From NCBI GenBank assembly GCA_028866995.1, contig JAGWHD010000002.1:1-64000 (forward strand): a stretch of 64,000 bases of DNA, read 5' to 3'. The DNA comes from Microcaldota archaeon. GTDB taxonomy: Archaea > Micrarchaeota > Micrarchaeia > Micrarchaeales > CABMGC01. The notes below the pieces were generated by a model. That model was not told the DNA's origin and did no database searches. It was given only the letters and a program-made list of their open reading frames with translations. A program made the position numbers and the translations under genes. How positions within the stretch are numbered: position 1 is the first letter of the stretch; each line of letters opens with the position of its first letter. This document shows positions 1 through 64,000 of the stretch, in pieces.

Positions 1-374
1 ATGCGCATTGTGGAGTTTGCGCGCCTGCTGCACGCCGTAGCGCTAGGGCCATTGTCTCAGTGCCCTTCTCGGGGCTCTTACTCTCATATCCCCTACGGGT
101 CAAAGGTATGGTGGGCCGTTACCCCGCCATCTGCCTGATCCGACGCAGTCCCATCGCAGGGCAGTAATGTTCCAATTCACAACTTTTTCGCACAGGACTC
201 CTTCCAGGTGTCCTGTACTATATGGAATTAGCCACAGTTTCCCGTGGGTATTCCCTTCCCTGCGGTAGATTGACCACGCGTTACTGAGCCGTACGCCGCC
301 CGTCATGTCGACGAGCTGACTTGCATGGCTGTCGAAATCTGATAGCAGTGTCCTCCAGCAGCATCGACTGGAGT
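1..374 (-). rRNA. 16S rRNA gene, 5' portion (runs off the left edge)
   Basis: Reverse complement reads ACTCCAGTCGATGCTGCTGGAGGACACTGCTATCAGATTTCGACAGCCATGCAAGTC...GGCGTACGGCTCAGTAACGCGTGG, the start of an archaeal SSU rRNA. Confidence 0.93.
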
Positions 375-510
375 TTAGCTTTAAGCTATTAGCAATTGCG
401 TTTGAGCCTCTCTACTTGTCATTGCTCAAGACTACATCTAATTCCAACAGGAATTTTCATTACCACAGAAAAAGACTGACGTCTAGTTGTGGCAGAATAG
501 CTTTGCTTAT

Positions 511-525
511 ATAAGTTTATAAAGC
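511..525 (-). promoter_or_regulatory. TATA-box-like element upstream of 16S rRNA
   Basis: Minus strand GCTTTATAAACTTATATAAGC about 140 nt upstream of the 16S 5' end. Confidence 0.5.
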
Positions 526-719
526 TTCCGAGAACAGACGTTCCCTGCTATATACCGCTTTTTGAACGACAATGGACGATAGCCAGTTCGCATGTTTAAA
601 TAGCGGTTCAGCCATAAGCATATTGGAGGACAAATAGGATATGCATTTCGCATCTCCTTTTCATTTCAGGCGCAAGGCAAGGCGACCAGGCCCAAGTTCC
701 CGATAAAGGTGCAACCCCA

Positions 720-1226
720 ATGTACCAGAATTACCCCAACTACCAGAACTACAAGATGGAGCAGAAGGAGCAGCAGGTGATGCTAGAGGAGGACATGCCA
801 GTAATCATAGAGCCCTTCTCGAACCAGAACAAAGTATTTTTAAGCGTTAGAAAGAAAAAGAAGAGTGGTGCTGACCTGATAAACATAAAGAGGATATTCG
901 ACAAGGCAAGCATCACCGATGGCAAGAGGGTACTCGTAGACGGGCTCTGGCCAAGAGGGATAAGGAAGAGCACAGCAAACATAGACCTGTGGCTTAAGGA
1001 GGTGGCGCCGAGCAAGGAGCTGAGGCTCTGGTTTTCCCACGATCCCAAGAAGTGGGAGCAGTTCAGGAAGAGGTACGCGAAGGAGCTGGAGGAGAACAAG
1101 GCCTTCGAGAGCCTGCTGAACATGGCCAAGATCGGTGACATAACGCTTCTGTACGCGACAACGGACGACGAGCACAACAACGCCGTTGTCCTGCTCGAGA
1201 TGCTGAACAGCAAACTGAAGAAGTAG
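720..1226 (+). CDS. DUF488 family protein (start may be internal)
   Basis: KRIFDKASITDGKRVLVDGLWPRGIRKS...WLKEVAPSKELRLWFSHDPKKWEQFRKRY is the DUF488/YeaO-like signature. Confidence 0.85.
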   Translation: MYQNYPNYQNYKMEQKEQQVMLEEDMPVIIEPFSNQNKVFLSVRKKKKSGADLINIKRIFDKASITDGKRVLVDGLWPRGIRKSTANIDLWLKEVAPSKELRLWFSHDPKKWEQFRKRYAKELEENKAFESLLNMAKIGDITLLYATTDDEHNNAVVLLEMLNSKLKK

Positions 1227-1307
1227 CGCCAGTCGGGCGGCCGGATGGCAGAGGCCATTCCGCCGCCAATCCTAAGGCAGGCGCTTACGTTTAGAGGAAT
1301 TGACAAA

Positions 1308-1655
1308 ATGCAAGGAAATACAGAAATATCTGCAATAGCTTCCAAAAGAGGGAAAGAGGCAAGCTCAAGGATCGGCTCTTTAAGGTCTGTATTCCGCAGC
1401 GCCAAGAAGCGATGGAAGAGCACTGACATGTACAACAGGATAATGGGCAGAGGGGACTCATTAAGGGAGAGATCGGATCCCTATGGTACTAACTATATCC
1501 ATGCTGCCGGAATATACCTGCAGGCCGCAAGGATAGCGAAGGATGAGAAACTTGGAAAAGGAAGGGTCCTTGACGCGCTTGACAACGCAAAGGGCGCACT
1601 GCGCACTTTCGACCATCTTCTGAAGGACGAGCTCAGGCATTACAGGGACAGGTAA
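1308..1655 (+). CDS. Hypothetical helical protein
   Basis: ORF with internal ATG start MQGNTEIS; no recognised domain. Confidence 0.55.
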   Translation: MQGNTEISAIASKRGKEASSRIGSLRSVFRSAKKRWKSTDMYNRIMGRGDSLRERSDPYGTNYIHAAGIYLQAARIAKDEKLGKGRVLDALDNAKGALRTFDHLLKDELRHYRDR

Positions 1656-1659
1656 AAAT

Positions 1660-2220
1660 TTACAGCTCTATCTTCTTGAGCTCAAGCTTGCTTATCGGCG
1701 CTATGTGGTCCAGCTTCGCCATTGTCTGGTCCTGCAGCTTGCCCTCTAGTATGTCTCCCATTATCTCCTCGATGCCCTTTGACGAGGTGTAATCCCTTAC
1801 GAATTCTGATATGGCAGTCCTTATCCCCGCCTTCTTGGGGGTCGTTATCTTGTCGACCGTGACCGCTATCAGCTTGAGGACGAAGCTCCTGTCGTTCTTG
1901 TCCTTCAGCCTGTCCATCGTGTATACGACGCTGGAATGCCTCTTCACAAGCGAATGTATGTAGCTGTATGTCTGCTCGATGTAGTTTATCTCTGTGTTGG
2001 CCCTCTCCCCGTTCACGTTGTTGACCCTGAGCCCTATGACTACGAAAGAGTGCTCTGGCTTGTGGGTTATCCATGACATGTTGACCTTTATGACCCTGCC
2101 CATGACATTCTTCTCGTCGTTGGCAGGTATCTCCCCTATGTTCGACTCACCGAACATCTTGGGCGGGTAGACGTTGAACCACACCTTGTTCTTCCATTTC
2201 TCAGCTTTCTTCTCGGCCAT
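1660..2220 (-). CDS. rps3ae: 30S ribosomal protein S3Ae (eS1)
   Basis: KWKNKVWFNVYPPKMFGESNIGEIPAND... typical of eS1. Confidence 0.93.
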   Translation of the reverse strand: MAEKKAEKWKNKVWFNVYPPKMFGESNIGEIPANDEKNVMGRVIKVNMSWITHKPEHSFVVIGLRVNNVNGERANTEINYIEQTYSYIHSLVKRHSSVVYTMDRLKDKNDRSFVLKLIAVTVDKITTPKKAGIRTAISEFVRDYTSSKGIEEIMGDILEGKLQDQTMAKLDHIAPISKLELKKIEL

Positions 2221-2222
2221 GA

Positions 2223-2699
2223 TCAGCTACCCTTTATGATAAGCGCAATCTTCTCAGGATCGTACTTCCAGTCGATGGGAAGTACTCCTTCCTTCTTGTA
2301 GTATTTTGAGAGCCTCCATATCTTCGCCTCCGTCCTTATCAGGCTCATTCTGTTGTGCTGGTCCCCGTGGTTCTTCTGCAGGTGCCTCCTCAGGACGACA
2401 GCCTTCCTCATGAGCCCGAGCATGTCCTGCGGGAACGCTCCCTCAAGCTTGCTCTCCTTTATGATGTTGCTGAGCCTGGTTCCGAGGACCTGCCTTATGT
2501 ACGGCACCCCGTGCTCCTCCTTGAGCTTCTGGCCTATTAGCGCGTGGGGCATGCCCTTCTTCGCGTAGTCGTTAATTATGCCCTTTATCTCGTCGCTGCT
2601 TAGCTTCAGGCCTTCAGGAAGCGTGCCCATCTCTACGGCCGGCTTCCTTGACTTGCTCTTCCCGTGCTTTCCTGTGTGCATCCTTGCCATCAAATTCAC
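2223..2699 (-). CDS. rps15: 30S ribosomal protein S15 (uS15)
   Basis: MARMHTGKHGKSKSRKP...GLMRKAVVLRRHLQKNHGDQHNRMSLIRTEAKIWRL. Confidence 0.93.
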   Translation of the reverse strand: MNLMARMHTGKHGKSKSRKPAVEMGTLPEGLKLSSDEIKGIINDYAKKGMPHALIGQKLKEEHGVPYIRQVLGTRLSNIIKESKLEGAFPQDMLGLMRKAVVLRRHLQKNHGDQHNRMSLIRTEAKIWRLSKYYKKEGVLPIDWKYDPEKIALIIKGS

Positions 2700-2795
2700 T
2701 AAGCATTCCTAAATCATAGGACTTACTATCTAAAAGGACTAGATAGCAAGAATATCATAGCTAATAATGTTTATTAAGCTTATCAAAAGGGCGTT

Positions 2796-5147
2796 TCATC
2801 CGAAGCCTATCTTCACGCCTGTTTCAGGCACGTCCATCGTACCCTTCCCGAACGCTATCTCCCTGACATTCATCGCTCCCTTGATGTCTTCGATGCCGTC
2901 ATCGAGCTTCTTGCTCAATGTGATCCTCTCGAGAGGCGCGTTGAGAGCCATCTTGTTGTCGTGCTTCCACTGCCTTATGAACGCTATTATCCTGTACAGC
3001 TCCTCTCCCTTCTCGAACGCATCCTTGTCGAAGAGCCTCTCATCGGCCTCGGGCCAGTCAGACACGTGCACCGATTCCCTTTTCTCAATCTCCGCGTACA
3101 TCGACAGGTATATCTCGTCGGTTATGTAGGGAAGGAACGGAGCGAAGAGCTTTATCATATTCCTGAATATGTAGTTGAGCGCGTAGTTTGCCTCCTTGTC
3201 CTGCGCATACGTCCTGTACTTTATGAATTCCAGGTAATTGTCTGCGAAGAACCAGAAGAACTCGTCGGTTATCCTCTTCGCCCCTGCCGAGTTATAGCTC
3301 TCGAACATCTCGCCGACGTCCTTTATGGTCATGACAAGCCTCGACATCATCCATCTGTCTATTACGTTCTTCGAGCCTTCGCTCTCCCCTATGTCCTTGT
3401 TCATGTCTACGAACTTCGCCACGTTCCACAGCTTGTTCACGAACTTGGCTCCTGTCATCAGGTCCTTCTCCTGGTACGACGCATCGTCCCCTATCTTCGG
3501 TATGCTCGCCCAGTACCTCAACGGATCTGCGCCGTACTTCTCTATCGCGACCTTGGGCTCTATGACATTGCCTGCGGACTTGTGCATCGGCATTCCCTTC
3601 GGATCGAGCCCATGCCCGGATATCAGCGCCGTCTTCCATGGCAGCTTTCCTGTGTGCAGGTAGGACTTCACTATCGTCGTGAACAGCCAGAACGAGATTA
3701 TGTCGTGCGCCTGCGGTCTCAGGTCCATGGGGAACACCTGCATGTATCTCTTGTCAAGCCCCCATCTCGCGTTCAGCAGAGGAGTCAACGAGGAGGTGGC
3801 CCACGTGTCGAAGACATCCTCTTCAGGCACGAACTCCTCGGATCCGCACCTCTGGCACTTGCCTTTAGGCTTGTCCTTGAGGGGATTGACCGGCAGGTCC
3901 TTCTCGTCAGCGAAAATTGGCTCGTTGCACTTCTTGCAGTACCATACCGGGAAGGGTATGCCGTAGTACCTCTGCCTGGCTATCGACCAGTCCCATTGCA
4001 GGCCGTTGACCCAGTTCTCGTATCTGGTTACCATGTGCTCCGGATGCCATTCGAGCGACCTTCCCAGTTCAACAAGCTTCTCCTTCATGTCAAGATACCG
4101 TATGTACCACTGCTGCTTCACAAGGAACTCTATCTCCGTGTTGCATCTCTCGTGGACGTTGACTGTATGCTCTATCTCCCTCTTCTCAAGGACGAGGCCT
4201 TTGCCCTCAAGGTCCTTGATTATCATCTCTCTGGCCTCGCGTATGCCCTTGCCCTGGAAATACTCAGGTATCATCCTCCCTTTCTCGTTGATCACTATCT
4301 TGAGATCGAGGTTGTAGGCTTTGTACCATTCTATGTCTGTCTGGTCCCCGAAGGTGCAGCACATGACGAGCCCAGTCCCTTTCTCAGGATCAACCCTCCT
4401 GTCAGTCATTACCATTACCTCGTTCCCGAATATCGGCACCTTCACCTTCTTCCCGATGAAATGCGCGTTCTTCTTGTCCTCCGGATTTACGAATATGGCT
4501 ACGCATGCAGGGAGCATCTCCGGCCTGGTCGTCGCTATGACAACGTCGTCGGAGAACCTGACCTTCACGAACTGCGACTTGAGGACCTTGTCCTTGAGCT
4601 CCATCTGCGATAGTGCTGTCTTGTCCTTGGGGCACCAGATCGTCGGCGTCTCCTTGCGGTACGTCCTTCCGGCCTTGGTAAGCTCCAGGAATGAGAGCTG
4701 CGATATCTTCCGGGCGTCGTTGCCTATGGTCGTGTAGAGGAGGGACCAGTCGACAGAGAGGCCTATTGCCTTCCATACTGTTCTGTACATCTCCTCGTAC
4801 TTCTTGGTCTCGGCCTCTACCAGCTCTATGAACTTCTCCCTTCCAACCTTCTCAGCCGTTATGTTATGCGTCTTCTCCACGAGGATCTCTGTCGCGAGTC
4901 CGTTGTTGTCGAAGCCGAACGGATAGAAAACGTTGAAGCCCTTCATCCGCTTGTACCTTGCGATGAAATCAGCCTGCGAGTACGAGAATGCGTGGCCTAC
5001 GGATATGAGGCCTGATATGGTCGGAGGAGGGGTGTCTATCGCATATATCTTTTTCTTCGATTTCTCATCGAACTTGTAGACCTTGCGCTCCTCCCAGCGC
5101 GCAGAGAGCCTTGGCTCCGCCTCCTTGAAGTCGAACCTGTCCTTCAT
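2796..5147 (-). CDS. valS: Valyl-tRNA synthetase
   Basis: Class I aaRS: TPPPTISGLISVGHAFSYSQADFIARYKRMKGFNVFYPFGFDNNGLATE; KMSKS region reads MHKSAGN. Confidence 0.92.
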   Translation of the reverse strand: MKDRFDFKEAEPRLSARWEERKVYKFDEKSKKKIYAIDTPPPTISGLISVGHAFSYSQADFIARYKRMKGFNVFYPFGFDNNGLATEILVEKTHNITAEKVGREKFIELVEAETKKYEEMYRTVWKAIGLSVDWSLLYTTIGNDARKISQLSFLELTKAGRTYRKETPTIWCPKDKTALSQMELKDKVLKSQFVKVRFSDDVVIATTRPEMLPACVAIFVNPEDKKNAHFIGKKVKVPIFGNEVMVMTDRRVDPEKGTGLVMCCTFGDQTDIEWYKAYNLDLKIVINEKGRMIPEYFQGKGIREAREMIIKDLEGKGLVLEKREIEHTVNVHERCNTEIEFLVKQQWYIRYLDMKEKLVELGRSLEWHPEHMVTRYENWVNGLQWDWSIARQRYYGIPFPVWYCKKCNEPIFADEKDLPVNPLKDKPKGKCQRCGSEEFVPEEDVFDTWATSSLTPLLNARWGLDKRYMQVFPMDLRPQAHDIISFWLFTTIVKSYLHTGKLPWKTALISGHGLDPKGMPMHKSAGNVIEPKVAIEKYGADPLRYWASIPKIGDDASYQEKDLMTGAKFVNKLWNVAKFVDMNKDIGESEGSKNVIDRWMMSRLVMTIKDVGEMFESYNSAGAKRITDEFFWFFADNYLEFIKYRTYAQDKEANYALNYIFRNMIKLFAPFLPYITDEIYLSMYAEIEKRESVHVSDWPEADERLFDKDAFEKGEELYRIIAFIRQWKHDNKMALNAPLERITLSKKLDDGIEDIKGAMNVREIAFGKGTMDVPETGVKIGFG

Positions 5148-5241
5148 GATTCAGTACTTTGCAACATAGCTATATAAATTTGCGGAGCTCTCGCTGACGG
5201 TGCTCAATAAAAATGTTGAGTGCGATTTAATCCTGGTAATA

Positions 5242-6171
5242 ATGAAAGGCCTAGTGTGCAGAAACATCTCAAAAAGATACCCTACCGGCAAGGTCGCACT
5301 GAAGAGCATGAGCCTGTCCGTGGAATCTAAGGGCATCTTCGCGCTCATAGGAAGGAACGGCGCGGGAAAGACGACCCTGGTCAGGATACTCGCCACGCAG
5401 ATGATGCCTACTTCGGGCACTGCAAGCATCGACGGCATCGACATAATCAGGGAGCCAGGAAGGCTAAGGCAGGAGATAGCCATAGTGCCGCAGGAGGCCA
5501 GGGCCATACCGTGGCTGACGCCGATGGAAACCGTCTACTCGTATCTCCTATGGAGGGGCTTCGAGAGCGGCGAGGCCAAGAAAAGGGCAAGGAAGGCGCT
5601 CAACGACGTCGGGATGGGAGACCAGGCAGACAAGATGAACCAGTACCTTTCAGGTGGCATGAAGAGGAAGGTGCTTGTCGCCACCGTGATCGCGTCCGAG
5701 GCGAGAATAATATTCCTCGACGAGCCTACAACCGGGCTTGACCCGATATCGAGGAGCGATTTGTGGAAGATGCTTGCGAAGCTGAAGAAGGAGCGCTTCA
5801 TATTCCTGACGACGCATTATCTCGATGAGGCTGAGAAGCTCGCAGACTCTATAGCCATAGTCGAGGAGGGGAAGCTCGTCGCAAGCGGAACGATCGAGGA
5901 GCTAAGGGGCAAGGTGAAGTACCCGTACAGCATAAAGCTCCTTGACGGGAACACGAAGGTGCCGAAGGTACGGGGCAAGGTAATCAAGGGGCTTGACGGA
6001 AGCATTCAGATACTTACCGGTGAGGATGAGGCGTACTCGGTATCAAAGGAGCTGATAAAGAAGGGCACCAAGTTCGCGCTGGGCCCGCTGACGCTTGACG
6101 ACATATTCTACAGCCTGGTCAGGAAGAAGATAGAGGGTGACGACGATGGAGATGAAGAGGAGAATTGGTAG
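5242..6171 (+). CDS. ABC transporter ATP-binding protein
   Basis: Walker A GRNGAGKTT, signature LSGGMKRK, Walker B IIFLDEPTTGLDP. Confidence 0.93.
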   Translation: MKGLVCRNISKRYPTGKVALKSMSLSVESKGIFALIGRNGAGKTTLVRILATQMMPTSGTASIDGIDIIREPGRLRQEIAIVPQEARAIPWLTPMETVYSYLLWRGFESGEAKKRARKALNDVGMGDQADKMNQYLSGGMKRKVLVATVIASEARIIFLDEPTTGLDPISRSDLWKMLAKLKKERFIFLTTHYLDEAEKLADSIAIVEEGKLVASGTIEELRGKVKYPYSIKLLDGNTKVPKVRGKVIKGLDGSIQILTGEDEAYSVSKELIKKGTKFALGPLTLDDIFYSLVRKKIEGDDDGDEEENW

Positions 6172-6895
6172 CCAGATACTGGCTTCGATACTGGTGAATG
6201 CGATATACACCATGAAGAACTATCCCATAATGCTTGTATGGACCTTCCTCAGCCCGTTCTCGCTGCTGCTGGTCATATTCTTCGTAAGCAACGGCACACT
6301 GCTAGGCGTGGGCATAGAGGGGGCGCTCGTCATGAGCATGGTCCTCAGCGGGATAAGCATGCAGGGGGATCTGTCGCACCTCAGGAACGACATGAAGCTG
6401 CAGGACATGGTGGTAAGCTCGCCGACCAGCGCGCTGATATACATAGTCGGCATGGCCATATCTGAGCTGGTGTACTCTGCTCCAGCGCTAACCGTGCTGG
6501 GCATCCTCGCTGTGCTCTTCATACACACGACCATCATGGGCGCTGTTCAGATATTCCTGGTCATGGCGCTGATGTTCGCGTTCTCCATAGCATTGGGCTT
6601 CATGCTCTCGACGTTCTCCTCGGACGTCATACAGAGCTGGGCATTCTCAGGCATCGTCTCGACATTCCTCTCCACCATACCTCCTGTCTACTACCCGATA
6701 ACCTACATACCGCTGCCCTACAGGTACATAGCGTACCTGTCGCCCACGACGTACGCGGCGCAGATAGCGCAGAATGCAGCAGGCTATGTTTCCGTGCCGG
6801 CAGGCACGGTCGTGGTTGACTGGATCGTCCTGATAGGCGTCTCAATACTGATACTCTTCATAGCTGCGAAGAAGACAAGATGGAGGGAGAGATAA
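6137..6895 (+). CDS. ABC-2 type transporter permease
   Basis: Multi-TM ORF overlapping the 3' end of the ATPase gene. Confidence 0.85.
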   Translation: MTTMEMKRRIGSQILASILVNAIYTMKNYPIMLVWTFLSPFSLLLVIFFVSNGTLLGVGIEGALVMSMVLSGISMQGDLSHLRNDMKLQDMVVSSPTSALIYIVGMAISELVYSAPALTVLGILAVLFIHTTIMGAVQIFLVMALMFAFSIALGFMLSTFSSDVIQSWAFSGIVSTFLSTIPPVYYPITYIPLPYRYIAYLSPTTYAAQIAQNAAGYVSVPAGTVVVDWIVLIGVSILILFIAAKKTRWRER

Positions 6896-6908
6896 AAACA
6901 ACTGCAAT

Positions 6909-7610
6909 CTAGCCCTTCTTGTGCCATCTCATTATTACCAGGGCAAGATAGTTCCTTGTATTTGCAAGTATGCTCATCGCGTCTGCGCCGCTGGTCATCA
7001 TCTCGTGTATCTCCGGCCTGTCGTAAAGCAGCTTTGCGAGCCTCTCCCTGTCCTCCTGGCTGCTCACAACCGTCCTCACATCTATGCTCTCCCCTCCCTT
7101 CATCTCCGGATGCTCCTTCTGGTACTTCTTCACGTAATCGTCAACCATCTTAGACACGGGCCTTATCCTCTCCCTGTCTAACTTCTCCGCGAAATGGGCG
7201 ACAATGTCACCTGGATTCCTCACTCTCACGTCTATGTTATCCATTTCCTTTTTCGTCAGTATCTTTTTGTCATCGATTATTATACTGTCTATTATCGATC
7301 TGCTGTAGTACTTGAGGTTCTTGCTCGCCTTTGACAGCTTTTCGTAGATCGGACTGTCTATGACTGCGCTGGAGCCGTCGAAGTCCATGACAGCGGCAGT
7401 GAATATCGCCGAATCCATCGCTGACCTGCAGAGCAGAGCGACTGCGTTGTTGTATCCAAGGCCCAGGCACATCGACGCCTCGCCGAAGAGGAAGAGGGGC
7501 CCTTCGAACGGCGTTCCCTTTGCCATGACGTTATACCCGAGGCTTCCTGACAGTCCGGTAGCTAGCTTCAGGAACTCGTCCTGCCCGATGCCATCTACGA
7601 CCACTGCCAT
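6909..7610 (-). CDS. Hypothetical protein
   Basis: Long ORF, TATA-like GATATTTATACTTTTAAA just upstream; no confident domain. Confidence 0.65.
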   Translation of the reverse strand: MAVVVDGIGQDEFLKLATGLSGSLGYNVMAKGTPFEGPLFLFGEASMCLGLGYNNAVALLCRSAMDSAIFTAAVMDFDGSSAVIDSPIYEKLSKASKNLKYYSRSIIDSIIIDDKKILTKKEMDNIDVRVRNPGDIVAHFAEKLDRERIRPVSKMVDDYVKKYQKEHPEMKGGESIDVRTVVSSQEDRERLAKLLYDRPEIHEMMTSGADAMSILANTRNYLALVIMRWHKKG

Positions 7611-7718
7611 GGATTACTGATCCCTTGAAAGATATTTATACTTTTAAACGACCACTACACTGATTGGAATCAAGTCGCAGTCTGCGTATTCGCAGCCCAA
7701 GTCCTAAGGATTGATTAA

Positions 7719-7804
7719 TGCAGGGAGAGAGATTTGAACTCTCGAACCCGCTAGGGGAGCAAGCCCTGAACCTGCCGCATTTGACCAAGCTTTGCTATCC
7801 CTGC
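7719..7804 (-). tRNA. tRNA-Leu(CAG)
   Basis: Reverse complement folds with acceptor GCAGGGA/TCCCTGC, anticodon loop TTCAGGG, long variable arm, T-arm GAGAGTTCAAATCTCTC; no encoded CCA. Confidence 0.9.
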
Positions 7805-7948
7805 ACGGAGACTATTTCTACGCATCAAATAAAGAACCTTCCCATGCCGCAGGGAACGCACGGACAAAGATTTATATAATATAAGAGCAAAATCCACATT
7901 GAAATACAGGAGGTAACTGCGAACGATACGGCTAAAGATGGTGATGGC

Positions 7949-8263
7949 ATGGCAGGGGACTACAACGGCGAGCAAATGGCCACAGACGGCTCCATACCTG
8001 AGAACGTTGTCCTTATAGGCAAGAAGCCTCCGATGAACTACGTGCTCGCAGTTGTGACGCAGTTCAACAACGGAGCCAGGAGCGTCAAGGTCAGGGCGCG
8101 AGGGAACGCGATATCAAGGGCTGTCGATGTAGCCGAGATATCAAGGCACAGGTTCGTGAATGACGTGCGCGTCGAGAACATAGCGATAAGCTCGGAGGAG
8201 ATATCCAACGAGGACGGCACCAGGTCCAAGGTAAGCGCGATAGAGATAACGCTTGCAAGATAA
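7949..8263 (+). CDS. albA: DNA/RNA-binding protein Alba
   Basis: [44 protein letters not shown]. Confidence 0.93.
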
Positions 8264-8289
8264 AAAAAGAGTGCAGTCTGTTTCTGATT

Positions 8290-8652
8290 CTAGTTCCTCA
8301 TCTCCCTTACTATATCTGTCGAGGTGATGATGCCTATGCAGTGCATGTCCTTCCTGTTGTTGACGACAGGCACCCTGCTTATCCCATGGCCTATCATCTC
8401 CTTGACGGCCTTGTCGTGGCTGTCGTTCTCCTCTACGAATATCGGCTTTGACATGATGTCTCCTATAACAGAATGGGAGCCGTTGTCGGTCTCTATGCAC
8501 TTCCTAGTTACCATTCCGACAAGATGCCCGTCCTCGAGGACAGGCATAACAGATACTCTTGATGTCTGCATGAGCTTGAGGACGCTCCCGATCTTAGCGC
8601 TCCTTGAGACTCCTACGATATGCCTTTCCATGAGGTCGCTTATCATTGGCAT
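8290..8652 (-). CDS. CBS-domain protein (two CBS repeats)
   Basis: VSRSAKIGSVLKLMQTSRVSVMPVLEDGHLVGMVT...GHGISRVPVVNNRKDMHCIGIITSTDIV. Confidence 0.88.
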   Translation of the reverse strand: MPMISDLMERHIVGVSRSAKIGSVLKLMQTSRVSVMPVLEDGHLVGMVTRKCIETDNGSHSVIGDIMSKPIFVEENDSHDKAVKEMIGHGISRVPVVNNRKDMHCIGIITSTDIVREMRN

Positions 8653-8718
8653 ACGATAGAATAGCTCTCAATCAAAGTATATAAATGCTCTCAGCGTTAA
8701 GTAAGGTGGGGTGTTGTC

Positions 8719-10017
8719 CTGGAGACCGCATACAGGAGCCATTACGTCAGCGAGATAAGCGCCAGCGACGACGGAAAGGAGGTCGTGCTTGCAGGATGGG
8801 TCCACGAGGTCAGGAACATAGGCAAGATAGTCTTCGTCCTGCTCAGGGACAGGACAGGAATAGCGCAGATCATCGGCAAGGAGGGGGAGACGGACCGGCA
8901 GACGCTGGCAGCGATGAACCTGCCTAAGGAGAGCGTCGTCGTAGTAAAGGGGAGGGTGAAGAAGAATGCAGAATCGAAGAAGGGATACGAGATAGTCCCG
9001 ATAGAGTTCACGAACGTAAACCCGCTGGAGAGAGGCATACCCTTCGAGGTCACGGGCAAGGTCCCTGCGGACATCGACGTGCGCCTTGACTACAGGTACA
9101 TAGACCTGAGGAGGCTCGAGACCACATCGATATTCAACATAGAGTCTACAATACTATGGGCGTTCAGGAACACGCTGGCGAAGGAGGGCTTTCTGGAGAT
9201 AAGGACGCCTGCTCTTGTCGAGGCAGCGACGGAAGGGGGAGCGGACCTGTTCTCTGTGGAGTACTTCGAGAAGAAGGCGTTCCTTGCGCAGTCGCCGCAG
9301 CTGTACAAGCAGCTCGCAGTCATAGGCGGCATGGACAGGGTGATGATGATAGTCCCTGCGTTCAGGGCGGAGAAGCACAATACCGTATACCACCTCAACG
9401 AGGTGACGCAGATGGATGCGGAGATGGGCTTCGCGGACCACAACGACGCCATAAGGATGCTAAAGAAGACATTCACGGGCATAGTCAAGGAGGTGATAAA
9501 GAGGAACTCGGCTGACCTGGAAAGGCTTGGAGTCGAGCTGAAGGTGCCCAAGGTAAAGGAGGTCACGTACAGGAGCGCGCTGAAGAAGCTCAACGCGAAC
9601 GGCATGAAGATCGAGTTCGGACAGGACCTCAACCGCGAGAACGAGGAGATGATATGCAAGCTCTTCGGCGACGCCGTGGTGCTCAAGGAGTATCCCTCTG
9701 CTGTCAGGGCATTCTACAGCATGCCAAACGGGAAGGATCCCAAGATATGCAACAGCTACGACCTGCTGTACAAGGGGCTTGAACTGGCGAGCGGCGCGCA
9801 GAGGATCCACATACCAGAGATACTCATAAACTCGATAAGGGGAAGAGGGCTGGACCCTGCGAACTTCGACTTCTACATCAACGCGTTCAAGCAGGGCGCG
9901 CCACCTCACGCGGGATGGTCCATAGGCCTGGAGAGGCTTGCGATGAAGCTGACAAACATGCAGAACATACGCGAGACCAGCCTGTTCCCGAGGGACAGGG
10001 TAAGGCTCAAGCCTTAG
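8719..10017 (+). CDS. aspS: Aspartyl-tRNA synthetase (class II)
   Basis: Class II aaRS motifs; conserved N-terminus YRSHYVSEISASDDGKEVVLAGWVHEVRN extends upstream of the GTG at 8785, so a start near 8719 (CTG) is proposed. Confidence 0.9.
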   Translation: METAYRSHYVSEISASDDGKEVVLAGWVHEVRNIGKIVFVLLRDRTGIAQIIGKEGETDRQTLAAMNLPKESVVVVKGRVKKNAESKKGYEIVPIEFTNVNPLERGIPFEVTGKVPADIDVRLDYRYIDLRRLETTSIFNIESTILWAFRNTLAKEGFLEIRTPALVEAATEGGADLFSVEYFEKKAFLAQSPQLYKQLAVIGGMDRVMMIVPAFRAEKHNTVYHLNEVTQMDAEMGFADHNDAIRMLKKTFTGIVKEVIKRNSADLERLGVELKVPKVKEVTYRSALKKLNANGMKIEFGQDLNRENEEMICKLFGDAVVLKEYPSAVRAFYSMPNGKDPKICNSYDLLYKGLELASGAQRIHIPEILINSIRGRGLDPANFDFYINAFKQGAPPHAGWSIGLERLAMKLTNMQNIRETSLFPRDRVRLKP

Positions 10018-10042
10018 CGATTTAATCTTTCAAGGTGTTTCT

Positions 10043-10699
10043 GTGGAGTTCAGGCTGCTAAGCGATGGGAAGGCAAAGGAAGCGATAGAGACGCTAGAGA
10101 AGGAGTACAAGGACTCGCACTACTACCTCAACTTCAGGACCCCTGTCGACCTGGTCGCAGCTGCGATACTCTCGGCGCAGACGAGGGACGAGGTGACCAA
10201 TTCCGTTACCCCTGAACTGTTCAAAAGGTACAGAACGGCGAAGGACTACGCCTATGCAAACGAAGAGGAGCTGATAGGATACATCAAGAGGATAACCTTC
10301 GCGGGCAACAAGGCAAGGAACATGATCAAGACATTCAAGACCATAGAGGAGAGGTACAACGGAAAGGTGCCTGACAGCATGGAGCAGCTGCTTGAGCTGC
10401 CGGGAATAGGCAGGAAGACGGCGAACACCATACTGATCAACGCGTACGGGATAGTGGAGGGCATACCCGTAGACACGTGGGTGATAAAGCTATCGGGCAG
10501 GATAGGGCTCAGCAAAAGCAGGGATCCGGACGACATAGAGCAGGACCTGATGAAGACCGTAGACAGGAGGTACTGGAAGAACATAACATATGTTTTCAAG
10601 AACCACGGCAAGAAGATATGCCAGTCGCAGGTGCCCGTCTGCAGCGCGTGCATGATAAGCAGGATATGCCCAAGGAACGGGGTAACTAAGAGCAAATGA
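10043..10699 (+). CDS. nth: Endonuclease III
   Basis: HhH LPGIGRKTANTILINAYG...VDTWV and C-terminal Fe-S cysteines CQSQVPVCSACMISRICP. Confidence 0.93.
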   Translation: MEFRLLSDGKAKEAIETLEKEYKDSHYYLNFRTPVDLVAAAILSAQTRDEVTNSVTPELFKRYRTAKDYAYANEEELIGYIKRITFAGNKARNMIKTFKTIEERYNGKVPDSMEQLLELPGIGRKTANTILINAYGIVEGIPVDTWVIKLSGRIGLSKSRDPDDIEQDLMKTVDRRYWKNITYVFKNHGKKICQSQVPVCSACMISRICPRNGVTKSK

Positions 10700-10700
10700 C

Positions 10701-11984
10701 ATGGAGTACATAGCAGACATACACTTCCATTCTAAGTACGCAGGAGCGTGCAGCGACCAGCTCGTGCTGGAGAACATAGACAAGGCAGTAAAGGAAAAGG
10801 GGGTGGGGATAGTCGGAACAGGGGATTTCACGCATCCGCTGTGGATGAAGGAGATAAAGGAGAAGCTCGAAGGCGACAATGGCATATACCGCCTGAAAGG
10901 GTCCGATACTGGAACAAGGTTCCTGATAACAACAGAGGTGGCTACGATATTCTCCAAGGACAGCTCGGTCACCTCAAGGGGAGTCTTCGACAGGAGCGGC
11001 AACGTGAAGAAGATACACCATGTCATAATGGCGCCAAACGTCGAAGCGGCCGAGCAGCTGAACAAGGAGCTCGCAAGGTTCGGCAACCTGTCGCTCGACG
11101 GGAGGCCGCAGCTGAACATGAGCGCAGCGGAGCTCGCAGACATAGCGTTCGGTGTGGACAAGGGCATGTTCCTCTATCCGGCACATGCATGGACGCCATG
11201 GTTCGGCGTTCTCGGATCCATATCCGGGTTCGATTCTGTGGAGGACGCTTACGAAGACCAGGCGAAGCACATATACGCCATAGAGACGGGGCTCTCAGCC
11301 GACCCTGCAATGATATGGAGAGTATCGAAGTTGGACAGGTACGCGCTGCTATCCAGCAGCGACGCGCACTCGCTCCCAAAGATAGGAAGGGAAGCAGTCA
11401 TCATGGACATTGACGGGGAACTGACTTACGCAAAGATGACAGGCGCGATAAAGGAGAAGAGGCTGAAGATGACGGTCGAGTTCTATCCTGAGGAAGGCAA
11501 GTACCACTACGACGGCCATAGGAACTGCAAGGTATCAATGCCTCCTTCAGAATCGAACAAGTTCAACGGCATATGTCCTGTATGCAGGAAGAAGCTTACT
11601 CTTGGGGTCATGCACAGGGTAGAGGACCTTGCGGACAGGGAAGAGGGTTACAGGCCGAGCGGCGCAGTGCCTTTCGTCAACGCAATACCTCTCCAGGAGG
11701 TCATAGCGCACGTCCTGAAGAAGACGACGACGTCCCCTTACGTACTGAGGGCGTACGACAAGCTGGTGACGGCATTCGGCAGCGAATTCAACGTGCTGCT
11801 TAGGGGAGATGTCGAGAGGATAAGGGAGGTGGACAAGGAGACTGGGGACGCGATAGAGAGCGTCAGGGAGAACAGGGTGCACATAATACCGGGATACGAC
11901 GGCGTCTTCGGCATAATAGACATAGCCAACGAGATAAAGGAGCGGAAGGGGCAGAACGGGCAGAGCAGGATAAGCGACTTCTGA
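10701..11984 (+). CDS. Endonuclease Q-like PHP-domain nuclease
   Basis: YIADIHFHSKYAGACS..., PAHAWTPWFGVLGSISGFDS, Cys cluster around CPVCRKKLTLGVMHRVEDLADR. Confidence 0.88.
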   Translation: MEYIADIHFHSKYAGACSDQLVLENIDKAVKEKGVGIVGTGDFTHPLWMKEIKEKLEGDNGIYRLKGSDTGTRFLITTEVATIFSKDSSVTSRGVFDRSGNVKKIHHVIMAPNVEAAEQLNKELARFGNLSLDGRPQLNMSAAELADIAFGVDKGMFLYPAHAWTPWFGVLGSISGFDSVEDAYEDQAKHIYAIETGLSADPAMIWRVSKLDRYALLSSSDAHSLPKIGREAVIMDIDGELTYAKMTGAIKEKRLKMTVEFYPEEGKYHYDGHRNCKVSMPPSESNKFNGICPVCRKKLTLGVMHRVEDLADREEGYRPSGAVPFVNAIPLQEVIAHVLKKTTTSPYVLRAYDKLVTAFGSEFNVLLRGDVERIREVDKETGDAIESVRENRVHIIPGYDGVFGIIDIANEIKERKGQNGQSRISDF

Positions 11985-12040
11985 CGCAGAATCCAAACAC
12001 CTGCTATGTAATTATAAAGCTTCATTCCCAATTTCCTACC

Positions 12041-13858
12041 ATGATGCCAAAACTTGCAATCCTAGCGTTCGCGGTGGTCGCCGCATTCGGCATGATTGAT
12101 GCATACACTACCTCGATACACGCTCCTGCAGTCATACTCAACCAGAGCATAGGCGAGCTGACCAACATCTCGCTCAACGTATCCAGCGGCACAGGCACAG
12201 TCTCAGTCATCGGGCCTGGCAGCGTGGGCTCAGACACGTTATACTCGGCCGAAACTGCGGCGGCTTACGCATCAGCATACGCCGGAGCCAACGAGAAGTC
12301 GCTCAACTTCACGTACGACATAAACATAAGCGGGATAAACGTATCAGGACCTAGTGCTGGCCTCGCGTTCACGCTTCTCGCGATATACGGCATCGAAAGC
12401 AAGCAGCTGCCCGGCAACTTCTCGGTAACTGGGACAATACAGTCTGACGGCAGCGTGGGGCTCGTAGGCGGCGTATACGACAAGGCGACAGCAGTCAAGC
12501 AGAAGAATCTCAAGTACCTGATAGTCCCTAACGCTGACAACGCAAGCCTGGAATACTTCATATACTACATGGCGCAGCAGGAGCTCGGCCTGCCGATAGC
12601 GCAGGCATCGACGGTCTCGCAGGCACTCGGCTACGTGTCAGGGAGCACGCCGATAAGGAGTCTGAGCTATTCGCTCATAAAGAACTACTCCGTATCCGAG
12701 CTCCCATCAGTGAGCACCACATGCAACGGCTGCGATCCGGCAGCTTTCCAGGAGCTGACCAACTACACGCTCAACTTCACCACTGCACAGGCTCTGTCAC
12801 TCTATCCTTCGAACGTATCCAACGCCTTCATAAGTGTCAAGGGAGACCTGCAGGACCAGATGCTCTCGCAGCTCGGCCAGTACAGGGCGATAGCCGACAA
12901 GGGCTACCTGTACACGGCTGCGGACCTCGCATTCCTGGACTACGTCAAGGGCTTCGTATTCGCCAACTCGTACAACATAACAGGGGAGAAGGCCATCGGC
13001 ATAATCGGCAATGTCTCTGCGTACTGCAATTCGCTAATCCCTCCACCTCTCACTGCCCAGAACTACGAGTATGTCTCAGGAGGCGAACTCAGGCAATCAT
13101 GGGCCAACATAACGATACAGGACACTGTTGCCATGGTGAACGCCAGCAGCGATTCTGACGTCGCAATAGAGGCAGTGTACAACGTCGCTCCCGCATATGC
13201 GTGGTGCAAGGCTGCTAGCGAGATGTACTCGATAGCGTCTTCCATGAACGGCACGGGAATATATGTGAGCCAGTCTCTCAAGAGCGAGGCGATGGCAGCG
13301 GTGTCGAACGTGAGCAGCTCCGGTACTCTCTATTCAAGGGCTGCGAAGCAGCTCTACAACAACGGCCAGTACATAGCTTCGTTATACAGCGCAACATATG
13401 CAAACGTCTTCTCAGGGAACCTGCCGGGCATAAGTTTCAACTCATCAAGCGACTCAGCGATGCAGGCTGCGGTAAGCAACGCGACCCTGAACGGCACAGG
13501 TGTCTGGCCGTACCAGTTCGCTCTACAATCGGGCTTCTACCTGAGGCAGGCGGAGCTGTCAGACAGCACGACTGACGCCAACAGCAACATCCAAAGCGCA
13601 TACAGCTCCATGACGCTATCTCAGAGGCTGAGCTCGGTCAACAACGACGCGCTCGCATCGATGGTCTACCTGCAGCAACAGCAAGCCAACGGAACTGCGG
13701 CTGACATAAGCGGCGAGCTCTCAGGCCTGCAGCAGCAGTTCAACAAGATATACGAGCTCTCGCTTGTCATAATACTGCTTCTGGTGATGGTGATAGTCGC
13801 GCAGTCGTTCTTCATAAACATGCTTCTCAGGAGGACGAAAAATGGCAGGAAAAGGTAG
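12041..13858 (+). CDS. Membrane-anchored Lon-like (S16-type) serine protease family protein
   Basis: N-terminal signal/TM, GINVSGPSAGLAFTLLAIYGI (Ser motif), GGVYDKATAVKQ (Lys motif), C-terminal TM. Confidence 0.8.
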   Translation: MMPKLAILAFAVVAAFGMIDAYTTSIHAPAVILNQSIGELTNISLNVSSGTGTVSVIGPGSVGSDTLYSAETAAAYASAYAGANEKSLNFTYDINISGINVSGPSAGLAFTLLAIYGIESKQLPGNFSVTGTIQSDGSVGLVGGVYDKATAVKQKNLKYLIVPNADNASLEYFIYYMAQQELGLPIAQASTVSQALGYVSGSTPIRSLSYSLIKNYSVSELPSVSTTCNGCDPAAFQELTNYTLNFTTAQALSLYPSNVSNAFISVKGDLQDQMLSQLGQYRAIADKGYLYTAADLAFLDYVKGFVFANSYNITGEKAIGIIGNVSAYCNSLIPPPLTAQNYEYVSGGELRQSWANITIQDTVAMVNASSDSDVAIEAVYNVAPAYAWCKAASEMYSIASSMNGTGIYVSQSLKSEAMAAVSNVSSSGTLYSRAAKQLYNNGQYIASLYSATYANVFSGNLPGISFNSSSDSAMQAAVSNATLNGTGVWPYQFALQSGFYLRQAELSDSTTDANSNIQSAYSSMTLSQRLSSVNNDALASMVYLQQQQANGTAADISGELSGLQQQFNKIYELSLVIILLLVMVIVAQSFFINMLLRRTKNGRKR

Positions 13859-14336
13859 AAAGGGAACGGACCCGTTCTGCATAAAGGGGAAGATAGAGCA
13901 GCAGACAATATTTGAGAGCAGGCACTTCTACGCGCTGTACGACATAAGACCGGTAGTGCCAGGGCACTGTCTGCTCGTCCCGAAGAGGCACGTCCTCGAT
14001 ATGATGGAGCTCACAGTGGCCGAGACTAAGGACTTCCATAGGATAGCGGGGAAGGTCATACCTGTTCTGCTTAAGGAATATTCGAGGGAGGAGAGGTCGT
14101 ACGACCTCACTGCGCAGATAGGACCGTATTCTGGAAGGACTGTGAAGCACCTCCATTTCCATGTGCTCCCGAGGGGCAAGCGAGACGAGTACCAGAAGAG
14201 GAACGTGCACATATACCTTGACATAGAGAGCAACAGGACCAACCTCCTGCTGAACATAAAGGAGGAGGTCAGGAAGCTAAGGAAGGCGCTGGGATACCGA
14301 CAAGCGCAGAGAGCAGGAAAGCGACGAGCGCGATGA
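13842..14336 (+). CDS. HIT family hydrolase
   Basis: VKHLHFHVLPR histidine triad; overlaps the 3' end of the previous gene. Confidence 0.9.
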   Translation: MAGKGRKGTDPFCIKGKIEQQTIFESRHFYALYDIRPVVPGHCLLVPKRHVLDMMELTVAETKDFHRIAGKVIPVLLKEYSREERSYDLTAQIGPYSGRTVKHLHFHVLPRGKRDEYQKRNVHIYLDIESNRTNLLLNIKEEVRKLRKALGYRQAQRAGKRRAR

Positions 14337-15147
14337 GCATCGCTGCCAGCGATACGTTCCTCATCCTGTCGTAGTCCTTCTGCTTCCTGCTGGCGATGAA
14401 GACGATTCCCGAATAGGCGAGCAGCATGTTGGTGACGAACACCATAACAGCGTAAACCGCGTTGTGGTAGAACGGCGCATATGACATGTACACGTATATG
14501 CTCATGGATATCGCGGCAAGGTACAGCAGCATCGCGGCCCATGCAGATGCCTTTATCCCGATGGCCTTCGGGAGCGTGTTCGCCTTGCGCAGCCTGTCTC
14601 CCCTGTAGTCCCTTATGGACCCGTGGACCTCCCTGGCGAAGCCGCTTATGAAAATTATCATGAAGAGCATCGCCGCTACAGGAGGCAGCTGCGCGTTGAC
14701 CACATAGGCGCCGAATATGAACGGTATTGACATGGAGAATGCTATGTACGCGTTTCCCATGACAAGCATCTCCTTGAGCCTGTAGCTGTAGAGGAGCGAG
14801 AAGGATGCGAAGAACAGGGCTATCGCGAAGCAGTAGACGTTTATCAGCGCGCTCGCCGCAACCCCTACGACCATGCATACTACTGTTATCCACAGCGCCC
14901 CATTTGGCGTTATGTCTCCTGTGACCAGGGGCCTGTTCTTCCTGTTCTTCCTGTCGACCTCTATGTCGAAGTAGTCGTTTATCGAGAACGACCCCATGCT
15001 TATGAATATCGGCGTTATCAGGCTGAGAACCATGACCGGCAGCATGGGAATCCCGCCGGAGATTATCTCTGCTGTCAGGACTGCTATGACAAGCATGATG
15101 CTGTGCTCTATCCTAGTCAGCTTGAGCACCGCTGAAAGCCTGTCCAT
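14269..15147 (-). CDS. UbiA-family prenyltransferase, probably digeranylgeranylglyceryl phosphate synthase
   Basis: NDYFDIEVDRKNRKNRPLVTGDITP motif, multi-TM. Confidence 0.85.
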   Translation of the reverse strand: MDRLSAVLKLTRIEHSIMLVIAVLTAEIISGGIPMLPVMVLSLITPIFISMGSFSINDYFDIEVDRKNRKNRPLVTGDITPNGALWITVVCMVVGVAASALINVYCFAIALFFASFSLLYSYRLKEMLVMGNAYIAFSMSIPFIFGAYVVNAQLPPVAAMLFMIIFISGFAREVHGSIRDYRGDRLRKANTLPKAIGIKASAWAAMLLYLAAISMSIYVYMSYAPFYHNAVYAVMVFVTNMLLAYSGIVFIASRKQKDYDRMRNVSLAAMLIALVAFLLSALVGIPAPSLAS

Positions 15148-15227
15148 GGAGAACTATGCGAGCCAAATCTTATAAGGCGTTTGCATGCTCAACATTCTCG
15201 TCGTGCTTTGTTATTTTGCGAAGCAGG

Positions 15228-16346
15228 TCATCTGCGCGCTGAGAGTATCATCGGATCCGGATTGCCAACAACCGCGTGGACCGTTCCATCAGCGTTCTCA
15301 ATGCGAAGGTTGACTGCTCCCTCCTGCGTTCCCCTTCCGAAGTCCACCGTGTACTGGAATGGCATCATCCTACCTTTCTTCAGCTCGTACAGCGCGAGAT
15401 TCGCATTGAGGCCTCCGGGCTTGAACACTGCGCTGTACCCGTTCCATCCTCCTACTATCACAACCTCGGCGTCGTGCCTCTTGTTTACTGATATGTTCGC
15501 GCTGTCAGCCTTCTGCGGCAGCTTTATCGCAGTCCATCCTGAATCGGACGCGGGCGCGGTCCCATCACCCTCCTTGACGCTGTACGCATAGTACACGACC
15601 GGATGGCTCATCTCCACCTTCACCCGTATGCCCAGCCTTATGCTCATCGGCGTGGCGTACTGCCTTGTCTCGGTGATCGGGACGTCGAGCATCGCATCCT
15701 TCTTGCCCATCCTCGTTGTCCCGTGGTCCCATGAGCTCATCCATACGCCGTTCTTCTTGTTCAGCGTCAGCCAGTCGTTCCATGTCTCTGTTCCGAATGT
15801 TATTGTATGATTTGCCGTGTCTATCTTAGCAACCGCCTGCAGCCAGTCAGTGTGCGCCTTTCCGTCGTGCACGCTCCTGACAGTCGCGTTGAGCTGCACT
15901 GAAAAGCTCTTCTTCGGATTGCCCTTGAAAAGCTTTGTCAGAGGGTTCTTCTTCGCATCCGGCCTCAGCGTGCTCCTCTCCATGACGATAGGAGCGTTGA
16001 ACGTGACCGTGCCTGCAACGCCTTTAGTGTATTCGGTTGTCATGCTGGGCACGCTGACTCCCTTCCTGCCGCTGATGGCCTTTTCGGCCAGCTCTGCCGG
16101 TATGGTATAACTGTACTGCGGCGGGTTCCCGTAGCTTGCGATGCCGGTAGGAAGGGAAAGCGGGGCCGATATCGCAATGAGCGACTTCAGCGCTACCGCA
16201 TCATGCCTATGCTCGTACCTGTATACCAGGCCTCCTGCGGCCACGGCAAGGGCGAGGCCTGCGGCAATGCTGCCTCTAAGAACCTTGTCGAACGCGTTCC
16301 TGCGGGGCCTGTCCGGATCGTGCATCCTGTGCATATTGACATCCAC
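15228..16346 (-). CDS. Hypothetical single-pass membrane protein
   Basis: N-terminal TM GLALAVAAGGLVYRY, long extracytoplasmic region. Confidence 0.7.
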   Translation of the reverse strand: MDVNMHRMHDPDRPRRNAFDKVLRGSIAAGLALAVAAGGLVYRYEHRHDAVALKSLIAISAPLSLPTGIASYGNPPQYSYTIPAELAEKAISGRKGVSVPSMTTEYTKGVAGTVTFNAPIVMERSTLRPDAKKNPLTKLFKGNPKKSFSVQLNATVRSVHDGKAHTDWLQAVAKIDTANHTITFGTETWNDWLTLNKKNGVWMSSWDHGTTRMGKKDAMLDVPITETRQYATPMSIRLGIRVKVEMSHPVVYYAYSVKEGDGTAPASDSGWTAIKLPQKADSANISVNKRHDAEVVIVGGWNGYSAVFKPGGLNANLALYELKKGRMMPFQYTVDFGRGTQEGAVNLRIENADGTVHAVVGNPDPMILSARR

Positions 16347-16471
16347 ATTGCCGCGTTTTTCATATTTATACGTTTGAAGCCATTAGACATTAGTCGTTGT
16401 ATAACGGATACGCGGCCAAGAGTAAAGGGTTAATAACATTAGCTGAACAATTATTCTGCTTTGGGGAGCAG

Positions 16472-17380
16472 ATGGCTGCGAAAGAGGTAGGCATAGTAGG
16501 CCTAGGGAAGATGGGCAAGAACATAGCCCTGAACATGCTCAAGCATGGATACAGGGTAGTCGCGCACAACAGGTCCAGGGCTCCATTGGACGAGGTTATC
16601 AAGGCGGGAGCCGAGGAGGCAGTCTCATTCTCCGATTTCAAGGCAAAGCTGGGCAAGAAAAGGATTGTCTGGGTCATGCTGCCTGCGGGCACTGTAACTG
16701 ACAACGCGTTCAGCGACCTCTCGAACGTGCTTGAGAAGGACGACATAGTCATAGACGGATCAAATTCAATGTACAAGGACTCCGCGAGAAGGACAGAGCA
16801 GATGAAGGGCAAGGGGATAACCGTGCTCGACGCAGGCTGCAGCGGCGGCCCATCAGGAGCGCTCAACGGCATGTCTATAATGGTAGGAGGAGACAAGGCG
16901 GCATTCTCCGAATGCGAGCAGCTTTTCAAGGACCTCAGCGTTGCGAACGGCCTGCTTTACACCGGGCCTTCAGGCTCCGGCCATTTCGTCAAGATGGTGC
17001 ACAACGCGATAGAGTACGGAATGATGGAATCTATAGCAGAGGGCTTCGAGCTGATGAAGAGCGGCCCCTACAAGGAGCTGCAGCTGGCAGACATCGCAAA
17101 GCTATGGAACAACGGCTCAGTGATCAGAGGATACCTGATAGACCTGACGGAGAAAGGGCTGAGAGGCGATGGCGAGCTTGCGGGCTTCAACCCGCAGGTA
17201 GAGGACAAGGGGGAGGGCAGGTACGCGGTTGCTGCAGCTGTCGAGTACGGTGTGTCGTTCAACGCGATAACAGAAGCGCTTTACGTCAGGTTCTCGTCAA
17301 GGAACGGTTACATGTTCGGGAACAGGCTGCTATCGGCAATGAGGCACGGCTTCGGAGGGCACGAAGCGGCCAAGAAGTAG
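16472..17380 (+). CDS. gnd: 6-phosphogluconate dehydrogenase (decarboxylating)
   Basis: VGIVGLGKMGKNIALNMLKHGYRVVAHNRS, LDAGCSGGPSGALNG, GHFVKMVHNAIEYGMME. Confidence 0.9.
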   Translation: MAAKEVGIVGLGKMGKNIALNMLKHGYRVVAHNRSRAPLDEVIKAGAEEAVSFSDFKAKLGKKRIVWVMLPAGTVTDNAFSDLSNVLEKDDIVIDGSNSMYKDSARRTEQMKGKGITVLDAGCSGGPSGALNGMSIMVGGDKAAFSECEQLFKDLSVANGLLYTGPSGSGHFVKMVHNAIEYGMMESIAEGFELMKSGPYKELQLADIAKLWNNGSVIRGYLIDLTEKGLRGDGELAGFNPQVEDKGEGRYAVAAAVEYGVSFNAITEALYVRFSSRNGYMFGNRLLSAMRHGFGGHEAAKK

Positions 17381-18517
17381 ATGGTTATGTACAGGCTTGG
17401 GGTCGTGGGGCTGGGGCACTGGTTCGAGAGGCTCTACGAGGGCATAAAGAAGACCAGCATGATAGAGATAGAGAAGGCTGCGAGCGTCAGCGGCATAGAG
17501 AAGAAGGGGGCGCAGCTGACAAGGCTGGGCATACCACATGAAAAGTACTACAAGCTGGTTCCAGGGAAACCAATACCTGACGAATTCTTCAAGGGCCTTG
17601 ACATAGTCCACATATCGAATCCGAACCAGTTCCACGCTGAGCAGACAATACAGTCGCTCTCGTTCAACAAGATAACGATAACGGAGAAGACCTTCGGCGT
17701 CGACAGGAAGGAATTCGACAGCGTCCTTGACTACATATCCGAGAACGAGCTGGAGAGCAAGGCATACCTTCACCTTCATTACGTCCACAAGCAGCTGGTG
17801 CTGCATCTTCCGAAGCTGCTAGAGGAGCTTACAGTCAGCGAGGGAAGGATAAGGGAAACTGTATCTACATTCTTCGAGATGGCCAATGACGAGGGGATAA
17901 GGAGGAGCTCGTGGCTGTTCAAGCCAGAGAGCGGTGGACTGTTCATGGACTGGATCCACCCATTCGAGATATACCTGAAGGGCGCGCTCGCCACCGAGAT
18001 GAAGCTCTCCAACGCAAGGGGATATGCCGTCAACACAGAGTACGACATCAGCAATCCCACTGGCATAGAGGCAGAGATACGGCTCAATGGCAGGTTCTTC
18101 TCCAAGAACGCAAGGGCCACGATGAGGGTATCGGAAGGCGTAGACGAAATGCACAAGAGGAAGGTATCGAGATTCATCTTCGAATCAGGGAACTACCTCG
18201 ACCTCAACTTCATAGACTCAGGGCTCGAGTTCTCAGGCAGCAACAGGGGCACGTGGGAGCTGAGGAAAGGGGATGACGGGAGCTTAATAAGATCGGGGAA
18301 TCCTACGGGCCCGACATCATCAGACATACTCGTCAGCGACATGGTGAGCCTCTGCAAAGGAAAGAACCCGGGATTGACGACGCAGGAGATGAGGATGCTC
18401 TACGAGCCGCAATGGAACTACCAGAGCATGGCAAAGGGCATGGACCTCATCAAGGACAGGGAGCATGTGTCAGAATTCATGCGCAGCGGCTCGAAGGTGT
18501 GCGCAGCCACGAACTGA
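17381..18517 (+). CDS. Gfo/Idh/MocA-like oxidoreductase
   Basis: N-terminal Rossmann LGVVGLGHWFERLYEG...DIVHISNPNQFHAEQTIQSL...ITEKTFGV; directly follows gnd. Confidence 0.75.
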   Translation: MVMYRLGVVGLGHWFERLYEGIKKTSMIEIEKAASVSGIEKKGAQLTRLGIPHEKYYKLVPGKPIPDEFFKGLDIVHISNPNQFHAEQTIQSLSFNKITITEKTFGVDRKEFDSVLDYISENELESKAYLHLHYVHKQLVLHLPKLLEELTVSEGRIRETVSTFFEMANDEGIRRSSWLFKPESGGLFMDWIHPFEIYLKGALATEMKLSNARGYAVNTEYDISNPTGIEAEIRLNGRFFSKNARATMRVSEGVDEMHKRKVSRFIFESGNYLDLNFIDSGLEFSGSNRGTWELRKGDDGSLIRSGNPTGPTSSDILVSDMVSLCKGKNPGLTTQEMRMLYEPQWNYQSMAKGMDLIKDREHVSEFMRSGSKVCAATN

Positions 18518-18556
18518 TTTCGCAACATTTTTATACTAGAAAAGAGTATCCTGCTC

Positions 18557-18937
18557 ATGCCAAACAATCCATCACGCTTATTCGGAACCAACGACTCAGT
18601 CAAGGAGCTTGAGATAAACGCGGATCAGGCATCCGAGCTGGCGAAGAAGGGCAGCAGGGTGTTCGTCTTCTCGCGCAGTCCCTACGACGGCGAGCTGCTT
18701 AAGGAAGTTCTTGGGGTGCAGTCAGTCCAGGAGCTTGACATCAACGAGGTGTCCCCTATCATATACGGATACGGCGACAGGGACGAGGCGCAGAAGTTAG
18801 CCGCATCTTTCGAGAACGCGGTGATAGTGTGCCCCCACGGCAATACCTCGAGGATAATGGCCGAGGCGCTGCTCCAGTTCAACGTCAAGGCGTACAGCCT
18901 CAAGGAAGGGATGGAAGGGCTGAAGAAAAGGGGCTGA
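18557..18937 (+). CDS. Rhodanese-like domain protein
   Basis: NAVIVCPHGNTSRIMAEALLQFNVKAYSLKEGMEGLKKRG resembles the rhodanese active-site loop. Confidence 0.55.
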   Translation: MPNNPSRLFGTNDSVKELEINADQASELAKKGSRVFVFSRSPYDGELLKEVLGVQSVQELDINEVSPIIYGYGDRDEAQKLAASFENAVIVCPHGNTSRIMAEALLQFNVKAYSLKEGMEGLKKRG

Positions 18938-18962
18938 GCAGTTCAGCATCAGACGTGTAAAG

Positions 18963-19208
18963 ATGGCGAACGCACAAATACGACGCAGGTACAGCGAAGA
19001 GTCGCTCAGGAGCGCGCGCCACGCGATACCAACGGTGAGGCTTGCGGAGAGGCAGGAGCAAGGCGGCAACCTCAGGGAAGCTGCTGTTTCATGGAGGGAC
19101 GCGGCAACTCTCGCCAGCATGCACGGAGCCACGCATCTTGCCGAGAGCTTCAGGATGCAGAAGAACAGGGTCCTTCGCGAGCTGACAAGAGGGGCAAGGA
19201 GGGATTGA
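18963..19208 (+). CDS. Small helical (TPR-like) protein A1
   Basis: LAERQEQGGNLREAAVSWRDAATLASMHG; abuts a related ORF. Confidence 0.6.
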   Translation: MANAQIRRRYSEESLRSARHAIPTVRLAERQEQGGNLREAAVSWRDAATLASMHGATHLAESFRMQKNRVLRELTRGARRD

Positions 19209-19424
19209 ATGGCCGCAAATCCGGCAAGGCAGGCCGCCAGGCCCATATACTTCGCAATAGCCGAAAGGATAGAGCGCGACGGCGACCCATTAAGGGCGCA
19301 GAACGCATGGCGCAGCGCCGCCACGTTCGCGACAAAGGACGGCGACAGGAAGGGCGCCAAGGAGTGCATAGCCAATGCCAGGAGGTGCTCTGAGGCAGCC
19401 AAGAAGGCAGTCAGAAGCGCCTGA
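19209..19424 (+). CDS. Small helical (TPR-like) protein A2
   Basis: IAERIERDGDPLRAQNAWRSAATFATKDGD; similar to the preceding ORF. Confidence 0.6.
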   Translation: MAANPARQAARPIYFAIAERIERDGDPLRAQNAWRSAATFATKDGDRKGAKECIANARRCSEAAKKAVRSA

Positions 19425-19484
19425 TTTCGTCTTTAGACGAGCCAACTTTTGCCTTTAAATATCAGTCGCGGCGCATATAGAAGC

Positions 19485-20234
19485 ATGGAAATGCACAGAC
19501 TGAGGGCTGCGCCTGTGGCGAACGGAGGGGCTGCAGGAGCAAAGGTGGACATCCCGCTCAGGGACATAGCCAATGCCAACATCTACCTCAGCGTAGCGTT
19601 CAACACCAAGGTCGTGTTCATAGGAGGGAGAGCCGTCAACCTGCTCTGCCTCCACGATTCAAGGCCCACCCACGACATAGACATAGCCATAGGCCACAGG
19701 CCTACGCCTCACGATTACGCGCAGCTGCCAAAGACCCCTGGAAACGACGGGGTGTACTTCGAGCTGGACAGGGACCCGAGCGAGATCAGAAGCAGGGTCA
19801 AGCTCCTCTACCACAGCCCTACCGTCGCAAAGCTTCCGGACGGCAGGATGGAGATAGACATCTATTACCCTGGATACCTATCGTCTGCGACAGGCTTCAA
19901 GCCCAAGAGCGACGTCAACGGGATATCGATAAGCGACATCGTTGCGACTTCTGAGACCGTAAAGGTCGGAAGCATGGAGTTCAACGTGGTCAACCCTGCG
20001 ATGCTCGTGCTGATGAAGTACGACACATGGCTCAGCAGGGGCAAAGGCGACTACAATGCAAAGGACTTCAGGGACATCGCCAACATAGTCAAGAACCACT
20101 TCAACAACCCTACACAGTTCGAGGAGTTCAAGGCAGCTGTCATGGCTACAGAAAGACGGTACGTGCACGCCAAGGAATCGGAGGTGGGGGCGCTCCTCAG
20201 AGAGCTCGAGCTTTCCGGAGTCCACAGGGAATAG
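19485..20234 (+). CDS. Nucleotidyltransferase-like (AbiEii/DUF6036-type) protein
   Basis: VVFIGGRAVNLLCLHDSRPTHDIDIAIG resembles the NTase GG...DxD core; TTTAAATA upstream. Confidence 0.6.
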   Translation: MEMHRLRAAPVANGGAAGAKVDIPLRDIANANIYLSVAFNTKVVFIGGRAVNLLCLHDSRPTHDIDIAIGHRPTPHDYAQLPKTPGNDGVYFELDRDPSEIRSRVKLLYHSPTVAKLPDGRMEIDIYYPGYLSSATGFKPKSDVNGISISDIVATSETVKVGSMEFNVVNPAMLVLMKYDTWLSRGKGDYNAKDFRDIANIVKNHFNNPTQFEEFKAAVMATERRYVHAKESEVGALLRELELSGVHRE

Positions 20235-20281
20235 CCAGTTCCGCACACAACGCTTTAATACGTTCCAGGGCAGGTCACCAT

Positions 20282-20890
20282 ATGAGCACGCAGTATCGCG
20301 CTCCAATGCGCGAATTGGTCGTCGGAAGCAGGGAGGAGCTGTCAAGGGCGCTGAGGTCAGTGCAGCCTGATCCTAAAAAGGTGTTCCTTAAGCTCCTTGA
20401 TCCCAAGTACTCGCTGAGGAGGAAGGAGCACGGGTCCATCGAGTGCGCGATACAGCCGTACGCAGACATTGAGGCTGAGCTGCGCCGCGCGGCGCGAATG
20501 CACGAGATAATCCCTGAGAATTCCCCAGGGCTCATCGCTGTCGTAAGGGACGGGGAGACAGGAAAGGTATCGGGCTACGCAATGGAGTTCATCGACGGCA
20601 GCTGGTTCGCGAACTACTACTACGCGAGGCCGAAGGCCGCGAGGGAGTACCTGAAGGAGACTGCGAAGCTTCTCAGGATCCTCCACGACAACGGCTTCGC
20701 GCACGGCGACATAGCCCCGACAAACATCATAATAGGCAATGACAACAGGATATACCTCATAGACCCTGAGGCAAAGATATCCGCTTCGGGGTTCAGCGCA
20801 GACGTAAGGGCCATATGCGCGATGCACGGCCAGGTCAATGACTGGATACGCAGGCACGACGCCATGATGAGCGGCCCGAAGGTAGCATGA
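20282..20890 (+). CDS. Small protein-kinase-like (RIO/Bud32-like) protein, copy 1
   Basis: AMEFIDGSWF...LRILHDNGFAHGDIAPTNIIIGNDNRIYLIDPE, kinase-like HGD...N...D core. Confidence 0.7.
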   Translation: MSTQYRAPMRELVVGSREELSRALRSVQPDPKKVFLKLLDPKYSLRRKEHGSIECAIQPYADIEAELRRAARMHEIIPENSPGLIAVVRDGETGKVSGYAMEFIDGSWFANYYYARPKAAREYLKETAKLLRILHDNGFAHGDIAPTNIIIGNDNRIYLIDPEAKISASGFSADVRAICAMHGQVNDWIRRHDAMMSGPKVA

Positions 20891-20955
20891 ATGTTGGTAT
20901 ATAGAATATTACTTGAATATAAATCATTTATTCTGATATAACAATTTGGCAGACG

Positions 20956-21591
20956 ATGGACATGGCAAACATTAAAAATAAGGCTCTTCCTGTAGCTGCT
21001 GCGATAGCGATATCCATGTCAGGAAGCCCTGCGATTGCGTCGAGCAAGCAGCTTCTCAGGGGCCGCGACGCGCAGCAGTACCAGCTGGCAATGCGGTCCG
21101 ATGACAGAACGCATTCGCAGCCATCAGTGCGCCCTGCAAAAGAGGCAAAGGTTTCAGGCGCAGGAGAGGAAACATCAAGCAGGGGACAGAGTGATGCCAT
21201 AGGGGCCATATTCGACCAGATGTCGAGCACCGCCAAGACTGCCCTCAAGATAGCGACCGGCATCAGTGCGGCAATCGGGGTCACAGCAACGGCACTGTAT
21301 TGGAAAAGGAGAATCACGAAGGAGCACATACGCTCAAGGTTGTCGACGATATTCGGCGCAAGGAGCGACGGAGACACGATAAACTGGCAGAAAATATACG
21401 CGCAGGGCTCCATACACGAGAATGGCGGAAACGACGACAATACGATGGCTTCGAAGGCGAGGTTAGGAAGGAACACGCTCAATGCCAAGGCTGCCAGGGA
21501 GAGCGACAGGAGAGAGCAGCTGTTCAGGGACGCGACATCCAAAGATAAGGCCGTCGCGACAGATTCAGACGGCAAAACAATACAGTCCTAG
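20956..21591 (+). CDS. Hypothetical secreted/membrane protein
   Basis: N-terminal hydrophobic stretch and a second TM IATGISAAIGVTATALYW; TATA-like TGATATAA upstream. Confidence 0.6.
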   Translation: MDMANIKNKALPVAAAIAISMSGSPAIASSKQLLRGRDAQQYQLAMRSDDRTHSQPSVRPAKEAKVSGAGEETSSRGQSDAIGAIFDQMSSTAKTALKIATGISAAIGVTATALYWKRRITKEHIRSRLSTIFGARSDGDTINWQKIYAQGSIHENGGNDDNTMASKARLGRNTLNAKAARESDRREQLFRDATSKDKAVATDSDGKTIQS

Positions 21592-21672
21592 AAATTCCAA
21601 GACATTATTATCATCTCTGGCTGAAGGAAAGAATAAAATACCAGTAAGTGTCATCATCAATTGGGAAAAAGT

Positions 21673-22302
21673 ATGGCGACCATGCGGGCAGTGCAGGCCA
21701 CGCAGGTAGAAGCTACATCCGCAAGGCTTGCATCTGCAGTAAGGGATACCTTCGAGGGCATCTCTAGATCCTTCGAGGCTAAATTCAAGCAACTGCATTC
21801 GAACGGATACGGCGAGAGCAGGAGCAAGGAGCTCGAACTTTTCCAGGCTGGCTCCACGCTTTACGGGATAATGAGGAAGAATTGCGGCATCACGATAAAC
21901 GATCCGACGATAACGGATCCTTCAGCGAGAATGCTCCTGAGCTTGGGGATGAAAGGGGCAATTGTAGAGCGGATAGATGAATATCTCAAGGATTTCGAGG
22001 CGAACGCAAAGGGCAACATCGGAAGCGCAGGTTACATGAACACACTGGCAAGGTTCGAGTCGATGGTGATGGGGAGCCTTGCGACGATGGATGCGGCGTC
22101 ATCCGCGATAAAGAGGGCGAAGGACCACAAGAAGATAATGGAAGGGGTGTGCATCATCAGCGACGAGATAGATTCGCTCCAGGCGAGGATGAACTCCTTC
22201 AGGCACGAGACGGTAAAGCCAGCAAAAAGGGAAGGGCTTGTCCTCCTGCTCAGGCCTAATGTGGCATCTGAGCGGAATCCTAACCTCGACAGCGCTGCGT
22301 AG
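21673..22302 (+). CDS. Hypothetical helical protein
   Basis: ORF only; no recognised domain. Confidence 0.6.
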   Translation: MATMRAVQATQVEATSARLASAVRDTFEGISRSFEAKFKQLHSNGYGESRSKELELFQAGSTLYGIMRKNCGITINDPTITDPSARMLLSLGMKGAIVERIDEYLKDFEANAKGNIGSAGYMNTLARFESMVMGSLATMDAASSAIKRAKDHKKIMEGVCIISDEIDSLQARMNSFRHETVKPAKREGLVLLLRPNVASERNPNLDSAA

Positions 22303-22337
22303 GCATTTGCACTGCTCATAAGGTTTATAACAAGGAC

Positions 22338-22649
22338 ATGCGATTTGGTAACATGGCAAGATCCGCTGTCAAGGTTGAGCCGCTCGACAAGAGCGTCAGG
22401 ATCTATGCCGAGAGGGGCACCCCGTACGCTGGCAGCATCAAATTCAACCTGCAGCTTGCGCTCCTGTACGAGAAATCCAAATGGCCGCAGGGCGCGAACT
22501 ATGCCGAGGCGTCGAGGGCATGGAGGGCCATTGCAGGCGCAATCGATAACAAGGCACTCAAGGAGAGGGTCATGATGAGGGCCGACGAGAACATGCAGAG
22601 GTCCAGCGTCGCAAGATCGATGGAGCCCAAGAGCCTCGCAAGAGGATAA
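22338..22649 (+). CDS. Small helical (TPR-like) protein A3
   Basis: LALLYEKSKWPQGANYAEASRAWRAIAGAIDN; AWR motif shared with A1/A2. Confidence 0.6.
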   Translation: MRFGNMARSAVKVEPLDKSVRIYAERGTPYAGSIKFNLQLALLYEKSKWPQGANYAEASRAWRAIAGAIDNKALKERVMMRADENMQRSSVARSMEPKSLARG

Positions 22650-22652
22650 AGT

Positions 22653-22686
22653 CCTAGTATTTCTCAAATTCTTTTGGCAAAACAGT
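22653..22686 (+). repeat. 34-bp post-stop element, copy C (diverged)
   Basis: CCTAGTATTTCTCAAATTCTTTTGGCAAAACAGT. Confidence 0.55.
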
Positions 22687-22751
22687 TAGACAACTGTGCC
22701 ATGTCCTCGCGAGCCGTAAATATCTGAAGCGCACATTATATCTGCGATTAT

Positions 22752-23498
22752 ATGGCGACAAAACAAGTTCCCGGAAGGTTGATTGCTGTTGATATGGAGC
22801 ACATGTTCGGCACCTCCACCGGCGCCTCTGTGACAAGGGAAGGCGACAGCAGGATAAGAGGCAGCGAGATGCTCAGGGAGATAGTGAGGGAGAACCCAGA
22901 CGTCAGAGTATTCATGGTCCAGGACTGCCACCCTTCTGCGAGGATTAAGCGCTTCGTTGTCAAGGGCATTGAAGCAGTTAAAGAGGAGGGGATAACGCAC
23001 TATTGCATAGAGCTCCCCGCTAACTATGGCCAGAGGTACGACAACCTGATTCAAGGCCTTGAGAGGCCTGGCGAGATCAGGGAGATAATAGCGGATTTCT
23101 ACAAGTGCATGGGAGCGCCGCAGCTTGTCTACGATGCCCATGTCCTGGAGCTGATGCATATGGGCTCTGTCCCTAAGATGGTAGGCATCGAGCATCCTGA
23201 CTCAGGGACGCGGAACGCGCCCACAGCCGACGATAGGGAGAGGCACATGTTCAGCGGCATCCGTGAAATACTCGAGGAGAGCCCTGGCAACAGGGTAGTA
23301 GCGCTACTTGGCGGCAGCCATGCAAAGGACGGCAACCTGCTCGCAACATTCAGGGACAACCCTTCATTGGACTGGAAGGTTCCCAGCGTCACCTCAAGGC
23401 TGATAGCTTCAGGTATAGACGTTGTTACGATATCGTTCCCGGAGACGAGGGCCGAAGGACTGACGCAGCAGGAGCTCTTCGATATGATAAGGAAATGA
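22752..23498 (+). CDS. Hypothetical protein, possibly EreA/ChaN/TraB-superfamily-like
   Basis: MVQDCHPSARIKRFVVKGIEAVKEEGITHYCIELPANYG...VVALLGGSHAKDG; weak motif resemblance. Confidence 0.45.
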   Translation: MATKQVPGRLIAVDMEHMFGTSTGASVTREGDSRIRGSEMLREIVRENPDVRVFMVQDCHPSARIKRFVVKGIEAVKEEGITHYCIELPANYGQRYDNLIQGLERPGEIREIIADFYKCMGAPQLVYDAHVLELMHMGSVPKMVGIEHPDSGTRNAPTADDRERHMFSGIREILEESPGNRVVALLGGSHAKDGNLLATFRDNPSLDWKVPSVTSRLIASGIDVVTISFPETRAEGLTQQELFDMIRK

Positions 23499-23507
23499 CC
23501 AAATAAT

Positions 23508-23541
23508 CTTAGCATTTCTCAAATGTTTCTGCCAGACAAAG
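23508..23541 (+). repeat. 34-bp post-stop element, copy D (diverged)
   Basis: CTTAGCATTTCTCAAATGTTTCTGCCAGACAAAG. Confidence 0.55.
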
Positions 23542-23940
23542 AACGCCTCTGCATTTGCGTTTAAAGCGCATGTTCCGGATGCCACATAAAGTAGCGAAAG
23601 AGAAATTTCGCACGCATTGCAGCGCAAATGCAAGCAACTTTTTGACGTCGGAAAAGTTTCCCTGCCGCACTTCCACTATTTTTCAGGAGCGGAATTTCCC
23701 ATGCCATATCCTTGGAATAATTCTGTGCACTTCCATTTTATTGGTGCGAAAGATGTCCGCACGAGGAAACGCACTCTTTTTGGGCCTGTTTCTGGTTCAA
23801 TAGCGCTTGCCTGACCAAACCAAGGCATTTTCCAAAAATCCCGAATGCAAGGCTTTAAGGAAATGTATTTTCGTTTTGATAATTTGGAAAATGCGTTGCA
23901 ACGCCAGCATAATGCTCCTTTCCAATTTACTGGATTCTTA

Positions 23941-24645
23941 TCATGCCCTAAGGCTGTTTATGAAACCCGATATCTTGCCATTGTCTGGTTCGCAGGTCTC
24001 AGTAACTATCCTAAGTTCAGGCTGGGGTTCCTGTGCCTTAACCCTATCCTTGAGCAGCTCCTCCAAAGTGGCTATATCGCGGTACCTTCCGTTGTTGCCA
24101 TAAGCTGCTCCAAAGAAGAGCAACTCACCAGTGTATCCCAAATTACCTCTGAGTGCATTCGCAATTCTTGCAACAGTCACGCCTGAAGCCAGTTGGTCGT
24201 CAATGAGCACGATTGGCCTGGACATATACTCCTGAAGCATTTTCAGATGAGCAAGCGGTATGTATAGGCTATTCTCATCCATGTACCCTCCTTTCCTAAA
24301 GTACTTCTTGCCCAGTATGTTGTTGTGCGAATACCCTATTAGTATAGTACTGATACTGGTGCCTAGCTCCCTCGCTGTTTCCAGAAAAATGAGCCCCTCA
24401 TCCCATCCGCCTGCCATGACAACCGCGGCTATCGCGTTCTTCGGAACATCCCGCACACTCGCTCTGGCAGAATCAATGTCTCTGTACCATATCTCAGATG
24501 TATCGATGCCTCTTTTGAGATCGGACTCAAACCTCTCGAGGATGCGCCTTTTCGTTCTGGCACCTGTAGACGGATCGAACATCTCTGCCCATAATCTCTT
24601 CGATGCTATTTTTGATATAGGCTCTTCAGTCTTGGTACTAAACAT
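23941..24645 (-). CDS. Phosphoribosyltransferase-like protein, copy 1
   Basis: PRPP-loop-like RPIVLIDDQLASGVTVARIANAL; paralogous to 25645-26409. Confidence 0.7.
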   Translation of the reverse strand: MFSTKTEEPISKIASKRLWAEMFDPSTGARTKRRILERFESDLKRGIDTSEIWYRDIDSARASVRDVPKNAIAAVVMAGGWDEGLIFLETARELGTSISTILIGYSHNNILGKKYFRKGGYMDENSLYIPLAHLKMLQEYMSRPIVLIDDQLASGVTVARIANALRGNLGYTGELLFFGAAYGNNGRYRDIATLEELLKDRVKAQEPQPELRIVTETCEPDNGKISGFINSLRA

Positions 24646-24704
24646 GATATCCTAAGCGTATTCCTCTTTCCAGTTATATATACATTCCAAGCAGAACGGC
24701 AAAG

Positions 24705-24738
24705 GTCGTAATTCCAACATTCTCCTAGAAATTCTCAG
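24705..24738 (-). repeat. 34-bp post-stop element, copy B
   Basis: Minus strand CTGAGAATTTCTAGGAGAATGTTGGAATTACGAC. Confidence 0.7.
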
Positions 24739-24744
24739 AGAATC

Positions 24745-25122
24745 CTATTCTCTTCGAGGCCAATTGTCATCTGCAGGTGCTATCACATCGCCGTGATAGT
24801 TGGCCGGATCGTGACTTGGCAGCCTGTCCCTCAGCAGATGCGCAATCAGGAACACGCCCTGCTTCTCACGCCTCTCAGCCTGCCATTCGCTGATGCGAAG
24901 CCTTCTTCCAATCTCTCCGAACGTCATCTCCGGGTCCTGGTCCCTGACGAGGCCCATTATGTCCTTGCTCAATCTGTACCTTAAGTCAAGGACATCCTGC
25001 TTTGGGTTTGCAAGGTTCCTGAATGCCCGTCTCAACGCGGTTTCGTCAATGCCTCCGGCTATCTCCACGTCCTTCCTGAACTGCACGACGTATATGCTGG
25101 CCCTTGCATGATGCACTTCCAT
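24745..25122 (-). CDS. Sigma-70 region-4-like HTH protein
   Basis: VLDLRYRLSKDIMGLVRDQDPEMTFGEIGRRLRISEWQAERREKQGVFLIAHLLRDRL resembles a sigma region 4 HTH. Confidence 0.55.
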   Translation of the reverse strand: MEVHHARASIYVVQFRKDVEIAGGIDETALRRAFRNLANPKQDVLDLRYRLSKDIMGLVRDQDPEMTFGEIGRRLRISEWQAERREKQGVFLIAHLLRDRLPSHDPANYHGDVIAPADDNWPRRE

Positions 25123-25174
25123 GAATAACTAGCTGGTCTGTTGGTATATAAAGCTAAAAATAAAGCCGTCGTCA

Positions 25175-25208
25175 GTCGTAATTCCAACACTATCCGAGAA
25201 ATTCTAGG
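25175..25208 (-). repeat. 34-bp post-stop element, copy A
   Basis: Minus strand CCTAGAATTTCTCGGATAGTGTTGGAATTACGAC. Confidence 0.7.
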
Positions 25209-25224
25209 ATAATGCAGAATAGAA

Positions 25225-25587
25225 TCAGAGCTGCTCGTTGCTTTGAATCTGCGGCAGGCTCCTTGCAAGCCTGTCGACCACAATTATCTCCTTGAGCGCG
25301 GTCCTCCTGATGTCCTCGCTCGCTCCTTTGCCGGCGAGCTCCTCGAGATAATGCCTGGTGCTCCCGTATTCCCCTCTCGCGTCCGCTATCAGCCTTCGCA
25401 TCTCTGCTTCTTGTACACGCTTGCGCCCGTTAAGATCAGCTGCATTCGAACCGTTATGCCTCGACATTCTCATCAATGCCCTGTGGGTATCGAGAGCATC
25501 CTTCCTCGATGCCACGGCAAGGTCCATGAAGTATCCTGTGGAATGGTAGTCAAGCCCTTTCCTTTCTATGCCCTTGAACATACCCAT
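25225..25587 (-). CDS. Hypothetical helical protein
   Basis: ORF with TATA-like AAATATATAAG upstream. Confidence 0.55.
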   Translation of the reverse strand: MGMFKGIERKGLDYHSTGYFMDLAVASRKDALDTHRALMRMSRHNGSNAADLNGRKRVQEAEMRRLIADARGEYGSTRHYLEELAGKGASEDIRRTALKEIIVVDRLARSLPQIQSNEQL

Positions 25588-25644
25588 GCTTGTAGCAGGG
25601 GATTTTTCAAATATATAAGCTTTAGGACAGGAATGCGGTCATTG

Positions 25645-26409
25645 CTATGTTCTTGCGACGCTCTTGATCGGCCCCTCCTCTGTGACAATGCCTACTTTCA
25701 CGCTCGTTACCTGAGCTTCGAAGCTCTCAGCCCTGTTTCCCCACCATCTTTCATAGTCCATAGTTCTGCCATTCCACGTCCTGTTTCCTATCATGTGCAC
25801 ATGGAGCGCAGTCATTATCATGAGTCCGTTTTCGGTTCCTATGCTTGCCTTCAGGGCTTCTCCTATCCTTGCGATCGTCAACCCTGTCTCTATCATGTCA
25901 TCCACAATCAGTATCCTCCTGTCCTTGTTTGCGATCAAGAGATCCAGATGATCTCCTGCTATGTAAAGCTTGTCATACTCCATCTCTGTACCATCGCTGA
26001 ACAGTTTGATGTTGCTTCTGGCCCTGCATGAATGCCCGATTAGCACAAAATCGCTGGCTATGCCCGCATTTACTGAGGCCTTGAACACCTCCTTTCCTAT
26101 ATCGTATCCTCCGGTCATCACTACTGCGACTATAATCTCGTCGTCGATGCGAGCCACGACCTTCTCCGCATAAGCCCTTGTAAGCCTGGCCATCTCTGCA
26201 GTGTAGTGGGAGCGTTCGCGTTCATCGGGCTTGCCATTGCGCCGTGAAGATCTTCTCATGTCCGCTTCCAATGCTTCAAGAGAGGATCTTTTAACGGAGA
26301 CCTTTGTCGACGGATCAAAGATGTCTATCCAAAACTGTCTTGCCGAATGCTTGTCTAGACGTTCTCGGTTCTTAGTCATCTCCATAGGCAACCAATCCCC
26401 CGATACCAT
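25645..26409 (-). CDS. Phosphoribosyltransferase-like protein, copy 2
   Basis: RRILIVDDMIETGLTIARIGEAL PRPP-loop-like motif; shares IFDPST/MFDPST and AVVMxGG with copy 1. Confidence 0.7.
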   Translation of the reverse strand: MVSGDWLPMEMTKNRERLDKHSARQFWIDIFDPSTKVSVKRSSLEALEADMRRSSRRNGKPDERERSHYTAEMARLTRAYAEKVVARIDDEIIVAVVMTGGYDIGKEVFKASVNAGIASDFVLIGHSCRARSNIKLFSDGTEMEYDKLYIAGDHLDLLIANKDRRILIVDDMIETGLTIARIGEALKASIGTENGLMIMTALHVHMIGNRTWNGRTMDYERWWGNRAESFEAQVTSVKVGIVTEEGPIKSVART

Positions 26410-26424
26410 CCCCGCCTACACATA

Positions 26425-26928
26425 TCAATTCCATTTCGCGTTCTCACGCAGAGCCGCGATTCTATCCTTTATGCCTCTGTCAATCTGCTTTACCGAGCTG
26501 ACGAAGGTTGAGGTGTAGCTGCGCACCGCGTACATGGATGCTGACATGAGCAGCATCCCTCCGGAGATTATGGTGTCTGTAGTATCCTTAAAGTACCGCA
26601 TCCACGTAATTCCCAGAACCAACGATCCAAGGCTCGGGACGATACCGAATTTCTCTACTCTATCAAGTCTCTTCAAGATTTTTTCGGCATCTTCATCAAT
26701 ACCGGCCCCTTTCTCGAAGAGCGCTGCAGCCCTTGCAAAACCCTTAAGCTCACCTATCCTACTCGACGAAACTATACCAACTGCTAGCGAAGGCAACGAA
26801 TAAAACGAGCTCTTCGTGTCGTGAAGAAGGAAGATGCCCGATCCCATTCCGGCGACTGCCGCGCCTGACAATACCTTTGTACTGTTAATTGCGTTTCCAA
26901 TGCTTTTCTTGACGACACTCTTTTCCAT
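26425..26928 (-). CDS. Hypothetical membrane protein
   Basis: Hydrophobic segments VLSGAAVAGMGSGIFLL and IISGGMLLMSASMYAV. Confidence 0.55.
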   Translation of the reverse strand: MEKSVVKKSIGNAINSTKVLSGAAVAGMGSGIFLLHDTKSSFYSLPSLAVGIVSSSRIGELKGFARAAALFEKGAGIDEDAEKILKRLDRVEKFGIVPSLGSLVLGITWMRYFKDTTDTIISGGMLLMSASMYAVRSYTSTFVSSVKQIDRGIKDRIAALRENAKWN

Positions 26929-26938
26929 CCATATCACA

Positions 26939-28345
26939 TCATTTAGCAGTTGTCGGATCATTGCCGTGGTTGTTGTCCAGCTCCCTCTTGACCCTGCTCA
27001 GGTCCTTGTATGCGCCAAACTTTGACATCGTTTCCCTTCCGTAATCAAGGGCCCCTCCAAAGCTGACTGATGCCACTACTATGGCCATCCAGTGCAATGG
27101 CCTGTCAGTTACCAGCTCGCTGGCTCCTACTCCCGCGCCTCCGATGGCCAGGTAATTCATCATCACGTTTGCCTTCCTGTAGAATGCAAGCTTGGCGCCC
27201 TTCACTATGCTGACATAGTCTGAAGGGTCGCACCTGTAATGCTTTCCAGCGTCGTACATTATGCCAACTGCAACCTCTTCGGCCTTGCCCTCTGCATGCT
27301 TCCTCTTGTCCATTATGTGGTGCTTTATCCTGCCAACGTGCGCCTTCCTTGCTGCGACGATCTCAGGATCAGTTCCGTTCTCATGCCCGTTTTCAAGTAT
27401 CGCATCCATGTGCGCCACAGCATCGTCCAGCCTCTCTATGGCTTTCCTGTACTTCTTCTCCCTCTCTACCTTGTCCTTCTCGAACGTCGCCTCCGCGTGG
27501 TCCATCGATGACCTCTCGACATGGGCCAGCGCCTTTGCGGCCTCGCCCTTTATGCTGCCGATCAGCCTTCTTCCGTCGAAGAGATTGTGCACCGCAGCGC
27601 GCAGCAGCACTATACTCGTAGGCTCGCTGTCATTAGTTATCTTCTTCCTTGCGGCTATCGCGTTCTTGTACTTCTTGCGCATGCTCATGGCCTTGCTTCC
27701 ATACCTCGTCGTCCCCACGAAGCATGCGGCAGCCAATCCCTGGAGCACATCGTGAAGCGTGGATATGTCGTAGAAATACGTCGTTATTATCGATCCCGCA
27801 CCTGCAGCTGCGAGAGCGAAAGAGACTGCAGCGTTTTCGTAGAATATCGTGGCCCTCCTGAAGACAACGCCTATGGCGTCTGAGGCCTCTATGTCTGACT
27901 TGCCCAGGTCCTCCTTCCTCTTACCGGTGTTGAGCACTGCCATGTTCTTCGACATACGCGTCTCGTCCTTCTCCGTTGCCGCTATCAGTCCAGTAGCATA
28001 CTCATATTCCAGTTCCATCTCCTGCTTCATGTCGCTGCTTGCCTTTAGAGACACTGTCATCGACTCTACGAGCTCCTTCGCGTCCCTGTAGCAGTTCCTT
28101 GCGTCGTTAAGAAGCTCCAACTTCTCCTTTGTATCATGGCTGAACGTGGCGTACCATGAGAGCGTGTGCCCTGTGTAGTAAAGCTCCAGGGCCTCCTGTA
28201 TCAGCCTCGCATTCCTCCTGTCGTAGCCTCCAGCCCCTAGCACGGGTATTCTGTGCGACTGCACGAAAGCCTTGGCGAAGTCGGAGTTGGCAATACCTGA
28301 TACCTTCTCCCTTACTGGACTTCGCTGCCTCTCTAGCGTGCTCAA
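26939..28345 (-). CDS. Hypothetical large membrane-associated protein
   Basis: 468 aa ORF (TTG start), hydrophobic segments, TTTAAATA box upstream. Confidence 0.65.
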   Translation of the reverse strand: MSTLERQRSPVREKVSGIANSDFAKAFVQSHRIPVLGAGGYDRRNARLIQEALELYYTGHTLSWYATFSHDTKEKLELLNDARNCYRDAKELVESMTVSLKASSDMKQEMELEYEYATGLIAATEKDETRMSKNMAVLNTGKRKEDLGKSDIEASDAIGVVFRRATIFYENAAVSFALAAAGAGSIITTYFYDISTLHDVLQGLAAACFVGTTRYGSKAMSMRKKYKNAIAARKKITNDSEPTSIVLLRAAVHNLFDGRRLIGSIKGEAAKALAHVERSSMDHAEATFEKDKVEREKKYRKAIERLDDAVAHMDAILENGHENGTDPEIVAARKAHVGRIKHHIMDKRKHAEGKAEEVAVGIMYDAGKHYRCDPSDYVSIVKGAKLAFYRKANVMMNYLAIGGAGVGASELVTDRPLHWMAIVVASVSFGGALDYGRETMSKFGAYKDLSRVKRELDNNHGNDPTTAK

Positions 28346-28370
28346 ATGATTACCTGGTTCAGTCTGCGGT

Positions 28371-28415
28371 TTCCTGGTATTTAAATGCTTAAAAACAGCC
28401 TGTTATTTGACGAAT
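28371..28415 (-). promoter_or_regulatory. 45-bp promoter module, copy 1 (TATA-like box plus upstream ATTCGTCAAAT)
   Basis: Plus strand TTCCTGGTATTTAAA-N18-TATTTGACGAAT. Confidence 0.6.
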
Positions 28416-28441
28416 GGTGGCGAAAATTTTCACCTGAGGCA

Positions 28442-29005
28442 TCATCTGCCCGTGCCAATGGCCTTATCCAGGCTTGCCTTTATCCCCCTTCCCATTCCCT
28501 TAAGCCATTCGCGTATGTCTATCTCAACTACCGTCCTCAGCCCTACCCTCTCAACCTGCTCCTTTCTCTGCCTCTCGGGCTTGAAGGTTGTTGATATCCT
28601 TGAGTATCCTAGTCTTTGCAGGTCCTTTGTGGTTATCGCCTCGAAGAGGTATGCGAAACCGCTCGCAGGGCCCTTGTCCAGCTTCTCCCTCGGATAATAG
28701 CTTTCAGGTGTCGTGGAACCATTGCCGCCCATGTAGAATATCTGGCCAACGTAGGCAAGGCCGTTCTTCTCTTTGCAGGCCCCGTAATGGATGCCGATGT
28801 CGCTCTGCCAAACCATGGGTATCCGTTTCAACGATATGAGGTCAAGGCCGAACGAGTTCGCATCGGAACTATGCGTATATACCATGCCCTCATCGAAGTC
28901 CCTTCTCAGGCCTGCGAAAGCTAGGTAGTAGGTGGCAGACCTCTGCCTGTATACTCCCAGGAATATCTCGTTGCCTTTCTGCCCTTTGGCTGCGAACCTG
29001 TCCAT
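28442..29005 (-). CDS. Unknown family X, copy 1
   Basis: ESYYPREKLDKGPASGFAYLFEAITTKDLQRLG...IDIREWLKGMGRGI; paralog of 30255-30854. Confidence 0.7.
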   Translation of the reverse strand: MDRFAAKGQKGNEIFLGVYRQRSATYYLAFAGLRRDFDEGMVYTHSSDANSFGLDLISLKRIPMVWQSDIGIHYGACKEKNGLAYVGQIFYMGGNGSTTPESYYPREKLDKGPASGFAYLFEAITTKDLQRLGYSRISTTFKPERQRKEQVERVGLRTVVEIDIREWLKGMGRGIKASLDKAIGTGR

Positions 29006-29007
29006 GG

Positions 29008-29346
29008 CTATTCCAGTCTCTCCTGCGCCCTTTCGATCCTTGCAAGAAGCTTGAGTGTCTCGCCCTGCAGCGCCTGGTTCGTAGGGTTCATGTCTCTCAA
29101 ATCCCTGACATGGGCTATCGCTGCTCCATAGGAATCATGCGCGCCTCCCGCGTTCGGGGGAAGCGGCAGCCTACGATCCTTCACCTCAGGATCGAACCTC
29201 GACTTGAGGTGGTACTCCGAAGCATCACGCAGCGCCTCGACTATCTTGTTTATTGTGCGCCTGTCAACGCTTGCGAGGTCGCCTTGCCTCGCCGCATTTA
29301 GCAGTCTTGCCTTTGTCTTCTCGAAAGTGAACTGTGCAGTGGCCAT
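29008..29346 (-). CDS. Hypothetical small helical protein
   Basis: MATAQFTFEKTKARLLNAARQGDLASVDRRTI; CACGTATTTAAG upstream. Confidence 0.6.
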   Translation of the reverse strand: MATAQFTFEKTKARLLNAARQGDLASVDRRTINKIVEALRDASEYHLKSRFDPEVKDRRLPLPPNAGGAHDSYGAAIAHVRDLRDMNPTNQALQGETLKLLARIERAQERLE

Positions 29347-29425
29347 GTTATCAACTCTATCCTGTTTTGGCACGTATTTAAGTCTTGCAGGAGCATCGCC
29401 GAAAGCCGTATTGCGGTCTTCGGTT

Positions 29426-29695
29426 TTATTCACTGGAGCACGCCATCCTCGCCGCTGCCTTCGCATTCCCTATCTTGTACTCGAGATCCTTTATCCTCTC
29501 TGTCCTAAGCAGGTACTCGCCTGTTCGCGGGGTGCGCATTCCGCCCCTCCTCTCGTACATCCATGTCTCGACTCCCAGGGCCCTCCTGTAGAGCTTCCTC
29601 GCTTCCATGTGGAGCCCTTCATCAGCCTTCCTGTCCCCTAGCCTTTCGAGCGATGTGGACAATGATGAGGCTGCAATCGAGACCAGTGCGCGCAT
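29426..29695 (-). CDS. Small TPR-like protein
   Basis: LERLGDRKADEGLHMEARKLYRRALGVETWMYE resembles a TPR hairpin. Confidence 0.6.
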   Translation of the reverse strand: MRALVSIAASSLSTSLERLGDRKADEGLHMEARKLYRRALGVETWMYERRGGMRTPRTGEYLLRTERIKDLEYKIGNAKAAARMACSSE

Positions 29696-29769
29696 TTTTT
29701 CGCCTAACGCTAACCAAAACTAATGCCTATCGTGGGATTGCCAGGTATTTAAGCGCTTCTCCTGCTGCC

Positions 29770-30195
29770 TTACCTGTGCTGCTTCGCCTTGTCCGAAGCC
29801 TTCCAGAAATCGTCTATCTTGTGAGCGTCCTCATGGTCTATCTGCTTCGATACCGCCCACATCTCGACCGTTTCATCTCCTTCGTTCCTGTGCGACCTCT
29901 TGGTCTTGGGCGCTACCCTGACCACCGATCCTGCGCTCACCTTCTTTATGTCGTCGCCGAACCTCATGGTGAGCGTTCCCTTGGAAATTATGTATATCTC
30001 CTCTATGTCGTCATGATAGTGGCCCGTGCTCTGCTCGAAGTCGGAATGCGGCGGGATCCTTACCAGCGTCGCGGCAAGCTGCTCGCATCCCAGCGCTTCG
30101 GTCATGCTCCTGAACTCCCCAGGCACGTCTGTGCCTGCGTAATAGTCCTTGACGTCGTCAGCCTTCACTATAGCGTATCCTTCCATGCGTATCAC
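29770..30195 (-). CDS. Cupin-domain protein
   Basis: STGHYHDDIEEIYIISKGTLTMRFGDDIKKVSAGSVVRVAPKTKRSHRNEGDE. Confidence 0.85.
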   Translation of the reverse strand: MIRMEGYAIVKADDVKDYYAGTDVPGEFRSMTEALGCEQLAATLVRIPPHSDFEQSTGHYHDDIEEIYIISKGTLTMRFGDDIKKVSAGSVVRVAPKTKRSHRNEGDETVEMWAVSKQIDHEDAHKIDDFWKASDKAKQHR

Positions 30196-30254
30196 ATAAG
30201 CGATTGCTCCGCTAAAGCATAATATTGCTTGTCAGAATCCCCGTATAGACGAGT

Positions 30255-30854
30255 TCAACCTTCTGCGATCCTCTCCCTTATGCCCCTTCCGAGTCCCCTC
30301 ATCCATTCCCTGATCGTTGTCGCGCCTTCCGAGGGAAGGCCCACCCTCTCAAGCTGTGCCTTCCTGCTGTCGCTTGGCTCGAAGCCTGCAGTGGTGAACG
30401 CTGCACCGTTCCTTCTAACCTGGTTCGCTGTCAGCGCCTCTATGAAGTATGCTATCCTCTTTGCGGATCCGTACGATAGCTCGTCTCTCGGATAATACGT
30501 CTCTGCTGAAGCGAAGCCCTGCGTTCCGGCATATGATACGTATCCTACAGGGGCTATGCCATTCTCCCCTGCCTTGTCCATCACATGGCTCCTTATGTCG
30601 CGGCTCCAGACGCCCGGCACCCTCTTGACAGAAACGAGATCCAGCCTGCCAATGTACTCGGGAGGGACGAACAGGTTCCTGAACTTTATGTAATCCATAG
30701 GCTGCGTGAAGTCTGATCTGCGCATGGCTGCGTATATGAAATAGTCGTCAGTAGGGCCGGAGCGGTACACCGCTATGAAGGGTCTCCTGTCCCCGACGTT
30801 CTCGATGATTCTCTCGCGTACAGGCTGCGGCCTATGCGCGACAATCGTTGCCAT
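30255..30854 (-). CDS. Unknown family X, copy 2
   Basis: ETYYPRDELSYGSAKRIAYFIEALTANQVRRNG...ATTIREWMRGLGRGI; paralog of 28442-29005. Confidence 0.7.
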   Translation of the reverse strand: MATIVAHRPQPVRERIIENVGDRRPFIAVYRSGPTDDYFIYAAMRRSDFTQPMDYIKFRNLFVPPEYIGRLDLVSVKRVPGVWSRDIRSHVMDKAGENGIAPVGYVSYAGTQGFASAETYYPRDELSYGSAKRIAYFIEALTANQVRRNGAAFTTAGFEPSDSRKAQLERVGLPSEGATTIREWMRGLGRGIRERIAEG

Positions 30855-30965
30855 ATTACCTACATATCCATGCTTTTCCTCGTATTTAAAGATTGTAGGG
30901 ATAACGACGATTGCATAATTCCGCGGAGGAAAGCGTTATATAGCATCTGTTCCACGATACGATTC

Positions 30966-31268
30966 ATGAAGCTCGACATAAGGTCAGACAGGATGGCTCC
31001 TTACGACAGGGCCCTTGTGAGGGAGGCGTCTGTACTGATGAGGGAGGGATGGAGACTGAGGAGTCCTGACATACTCAACGAGGCCAGGCACAGACTTGCC
31101 GCCCTCGCCAGGCTCAATCCGCACAAGCTCGACATATGCACGCAGGCCGCTGACGCCGAACGCGCGCTTTTCAGGGAGATGAAGAAGGAAGGCCTTGTAA
31201 GGGACGCTCTCTCCTTTGCACCATATATCCACGAGGAGACCTGCCCCTGGCTCAGCGTCCGCAAATAG
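30966..31268 (+). CDS. Small helical hypothetical protein
   Basis: MKLDIRSDRMAPYDRALVREASVLMREGWRLRSPDILNEARHRLAALARLNPHK; TTATATA upstream. Confidence 0.6.
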   Translation: MKLDIRSDRMAPYDRALVREASVLMREGWRLRSPDILNEARHRLAALARLNPHKLDICTQAADAERALFREMKKEGLVRDALSFAPYIHEETCPWLSVRK

Positions 31269-31279
31269 GCCTGCCTCAG

Positions 31280-31876
31280 CTATGCCACATTTATGCCGAA
31301 GCGCTCCATCCTGGCTGCAAGCGTCCTCATCATGTCCGATAAGTTGCCGCTGTCATCCCTTGCCGTGGCCGTCCTCATGCCCTCAGGGTCTATCAGGACC
31401 TGTCTTTCGTGCGTGGTTATCATAACGTTGCCCCAGTTTATGTCGCCGTGGGCAAGATCCATGCTGTTGAGGTTCCTGACTATCTCCCGCACAGCAAGCA
31501 GGTGCTCCCTGGCTTCTGCGAACCTGTTCCCGAAAAGGTACTCTACCAGAGCTTTGCCATCGACATGTTCCATGACGTAACCTACGCACCTCCTCTCCCT
31601 GTCGAGCACTGCGAAGAACGGCTCCACAACGTTCAACGGATCTGCGGAGTGCAGTTCCTGCAGCCTTTCGAACTGCCTGCTGATTATGCTGCCCGAATAA
31701 TCATACTCGCAGCTTGTCACAAGCCTGCCCCTGATCCCCTCCCCGAGGTACTCCCTTCTTAGCAGCTTCGCGAAGACCCTGTTCGGGCGAAGTCCTCTCG
31801 CCTCGACATGCTGCCTGAGCTCTCCGGCATCCGCTGCGACTACTAGGCTTTGCCTATGTGCGACAGCAATGGCCAT
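31280..31876 (-). CDS. Small protein-kinase-like protein, copy 2
   Basis: YVMEHVDGKALVEYLF...NLNSMDLAHGDINWGNVMITTHERQVLIDPEGM. Confidence 0.7.
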   Translation of the reverse strand: MAIAVAHRQSLVVAADAGELRQHVEARGLRPNRVFAKLLRREYLGEGIRGRLVTSCEYDYSGSIISRQFERLQELHSADPLNVVEPFFAVLDRERRCVGYVMEHVDGKALVEYLFGNRFAEAREHLLAVREIVRNLNSMDLAHGDINWGNVMITTHERQVLIDPEGMRTATARDDSGNLSDMMRTLAARMERFGINVA

Positions 31877-31945
31877 GGTATAAGACCTGTCTTCATGGTT
31901 AATAAGTGTTGAAATGAGGTTCGTCAGAAGCAGAATTCCACTGGC

Positions 31946-32977
31946 TCATTCGATACTGAGCCTTTTCAGGCTCTCTATCTCCCTTCTTATCTCTCCGGTG
32001 TCCGATGGCAGCCCCATCAGCGTGCAGTCGTTGAGCAGCATCGTCAGGTGCAGTATCTTGCTTATCCTCAGCGGGATTCCGTCCCCCTGGTTGGCATGGC
32101 TCCTCTCTATCCTGACCCATTTCGACGCTACGAAAAGGTTGCCGAACCTTCTTGCATGGTCATCGTACCCCAGCTCCCTCGAGATTGTCGCAGCCATCGC
32201 GCATATCGTAGCTACCTCAGCATCATCCGAAGCCGGCTTTATCTTGGAACCGAGTATGTCCAGGTAACTGCGCATCCTATCCCTGTATCTGGTCTCAAGA
32301 TCCTCCCTGCCGACCTCAGCCGCATAGTCGATGGCCATCTTGAAGCCCGCAATCGAGTTGAAAGGGTCCTTCGTCATGCACACAGTGGCATAGCTGCCGC
32401 AGGAGTTGATTATGGCCTCCTCGATCTCATGCACTGCCTCGCTGTCTCCCAGGCTCTCGGCTATCTCCTTGGCCGGCATGTAGCTCAGCAGGTCGTATAC
32501 GTTGGGCTTCGCCCTGGCCCTGTCCAGCCACATCTGCATCGCCTTGCGCTCGTACTCCTCCGCCACGTACTCCATGTCGCTCTTCCTTGCAAGCTCTGCT
32601 ATCCTTTCGCAGGCAGCGATCCCTATCCTATGATAGGCGTTTATCGGGTCGCCGCCAAGTATCGTGAAATCTATGCTGCCCTCCTTGGGATCCGACATGG
32701 CTATGCTGAAGTTGCCCAGAAGCCCATTCGCGTACATGAGCACGTCGACGACCTTCGCAGCTGTCTCCGCGGCGTCGGCGCTCCTCCTCAATCCCGCAAG
32801 CTCCTTCCTCGGGGACCTTGCGTTCTCCACCTCGTGCCTCCTCAGCGCTATCGCTATGTCAAGGCGCCAGAGCACCCTCTCGGTACCCATCCTGTCCTTC
32901 AGCTCGCCCCTGGCTATCATCCCATTAGCCGAATGCTCCAATCTTGTGGCTACGTGCATCGCCTTGGCCATATCCAT
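31946..32977 (-). CDS. Hypothetical all-helical protein
   Basis: Long ORF; TATA-like ATATTTATATG upstream; repeated helical segments. Confidence 0.65.
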   Translation of the reverse strand: MDMAKAMHVATRLEHSANGMIARGELKDRMGTERVLWRLDIAIALRRHEVENARSPRKELAGLRRSADAAETAAKVVDVLMYANGLLGNFSIAMSDPKEGSIDFTILGGDPINAYHRIGIAACERIAELARKSDMEYVAEEYERKAMQMWLDRARAKPNVYDLLSYMPAKEIAESLGDSEAVHEIEEAIINSCGSYATVCMTKDPFNSIAGFKMAIDYAAEVGREDLETRYRDRMRSYLDILGSKIKPASDDAEVATICAMAATISRELGYDDHARRFGNLFVASKWVRIERSHANQGDGIPLRISKILHLTMLLNDCTLMGLPSDTGEIRREIESLKRLSIE

Positions 32978-33102
32978 TGCTCCAGACCCTACAAACTGGC
33001 TTTTGGGCACATATTTATATGTTGTTGGAACCAGACGCATTCCAAATTTCTGGAAAACATAGCTTTTAAAACGTTTAAGGTAAGTTTTGGTATGTGTTTG
33101 GC

Positions 33103-33813
33103 ATGTCAGTAACAAACGACCTTAAGTTCCTGTGGAACTTGGTATGGGACCCGGAGAAGAATGGAAAGAAGACCATGGACTTCGGAGGGGCTGTGAAGCT
33201 CTACTACACGTTGGCGGTTCTCGCCTTTATTGCATACGTTGTGGTGGGCAGCATAGCCATATGGCTCGGCCTGAGCGTTCACGGGGCAACGACTACGTTC
33301 CCTGCAGCGACGCTCCTGGCCTTGGTGCATGCGGTGTCTTACGTGGCGCTGTTCTGGAAGGGTGTGATAACATTCTTCATACTGCTGCCGCTGGGCATAG
33401 CTGTTGAGGCACTGATATACCAGCTTGTAGGGAGAGTGTTCCTGAACGCATGGAAGGGGACGTACGAAAAGACGTTCACAGCCCTTGTGTTCAGCCTGTT
33501 CCCTCTGCTGCTGCTATACTGGCTTAGCGTGATACCTGTATTCGACGCGCTGTTCATAATACTCGCGCCAATATGGAGCCTGATAGTGCTTGTGATAGCA
33601 TTGTCGGTACAGCAGAAGATAAGGAGACTAGACGCACTTCTGATAGTGCTTCTCAAGTCCTTCCTGACGATCTTCGTGCTGCTGCTTGTCGGCCTCTCGC
33701 TGGTGAGCGCGCTCAGCTACGTGCTCGGGACCGTTGCGCACAACGGAATCCTCTCATTCCCTTGGCACAACGTTACCAATGGATGGCAGGGCATGATGAA
33801 CAGCACAGGCTGA
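33103..33813 (+). CDS. YIP1-like multi-TM membrane protein
   Basis: LWNLVWDPEKNGKKTMDFGGAVKLYYTLAVLAFIAYVVV; about five TM segments. Confidence 0.65.
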   Translation: MSVTNDLKFLWNLVWDPEKNGKKTMDFGGAVKLYYTLAVLAFIAYVVVGSIAIWLGLSVHGATTTFPAATLLALVHAVSYVALFWKGVITFFILLPLGIAVEALIYQLVGRVFLNAWKGTYEKTFTALVFSLFPLLLLYWLSVIPVFDALFIILAPIWSLIVLVIALSVQQKIRRLDALLIVLLKSFLTIFVLLLVGLSLVSALSYVLGTVAHNGILSFPWHNVTNGWQGMMNSTG

Positions 33814-33884
33814 AGAGGATTAGTTTCCTTTCAACGTCTTGGGCGATAGCGCCCAAGACTCTTTCTTTTTAATTTTCTCCTGCG

Positions 33885-34508
33885 TTAGCCCCTGGCAGTT
33901 CTCTTGTTCTCGTACATCTCGCTGTCCGCTCCCTTTGTAAGCATAAGCATCCCTTCATCAACGTCCCTGATCTCGGCCCCGTTAGCGCTCCTGCTGCCCG
34001 CAGATATGCTAAATTCCGGTATTCCGTAAGCGTTCCTGAGATCAGCCTCGACAGCCTGCACGTCCTTAGATACCCTCCTTATGAAAGCCGCAGCGTCAGC
34101 GTTTGACGCGTTCGGCAGCCCGACTACTATCTCATCGCCCCCGTATCTGTATGCTATATCCGTATCTCTTACGAGCCCGGATATGACGTTGCCAAGCCTT
34201 GCTAGGGCATCGTTGCCCGCGTCGTGGCCGAAGGTGTCGTTAAGCTCCTTGAATCTGTTTATGTCGAAGAATACAACTGATATGTCGGTCTTGCCGTCAA
34301 TGGCTGACTTGACCAGCTTCCTAAGCTCGCGCTCTCCCTCGCCTGCCACGTGCAATCCTGTCCTCGCGTCCCTGCTGAGCCTCTTGTAAGCCATCCTGAG
34401 CCTCAGCAATTCCGCAGTAGTGTCAGGATCCCTGTCTGTAGACCTCCTGGCTAGCTGTCTCAGACCTTGTATCTGCCTGTCCTTCTTAATGTTCCTTCTG
34501 CCTTCCAT
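33885..34508 (-). CDS. GGDEF-domain protein (putative diguanylate-cyclase-like)
   Basis: VVFFDINRFKELNDTFGHDAGNDALARLGNVISGLVRDTDIAYRYGGDEIVVGLP. Confidence 0.88.
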   Translation of the reverse strand: MEGRRNIKKDRQIQGLRQLARRSTDRDPDTTAELLRLRMAYKRLSRDARTGLHVAGEGERELRKLVKSAIDGKTDISVVFFDINRFKELNDTFGHDAGNDALARLGNVISGLVRDTDIAYRYGGDEIVVGLPNASNADAAAFIRRVSKDVQAVEADLRNAYGIPEFSISAGSRSANGAEIRDVDEGMLMLTKGADSEMYENKRTARG

Positions 34509-34531
34509 AGGATTCAGCATATATGGTGTGC

Positions 34532-34576
34532 TTCCTGGTATTTAAAGAATAGAAAGCCGCATGTCATTTGACGAAT
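34532..34576 (-). promoter_or_regulatory. 45-bp promoter module, copy 2 (TATA-like box plus upstream ATTCGTCAAAT)
   Basis: Plus strand TTCCTGGTATTTAAA-N18-CATTTGACGAAT. Confidence 0.6.
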
Positions 34577-34582
34577 AGAATC

Positions 34583-35758
34583 TCACTTGCGCCCTTCGTC
34601 GCCCTCCAGCCTTTCTATCGTATCCCTTGCAGTCTGCGCCGAACTGTTCACAGCATTTTCGGCCCCTTCCTTGCCACCTGCGTTGTACTCGACCTTCAGC
34701 TCCAGGAACACGTGCCCCTTGAGGCGTATCACGTCGATTCCCATGCCTTCCAGTTCCGTGGTTCCGCTCTCCTTGTGTCTTTCGAGCCCTATCATTACCA
34801 CAGCCCTTATTGCATCCTCAGCGTGCCTTTCGCTGACAGGTATCCTGACCGCGTACATGCCGCTGCCGTTCTCTTCTGTCCTTCTCTCTACGAGCGCTAT
34901 GCCTGTCTCAAGGTCCTTCTCAGCGAAATACGTCCTCCTTCTCTCGTTACCCATATCCGGTATCGGCATTACCCCGATGTCATCCCCGCCTATATGCCTA
35001 GATACGGTGTCCTCAGCACCTTCGAGCGATATCCCGTTCTCGGATGCCTTCATCGCGACAGCCACGAATCTGGAAGCACGCCTGTCAAGGACAGCGTCCT
35101 CGAAGATTGCCGAGGAGAGCTTTTCGTCAGTCATGTCAAGCATGTCCTTCATGGTCTTTACGTAATCAAAGCTATTATGCGCGAGAAGAAGAAGCGCCCC
35201 GTACCTGCCGTACGCGTCCATGTTATTCCTCATGAAGTTCGAATCTGCGTTGCCCTCGATGCTCTCCATGCTGAAGGCATGCGTGCCGAGGCCGCGCAGG
35301 TCACGGAGCAGTTCCATGACTATGTTCGCTTCAATGGAGCCTTTCAGAGTGCCGTCGTCCCGCACAAGGACCATCGACATGGCCGTTGCGCAGAATTCCG
35401 ACGCGCAGCTGTTCGCTATCTCCCTCGCGAACGCCTCGCCGTCGTTCGGAGCGCCATTGACCATTCTGCCAGTCATGTCTCTGTAGTAGTGCACAACAGG
35501 CCTCAGCACAGCGCATATCCTGTCCTTCTCCTCGAAGCCGGCATTCTCTATGCTGCCGCTCACTGCAACCGTCCTGTTGTCGTAGAAGCTGATAAAGCCG
35601 TCCTTGGCACCCGCGTTCCATCTCTTGCCGTCTATGTATCCGATGTTCCCTCTCTTCACCAGGCTTCCGCTTATGGCGTTGAAATAGCTTACCGCAGCCT
35701 CAGCTATCTCGGTTATCGACCTTACCTTCGGTTCAGGTTTCCTTGTTTTCTCTATCAT
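34583..35758 (-). CDS. Hypothetical protein with a RHIGGDDIGVMPIP motif
   Basis: 391 aa ORF; GGDD-like turn encoded near 34979-34990; no confident family. Confidence 0.6.
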   Translation of the reverse strand: MIEKTRKPEPKVRSITEIAEAAVSYFNAISGSLVKRGNIGYIDGKRWNAGAKDGFISFYDNRTVAVSGSIENAGFEEKDRICAVLRPVVHYYRDMTGRMVNGAPNDGEAFAREIANSCASEFCATAMSMVLVRDDGTLKGSIEANIVMELLRDLRGLGTHAFSMESIEGNADSNFMRNNMDAYGRYGALLLLAHNSFDYVKTMKDMLDMTDEKLSSAIFEDAVLDRRASRFVAVAMKASENGISLEGAEDTVSRHIGGDDIGVMPIPDMGNERRRTYFAEKDLETGIALVERRTEENGSGMYAVRIPVSERHAEDAIRAVVMIGLERHKESGTTELEGMGIDVIRLKGHVFLELKVEYNAGGKEGAENAVNSSAQTARDTIERLEGDEGRK

Positions 35759-35806
35759 GTTGACAACATCAGGTCAGATTCCATGGTATTTATAGCTTTC
35801 AGGGCA

Positions 35807-36244
35807 CTACGTCTTCCGTTTTACCCTGCCGAAACTCCTGGTTATCTTTGTGTCGGGCTTCGTATCGAAGTCCATGTAGCATATCCATGAAGGCCTTATC
35901 GCAAAATAGGCCAGCCCCTCCTTCTTCTCCCACTGCTTGAGCAGCGGATCCTTCTTCCATAATAGGCTCTTCGCCTCTTCCAGTTCCTTTCCCTGTTTCA
36001 ACTCGATAGACAATCCTTCGTAGCGCAGCGTCCTCTCCCCTTTGTGGATCTCGAACGCGACGTTCCTGTTCTTGATGTTACTGTACTTCCTAGAATCCCT
36101 TGAGGTGCAGAAGAGGAGCATGTATCCCTTTGACGCGTATTCCATTAGCGCTGAACTAGGCTTTCCGCGGCCAGATATGTACGACAGCACTCCCACGTCG
36201 CACATCCTCATGAAGCTCTGTACCAGTTTGGATCTCGTATCCAT
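35807..36244 (-). CDS. Pyridoxamine 5'-phosphate oxidase-like protein
   Basis: GVLSYISGRGKPSSALMEYASKGYMLLFCTSRDSRKYSNIKNRNVAFEI. Confidence 0.8.
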   Translation of the reverse strand: MDTRSKLVQSFMRMCDVGVLSYISGRGKPSSALMEYASKGYMLLFCTSRDSRKYSNIKNRNVAFEIHKGERTLRYEGLSIELKQGKELEEAKSLLWKKDPLLKQWEKKEGLAYFAIRPSWICYMDFDTKPDTKITRSFGRVKRKT

Positions 36245-36248
36245 GGGC

Positions 36249-36653
36249 CTACCTCTTCCTGGAATTGACAGGCCTCATGAACCTGTAAAGAAGAAGCGCT
36301 ATCGCGCACGTGAAAGCCACCATGATAGGTATGGAGATTGTCCTGTAGTAGCTTATCCTAGAATACTCGGCCTTCCCTGCGCCCAGCGCCAGGTTAGCGT
36401 ATACCACAGCCTGGTTTGGCGATGTGACGACAATGGACTTAGACTTGTTAAGGTAGGAATAGGCAACTGTCATGTTAGGCTGGAATATCAGGTACGCGCT
36501 GGAATTCACCATCGTGATATACGAGGACACGTTGCTTATCGTCAGGTTGGCCTGCGCGCTGCTGTAGTTCTGCGCGGATATGGTCTCTGAGAACGCCAAT
36601 TGCGGGATAAGGGCTGACAAAAGCGCAAGGCCCATTATCCCTAGGCGCATCAT
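36249..36653 (-). CDS. Hypothetical secreted/membrane protein
   Basis: Signal-like N-terminus and C-terminal TM ISIPIMVAFTCAIALLLYRF. Confidence 0.65.
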   Translation of the reverse strand: MMRLGIMGLALLSALIPQLAFSETISAQNYSSAQANLTISNVSSYITMVNSSAYLIFQPNMTVAYSYLNKSKSIVVTSPNQAVVYANLALGAGKAEYSRISYYRTISIPIMVAFTCAIALLLYRFMRPVNSRKR

Positions 36654-36658
36654 ACCAT

Positions 36659-37750
36659 CTACAGGTTCACGTCTATGTTGAGCTCCTTCTTCAGCTCCCT
36701 GTACCTGTTCCTTATCGTGACCTCTGTCACTCCTGCGACATCGGCTACCTCCTTCTGAGTCCTCCTCTCGCCGACAAGTGCGCCAGCGATGTAGACCGCA
36801 GCTGCCGATACTCCGGTAGGGCTCCTTCCGCTTACCAGGCCCTTCTTCATGGCCTGCTTCAGGAGCACCATCGCCTTCTCCTGCGCCTCGCCGCTCAGCT
36901 TGAGCGCAGATACGTATCTTGGCACGTAGCTCGATGGGTCGGTCAAAGGTATCCTCAGTCCTAGCTCGTGGGCTATGACCCTGAAGCTCCTTCCTATCTC
37001 CTTCTTCGGGACTCCTGATATCGAAGCGATCTCGTCAAGCGTCCTTGGCATCCCGGCCCTTCTGCATACAGCGTAAAGCGCCGCGTTGACAACCGTCTCG
37101 ATGGGCCTTCCCCTTATGAGGTTGTTCTTGACGCACTGCCTGTAAAGGAGCGCAGACTGCTCCCTTATGTTCTCAGGAAGCCCGAGATAGCTTGCCACTC
37201 TGTTGAGTTCCGGCAGGGCCACGAGGTAGTTCCTCTCGCTCGAGCTTGCTATCGAGGCGCGCTTGTGCCACTTCCTCATCCTGTAGAGCTGCGCCTGCCT
37301 CTTCGAAGGGAGCTTAGTGCCCCTGATGTCCTTGTTGTACATGTCTATTTCAGTCACAAGGCCCTTGTTCGGCTTCATGTACTTGATGGGAGCTCCAGTC
37401 CTGGCCCTAGCGTTCCTCTGGTCGGTGTCGAAAGCCCTCCATTCAGGGCCGACGTCCGTGACGTTCTCCTCTATGACAAGGCCGCAGTTGTTGCAGATGT
37501 ACTCTCCCTTGTCGTTGTCGAATATGATATCGTTGCTGCCGCAGCTTGGGCAGTGCTTCGCCTCGTCGCGCCTCGATGAGAAGCCCTTCCCGAGGGTCTC
37601 TACGTCAAGCATGGCCTCAGTCTTGAATACAGGTTCAGCCTCCTGCTGCGCCTCCCTGTGCTGCATCTGCGCTACAGGCCTTGGCGCGGCTCTGGATCCG
37701 CTTGAAGTTGCCTTTGTCTTTTTTGTCTTTGATTTTGCCATTTCTACCAC
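36659..37750 (-). CDS. tfb: Transcription initiation factor IIB (TFB)
   Basis: Zn ribbon HCPSCGSNDIIFDNDKGEYICNNCGLVIEE plus two cyclin-like repeats. Confidence 0.95.
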   Translation of the reverse strand: MVEMAKSKTKKTKATSSGSRAAPRPVAQMQHREAQQEAEPVFKTEAMLDVETLGKGFSSRRDEAKHCPSCGSNDIIFDNDKGEYICNNCGLVIEENVTDVGPEWRAFDTDQRNARARTGAPIKYMKPNKGLVTEIDMYNKDIRGTKLPSKRQAQLYRMRKWHKRASIASSSERNYLVALPELNRVASYLGLPENIREQSALLYRQCVKNNLIRGRPIETVVNAALYAVCRRAGMPRTLDEIASISGVPKKEIGRSFRVIAHELGLRIPLTDPSSYVPRYVSALKLSGEAQEKAMVLLKQAMKKGLVSGRSPTGVSAAAVYIAGALVGERRTQKEVADVAGVTEVTIRNRYRELKKELNIDVNL

Positions 37751-37845
37751 TTAGCATATAGTATATTTTCCTAAAGCTTTCCAAAAGAGAAGTATTAGAA
37801 TGGTATGCGATAAGATATATAAAGCTTTCGGCATGCCTTACGAGG

Positions 37846-39030
37846 TCAAGCCGCTTTTCGAAGCGCCCGTTCCGCTTTAGTCGTAGCGACCTTCGCCTGC
37901 GCTATCTCGGCTGCAGTTTTCCTCATCTCCTTCTCCTCGTCTTCTGTTATTAGCCCTGCAGCCAAGAGCAGCCTGTAGTGGCTCTTGCCGTACATGTCGT
38001 ACAGCCCCCCAAGGCCGCTTTCCTTCATGCGCGTTGCCATCTCGTCCCTCGTTATCTTGACAGGCGCCTTGCCTATCCTGTCGGCAATCCACCATACCGC
38101 TTCAATGACATTGTCGGAATTGTTGAAAAAGCCCGGCTGCACCCTGTTCATCTCCCATGGCCTGATGTTGAGCTCGGGATAGGCCTCCTGCACTGCCTGG
38201 TAAGGGCTTGAATTATAATAATGATACAACATTCCGTCCAGCCTGTGCCTCTTGAAATGCGACCTCTTGAGTTTCCTGGGGTCCTTCACAGTCCTCTCCA
38301 CCAGCCACCTTGTCGCCTCTATTCGTGTATCCTTGGATTCGTACGTATGGTTCGGGGTGTGCTTCATCTCCCATGGCCTGATCTTGAGCTCGGGATAGGC
38401 CTCGCTCACCGCAGCGTAGGGGCTGTTGTTGTAGTATGTCATCAGCGCTCTCAGTCTGTTGTTTATGAAATGATCCCAGGTGATATCCCTGGGCTTGATG
38501 CGCAGTTTCTCCTCAAGCAAGTCTCTTGTTGCATTTATCCTGTTCGTTGCATTTTCAAAGTAATGCGCAGGCGTGACGAGCATCTCCCATGGCCTGATGT
38601 TGAGCTCGGGGAATGCGCTGGAGACCGCCTTGTAAGGGCTGCCATTGTAGTATTCATTCAACATCCCTTCCAGCCTGTTGTTGATGAAATGGTCCTGGGT
38701 AGCATCTTTGGGGTCTATCCTGAGCACCTGCAGGAAAAGGAACCTAATGGCATCCGAACGAGCCTTTGGTCTGGAATCCCATTCCGCATGAGTCAGTTTC
38801 CGTTCCCCATTATCATGCTTGTACCAACCCATCACAATCCAGAAATCGTCCATGGTTCTGGGCTTCCTGGGTCTTATTATTGGCACCCCGTCTATTATCA
38901 CCTTCTCATAATCCCGTCTCAGGTCTTCTATTGTGGTGCCGCTGGGCCTCTTGCTTGATTTTAGGAGTTGCCTTAGCTCATGCTCGTCAAGGTCTCGAGG
39001 TCTGCGTGTAGTAGCCGCAAGGTGAGCCAT
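37846..39030 (-). CDS. Tandem-repeat protein (72-aa repeats ending in SPYxAVxEAYPELxIRPWEM)
   Basis: Three full repeats and one degenerate copy; nucleotide anchors CATCTCCCATGGCCTGAT at 38149, 38365 and 38581. Confidence 0.85.
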   Translation of the reverse strand: MAHLAATTRRPRDLDEHELRQLLKSSKRPSGTTIEDLRRDYEKVIIDGVPIIRPRKPRTMDDFWIVMGWYKHDNGERKLTHAEWDSRPKARSDAIRFLFLQVLRIDPKDATQDHFINNRLEGMLNEYYNGSPYKAVSSAFPELNIRPWEMLVTPAHYFENATNRINATRDLLEEKLRIKPRDITWDHFINNRLRALMTYYNNSPYAAVSEAYPELKIRPWEMKHTPNHTYESKDTRIEATRWLVERTVKDPRKLKRSHFKRHRLDGMLYHYYNSSPYQAVQEAYPELNIRPWEMNRVQPGFFNNSDNVIEAVWWIADRIGKAPVKITRDEMATRMKESGLGGLYDMYGKSHYRLLLAAGLITEDEEKEMRKTAAEIAQAKVATTKAERALRKAA

Positions 39031-39089
39031 AGGGTATGGTGAAATAAGGAGATATTTTAAGCTTGCGGAGCGTTCAATAATCGGATTGG

Positions 39090-40421
39090 ATGGTTGGCGC
39101 GGTCCTTGCTGACAGGGCGCTCATGGGGTTCTCTCTCGGGGTGCACATAATCCTTGCCGTGATAGGCATAGCCCTGCCGCTGATAATACTGCTTTCAGAG
39201 ATCATGTACGCGAGGACCAAGGACAAGGCATACAGGGCGCTCTCCAAGAGGCTGTCCACAGTCCTTGTGATACTCTTCGCAGTGGGCACAGCATCAGGAA
39301 CACTGGTGGCTCTGGAGCTCGCTGTACTGTGGCCCAAGTTCATGGCGCTTGTGGGGCAGGTTGCCATACTTCCGTTCTACGTCGAAGCCTTCGCCTTCTT
39401 CGGCGAGGCGATATTCCTTTCAGCGTTCCTCTACTCCTATCACAGGAACATGGACAACTCGAGAGCGAGGATGCTCTTCATGGCGATAGTCGCTGTGTGC
39501 GCCGCGCTGTCAGGGGCGCTGATAACGATGGTGAACGCTTTCATGAACACGCCCGCGGGTTTCGACATACAGCAGTACCTGCTCAACGGGACGATAACCG
39601 ATGTGCATCCTCTTGCTGCGTTCAATACGCCTTCTACAGGGATAGAGGTGCTCCATGTCCTTTCAACATCGTACATGGTTGGCGCTTTCCTGTTCCTGGC
39701 ATATGTCTGCTACAGGCTGCTTAAGGAGAACGATGCGCTGAGGCGCGAGTACTACAGGAAGGCGGCGAGGCTTATCTTCTGGGTCGTGCTCATAGCGACT
39801 GTCATAGCGGTATACAGCGGCATACAGTCTATAGCTTCGATGTACTACCTGCAGCCTGAGAAGTTCGCAGCGATAGAGGGCGACATGATAGCCCAGGCAT
39901 ACGCTCCCGAGTACCTAGGCGGCATACCTGTCAACGGCACGCTGAAATATTACATAGCTATACCTGGCCTTCAATCCATACTGGCTACAGGAAGCCCATC
40001 AGGAACCGTCCCCGGGCTTGAGCAGTATCCGCAGAGCACGTGGCCGCCGCTCATAGTGCATACGATGTTCGACCCTCTGGTCGGCAGCGGCTTCGCTATA
40101 GGCGCGCTGCTTGCACTGGTCCTGCTGATGATGGTTCTGAAGAGGAGGCCTTTCGAGAGCAGGCTGTTACTGTACCTCATGATAATCGCGGGGATGCTGT
40201 CGCTCTTCCTGCTGGAGGACGGATGGGCTATGGCCGAGATAGGCAGGCAGCCTTGGATAATATACAATGTCATGAGCGTGAGCGACGCTGCCAACGCCTC
40301 TCCCCAGGTCATACCGATAGCCGCTGCTCTCATGCTCTTCTATGCAGTGATAATGCCCTTCACGCTCCTTGTACTGCGAAGGATATTCGATGGCAGGCAG
40401 CTCGAGGCTGATATGCGATGA
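39090..40421 (+). CDS. cydA: Cytochrome bd ubiquinol oxidase subunit I
   Basis: DRALMGFSLGVHIILAVIGIALPL; EDGWAMAEIGRQPWIIYNVM. Confidence 0.92.
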   Translation: MVGAVLADRALMGFSLGVHIILAVIGIALPLIILLSEIMYARTKDKAYRALSKRLSTVLVILFAVGTASGTLVALELAVLWPKFMALVGQVAILPFYVEAFAFFGEAIFLSAFLYSYHRNMDNSRARMLFMAIVAVCAALSGALITMVNAFMNTPAGFDIQQYLLNGTITDVHPLAAFNTPSTGIEVLHVLSTSYMVGAFLFLAYVCYRLLKENDALRREYYRKAARLIFWVVLIATVIAVYSGIQSIASMYYLQPEKFAAIEGDMIAQAYAPEYLGGIPVNGTLKYYIAIPGLQSILATGSPSGTVPGLEQYPQSTWPPLIVHTMFDPLVGSGFAIGALLALVLLMMVLKRRPFESRLLLYLMIIAGMLSLFLLEDGWAMAEIGRQPWIIYNVMSVSDAANASPQVIPIAAALMLFYAVIMPFTLLVLRRIFDGRQLEADMR

Positions 40422-41356
40422 ACGCGCTAGCTATACTTAACTATTCCATACTTGCGGCATTCCTCAGCATGTTCGTGCTCGAGGTCGGCATAGCCATGCT
40501 CATGCTGTTCAAGGATAGCTACAGCGCACGCATGAGAAGGTACCTTATGCCTATATGGGAGCTGGCAGGCACGACAGCCGTGTTCTACGTCGTCAACCTT
40601 ATAGCAACATATCCAGGCATGCTCAACGTGATAGGCAACGCTTACATGGCGCCGCTTCTCATAGCCGCGCTCTTCCTGCTCCTGCGCAACGCATTCCTCT
40701 CATATTCCGCCTATTCCGGGGCCGAGTTAAAGGCATATACCGCGATATACTCGCTTTCCACGATAGCGATAGCTGTGATAGCGCTAACTGTCCTGAGCTC
40801 TGCGGCTACGGGCTCAGGCCTAGGCCCGGCTCTTGGCAGCCTGGACATCGCAGCAGCGTTCCTCAGCCCGTTCAACATCGTCCTGATCATAGGCACTGTG
40901 CTTGTTGCGCTCTCCTTTGCGATAGCCGCCTTCGAGATGGATGACCTTAGGGGCGTCGGAGCAGGAGCAGCCCTCTTCGGAATCGCGCTGCTGCTTTTCG
41001 GCACGTATTTCCTCCTAGGCGCAGTGCAGCTGTCAGGACAGTCGTCGCTTGCAAGGATTGCTGCTGCAGCGGCCCTTGCGATGGCCGCGCTCTTCTGCTA
41101 CAAGAGAAAGAGGGTCGCGAAGTATGCGTACGCCATCCTGTTGTTCATTGGCATCCTGCTGCTGGAAGCTGAGCAGTATCCTTACGTATTCGGCAACGTT
41201 GACATAACATCGTATGCCAACAACTCCGGAATAGCCGGGTACGAACTCGTAATAACAGCTGTAGGCGGCCTCCTACTGCTAGCGTCTGTCGCATACCTTG
41301 TCTATTCGGTATACCTGAAGAAAGAGCCCGCCCCTATCCCTTCCTCGAAGGCATGA
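40418..41356 (+). CDS. cydB: Cytochrome bd oxidase subunit II
   Basis: Multi-TM, overlaps the cydA stop by 4 nt (ATGA). Confidence 0.88.
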   Translation: MNALAILNYSILAAFLSMFVLEVGIAMLMLFKDSYSARMRRYLMPIWELAGTTAVFYVVNLIATYPGMLNVIGNAYMAPLLIAALFLLLRNAFLSYSAYSGAELKAYTAIYSLSTIAIAVIALTVLSSAATGSGLGPALGSLDIAAAFLSPFNIVLIIGTVLVALSFAIAAFEMDDLRGVGAGAALFGIALLLFGTYFLLGAVQLSGQSSLARIAAAAALAMAALFCYKRKRVAKYAYAILLFIGILLLEAEQYPYVFGNVDITSYANNSGIAGYELVITAVGGLLLLASVAYLVYSVYLKKEPAPIPSSKA

Positions 41357-41978
41357 AGCCCAGCCATAGCAGGACTATCCCAGCGAACTCAGCGAAGTAG
41401 AGGAATGCGGGGAACGATGCGATGTACAGCGTTCCGGCTATGCTCACCTCTATCACGCCCAGCATTATGCTGACCATCCTCAGGTTCTTAGTTGAAAGGT
41501 AGCTCTTCAGGGCCATCCCCGCGATGACCACCGCTGCCGGAACAGTCGCAAACGATGACGATATCGCCACTATGGCCGGAAGCATGCCTGCGACGACCCC
41601 ATTGACGAGTATGTTGCCAACGTCAACCGTCATCAGAGAGTATGCGACAAACAGCGTAGCGGCAACTGTATACGCGTAGAAAACCCTCCTTATCAATCGT
41701 GATTTCACGAACTGGACCGACCCTAATGCAAGCGCCTCAACGAGGAGCGCGACCGAGAAAAGATAGACGTTCGCCAGCAGCACCGAGTATATGCCATAGG
41801 CGAAGAGCACCTCGAACAGCATGCCTATGGCGAACAGCCACAGCCCCATGGACCAGAACAGCATGCTCGCGCTCTTCCGCAGCATCCACTTCAGTGTGAG
41901 CACCATAGCAAGAGCAAGGCTCATCAGGAGTATCGCTATCGTGGAAAGCTCTGTCATTGCGGATGCCATGAAGCTCAT
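41334..41978 (-). CDS. Hypothetical multi-TM protein
   Basis: Mostly hydrophobic ORF, convergent overlap with cydB. Confidence 0.65.
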   Translation of the reverse strand: MSFMASAMTELSTIAILLMSLALAMVLTLKWMLRKSASMLFWSMGLWLFAIGMLFEVLFAYGIYSVLLANVYLFSVALLVEALALGSVQFVKSRLIRRVFYAYTVAATLFVAYSLMTVDVGNILVNGVVAGMLPAIVAISSSFATVPAAVVIAGMALKSYLSTKNLRMVSIMLGVIEVSIAGTLYIASFPAFLYFAEFAGIVLLWLGFMPSRKG

Positions 41979-42022
41979 GTGAGCATGCTTTTATAATAAG
42001 CTAATCCCCCTAATTTAGGATT

Positions 42023-43072
42023 ATGGAACAGAAGGCAGCGACCGCGACCGCGTCGCCCAACATCGCTTTCGTAAAGTACTGGGGAAAGAGGGACGAAAGG
42101 CTGATACTGCCGTACAACTCCTCGATAAGCATGACCCTGGACGATTCGCTGAATACCGTTACCAGCGTCCTGTTCTCGAAGGAGCTCCAAAATGACAGGT
42201 TCTTCATAAACGGAGAGGAGCAGGAGCTTGCTGACAAGGAGACCGCGGAGAGGTTCGGCGTCGTAGGCATACTTAGGAGGATGGCTGGCAACGGCGAACA
42301 TGCGCTTGTCGTTTCGAGGAACTCGTTCCCTACGGCCAGCGGCCTCGCGTCCAGCGCTTCAGGAACGGCAGCACTCGTCTTCGCGTGCAGCAAGGCCCTC
42401 GGGCTGGAGATGAAGGCGAGGGAGCTATCCATCGTGGCAAGGCAGGGCAGCGGCAGTTCGTGCAGGAGCATGTTCGGCGGCATAGTAATGTGGAAGAGGG
42501 GGAGGAAGGAGGATGGCACGGATTCGTACGCAAGGAGGATAGCAAGCGAAAGGCAGTGGCCTGACCTGGTCGATGTCATAGCCATAGTCTCAACCGAAAG
42601 GAAGAGGGTATTGTCAAGGTCAGGAATGAGGCAGACTGTCGAAAGCAGCGCGCTCTACAAGGCGAGGACAAAGTTCGCGGAGAGTAATGCCAAGGAGATG
42701 ATAAAGGCCGTAAAAACGAAGGATTTCGCGGGGATGGCAGGGATAATAATGAGGGAGAGCAACGACATGCACGCCGTAATGCTGGATACGTTCCCTCCGA
42801 TATTCTATCTCAACGACTCCTCGAAGGAGATAATGGCAGCGATACACGAGCTCAACGGATCCATGGGCAAAATCGTCGCGGCCTATACGTTCGATGCAGG
42901 GCCGAATGCACACATCATAACGCTCAGGGAGAACGAGGCAGCTGTCAGGGAAGCGCTGCGTAAGGTGCAGGGGATAAAGGAGGTGAAGACGGCAGGGATA
43001 GGGAGCGGCCCGAAAACGCTTCCGGAGAGCGATTCGCTGATAGATGCAGGAAGGCTCATGCCGAAGAGCTGA
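42023..43072 (+). CDS. mvaD: Diphosphomevalonate decarboxylase (GHMP superfamily)
   Basis: ASPNIAFVKYWGKRDERLILPYNSSISMTLDD; FPTASGLASSASGTAAL. Confidence 0.88.
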   Translation: MEQKAATATASPNIAFVKYWGKRDERLILPYNSSISMTLDDSLNTVTSVLFSKELQNDRFFINGEEQELADKETAERFGVVGILRRMAGNGEHALVVSRNSFPTASGLASSASGTAALVFACSKALGLEMKARELSIVARQGSGSSCRSMFGGIVMWKRGRKEDGTDSYARRIASERQWPDLVDVIAIVSTERKRVLSRSGMRQTVESSALYKARTKFAESNAKEMIKAVKTKDFAGMAGIIMRESNDMHAVMLDTFPPIFYLNDSSKEIMAAIHELNGSMGKIVAAYTFDAGPNAHIITLRENEAAVREALRKVQGIKEVKTAGIGSGPKTLPESDSLIDAGRLMPKS

Positions 43073-44210
43073 AGCCCTCGTTGCTAGTCCTTATGTCAAG
43101 CACTGACAGAGATTTGTTTGATGACCAGAACCTCCTAAGCTTCTCATCGTCCGGACTGATCGAGAGTGCGGCTATAGCATCACGCCCTCCTGCCCCTGGA
43201 AGCTTCGCGACAAAGGCTCCGTTCCTGCAGCTCTCTTCTATCAGGCCGGTGCTGTAGTCGTCCTCGATCTCAACGCCGCTCTCTATGCCAAGCCTCTTTG
43301 TTGCTACCCTTCCTGCGTTGAACGAGCTCCTGAACTCGTTGCGCGCGTCGGAATCGCTTCCGTCCACGGATATGCGCCTCAGCGAATCTATTGACCTGTT
43401 AGACGCGTTGCCTATCTCCCCTATGAGCTCCATGTACCTTTCGGGATTGCTCTTCTTGAACTCGAATACCTTTGAGACAGCTGCCTTAGTGGACATGCCC
43501 TCTCCTACGAAGCTCGCGTAGCTCATCTTGAATATGCCCGGCATGGAGAACTTCTCTATACTGTAATTCCATTCCCTCTTGACCAGGCCTAGCAGCTCAT
43601 CGTCGGTGTACTCCTTAGGGAAGCCGTTCGTTATGTCAGGAGTATAGCGCTCGTATATTATCGTGCCGTGGGTGGCAGCTGCTATGTCGAAGCCGCTGCT
43701 GGTCTTGCCCGTAGCAACGGTATGCGACAGCTGGGAAAGCTTGTGAAGGCAGTCGTCCTTGTTTATGTCTATCCCATGGGCACGCAGTATCGCTCCTATT
43801 GTGGCAACGGTCACTGCGGCGCTGCTCCCGAGTCCGCTCTTCGAGAGCCTTCCACCGGCAACCGAATACGAGAACCCTGGATCGTTCGCCGCTGTCACCT
43901 CCATGCCGCTGCACCTGACGCCCAATGCGGAGACGTACGACACAGCTATCTCGACCGCAGTCCTGAACAGCGACATCTCCTCGGATGTCCTGAGCGCCGC
44001 CCTTCCGCTTTCCAGCGTCCCTTTGGCCATCTCGTTCAACGATACCGAGTTCAGGAGCAGGGAGTTGGAAGAGGCCGCTTTCACCTCGACGTTGACGAAA
44101 GAGTCTACCGTAGTCACGAAGCCGATATTGGGCTTCTCCAATGCCGAATAACCTCCCAGCCAGAGTATCTTCCCCGGAGCCTTTGATTTTGAGCCGAATG
44201 CCATTGACAT
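43056..44210 (-). CDS. Phosphomevalonate kinase (GHMP superfamily)
   Basis: SKAPGKILWLGGYSALEKPNIGFVTTVDSFVNVEV; KSGLGSSAAVTVA; LPGAGGRDA. Confidence 0.82.
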   Translation of the reverse strand: MSMAFGSKSKAPGKILWLGGYSALEKPNIGFVTTVDSFVNVEVKAASSNSLLLNSVSLNEMAKGTLESGRAALRTSEEMSLFRTAVEIAVSYVSALGVRCSGMEVTAANDPGFSYSVAGGRLSKSGLGSSAAVTVATIGAILRAHGIDINKDDCLHKLSQLSHTVATGKTSSGFDIAAATHGTIIYERYTPDITNGFPKEYTDDELLGLVKREWNYSIEKFSMPGIFKMSYASFVGEGMSTKAAVSKVFEFKKSNPERYMELIGEIGNASNRSIDSLRRISVDGSDSDARNEFRSSFNAGRVATKRLGIESGVEIEDDYSTGLIEESCRNGAFVAKLPGAGGRDAIAALSISPDDEKLRRFWSSNKSLSVLDIRTSNEGFSSSA

Positions 44211-44213
44211 GCA

Positions 44214-45236
44214 CTAGAAATACTCCACAGCGCCTTCAGCGCCTGTTTTCGAGTTGTATACCGTGAACCCTTCGGCCTTCAGCATGTCAGCAAGCCTCTG
44301 GTTCTTCTTGTCCAGGAGCACGAATCCTATTCCACCGCCCCCTCCTCCGCTCAGCTTTGCTCCTAGGGCCTTTTCCTTCTTCGCCATCTCCACGAGCCTG
44401 TCCAGCCCTGGGCTTGACACACCAAGCTTGACAAGCATCTCCTGGTCCTTGAACATGCATCTGCCGAGGACGTTGAGGTCCATGGACTTCAGGGCCTCCA
44501 GGCCCCGCATGGAGCATCCCTCTATCTCGTCGAATATCTTCTCGGTGTATGCCTTCCTCTTGCTATGCAGCTCAGTGACGCTGCCTACGGTCTCGGCGGT
44601 GCTCCTCTTCGGCCCGGTGTTGACTATCATGATGTTCATGGAGCCTTTGACATCCTCTACGCTGACTCCCTTATCCTTCTTGTAGCTGACATACCCGCCG
44701 TAGAACGATGCGTTGACGTCTATCATGCCTGCGCCATCGTTCCTGTGCAGTATCCTGTCTCCGTCCCTCGCGACGTCCACTATCTCGTCCCTCTCCATGC
44801 CGTTGCCCGATTCCTTTACAAGCAGTGTAGTGAACGAGGTGGAGAAAGCGGAGCTGCTCCCGAGGCCCGCCTGTATCGGTATCTCAGAATCTATGCTGAC
44901 CTCCTTCCCCAGCACGTCCATCCCATGCTCCTTCATCAGCCTTGCAGCTATGGTGCCGAACGGCAGCATCAGCTGCGGTATCGACGCATTTCCATGTATG
45001 TAATCGTTTATGTTCCTCTTGTTCTTGTATCTGGAGTATATGTAGGTCAGCTGCTCCTCAGAGAAGTCGTACGACGCCTTGAAGTCGTTAAGGACGAGCC
45101 TCAGGGCGGAGCTTCCGCTAGCCTTCGACTTCGCCCTTGCGAAAAGGTCTACAGCAGTTGCTACTGCCAGCCTTCCGTAGACAACCGCATGCTCCCCGAA
45201 CAGCTTGATGTTTGCAGGCGCCTTTACCTCCAACAT
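44214..45236 (-). CDS. mvk: Mevalonate kinase
   Basis: VKAPANIKLFGEHAVVYGRLAVATAVD; PIQAGLGSSSAFS; KLSGGGGGGIGFVL. Confidence 0.9.
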   Translation of the reverse strand: MLEVKAPANIKLFGEHAVVYGRLAVATAVDLFARAKSKASGSSALRLVLNDFKASYDFSEEQLTYIYSRYKNKRNINDYIHGNASIPQLMLPFGTIAARLMKEHGMDVLGKEVSIDSEIPIQAGLGSSSAFSTSFTTLLVKESGNGMERDEIVDVARDGDRILHRNDGAGMIDVNASFYGGYVSYKKDKGVSVEDVKGSMNIMIVNTGPKRSTAETVGSVTELHSKRKAYTEKIFDEIEGCSMRGLEALKSMDLNVLGRCMFKDQEMLVKLGVSSPGLDRLVEMAKKEKALGAKLSGGGGGGIGFVLLDKKNQRLADMLKAEGFTVYNSKTGAEGAVEYF

Positions 45237-45338
45237 ACCACACTAAGAGAATTGACGGATAAATTTTAATATGGCTCTGCTGGATACGTCTGGCCGCGAA
45301 CAGCGCGCCGTAAAGGCTTATAATATCTGCCAGATACA

Positions 45339-46316
45339 TTGTACCTGTTAATGGGGCTTAGCATGGCGGACAATCTCAAGAAGAGGCTCCTTGCAAGGGG
45401 CGTTAAGGACATAAGGCTGAAAAAGGGCATGACTGTCAGCGAGCTCATACGCAGCATGAAGGACATGGGCGGCTTCTCCGGGCAGAACCTAGTCAACGGC
45501 GTCGAAATAACCAGGAGCATGCTCGCAGACAAGGACTCCTACAACTTCCTCTCTTTCCCTGCAGACATAATCTCGACAGGGATGAAGGGCATGATCGCGG
45601 ATGCCGTCAAGCATTTCGACGCCATAATGACCACGTGCGGCACCATAGACCACGACCTTGCGAGGGCTTACGGTGGGAAGTACAGCGTCGGGTCCTTCGA
45701 GGCCGACGACAGCAAGCTCCTGCACATGTCCATATACAGGCTCGGGAACGTCTTCATCGAGAATAAGGAGTATGGCGACGCCGTCGAGAAGCATTTCGCC
45801 AAGATAATGGACGACATCTACTCCTCAAGGGATTACAAGGTGGAATACAGCCCGAGCGAGCTTCTGAGGGAGTTCGGGAAGAGGATAAAGGACAATTCGT
45901 CCATAATCAGGCAGGCGTACCTGCACGACGTCCCGATCTTCAACCCTGGAATCGTGGACGGCGCCTTCGGGACGCAGCTGGTCCTCTTCTCGCAGGACCA
46001 CGACTTCAAGCTCAACGTCATCAAGGACGAGCTCATGCTCAGCAACATAGCGTTCGACAACAAGGTGACTGGAGCATTCATGGTGGGCGGGGGCATAAGC
46101 AAGCACCACGTCATCTGGTGGAACCAGTTCAAGGGCGGCCTCGACTACGCCGTGTACATAACCACGGCGAGCCAGTACGACGGCAGCCTGTCTGGCGCAA
46201 GGCTCACAGAGGCAGTCTCCTGGGGCAAGGTCAAGGAGAAGGCGAAGTACGTGACCATAGACGGAGACGCCACGATAATAATGCCTGTGATGTTCGCCGC
46301 GCTGGGACTGGTCTGA
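45339..46316 (+). CDS. dys: Deoxyhypusine synthase
   Basis: FLSFPADIISTGMKGMIADAVKHFDAIMTTCGTIDHDLARAYGG; VGGGISKHHVIWWNQF. Confidence 0.92.
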   Translation: MYLLMGLSMADNLKKRLLARGVKDIRLKKGMTVSELIRSMKDMGGFSGQNLVNGVEITRSMLADKDSYNFLSFPADIISTGMKGMIADAVKHFDAIMTTCGTIDHDLARAYGGKYSVGSFEADDSKLLHMSIYRLGNVFIENKEYGDAVEKHFAKIMDDIYSSRDYKVEYSPSELLREFGKRIKDNSSIIRQAYLHDVPIFNPGIVDGAFGTQLVLFSQDHDFKLNVIKDELMLSNIAFDNKVTGAFMVGGGISKHHVIWWNQFKGGLDYAVYITTASQYDGSLSGARLTEAVSWGKVKEKAKYVTIDGDATIIMPVMFAALGLV

Positions 46317-46384
46317 GCAGAGTCATCTCCTCCACCAAAAAATTCTTATAAAGACTCCTCTTTATAGTATCGGCAGTGGTTTGA

Positions 46385-47830
46385 TTGAAAAGGAAGGACA
46401 GGCCTGACATAGTATTCCTGATGCTGGATACCTTAAGGGCCGACTCGCTGAAGATGTACGGAGGCAGCCTCGATCTTGAGACTATAGATGGCATAGGCAG
46501 GATGGGGACCGTCTATGCCAACGCCGTAGCTCCTGGCACATACACCATACCGTCGCACATGTCGCTGTTCCTGGGCAAGAGGGTAAGGCACATCAAGGAG
46601 CTGAACAAGGACAAGATGAAGAACTACGACACCATGACGGACCCTTTCCTGACCAAGTCGAAGTACATAAACGAGGGCGAGATGACGCTTGCCAAGCACC
46701 TCTCATACCTCGGATACAAGACGGCCATGTTCTCGAACAACGCGCTTGTGTCAAGGCATACCGGCCTCGCCGAGGGGTTCAGCCACGTCGACAACGTCTA
46801 CTTCGACAGGAAGATACCCAAGTCAAAGACATATGTCAAGTCTGTGCTGAAGCTGGCAGCCAGCGACAGGTGGAGGGGCAAGATAATAGACCTGGCATGC
46901 AACGTCTCAAGGGTGATACCCAAGGACGAGATGGACAGGCTGTACGTGAAGCTCAGGACCAAGGTCAACAGGCACTTCGCAGAGGAGTACGGCTACTACG
47001 AGATGGACCAGGGCGCGGCGCTGACGAATTCGCTGATAAACAGGTATGCGAAGGATGTGGGCAACGAAAGCAACTTCGTATTCATAAACTACATGGAGGC
47101 CCATGACGGCTACCCTACCAACTTCATAACCCGTGACTATGTGGAGCAGGACAAGTGGTTCTACCTCACGAACATAGTGGACAGGGAGAACATACACATA
47201 ATCAAGGAGGCGTACAAGAAGAGGCTGATCTACCTTGACGCGAAGATAAGGGAGCTCATGAGCGGCATGAAGGCCAACGGCCTGCTGGACGACGCGGTTC
47301 TGGTGATAGCCGGGGACCACGGGCAGGCCTTCCTCGAGCACAACCAGATGTTCCACAGCATGTTCCCGTACAACGAGGTCGTTCACGTGCCGTTGATAGC
47401 CGGCAGGTTCATAGGAGGCAAGCAGGTGAACACCAAAGAGAGGATAGAGAATCCCGTCAGTCTTTCTGCGCTGAACGATTCCCTGGTCAGGATAGGATAC
47501 GGGAAGGAGGACATGGTGGACGGTAACCTCAAGAGGGATAGCTATGTCTTCTCCGACCATGTGGGGATAACCGAGGTATGGGACACGCCGATACTCAACG
47601 GGATAAAAAGCAGGGTAGAGTCCGCCAGGAAGATATACAGGGAGAAGAGGATCCGCAACACGTTCGCCACGGCCATATACCACAAGAACCTAAAGCTCAT
47701 ACATTACCGTAGCGGCAGCATGAAGGACGAGCTCTACGACATCAAGCAGGACCCCGGCGAGACCGAGAACATAATAAAAGACAACAGGGGCATAGCGCTG
47801 CAGATGCTCAGGAGCGACAGCGCAGCCTGA
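46385..47830 (+). CDS. Sulfatase-like (alkaline phosphatase superfamily) protein
   Basis: RPDIVFLMLDTLRADSLKMYGG...PGTYTIPSHMSLFLG...VIAGDHGQAFLEH; TTG start. Confidence 0.85.
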   Translation: MKRKDRPDIVFLMLDTLRADSLKMYGGSLDLETIDGIGRMGTVYANAVAPGTYTIPSHMSLFLGKRVRHIKELNKDKMKNYDTMTDPFLTKSKYINEGEMTLAKHLSYLGYKTAMFSNNALVSRHTGLAEGFSHVDNVYFDRKIPKSKTYVKSVLKLAASDRWRGKIIDLACNVSRVIPKDEMDRLYVKLRTKVNRHFAEEYGYYEMDQGAALTNSLINRYAKDVGNESNFVFINYMEAHDGYPTNFITRDYVEQDKWFYLTNIVDRENIHIIKEAYKKRLIYLDAKIRELMSGMKANGLLDDAVLVIAGDHGQAFLEHNQMFHSMFPYNEVVHVPLIAGRFIGGKQVNTKERIENPVSLSALNDSLVRIGYGKEDMVDGNLKRDSYVFSDHVGITEVWDTPILNGIKSRVESARKIYREKRIRNTFATAIYHKNLKLIHYRSGSMKDELYDIKQDPGETENIIKDNRGIALQMLRSDSAA

Positions 47831-48436
47831 TCAGACGAGCTTCAGCACGTCGTATATCGTCACTATCCCGACAACCTTGCCCTTGTCAACGACAAGCACA
47901 GCGCTCCAGTTCTCGAGAACCGACTTCAGCTTCAGCACGTCGGTATCCTTCGCCACCTGCGGAAGGGCCGGCTCCATCACGTCGCGTATCCTCATCTCGT
48001 TGACGCTCTCAGGCGACCTTGTGGCTATGCTGAGAAGGTCCCTCTGGTATACCGTGCCTACAGGCGTGCCGCCTGCGTCTATGACCGGTATCTGGGGGAA
48101 GTCGTAGTCCTTTATCACTGAAATCGCGCGGGCCACAGTGGTGGTAGGCCTTATCGAGGTTATGTTCCTGTGCATTATGTTGTGCGCCTTCTTCCTCAGT
48201 ATCGCGCTCCTTTCGCTCTCCTTCTCGAGGCTGTTCAGGCCCTCCATGATCCTGAATACCGTCAGGTAGCTCGGATTAAGGCTCTTGACATCGCTCTCCA
48301 CCCTCGCCACTGTAGCCTGGCTGAGGCCGAGCATCGACGCAAGGCTCTTCTGGCTCACGTTGAGCGCCTTCCTCATGCTCCTTATCCTGCTGGATATTGT
48401 CTCAAGGTCGTCGATATCGTAGGGCATAATTACCAA
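47831..48436 (-). CDS. HTH (XRE-type) plus CBS-domain transcriptional regulator
   Basis: RKALNVSQKSLASMLGLSQATVARVESDVKSLNPSYL followed by two CBS motifs. Confidence 0.88.
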   Translation of the reverse strand: MVIMPYDIDDLETISSRIRSMRKALNVSQKSLASMLGLSQATVARVESDVKSLNPSYLTVFRIMEGLNSLEKESERSAILRKKAHNIMHRNITSIRPTTTVARAISVIKDYDFPQIPVIDAGGTPVGTVYQRDLLSIATRSPESVNEMRIRDVMEPALPQVAKDTDVLKLKSVLENWSAVLVVDKGKVVGIVTIYDVLKLV

Positions 48437-48519
48437 CAGTAATATTCCATATTATTATAATTACAATCAAGGTTATAAAGCTTCCAGTTCATATTATGAC
48501 CAAGTTCTAAGGGGATAAA

Positions 48520-49725
48520 TTGGCAAAGAACATATCGATAAGCAAGCTGGACAATAGCTGCTACATTGCGAACAAGAGGACGGAGTACGTCGAGAGGAAG
48601 GGCATGGGGCATCCTGACAGCCTCATAGACGGCATAGTCGATGAGACGAGCCATGCGCTCAGCAGGGCGTACCTCGGCCAGTGCGATGCGATACTGCACC
48701 ACAACGTTGACAAGGGGCTGATCATAGGCGGCGCCTCTGAAGCGAAGTTCGGAGCAGGAAAGATAACCAAGAAGATAGAGGTCATAATAACAGGCAGAGC
48801 GACTGAGACGTTCGACGGCAAGAGGATAGACGTGAATGAGATAGCCAAGGACGTGGCTCTCAGCTACCTGAAGAAGAACACGAGGTTCCTCGACATAGAG
48901 AACGAGGTGAGCTTCGAGTCAAGGATAGCCAAAGGGAGCACCGACCTGATGCACGTCTTCTCGAGGAGCGACGGAGTGCCGCTCGCGAACGACACCTCAT
49001 TCGGCATAGGCTTCGCCCCGTTCTCAGACGTGGAAAGGCTCGTGCTCGAGACCGAGAGGTACCTTAACGGGAAGGAGTACAAGAGCATCATGCCTGCGGT
49101 TGGCGAGGATATCAAGGTCATGGGGCTGAGAGAGGGCGACGGCATAGTGCTGACGATCGCCATAGCCTTCGTGGCGCACCTGGTCAAGGACCTCGAGGAC
49201 TACAACAGGCAGAAGGAAAGGGTGAAATCTGATGTTGAGAAGCTTGCAAAGAGGGTTGTCGCAAAAGAGGTAACGGTGCATGTGAATACTGCTGATCCTC
49301 TTGACGGCGACGAGGTATACCTGACGAAGTCCGGGCTCAGCGCCGAGGCAGGGGACGACGGCTCAGTAGGAAGGGGCAACAGGGTCAACGGGCTCATAAC
49401 GCCTTTCAGGCACATGTCTCTCGAGGCCGCTGCAGGAAAGAACCCTGTCAACCACATAGGGAAGATATACAACCTGCTCGCCACGCAGATGGCGAACAGC
49501 ATAACAAAGGAGCAGCCTTCCATACTGGAATGCGACATAGCAATACTGTCGCAGATAGGGAAGCCTATAGACGAGCCGCTCAACCTGAACATAGAGCTGG
49601 TGACTGAATCGGGGGCGAACTTCGGCAACGTGGAGAGCAAGGCAAGGTACCAGGCCGAGAAATGGCTGGAAGACCTGAAGAACTTCACGATAGACATATC
49701 GCTAGGAAAGTACATGGCGTTCTGA
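48520..49725 (+). CDS. mat: Archaeal S-adenosylmethionine synthetase
   Basis: VERKGMGHPDSLIDGIVDETSHALSRAYL; GAGKITKKIEVIITGRAT. Confidence 0.93.
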   Translation: MAKNISISKLDNSCYIANKRTEYVERKGMGHPDSLIDGIVDETSHALSRAYLGQCDAILHHNVDKGLIIGGASEAKFGAGKITKKIEVIITGRATETFDGKRIDVNEIAKDVALSYLKKNTRFLDIENEVSFESRIAKGSTDLMHVFSRSDGVPLANDTSFGIGFAPFSDVERLVLETERYLNGKEYKSIMPAVGEDIKVMGLREGDGIVLTIAIAFVAHLVKDLEDYNRQKERVKSDVEKLAKRVVAKEVTVHVNTADPLDGDEVYLTKSGLSAEAGDDGSVGRGNRVNGLITPFRHMSLEAAAGKNPVNHIGKIYNLLATQMANSITKEQPSILECDIAILSQIGKPIDEPLNLNIELVTESGANFGNVESKARYQAEKWLEDLKNFTIDISLGKYMAF

Positions 49726-49745
49726 GGTGTTTTGGATTGCACGGT

Positions 49746-50099
49746 TTGGAAACCATACAAAGGCTGAACAGGAACATAGAAAGGCAGACTCCGGATCAGA
49801 CCTATCGCGAGCGAGTCTTCGGGCTGAGGTATGGGCCTGCTGTGAATGCGCTTGTGAACCTTGCTAGGCACAGGCATGACAGGGAGAGCGGGGTCGACGC
49901 GCTGGTAAGGCTCGCTAACCTTGGTATAACGCTAGACAGGAAGGTGTTCGGGCCGCATGGCGAGCAGCTTAAGAGGCATGCAAGGCCTGGAGAGACTGCT
50001 GCAGACACGCTTGCAAGGATTGTTGCAGAGGTGTTGGATAAGGAAAGCAAGGCTGCATCAGGCAACGGGCGCATTCTTCACGAGGTCATAAGGGCATGA
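49746..50099 (+). CDS. Hypothetical protein (TTG start inferred)
   Basis: ORF segment LHGLETIQRLNRN...ILHEVIRA; start uncertain. Confidence 0.5.
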   Translation: METIQRLNRNIERQTPDQTYRERVFGLRYGPAVNALVNLARHRHDRESGVDALVRLANLGITLDRKVFGPHGEQLKRHARPGETAADTLARIVAEVLDKESKAASGNGRILHEVIRA

Positions 50100-50248
50100 A
50101 CGCAATCAGCTTTCCGGGAAAGAGGCAGAGATTGGCAAACCAGATATTCAAAGAGCTGCAGCGCACAAGGAGTGGGGAAAAGAGAGGGTTGTTCAGGAGC
50201 ATAGTGAGAGCCAGGAACAACAGGGCAAAAGAAGACAGGGCTTTTTAG
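50096..50248 (+). CDS. Small basic 50-aa hypothetical ORF
   Basis: MNAISFPGKRQRLANQIFKELQRTRSGEKRGLFRSIVRARNNRAKEDRAF; ATGA overlap with the upstream ORF. Confidence 0.4.
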   Translation: MNAISFPGKRQRLANQIFKELQRTRSGEKRGLFRSIVRARNNRAKEDRAF

Positions 50249-50550
50249 GAGAGGGTCATCTCTATCTGGACCGTGTCGGGAACAGGTATCCTCATCACCT
50301 GCCTTAATGCCTGCTCGCTCCCCTCGATCTCTATGAGCCTGTTGTGTATCCTCATCTGCCAGTGCTCGTAGGTGTGGGAACCGTCTCCGCAAGGGGTCTT
50401 CCTTGTGGATATCGACAGCCTCTTTGTAGGAAGAGGAATAGGGCCCTTGTACTTTATGCCCATGCTCTTTGCGATCTCGACTATCTTCTCGACGATGCTC
50501 CTCGCGTCGTCCTTCTTCCTGCTTATTATCTTTATTCTGGCTGTTGGCAA
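50245..50550 (-). CDS. rps10: 30S ribosomal protein S10 (uS10)
   Basis: MPTARIKIISRKKDDARSIVEKIVEIAKSMGIKYKGPIPLPTKRLSISTRKTPCGDGSHTYEHWQMRIH. Confidence 0.95.
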   Translation of the reverse strand: MPTARIKIISRKKDDARSIVEKIVEIAKSMGIKYKGPIPLPTKRLSISTRKTPCGDGSHTYEHWQMRIHNRLIEIEGSEQALRQVMRIPVPDTVQIEMTLS

Positions 50551-50557
50551 GGAATCA

Positions 50558-51826
50558 TCATTGCTTCTTGGTTATGTCCAGGATGACTCCTGCAGCAACA
50601 GTCTGTCCCATGTCCCTGATCGCGAACCTTCCGAGCTGGGGGAACTCGCTGTACTTCTCGACGCAGATGGCCTTGGTTGGCTTGATCTTGACGAGAGCGA
50701 CGTCGCCGTTCTTTATCAGCTCAGGGTTCTTCTGGAGCGTCTGGCCTGTCTTAGGGTCCTTCTTCTCCATTATCTCCATTATCGTAGCTGCTATCTGCAT
50801 CGTGTGCAGGTGGAAGACTGGCGTGTAACCGGGAACTATCGCGGTAGGGTGGTTTATCACCACTATCTGCGCGGTGAACTCCTGCGCCACTGTAGGCGGA
50901 GATGTAGTAGGTCCTATGACGTCTCCCCTCTTGATGTCCTTCTTGTCGACGCCCTTGATGTTGAAGCCGACGTTGTCTCCAGGCTCAGCCTTCTGCAGCT
51001 GCTGGTGGTGCATCTCTATGGACTTTATCTCGGTCTTCACTCCGGCAGGCATTATTATGACCTGGTCCCCAGGCTTCATGACTCCCGTCTCGACCCTCCC
51101 TACAGGGACGGTTCCGAATCCTGCTATTGAATATACGTCCTGGACAGGCAGCCTCAGCGGCTTGTCCGTCGGCTTCTTTGGAAGCTGCAGCGTGTCAAGG
51201 GCCTCGAGCAGCGTAGGTCCCGTGTACCAAGACAGCTTGTCCGACTTGCTTGAAACGTTTATGCCCTCAAGCGCAGAGTAAGGAACGAAAAGTATCTTAG
51301 CAGGATCGTATCCTACTGTCTTGAGCAGCTCGGTAACCTTGTTCTTCGCATCGTCGAACTTGCCCCTGTCGTATCCCGCAGCGTCTATCTTGTTCAGCCC
51401 GACTATCAGCTGGCTTATTCCGAGGACTCTCGCAAGATATGCGTGCTCCCTTGTCTGGCTCTGTATGCCGTCAGGGGTAGAGACTACGAGCACCGCAGCG
51501 TCTGCCTGGCTTGCCCCGGTGATCATGTTCTTTACGAAGTCCCTGTGCCCAGGCGCGTCTATGATCGTGAAGTAGTACTTCGGCGTCTGGAAGTCCCTGT
51601 GCATTATGTCTATCGTGATGCCCCTTTCTCTCTCCTCCTTGAGCTGGTCCATTACGAACGCGAACTCGAATGTGGGCCTGTTGTACTTCGCTACCTCTTC
51701 CTTCAGCTTCTTCATGTCCTGCTCCGATACCGACTTAGTGTCGTAGAGCAGCCTTCCTACTGTCGTTGACTTCCCGTGGTCTATGTGCCCGATGAAGATC
51801 AGATTCATGTGCGGTTTGTCTGCCAT
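50558..51826 (-). CDS. tuf: Elongation factor 1-alpha
   Basis: [25 protein letters not shown]...[47 protein letters not shown]. Confidence 0.97.
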
Positions 51827-51961
51827 ATAAATTCACCAATCGTAAATCTTTGTAAGCCTTTTTACCTCTGAAAACGAGTGAAAAGGACTGTTCACTGTGC
51901 TTATAGTATATTATGAATACGTATTTAAACCTTTTGCTGTTTTGAAGAGGCAATATCGTCT

Positions 51962-52732
51962 TCAGCGCCTTAGCATCGAAGCCGCTTCCTCATCGAGCAT
52001 GAAGGTGGCTCTACTATGGAGCCTCAGCGCAGATGCAGGCGTCCTTGGGCTGACAGGACCCTGAAGCGCCTTCATCACAGCAGCCGACTTCTCCTCACCT
52101 GTCGCGATGAGCACTATCTCCCTCGACCTGAGTATAGTGTTTATCCCCATGGTCAGCGCCTTCCTTGGCATGTCCCCGTTGCTGAAGTACTGGGAGTTGG
52201 CCTCCCTGGTCCTGGGTGACAGCTTCACGAGATGGGTCTTCGAACGGAAGCTGGTTCCAGGCTCGTTGAACCCTATGTGGCCGTTCCTGCCTATGCCAAG
52301 GTACTGAAGGTCCACATCTCCTGCCTTGCGTATCCTGCCTTCGTAGCCTCTTGCCTCGGCGCGAGGGTCCTCCGCGTTGCCCCTAGGCAGCTGCGCCATT
52401 CCGGGACCCATGTCTATGTGGGAGTAGAGGTTGCTATGCATGTAGAACGCGTACGAGCCTGGGTTCTTCGGGTCTATCCTCCAGTACTCGTCAAGGTTGA
52501 AGGCCCTCGCCTTCCTGAAGCTGTCTCCGTTCCTGCCGAATTCAGATACCACCGCCCTGTAGAATGGAAGGAACGTGCCGCCTGTAGCGAAGCCGAAAGT
52601 AGGATGGCCGTTGCCGTTCCTCAGCATGCCGAAGAGCGGCCTTATCGCGTCGCTGTACAGTGCCTTGCTGTCCTCGTATACAAGCACGCTCATGCCGTTT
52701 ATCATCCTGCCGCGCGCGGCCAGCTTGCTCAT
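51962..52732 (-). CDS. nagB: Glucosamine-6-phosphate deaminase-like protein
   Basis: FATGGTFLPFYRAVV, FNLDEYW, YLGIGRNGHIGFNEPGTSF, LTMGINTILRSREIVLIATGEEKSAAVMKALQG. Confidence 0.88.
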   Translation of the reverse strand: MSKLAARGRMINGMSVLVYEDSKALYSDAIRPLFGMLRNGNGHPTFGFATGGTFLPFYRAVVSEFGRNGDSFRKARAFNLDEYWRIDPKNPGSYAFYMHSNLYSHIDMGPGMAQLPRGNAEDPRAEARGYEGRIRKAGDVDLQYLGIGRNGHIGFNEPGTSFRSKTHLVKLSPRTREANSQYFSNGDMPRKALTMGINTILRSREIVLIATGEEKSAAVMKALQGPVSPRTPASALRLHSRATFMLDEEAASMLRR

Positions 52733-52746
52733 GATACCACTAAAGG

Positions 52747-53076
52747 TCAGCTGCGCCTTGCCTGCAGTGCGCTCCTGCGAACCGCAGTCGCAACCCCGTC
52801 AGCGACCGAGTGGGCCCTTGCTATCGCCCTCTCCAGCTCGTGCAAGGCCTCTCCTTCGCTCCTTGGCTTTCCGTTTGCCCCCCTCATCAGAAGACCTAGC
52901 GTTGTCCTGAACCCCTCGTCCTGCTCCAGTATAGTGCCTCTTGGAGTGTGCTTGCTTACAGTAAGCTTTGCCACTGTATCTCCCGGCATCCCGTAGAACG
53001 GCTGCTGAACAGTCAGCCTGTCCCTCTTCGCGCCATCCTCAAAGTATATGTATAGAGACAATGAACCACGCTTCAA
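52747..53076 (-). CDS. Hypothetical protein
   Basis: ORF adjacent to nagB. Confidence 0.5.
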   Translation of the reverse strand: MKRGSLSLYIYFEDGAKRDRLTVQQPFYGMPGDTVAKLTVSKHTPRGTILEQDEGFRTTLGLLMRGANGKPRSEGEALHELERAIARAHSVADGVATAVRRSALQARRS

Positions 53077-53183
53077 CCTGTCTTTTCTTGATATATAATA
53101 ATATGCATGGGCACCGGCAATCGGCCTTTGCAGTCTGGCAGCATTCCCAATGCTTATATACCATGAATATCCACCTCTGCCTC

Positions 53184-53984
53184 ATGGCAAACAGGACAGC
53201 GAAGGCCAATTCAGCTGAACTGCGGTCGTTGAAGGCCGCAAGGCGAGAGGACACGCTGAGGGCTGCGGACGCGCTCTTCAGGACACGCAGGGGCGCAGCT
53301 GAGAATAGCGTCGCTGGCGTCACATCAGGATATCTCTACAAGCTCTTCTCTTCAAGGCAGTTCTCGCACAGGATAAGATTGTCCCTTGGAAGCACCGAAA
53401 GGCATGGAGTAGAGGCTGGTTTCATAGCCTTCAGGCAGGTCAACTCCCAATTCACGCGGCTTACAATGCCTGAAAAAGGAAGCCCTGACGGTATAATATT
53501 CGACATATTGGGACATGAGCAGGCACTTGAGAAGCAGTTCGGAGTTCCATTCCTGCAGATTGCTGCCTTCCATACTCATACCGAAAGGGATACAGCCATT
53601 CCTTCAAGAGGGGATCTCATCAATGTTGTCATCACGAGGCCTGTATACTCTCCAGGCATGGAGAACGGCATAGCTGCATATCCTGCGACGATAGAGATCA
53701 TGTGCGCTCCAGGAAGGAAAGGCATCGAGATGATTGCAGTTCAGAAGAGTCCTGTGTTCAACGGCCCGTCTGCAGTGCTGATGCTTGGAATAAACCAGGT
53801 TGACAGAGAGCTCGCCTTCGCGAGGTCCGGCAATGAGGCAGTAGAGATACTGGAAGGCTACAGCTACAGGGCATTCTCCTTCAAGGCAAACCGTTACGGT
53901 AGGATCGGCAAGGATGATGCCGAAAGGATGGCGCTGATGTTCGCGTATTCTCCTGCAGTCGTGCCCAGCGATGCCGATTACTAG
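53184..53984 (+). CDS. Protein with JAMM-like motif
   Basis: FHTHTERDTAIPSRGDLIN fits HxHx(7+)SxxD; TTATATA about 25 nt upstream of the ATG. Confidence 0.6.
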   Translation: MANRTAKANSAELRSLKAARREDTLRAADALFRTRRGAAENSVAGVTSGYLYKLFSSRQFSHRIRLSLGSTERHGVEAGFIAFRQVNSQFTRLTMPEKGSPDGIIFDILGHEQALEKQFGVPFLQIAAFHTHTERDTAIPSRGDLINVVITRPVYSPGMENGIAAYPATIEIMCAPGRKGIEMIAVQKSPVFNGPSAVLMLGINQVDRELAFARSGNEAVEILEGYSYRAFSFKANRYGRIGKDDAERMALMFAYSPAVVPSDADY

Positions 53985-55006
53985 CGGTTCAGAGTAACCG
54001 ATTCGTTTGCGCTTGGAGGCCCTGTGAAGTACGGGTAGTTGCTGAATGTGCAGGGATGCGAATCCCTATAGGCCTTCGATATCACGATATTGCTCCGGTT
54101 CACGCCGTGCTGGGCGAATTGCACCAGAACGCTCTGGTCCATGTGGTTGAATATCGAATCGAAGGTTTCCCTGGAATTGCTGCTCGAATGGCTGAAATTC
54201 GCGAGCGCTATGTCGAAAGTCTGCTCGTTGGAGCTCTGGTTGGCGTATCCTATCAGCTCCCCTGCGGAAACCTTGGAACCCACCGCTATCCCACTGGCAG
54301 GATCCATGTGGAAGAATATCGCTGTCCATATTCCCGGAGTGGGGTACGTCTGTCCGTTGTACGACACGGTAGCGTTGCTTGTAGCGTCTGCTATCCACAC
54401 CTGGTATCCTATCGGCGTCTGCTCCCTTGTTATGCTGACTACAGTGCCGTTGAACGGGGCTAACTCCTGTATCCTTCCAGTCGTGAACGCATACGATGCG
54501 CTTGGCGTGAAGTAGTGCTTCATCGACCTGTTCGTCTCCAGCGTGCCGTTCACGTCATAGCCGCTGTAGTCGTGGCCTACGCAGCTCCTGAACTTGCTTA
54601 TCTGTGATATCTGCGAAAGGTTGACTGGGACTGCAACTATGAAGTCCTGGGTTGATAAGGCCGTCTGGGCTACAGTCGTTGTCGGCACTGTCGTGGAATT
54701 GGCCTGCTGCGCTTGCCCGTTGAATCCGCATGCCTGCGGGTTGCTTTCGCAGTAACTCTGGCACTGCGATTCCGGTATGCCTGCATTGCTGCATGCCTGC
54801 ATCGCCGACGCTATGCTGGCATTTGAAGATGAGCTGTAGTTTGTCTGCGCCGTGGTTAGCTGGGAGGTCGAGACGGGTATAGAGGATGCTGCCGTAGTTG
54901 CCGATGGGCCGTGAGAGCCCGAGGGCTGCATTCCGTTTTCGTAGAGATAAGCCCCAGCCAATACTACGGTCGCTGCCAGTATCAATGCCAGACCCAGTTT
55001 GTTCAT
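53981..55006 (-). CDS. Secreted protein with degenerate M23/LytM-like domain
   Basis: Signal peptide, Ser/Thr-rich linker, FNGTVVSI...GYQVWIADA...FFHMDPASGIAVGSKVSAGELIGYA. Confidence 0.55.
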   Translation of the reverse strand: MNKLGLALILAATVVLAGAYLYENGMQPSGSHGPSATTAASSIPVSTSQLTTAQTNYSSSSNASIASAMQACSNAGIPESQCQSYCESNPQACGFNGQAQQANSTTVPTTTVAQTALSTQDFIVAVPVNLSQISQISKFRSCVGHDYSGYDVNGTLETNRSMKHYFTPSASYAFTTGRIQELAPFNGTVVSITREQTPIGYQVWIADATSNATVSYNGQTYPTPGIWTAIFFHMDPASGIAVGSKVSAGELIGYANQSSNEQTFDIALANFSHSSSNSRETFDSIFNHMDQSVLVQFAQHGVNRSNIVISKAYRDSHPCTFSNYPYFTGPPSANESVTLNR

Positions 55007-55058
55007 GGGCTAGAGATGCATTACAAACTATTTAAATTTTTGCTGGGCGATGTCAATT

Positions 55059-55610
55059 ATGGCAGATGGCAGCGAGGCTAAGATTAAGGAGCTGATAGAG
55101 AAGGCCGAGATAAGCCTGATACTTGATACCTACGATGACATCTTCTCCGATTTCGATCCCAGATCTTATGCGGAACGGGCCCTTTCAGTGGACTTCCTTT
55201 CCGAGACCAGGAGGGAAGCCAGGGACAAGGACACCGGGATAGAACTCAACCTGCTCATACCAAAGGCAGCAAGGAACCTTGCTGACGAGGAGACGATAAA
55301 GACGAGGCTCAAGGCCTATTTCAGGAAGAGCTACAGGTATGCAAAGGAGGAACTCTCCAAGCGCAGCAGGCAGGCGCTCGCCCTGGTTGTCGTTGGCGTA
55401 GTCATAGGGACGGCTGACGTGTACATGCTGTCGCTGGAAGGCATAAGCCCCATCCTAAAATCGGCCATAGAGGTCGTCCTGACGCCTGCGAGCTGGTATA
55501 CGCTATGGACAGGGTTTGACGAGCTGATGATAAAGCCCAGGGAAGCCGAAGCTGAGAAGGCCTTCTACAAGAAGATGTCTGCTGCTCAGATAATATTCAC
55601 GCCTTACTGA
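55059..55610 (+). CDS. Hypothetical membrane protein
   Basis: Central TM segment ALALVVVGVVIGTADVYML. Confidence 0.65.
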   Translation: MADGSEAKIKELIEKAEISLILDTYDDIFSDFDPRSYAERALSVDFLSETRREARDKDTGIELNLLIPKAARNLADEETIKTRLKAYFRKSYRYAKEELSKRSRQALALVVVGVVIGTADVYMLSLEGISPILKSAIEVVLTPASWYTLWTGFDELMIKPREAEAEKAFYKKMSAAQIIFTPY

Positions 55611-55865
55611 GATGGTTGTCGGCAGACAAATATACATTAGAGGCGCCGCGCAATAGCAGCAGGTCGGCGATGTTTTCCACGAACATCGCGCCTTTGGGCA
55701 GGTGCGCTACAACGTGCCATTCAGTATCCGAAGACACCGATGAGATGGTCAAGACGGAATTTGTGCTGCCCCTACCATGGATTCAAGCGTTACGGAAACG
55801 GGCTCGTATTTAAGCGTCCTCGCGCTGACTGGCATGCGCCGAATCGGTTAAGAATAGAGACTAGA

Positions 55866-55938
55866 TAGTCCCGACCAGATTCGAACTGGTGTCAACGGGT
55901 TCAGAGCCCGCTATCCTTGACCACTAGACTACGGGACT
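55866..55938 (-). tRNA. tRNA-Gln(CTG)
   Basis: Reverse complement AGTCCCGTAGTCTAGTGGTCAAGGATAGCGGGCTCTGAACCCGTTGACACCAGTTCGAATCTGGTCGGGACT; anticodon loop CTCTGAA. Confidence 0.9.
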
Positions 55939-55996
55939 ATATATTCAACGAAACATTGCTGTTCGCTTTTATAAGGTTTGTTGTGATAGGAATACC

Positions 55997-56737
55997 ATGC
56001 AAACGATCTACACCGACAGGTCCATCTCATCGATTGAGATAAAGAACATACTCGTAGCTGACGTTGTCCTTACGCTCGCTTTCGCGCTCGTCTTCTCAGG
56101 CGGTCTTGGCAGCCTTTTCGGCTCAGGCGGCTCGTTCGTGGGGTTCCTGGAGCTCGTACCTATTGCATTCGTCGCTGTCTCGCTCTCCTTCGTGCTCCAT
56201 GAGCTGATGCACAAGATAGTGGCGCAGAGGTACGGTGCCTCTGCCGCGTTCAGGGCTTCGAAGGACGGGCTTCTGATAACTGTTGTCAGCAGCATGATAG
56301 GGTTCCTGATAGGCATACCAGGAGCGACTGTCATATTCGCCAGCAGCTTCTCGAAGAAGCAGGAGGCGATGGTCTCGTTGGCAGGCCCTCTCACAAATTT
56401 TGGCGTGTTCCTCGTGTTCCTTGCAATAGCCGTATTCGGCAACTCCTACCTTTCGCAGCACAACTACCTTACAACATTGGTGGGTACGACCCTTTTCATA
56501 AGCGTGTACATCGCTTTCTTCAACATGCTCCCCATATACCCTCTTGACGGCAGCAAGGTCCTGAGATGGAGCAAGACAGTATACATCGGCGTGCTTGCCA
56601 TGATATTCATATTCTTCTACGTGACCGCTGTTATGTACTTCCAGATATACTCGCCGATAGGGCTCATAGTCAATCTCTTGGTTGTGCTAGTGCTGGCGCT
56701 CGTGATGTCGAGCATAGCAACAGGAATAAGGCTGTGA
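55997..56737 (+). CDS. M50-family (site-2 protease-like) membrane metalloprotease
   Basis: HELMH and NMLPIYPLDGSKVLRW motifs, multi-TM. Confidence 0.87.
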   Translation: MQTIYTDRSISSIEIKNILVADVVLTLAFALVFSGGLGSLFGSGGSFVGFLELVPIAFVAVSLSFVLHELMHKIVAQRYGASAAFRASKDGLLITVVSSMIGFLIGIPGATVIFASSFSKKQEAMVSLAGPLTNFGVFLVFLAIAVFGNSYLSQHNYLTTLVGTTLFISVYIAFFNMLPIYPLDGSKVLRWSKTVYIGVLAMIFIFFYVTAVMYFQIYSPIGLIVNLLVVLVLALVMSSIATGIRL

Positions 56738-59545
56738 TCAGAACTCTGCCTCTATCGCCGGCCTTCCGGGCATCGCGGCAGAAGCCCTTGCCGATTTGGA
56801 GTCTTCTTCGCGCTCCACGGACACTTCGCAGTTGAGGATCGAGGATATGTATGCCGACGACTCTACTATCAGCTTCATCTCGTCGTCCTGCGTTACCTCA
56901 GTCTTCTGCAACGAGTTGACCTTCTTCCCCAATCCAGTCGCGTAGGCCATCATCCTGCCCTTGTCAAAGCCCTTCAACTCCTCAGGATCGCTCTTTATCA
57001 GCTCCACAGCAGCGCCTATCTTCTTGCTCCCTGCGACAGCGTTCGTAATCGGCATCTTCCATTTTGCAGCCGTTATGTACCTGACTGACTTGGGATCCGA
57101 ACCGTGCTTCCTCTTCATCAGCTCTATTACGGCCTTCGTGTCATCGATTATGCCGTCCAGCATGCCCTCCTCGCTCTCTATCCTGTCGCTCACCATCTCA
57201 GGATTCGCAGTGGGCCACTTCTCGACCGATGCGAACGTGGAATTGCCGAGTGCGTGCCACAATTCCTCAGCCATGTGCGGGGTTATTGGTGACAGGAGAA
57301 GCGCAAGCGCTGATACGTAATCCCTGACAACTATGCCGTTTGCCCCCTTCCTGTTGAAGTACCTCCTGAGTTCAAGCACTGAATCGTAGAGGACAGCTGT
57401 AGCGTAGGCGCGAAGTTCGAGCTGCTCTATGCTCTCGCTTGCGCTAATTATCTTCCTGTTGAGCTTTGAATATAGCCAGTAGTCTATGTGCGTCAGCTCA
57501 GTGCTCTCCATGCTGTCCAGTTTTCTCGCAATGTCATAAACGAAGGTGAGCCTCTCGTCAACTCCCTTGACAGCGTCCGCGCTGAACTCCGAGTCGCTGA
57601 ACAGGTCCGCTCCCGCGACGACCACGAACCTTATCAGGTCTGCGCTGTATTTCTCTATGCCGTCTATCAGAGGGACTATGTTGCCCAGGCTCTTGGACAT
57701 CTTCTCGCCCTCGCTGAGCACCGATCCGTTGACCACTATCTGCTTGGGCCACCTCTTCTGCTCAAGCAGCGCGACGTGGTTGTAGATGTACATGGTGAGG
57801 TGGTTGAATATCAGGTCGACGCCCGAATGCCTTGAGGTGTTGAGGTACCAGTAGTCGAACGACTCCTTGCACCTCTTTACGATGTCGTAGTCTATGCCTG
57901 TCAGCTTCGATATCTCCTCTGGATTGCCTTCTCCTAGGAACACGTAGCTGAAGAACTCCGGCTTGAGGCTCTCCAGCTTCACGTTCCTTATCAGGTGCGA
58001 TATGGTGTAGAACGCCATGTATATGGTCGAGTCTGATAGGGACTCTATTATGTAGTTCGGGTCGAGGGGGAACCTGGTTCCCAGTCCTTGGGCCCTTGCC
58101 ACGGCCCTAAGGTCTATCCAGTCTATGGCCGCCTCGAAGGCCTTCCTCGACTTCGGAGGCAGTATCCTTATGCCTTTGAATGCCTCCTTCGTCTTCTCCT
58201 TCCATTCCTTGTCGCCGTAGTTTATGAACCACTGGTTGTCAACGACCTTCACGACGACACCGTATCCGCACCTGCAGTACACAGGAATGTTCACCAGTAT
58301 GTAGAGCTCCATGGCCTTGCTGCCTTTTATCAGGTCTGCGGCTATCCTCTCCCGTGCTTCAGTCTCAGGCATGCCTTCGTATCCCTTGATTGTCATCTTC
58401 CCCAGATGCGATTCGTCCCTGTACTCAAGCTTCGTTGCCTTCTCTATCTCCTCCATGGTGCCGTTCGCATCGGTCTGCGCCATCTTGAGATATGCGAGCG
58501 CAGGTATCTCGTAATCCTTGCCAGGGATTTCGAGCACCTTGATCGGACTTATGTCGGTAGCGTATCCCTTAGCCTTCAGCCTCTCTATCGCTGAGTAGTC
58601 GAATGGTGCATGGGCAGGAACGCTCATGACTATCCCAGTGCCTATCTCCTTGTCAACGAAGAATCCTGAGAGCACAGGTATGGCTTTGCCATCCATGCCT
58701 ATGCATCTCTTCTGGAGCATCTCCTGCGGCGCTACGTCTTCGGCCTGCGAGATGTCGAGCTGGTACTTCAGCACCTCAGACGCAGCCTTTGATAGGTAGA
58801 TGCTCTCGCCGTTTATGGTGCATTTGACGTATTCCGCTTCCTCGTTAACGAAAAGGTTCGTCACCCCGTATACCGTCTCAGGCCTGTACGTGACGCAGAG
58901 CATGTAGCTCTCCTCCCCCTCGACCTTGAACTTGACAGCTGTCTGCTTCTCTATCTCCGGCTCCACGTCGTGCTTCGTGTCGTGCATGCCCACCGCGTTG
59001 TTCTCGTTCGGGCACCAGCCGACAGGATGCCTGCCCTTGACAAGGTAATTCTTCTCGTTGAGCATCTTGAACTGCCATTCTATGAACTTGCTGAAGAACG
59101 GCTCTATGGACACGAACTTCCTCCTCCAGTCTATGCTGTATCCCGCCCTCCTCATGCCGTTCTCTATCTCAGCGACGAAGTAGTTTGCGATGTAGAGCGG
59201 ATCGGTCATCTTCTTCAGCTCCTCATCTGGAACGTGGAACATCTTCAGCTCGTTGATCAGGTCGGGATCATTGTTCTTCAGCCTCTTGGCGAACGCGAGT
59301 ATCGGGGTGCCGGTGCCGTGGAAGGCCATCGGGAATAGGACATTGAGGCCCTTCATGCGCTTGTACCTGGCGATGACATCACCTGTTCCGTAAGCCCTGA
59401 GATGGCCTATGTGCTGGGGCGCGTTCGGGTAGGGGAACGCGACTGTTATGAAATAGGACTCCTTGTCCGAAATGTTGCCCTCGAACAGGCGCGCCTTCTC
59501 CCATTCGGCCTGCCATTTGGACTCTATGCCTTTGTAGTCTATCAC
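56738..59545 (-). CDS. leuS: Leucyl-tRNA synthetase
   Basis: AFPYPNAPQHIGHLRAYGTGDVIARYKRMKG; EGEKMSKSLGNIVPL. Confidence 0.93.
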   Translation of the reverse strand: MIDYKGIESKWQAEWEKARLFEGNISDKESYFITVAFPYPNAPQHIGHLRAYGTGDVIARYKRMKGLNVLFPMAFHGTGTPILAFAKRLKNNDPDLINELKMFHVPDEELKKMTDPLYIANYFVAEIENGMRRAGYSIDWRRKFVSIEPFFSKFIEWQFKMLNEKNYLVKGRHPVGWCPNENNAVGMHDTKHDVEPEIEKQTAVKFKVEGEESYMLCVTYRPETVYGVTNLFVNEEAEYVKCTINGESIYLSKAASEVLKYQLDISQAEDVAPQEMLQKRCIGMDGKAIPVLSGFFVDKEIGTGIVMSVPAHAPFDYSAIERLKAKGYATDISPIKVLEIPGKDYEIPALAYLKMAQTDANGTMEEIEKATKLEYRDESHLGKMTIKGYEGMPETEARERIAADLIKGSKAMELYILVNIPVYCRCGYGVVVKVVDNQWFINYGDKEWKEKTKEAFKGIRILPPKSRKAFEAAIDWIDLRAVARAQGLGTRFPLDPNYIIESLSDSTIYMAFYTISHLIRNVKLESLKPEFFSYVFLGEGNPEEISKLTGIDYDIVKRCKESFDYWYLNTSRHSGVDLIFNHLTMYIYNHVALLEQKRWPKQIVVNGSVLSEGEKMSKSLGNIVPLIDGIEKYSADLIRFVVVAGADLFSDSEFSADAVKGVDERLTFVYDIARKLDSMESTELTHIDYWLYSKLNRKIISASESIEQLELRAYATAVLYDSVLELRRYFNRKGANGIVVRDYVSALALLLSPITPHMAEELWHALGNSTFASVEKWPTANPEMVSDRIESEEGMLDGIIDDTKAVIELMKRKHGSDPKSVRYITAAKWKMPITNAVAGSKKIGAAVELIKSDPEELKGFDKGRMMAYATGLGKKVNSLQKTEVTQDDEMKLIVESSAYISSILNCEVSVEREEDSKSARASAAMPGRPAIEAEF

Positions 59546-59581
59546 TTAATCACAAGCAGAGACATTCCTCTTACAATCCTT

Positions 59582-60730
59582 TTAACCTTTATGCACCTTC
59601 CCGTGCGCGTCTATCCTGCTGAATATGTGGCTGAAGACGTCGCGTATCCTCAATGTCGAGAACGTGTCCAGGTTGTGCACGTTCTTTATGAAGCTCGCCT
59701 TCTCGCCGCTCCTCACCATCTTCACCAGCATTGCAGGTATCTCCTTCTCCTTAACCACCATGCACATCTCCTTGACCTCCCTTGGCATTGGCGAGTAGTC
59801 AGGGAGCAGGACAGGGGTGCCCAGGGCTATCGACTCTATTGCCACTATCCCCAAGCCCTCCCTTTCCGACATGTGGAGCATTACAGATGATTCCATTATC
59901 TCCCTGTAGAAATCCCCCTTCTTCCTGTAGAATCCTGACAGGGTGACGTTGTTCGCGAGCCTCTTGTCGTGTATGATCCTCTCTATTCTAGCCTGCTCAG
60001 GGCCCTTCCCTATTATCGTTGCCCGCATGGCCGGCTCCTTCTTGGAAGCAATTGCCACTGCGTCGAGGAGCTTGTCGATCCTCTTCTCCTTTATGAACCT
60101 GCCGGAGAACATGACCTTCTTGTAGTTGCTGCCCTTGAACCTTGACCTGGCCTCCTTCAGCTCCTCGCTGTCTATTACCGGCGAGAATACAGTTATCCTG
60201 TTTGGGTTAATGCCTATCGCTTCCAGCGCGTCCGAGGTCTCGCTCGAGTTGGCGATGTAATAGTCTGCGCCCCTTATCGCCAGCCTTGAGAACGCATGTG
60301 CGATGCCGCCAAACCTCCCGAGATAGCTTGTCCAGTACCTCCTATCCCATACCTCGGCTACCTGCACGATGAGCTTCGCCCTGCTTAGAAGGCAGTAGAG
60401 CCTGAGTATCGGGAGATGCAGCATCGGGAACTGGTCTGTTATGACCACGTCGAACCTCTTCCCGAACATCCTGAACAGGCCGAACGCGTATGCGACAGCC
60501 TCGCGCACGGACCTCCTGCCGTGCCTGTAGAGCTTCTCCTGAGACACATTATGGAAGGTGTGGTACAGTATGCCATCCTTGGCCTGCCTCGCCCTCATGC
60601 CTGGCCATCTCATCGTGTAGAAATGCACGTCGTGGTCCTTCGCCAGCTCCCTGGCTTCCCTGTAGTCTATGGCCTCTATGCCGCCTATGTGCCATGGATA
60701 TGCGACATCGTACGCAAAGGCAATCCTCAT
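59582..60730 (-). CDS. Glycosyltransferase (GT4-type)
   Basis: MRIAFAYDVAYPWHIGGIEAI...VMFSGRFIKEKRIDKLLDAV...LSEREGLGIVAIESIALGTPVLLPDYS (read as SEREGLGIVAIES core). Confidence 0.87.
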   Translation of the reverse strand: MRIAFAYDVAYPWHIGGIEAIDYREARELAKDHDVHFYTMRWPGMRARQAKDGILYHTFHNVSQEKLYRHGRRSVREAVAYAFGLFRMFGKRFDVVITDQFPMLHLPILRLYCLLSRAKLIVQVAEVWDRRYWTSYLGRFGGIAHAFSRLAIRGADYYIANSSETSDALEAIGINPNRITVFSPVIDSEELKEARSRFKGSNYKKVMFSGRFIKEKRIDKLLDAVAIASKKEPAMRATIIGKGPEQARIERIIHDKRLANNVTLSGFYRKKGDFYREIMESSVMLHMSEREGLGIVAIESIALGTPVLLPDYSPMPREVKEMCMVVKEKEIPAMLVKMVRSGEKASFIKNVHNLDTFSTLRIRDVFSHIFSRIDAHGKVHKG

Positions 60731-60734
60731 CTTT

Positions 60735-62435
60735 TTACCTTCCTTCGCCGTTCTCGACGAAATAGTCGCCCATGAACATGTACCTTGTCTTGGTCTTGAG
60801 CATCGTATCCACGGCATCCTCGGGGCTCGCGACGATCGGCATGCCGTGTATGTTGAAGCTCGTGTTAAGCACCACTCCGTATCCGCTCTTCCTCTTCACG
60901 CCCTCGAGAAGAGCCTTGTAATCCCTGTTCTCGTCGCCCACCATCTGCGGCCTTGCAGTCATGTCAACGTGCATGACAGACCTCATGACCACTGCACGAT
61001 CCTTCCTGACCTTGTATGCCATCGTCATGAAGCGGTCGTATCCCTTTATCTCCTCGAGCAGGTTATCCGCCTCGTCCTTGAGCATCGACGGCGCGAATGG
61101 CTGGTACCACTCGCGCTGCTTGACGAACGTGTTCAGCTTGTCCTTCACGTTGTCGGAGCTCGCCTTCGCGAGTATGGACCTGTTGCCCAGGGCCCTGGGC
61201 CCGTACTCCATGCGGTTGTTGAACCAGAATATGTAATTGTCGTCGTTTATCAGGTCAGCGGCATGCGATGCCTTGCCCTCCGACTCCTCGAAGTGGAGCT
61301 TCGGATGCCTCTTCAGGACGTTCTCCACAGTCTCGCTTGAGTACTCGTTCCCAAGATAGGCGTTCTCGAACGGATAGCCGCTCCTGCCGGTCTCTAGGTA
61401 GTTCGCGTACAATGCGGCTCCAAGCGCTATTCCTCCGTCTCCCATGTGCGGGAATACGTACCATCTCTTCAGCTTGTCCAGCATCCTTACCCTCATGTTC
61501 GCCTTCACGTTCGACATTATGCCGCCGGACAGCGCGACTGAGTCTATCCCGTACTCGTCTATGCAGTTGCCAACGAATCTCTCCATTATGTTCTCGAGCA
61601 GCTGCTGGGCCATGTATGCGAACTGCTCCCTTGGCATGCCCCAGGATATCCTTTCCAGCATGCCGTACTGCTTGACAGGCCCGTACTTAGCCCTTATCTG
61701 CGTGCCATTGACAGTATAGAAGTCTTTGAGCTTGTTCTCCTCAAACGTAAACGGATACGAGTAGTCGGCCATTGCCATGACCTTGCCCTCGTCCTCCAGC
61801 TCCCTCATCCCCACAAGGTTCGTCACCTGTTCGAAGAATATGCCTATCGAGTCCCTGACGCCTATCGCCTTCTTCCTCTCCAGCTTTCCGTTCTCCAGCG
61901 TGCTTACGGATCCAGAGAGGCCGTCGCCGACGCCGTCAAGGGTTATGACTAGGGAGTTGTCGAACCCCGATGTGAAGGCCGCGGTGGCCGCATGGGCAGT
62001 GTGATGGTCTATCGCGTGGAGCTTGAAGTTGCTGAAGCCTATGTGCCTCAGCTCCCTCGATATCATCGCCTTGCTTATGTGGCCGCTGAAAGGCAGCACC
62101 CCCACGCTGGTCATCAGGTACTTAGAGGCGTGCATCTGCTTCTCGAAAGCGGGCTTGAGCATCTTCCTTCTCCTGAACCTGTAGTAGCTCTCCTTCTGCT
62201 GCGGGAATATCCTTGAAAGGGTCTTTGTGAACTCTGTCGTAGGGAACGCTATGACGCCGACGTCGCTGGGCCTTATCTTCGCATACTCGAGCGCGTTTAT
62301 TATGGAGTTGTAGGGGAACTTGACCTCGAGCTTCCTCTTGGTGTACCTCTCCTCGTTCGCTGCGAAGACTATCCTGCCGTCCTCTATCAATGCCGCTCCT
62401 GAGTCATGGCCGTCCCATACGCCAAGGATATACAT
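60735..62435 (-). CDS. Carbamoyltransferase (NodU/CmcH family)
   Basis: MYILGVWDGHDSGAALIEDGRIVFAANEERYTKRK; IDHHTAHAATAAFTSGF; MEYGPRALGNRSILA. Confidence 0.92.
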   Translation of the reverse strand: MYILGVWDGHDSGAALIEDGRIVFAANEERYTKRKLEVKFPYNSIINALEYAKIRPSDVGVIAFPTTEFTKTLSRIFPQQKESYYRFRRRKMLKPAFEKQMHASKYLMTSVGVLPFSGHISKAMISRELRHIGFSNFKLHAIDHHTAHAATAAFTSGFDNSLVITLDGVGDGLSGSVSTLENGKLERKKAIGVRDSIGIFFEQVTNLVGMRELEDEGKVMAMADYSYPFTFEENKLKDFYTVNGTQIRAKYGPVKQYGMLERISWGMPREQFAYMAQQLLENIMERFVGNCIDEYGIDSVALSGGIMSNVKANMRVRMLDKLKRWYVFPHMGDGGIALGAALYANYLETGRSGYPFENAYLGNEYSSETVENVLKRHPKLHFEESEGKASHAADLINDDNYIFWFNNRMEYGPRALGNRSILAKASSDNVKDKLNTFVKQREWYQPFAPSMLKDEADNLLEEIKGYDRFMTMAYKVRKDRAVVMRSVMHVDMTARPQMVGDENRDYKALLEGVKRKSGYGVVLNTSFNIHGMPIVASPEDAVDTMLKTKTRYMFMGDYFVENGEGR

Positions 62436-62453
62436 AGAACCACTAGATTTTGC

Positions 62454-63398
62454 TCAGCGAGTAATTAAGAAGCTGCTTACGTTGCCGACAATGCTCTGGT
62501 ACGCCTCGCACGCTGTCCATGCCTTCGGCTCCTTGCCCTCCTTTATGAGTTTCCTGACCTCCATTGCCTCGCCGTTGACCCATATCGGCATGAGGTCGTA
62601 GCCGCTCTCCCTTATGTTGCCTATCTTCCTGCCCCACATTATCGATGGGTAGACGTTGCCGTAGCTGTCCAGGAAGAGCGACGCGTCGAGGCTCTTGGAC
62701 TTCATGGGCGACTCTCCGGTCTGTATGTACCTGACGAGGTTCCTCAGGAAGACGTTCTCGACAAGCGTTATTGCGCCAAGCTCGAAGTGCCTGTTCTTCA
62801 GCAGCACCTTGACGTCGTTCGCTATCATATCCTGCTGCGCCTTTATGTCAAGGTTTGCGTTCTTGTAGTAAGAGTCTGATATCTGCCCCACGTTGACGTG
62901 GAAGTTGTTGTACGTGACCCATGGAAGCTCCTTCCTGACCTCTTCATAGGTCCTGCTGAGCTCGCCCTGGTTGAACTTGCTCATCGTGAATCCGAATATG
63001 AAGAAGAGGTTACGGTACTGCTTCTGCATCTCCTTGAGCCTTCTTGCCATGTTCATCACCTTGTCGAAGTTCCCAGGTATTCCTCTTATCTTGTCGTGAA
63101 GCTCGCGGTAGCCGTCAAGGCTGAGCGTTATCGAGACCTTCGGTATGCCCAGCTTAAGTATCTCCTCCATCTTCCTGAGCTCCATGTCAGGGTTGCACAG
63201 TGAATTCGTAGGCATCGTAAGTATGTACAGCCCTTTAGAATGCTCCTTGAAAGCCCTCACTATCTCGACTATGTCGCCCCTCAGGAAGGGCTCTCCCCCA
63301 GTTATCTCTATCCACTTGAAGTAGTTGTTCTTCCTTGCGAATTCCTGTATCTCCTGCAATGATAGCTCCCCTTTTGGCCTTATCTCCCAGATGTTGCA
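62454..63398 (-). CDS. Radical SAM protein, C-terminal extein (starts at the presumed third cluster Cys)
   Basis: CNIWEIRPKGELSLQEIQEFARKNNYFKWIEITGGEPFLRGDIVEIV, radical SAM GGEPFLR motif; preceded by intein end VVHN. Confidence 0.87.
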   Translation of the reverse strand, partial: CNIWEIRPKGELSLQEIQEFARKNNYFKWIEITGGEPFLRGDIVEIVRAFKEHSKGLYILTMPTNSLCNPDMELRKMEEILKLGIPKVSITLSLDGYRELHDKIRGIPGNFDKVMNMARRLKEMQKQYRNLFFIFGFTMSKFNQGELSRTYEEVRKELPWVTYNNFHVNVGQISDSYYKNANLDIKAQQDMIANDVKVLLKNRHFELGAITLVENVFLRNLVRYIQTGESPMKSKSLDASLFLDSYGNVYPSIMWGRKIGNIRESGYDLMPIWVNGEAMEVRKLIKEGKEPKAWTACEAYQSIVGNVSSFLITR

Positions 63399-64000
63399 AT
63401 TGTGAACAACGGCGTTCGAGACTAAGTAAGTATTGTCACTAGTTTCGATATTATGCACTGTTCCATTGTATTGGAATCTCTCTATTTTACGGATTGGATG
63501 GAGGAGATAGTTGCCTATGCGCTTGACATATCTTGTTTTATGGTTTTTAGAATATGTTATCATATATACATCATGATAATTAACCTCGTGATCGTGGAAT
63601 TTTCCGCGTTCTCTATGTACGTAAGTTATGCGAGAAGATACTCCAAGAGATGCATATGCTAACTGAAGTTGCAAGGCTAGGGTCTTTGATACAGTAGAGC
63701 CATAGAACATATCATTCTTCCAGTATCCATCACCATCTTCCCAACCTTTTAGAAATGCCCTAAGGATTGCACCGTCTTTATTGAATAGTATGAAGTCCGG
63801 GATTTTCTTATTCAGTGCGCCTTTGCCACACCATTCGACGAAGGCTCTTGAGAGGATTGCCGAAGTTAGAGTGCATCCCATGCAGTTTCTATCCGCATGC
63901 TTTGTAACACGATAGCCTAGCTGCTGTGCTACTCGGCTAACATTTTCATGCAGGTGTATTTCCTTCACATTAAATGAGAACCTAGAGCCGTTATATGCAG
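63399..64000 (-). mobile_element. LAGLIDADG-type intein, C-terminal part (runs off the right edge)
   Basis: In-frame upstream of CNIW; LRAFLKGWEDGDGYW endonuclease-like motif, VHNIETSDNTYLVSNAVVHN|C splice block; frame open to 64000. Confidence 0.85.

Follow-up and report, generated by a model that had tools for sequence, protein, structure and literature searches.

Whether archaea use c-di-GMP is a standing question. Reviews and censuses have described GGDEF as almost absent from archaea (PMC5847659, PMC10086821), archaeal cases were said to need confirmation (PMC10086821), and it was hypothesized that c-di-GMP is toxic in the archaeal-eukaryotic line (PMC2904730). In 2018, one archaeal GGDEF and an inactivated WspR-like protein were known (PMC5847659). 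More than 300 archaeal GGDEF BLAST matches, many of them from Asgard and DPANN archaea, were reported in 2021 (PMC8646023), and the accessible text of a 2023 study (PMC9938205) counted diguanylate cyclases among ultra-small prokaryotes with the archaea not separated. That archaeal GGDEF genes exist, including DPANN BLAST matches, is already known. What is added here, by comparison of one such gene with its relatives, is apparently intact sites, context, what looks like long residence, missing partners and an Asp-to-Asn change.

The gene lies in the window, the whole 64,000-nucleotide stretch of DNA that was analysed. Its product resembles the diguanylate cyclases PleD and WspR in its fold, its catalytic Asp, Lys and Asn, its GG[D/E]E motif, its RxxD inhibitory (I) site and the C-terminal K442 and R446. 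However, unlike these enzymes, it carries no REC or other sensor domain, it has Asn for Asp344 and GGDEI for GGDEF, and its archaeal host is without EAL, PilZ, MshEN or HD-GYP. In the Hypr GGDEF enzymes, such as the 3',3'-cGAMP synthase GacA, the same base-reading residue is changed within the GGDE form (PMC6456294); that class has Ser or Thr at position 344 with GGDE[F/Y], whereas the window protein has Asn and GGDEI and falls outside it. The WspR-like protein of Candidatus Micrarchaeum acidiphilum, a REC domain with an inactivated GGDEF (PMC5847659), shares GGDEF homology and a similar archaeal host. The window's genome has its own such protein, on contig C11, but the window gene encodes a separate short protein with the site intact and no REC domain. 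The Asgard and DPANN BLAST matches are genes of the same kind, and their residues, context, synteny and partners are not given in the available part of PMC8646023. The MK0296-type archaeal GGDEF relatives share the palm fold and acidic residues; going by their description only, they are not conventional signalling GGDEF domains (PMC2904730), whereas the window protein scores as conventional.

Identity and fold of the GGDEF protein

The GGDEF gene occupies 33885..34520 on the minus strand, an ORF of 211 residues. The second in-frame ATG, at 34508, is aligned with an ATG of the sister species (G001), so that a start at either 34520 or 34508 is possible, and 34508 may well be the true one. The ORF scored 96.7 bits against Pfam PF00990 (E = 1.6e-27, cut-off 23.8) and 100 bits against NCBIfam TIGR00254 (cut-off 37.4), passing both family cut-offs, and its best solved relative was PleD (E = 3e-17). 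For an AlphaFold2 model that drew on 25 relatives, the mean pLDDT was 90, with values of 95-98 across most of the catalytic domain. When the model was compared with the PDB by Foldseek, it matched WspR (9t28, target TM 0.84, rmsd 1.5) and also GcbC and PleD. The window ORF is a conventional GGDEF domain, far beyond chance. The preliminary description had proposed a GGDEF-like cyclase domain in an archaeal genome, and the family scores, the fold and the archaeal anchoring of the locus bear this out; the motifs FFDINRFKELND, GHDAGN, RDTD and GGDEI indeed fall at the diguanylate-cyclase positions.

The secondary structure of the model places helices at the amino end, about residues 3-47 (34386..34520, minus strand), which are a probable stalk. 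No sensor domain was recognised in the protein, and Pfam gave no second domain.

Active site and proposed function

The active site was compared by alignment to PleD, and PleD numbering is used. The segment FDINRFKELND (34236..34268, minus strand) carries the metal-binding Asp (D327), the phosphate Lys (K332) and the guanine-contact Asn (N335). The metal and phosphate positions D327, K332, E370, E371 and K442 read D, K, D, E and K in the window protein, and R366, K442 and R446 are all kept. The signature itself is GGDEI (34128..34142, minus strand), in which Ile replaces the Phe of the GG[D/E]EF motif, and RDTD (34158..34169, minus strand) is an intact RxxD I-site. Judged by these residues, the active site is apparently functional. 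Of the guanine-contact positions, N335 is kept and D344 is replaced by Asn103 (34212..34214, minus strand), a position at which the sister species has Asp. In PleD, D344 reads the Watson-Crick face of guanine. On general chemical grounds, Asn is better suited to adenine than to guanine.

The same residues were followed through 32 archaeal domains of the order; the proteins that carry them are mostly 19-31% identical to the window protein over their whole length. D327, N335 and R359 were present in all 32 and D362 in 30. The I-site Arg was found in 32 of 32 domains, compared with 16 of the 39 bacterial domains, a small sample drawn from nine genomes. Some relatives have damaged GGDEF motifs (MTGDEF, GADEF, WRDEF).

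On balance, we think it somewhat probable that the protein is a stand-alone GGDEF c-di-GMP synthase, dimeric and inhibited through its I-site, which would be set by transcription and act through a receptor that is not of a common bacterial type. We infer its catalysis, product, dimerization, transcriptional control and any receptor as follows. Two copies would dimerize, probably via the N-terminal helices, each with one NTP; two GTP would be joined head to tail to give 3',5'-cyclic di-GMP, and product bound at the RxxD site would restrain the enzyme. Since there is no sensor domain, the level of the enzyme is probably set by transcription, which would act through a TATA promoter and a conserved palindromic block. 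Candidate receptors would be lineage-specific proteins, for example the core REC-degenerate-GGDEF regulator or an RCK potassium channel with two helices. The lineage could do without such a signal, as the gene is absent from more than half of the relatives. Weighing against a c-di-GMP synthase are the change of Asp344 to Asn, the lack of known-type partners and the damaged motifs of some relatives. The genomes of the lineage are about 1 Mb or less, and in them the synthase looks intact, archaeal-anchored and common to several genera, without the usual partners. An intact archaeal synthase would reduce the c-di-GMP question to a simple expression test and would point to new receptors.

It is also conceivable, but unlikely, that the protein is active as a cyclase but forms a different product, Asn for Asp344 admitting adenine or another purine and leading to cGAMP, c-di-AMP or a mixture. 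Asn was found at this position in 7 of 47 archaeal domains from at least three lineages (the window, G002/G028 and the family f7 clade), whereas none of the 39 bacterial domains had it, a distribution that favours a changed product. Moreover, Ser at the same residue widens purine use in the Hypr enzymes and underlies their cGAMP synthesis, always with the GGDE motif, which the window protein also has (PMC6456294, available part). However, Asn at this position is not mentioned or discussed in the available part of that paper, and the I-site, a c-di-GMP reader in bacteria, is intact in the window protein. The Asp of the sister species also speaks against a changed product and indicates that the Asn change is recent within the genus. 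The Asn of the family f7 clade (L064, L072, L073, L081) is a case separate from that of the window.

Partners and the second GGDEF protein

No EAL domain was found in the window's own genome or in 60 relatives; among 245 genomes of the phylum there was a single EAL match above the cut-off, which is probably a contaminant, and a single sub-threshold match. PilZ was absent from all 245 phylum genomes and MshEN from the 60 relatives. HD_5 (HD-GYP) exceeded the cut-off in 18 of the 245, none of them in the window's order. The preliminary description had seen no EAL or PilZ partner near the gene, a statement that holds genome-wide and in the 60 relatives, and the effector search that it proposed returned, as run, no EAL, PilZ or MshEN in these relatives and no HD-GYP in the order. 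A complete c-di-GMP pathway is not seen, since no hydrolase or receptor of a known type was found in the order.

A 2TM-RCK (TrkA_N) potassium channel was present in 22 of 25 GGDEF genomes versus 11 of 35 others (Fisher p = 1.6e-5), and in 8 genomes the channel and GGDEF genes are no more than about 7 kb apart. The channel is found near GGDEF in several genera (loci L048, L050, L044, L046, L053-L057). The link between GGDEF and the channel was nevertheless set aside, as a proxy species tree left too few independent pairs for significance. A broader and rather doubtful idea is that the lineage has a cyclic-dinucleotide signal of its own, with a long-kept GGDEF synthase whose product would be altered by the Asp344-to-Asn change in some lineages; its receptor, perhaps the nearby RCK channel, and its breakdown enzyme would be of non-bacterial type.

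The second GGDEF protein of the window's genome is a wHTH-REC-degenerate-GGDEF response regulator of 416 residues (G000, contig C11, 296784-298031; L002, L083). It combines an intact receiver with a GGDEF domain that has lost its active site, and its structural model resembles WspR and PleD across two domains, with moderate confidence. It was found in 56 of 60 relatives at about 47-89% identity, the sister protein being 89% identical. Doubt had been expressed whether REC-inactivated-GGDEF regulators are genuine archaeal proteins (PMC5847659), and for the window's order these findings answer it.

The degenerate site of this regulator lends some weight to the view that the window protein is itself a catalytically dead GGDEF, serving as a receptor for c-di-GMP or GTP or as a scaffold, and Asn at 344 together with Ile in GGDEI could reduce activity. 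However, the metal- and phosphate-binding residues are all kept, and a second intact cyclase that could supply such a receptor was not found in the window's genome. A dead protein is improbable on these grounds.

Promoter and neighbouring genes

The promoter through which the putative c-di-GMP synthase would be controlled contains a 19-bp block, TTCGTCAAATGACATGCGG (34557..34575, minus strand), which is identical in the sister species and contains the palindrome GTCA-AA-TGAC. It is followed by TTTAAATA (CTTTAAATA), an archaeal TATA-box-like element at 34539..34546 (minus strand), which lies about 20-26 nt upstream of the ATG at 34520. Alignment revealed a second copy of this layout (28371..28414, minus strand) that precedes a 468-aa gene at 26939-28345. 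The 45-bp layout with the block TTCGTCAAATNACANGC and TTTAAATACCAGGAA is common to the GGDEF gene (34532-34575) and the 468-aa gene (28371-28414), and the spaced pattern gave 2 matches versus 0 expected by chance. The common layout suggests joint regulation of the two genes. A TATA variant without the block occurs at 30876-30890, upstream of a 199-aa gene. At the other end, the GGDEF gene and a Yip1-like gene converge on a perfect hairpin, GTCTTGGGCG-CTAT-CGCCCAAGAC (33836-33859), which is T-rich on its plus-strand side and is a likely terminator.

The 391-aa neighbour (34583-35758) contains RHIGGDDIGV and was considered as a second degenerate GGDEF. This candidate was rejected; the sister gene reads RHIGRHDYEV and there is no Pfam match, indicating that the resemblance is due to chance. 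The proteins encoded at 28442-29005 and 30255-30854 on the minus strand are paralogues of each other and gave no Pfam match; they are duplicated in the sister genome too. An internal repeat (..NNRLxxLMxYYNxSPYxAVSEAYPELxIRPWEM..) occurs three to four times in a 394-aa protein (37846-39030, minus strand), which is 68% identical in the sister genome. This small archaeal genome also carries genes for aerobic respiration: cytochrome bd oxidase subunit I is followed by a membrane protein, the probable subunit II, at 39090-41356 (plus strand).

A defence island was also considered for the region and rejected because PADLOC was blank for the GGDEF gene and most of its neighbours, the only defence genes detected near it being weak matches of a small kinase. 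The gene thus has none of the defence neighbours that would mark CRISPR/CBASS-type nucleotide signalling. The same result bears on another reading, that the protein carries out nucleotidyl transfer on RNA or single nucleotides and makes no second messenger. The palm fold is common to GGDEF, Thg1 and CRISPR polymerases, and there are proposals of RNA-directed roles (PMC2904730). However, apart from those kinase matches no defence system was found nearby, and N335, the GHxxG turn and RxxD, by which signalling GGDEF domains are distinguished, are kept, which makes nucleotidyl transfer of this sort very unlikely.

Archaeal anchoring, distribution and origin

A partial archaeal SSU rRNA lies at the edge of the window (1..374, minus strand; Rfam RF01959, 294 bits). 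The gene for transcription initiation factor IIB (TFB; 36659..37750, minus strand; NCBIfam NF001658, 440.9 bits) is 2 kb from the GGDEF gene, and its product is about 94% identical to the TFB of the sister species. The window is syntenic with that species from 28 to 45 kb. The GC content of the GGDEF gene is 0.539, that of the window 0.533 and that of other pieces of the contig about 0.50-0.53. Comparison of the GGDEF gene between the window and the sister species (60% identity) gave a dN of 0.33 and a dS of about 2.2, which is saturated; these values suggest purifying selection.

Strong GGDEF matches (E < 1e-10) were obtained in 24 of 60 relatives, and 27 of the 60 exceeded the Pfam cut-off when weaker matches of a second family were counted. 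Within the family to which the window belongs, several genera have GGDEF in one conserved gene block, in the order methyltransferase, small ORF, GGDEF, unknown protein, AP endonuclease, HerA-like ATPase, aldo-keto reductase and K+ channel. Another relative (G033) likewise has GGDEF on the downstream side of TFB, with intervening genes. The distribution and the neighbourhoods fit a long-resident gene that has undergone losses and moves. The GGDEF tree was poorly resolved, although the window and sister sequences formed a pair (100/100), and a single clade for the GGDEF domains of the order was neither shown nor rejected (AU p = 0.50). With such a tree, an ancient bacterial origin of the gene is possible.

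GGDEF proteins had been called sparse in archaea in the preliminary description, which is out of date for this phylum, where 94 of 245 genomes exceeded the Pfam cut-off. Its suggestion of horizontal acquisition has to be divided: a recent acquisition or an oddity is not supported, given the 24 relatives, the neighbourhoods, the synteny, the promoter and the normal GC, and an ancient transfer from bacteria may have occurred. Bacterial contamination of the assembly, which that description had named as a ground for refutation, or a very recent bacterial transfer is scarcely credible. In its favour, GGDEF is typical of bacteria and one GGDEF-EAL gene of the phylum (G169) does sit among bacterial sequences in the tree, but the archaeal 16S rRNA in the window, the TFB gene 2 kb away, the sister synteny, the identical upstream block with its TATA box and the genome-like GC indicate that the window gene is not a contaminant.

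The G169 gene, on contig C42 (L061/L113) of an archaeal MAG, encodes an 863-aa GGDEF-EAL fusion. The idea that this fusion represents an archaeal pathway was rejected, since its GGDEF clusters with bacterial ones in the tree, and the contig is therefore probably a contaminating one.
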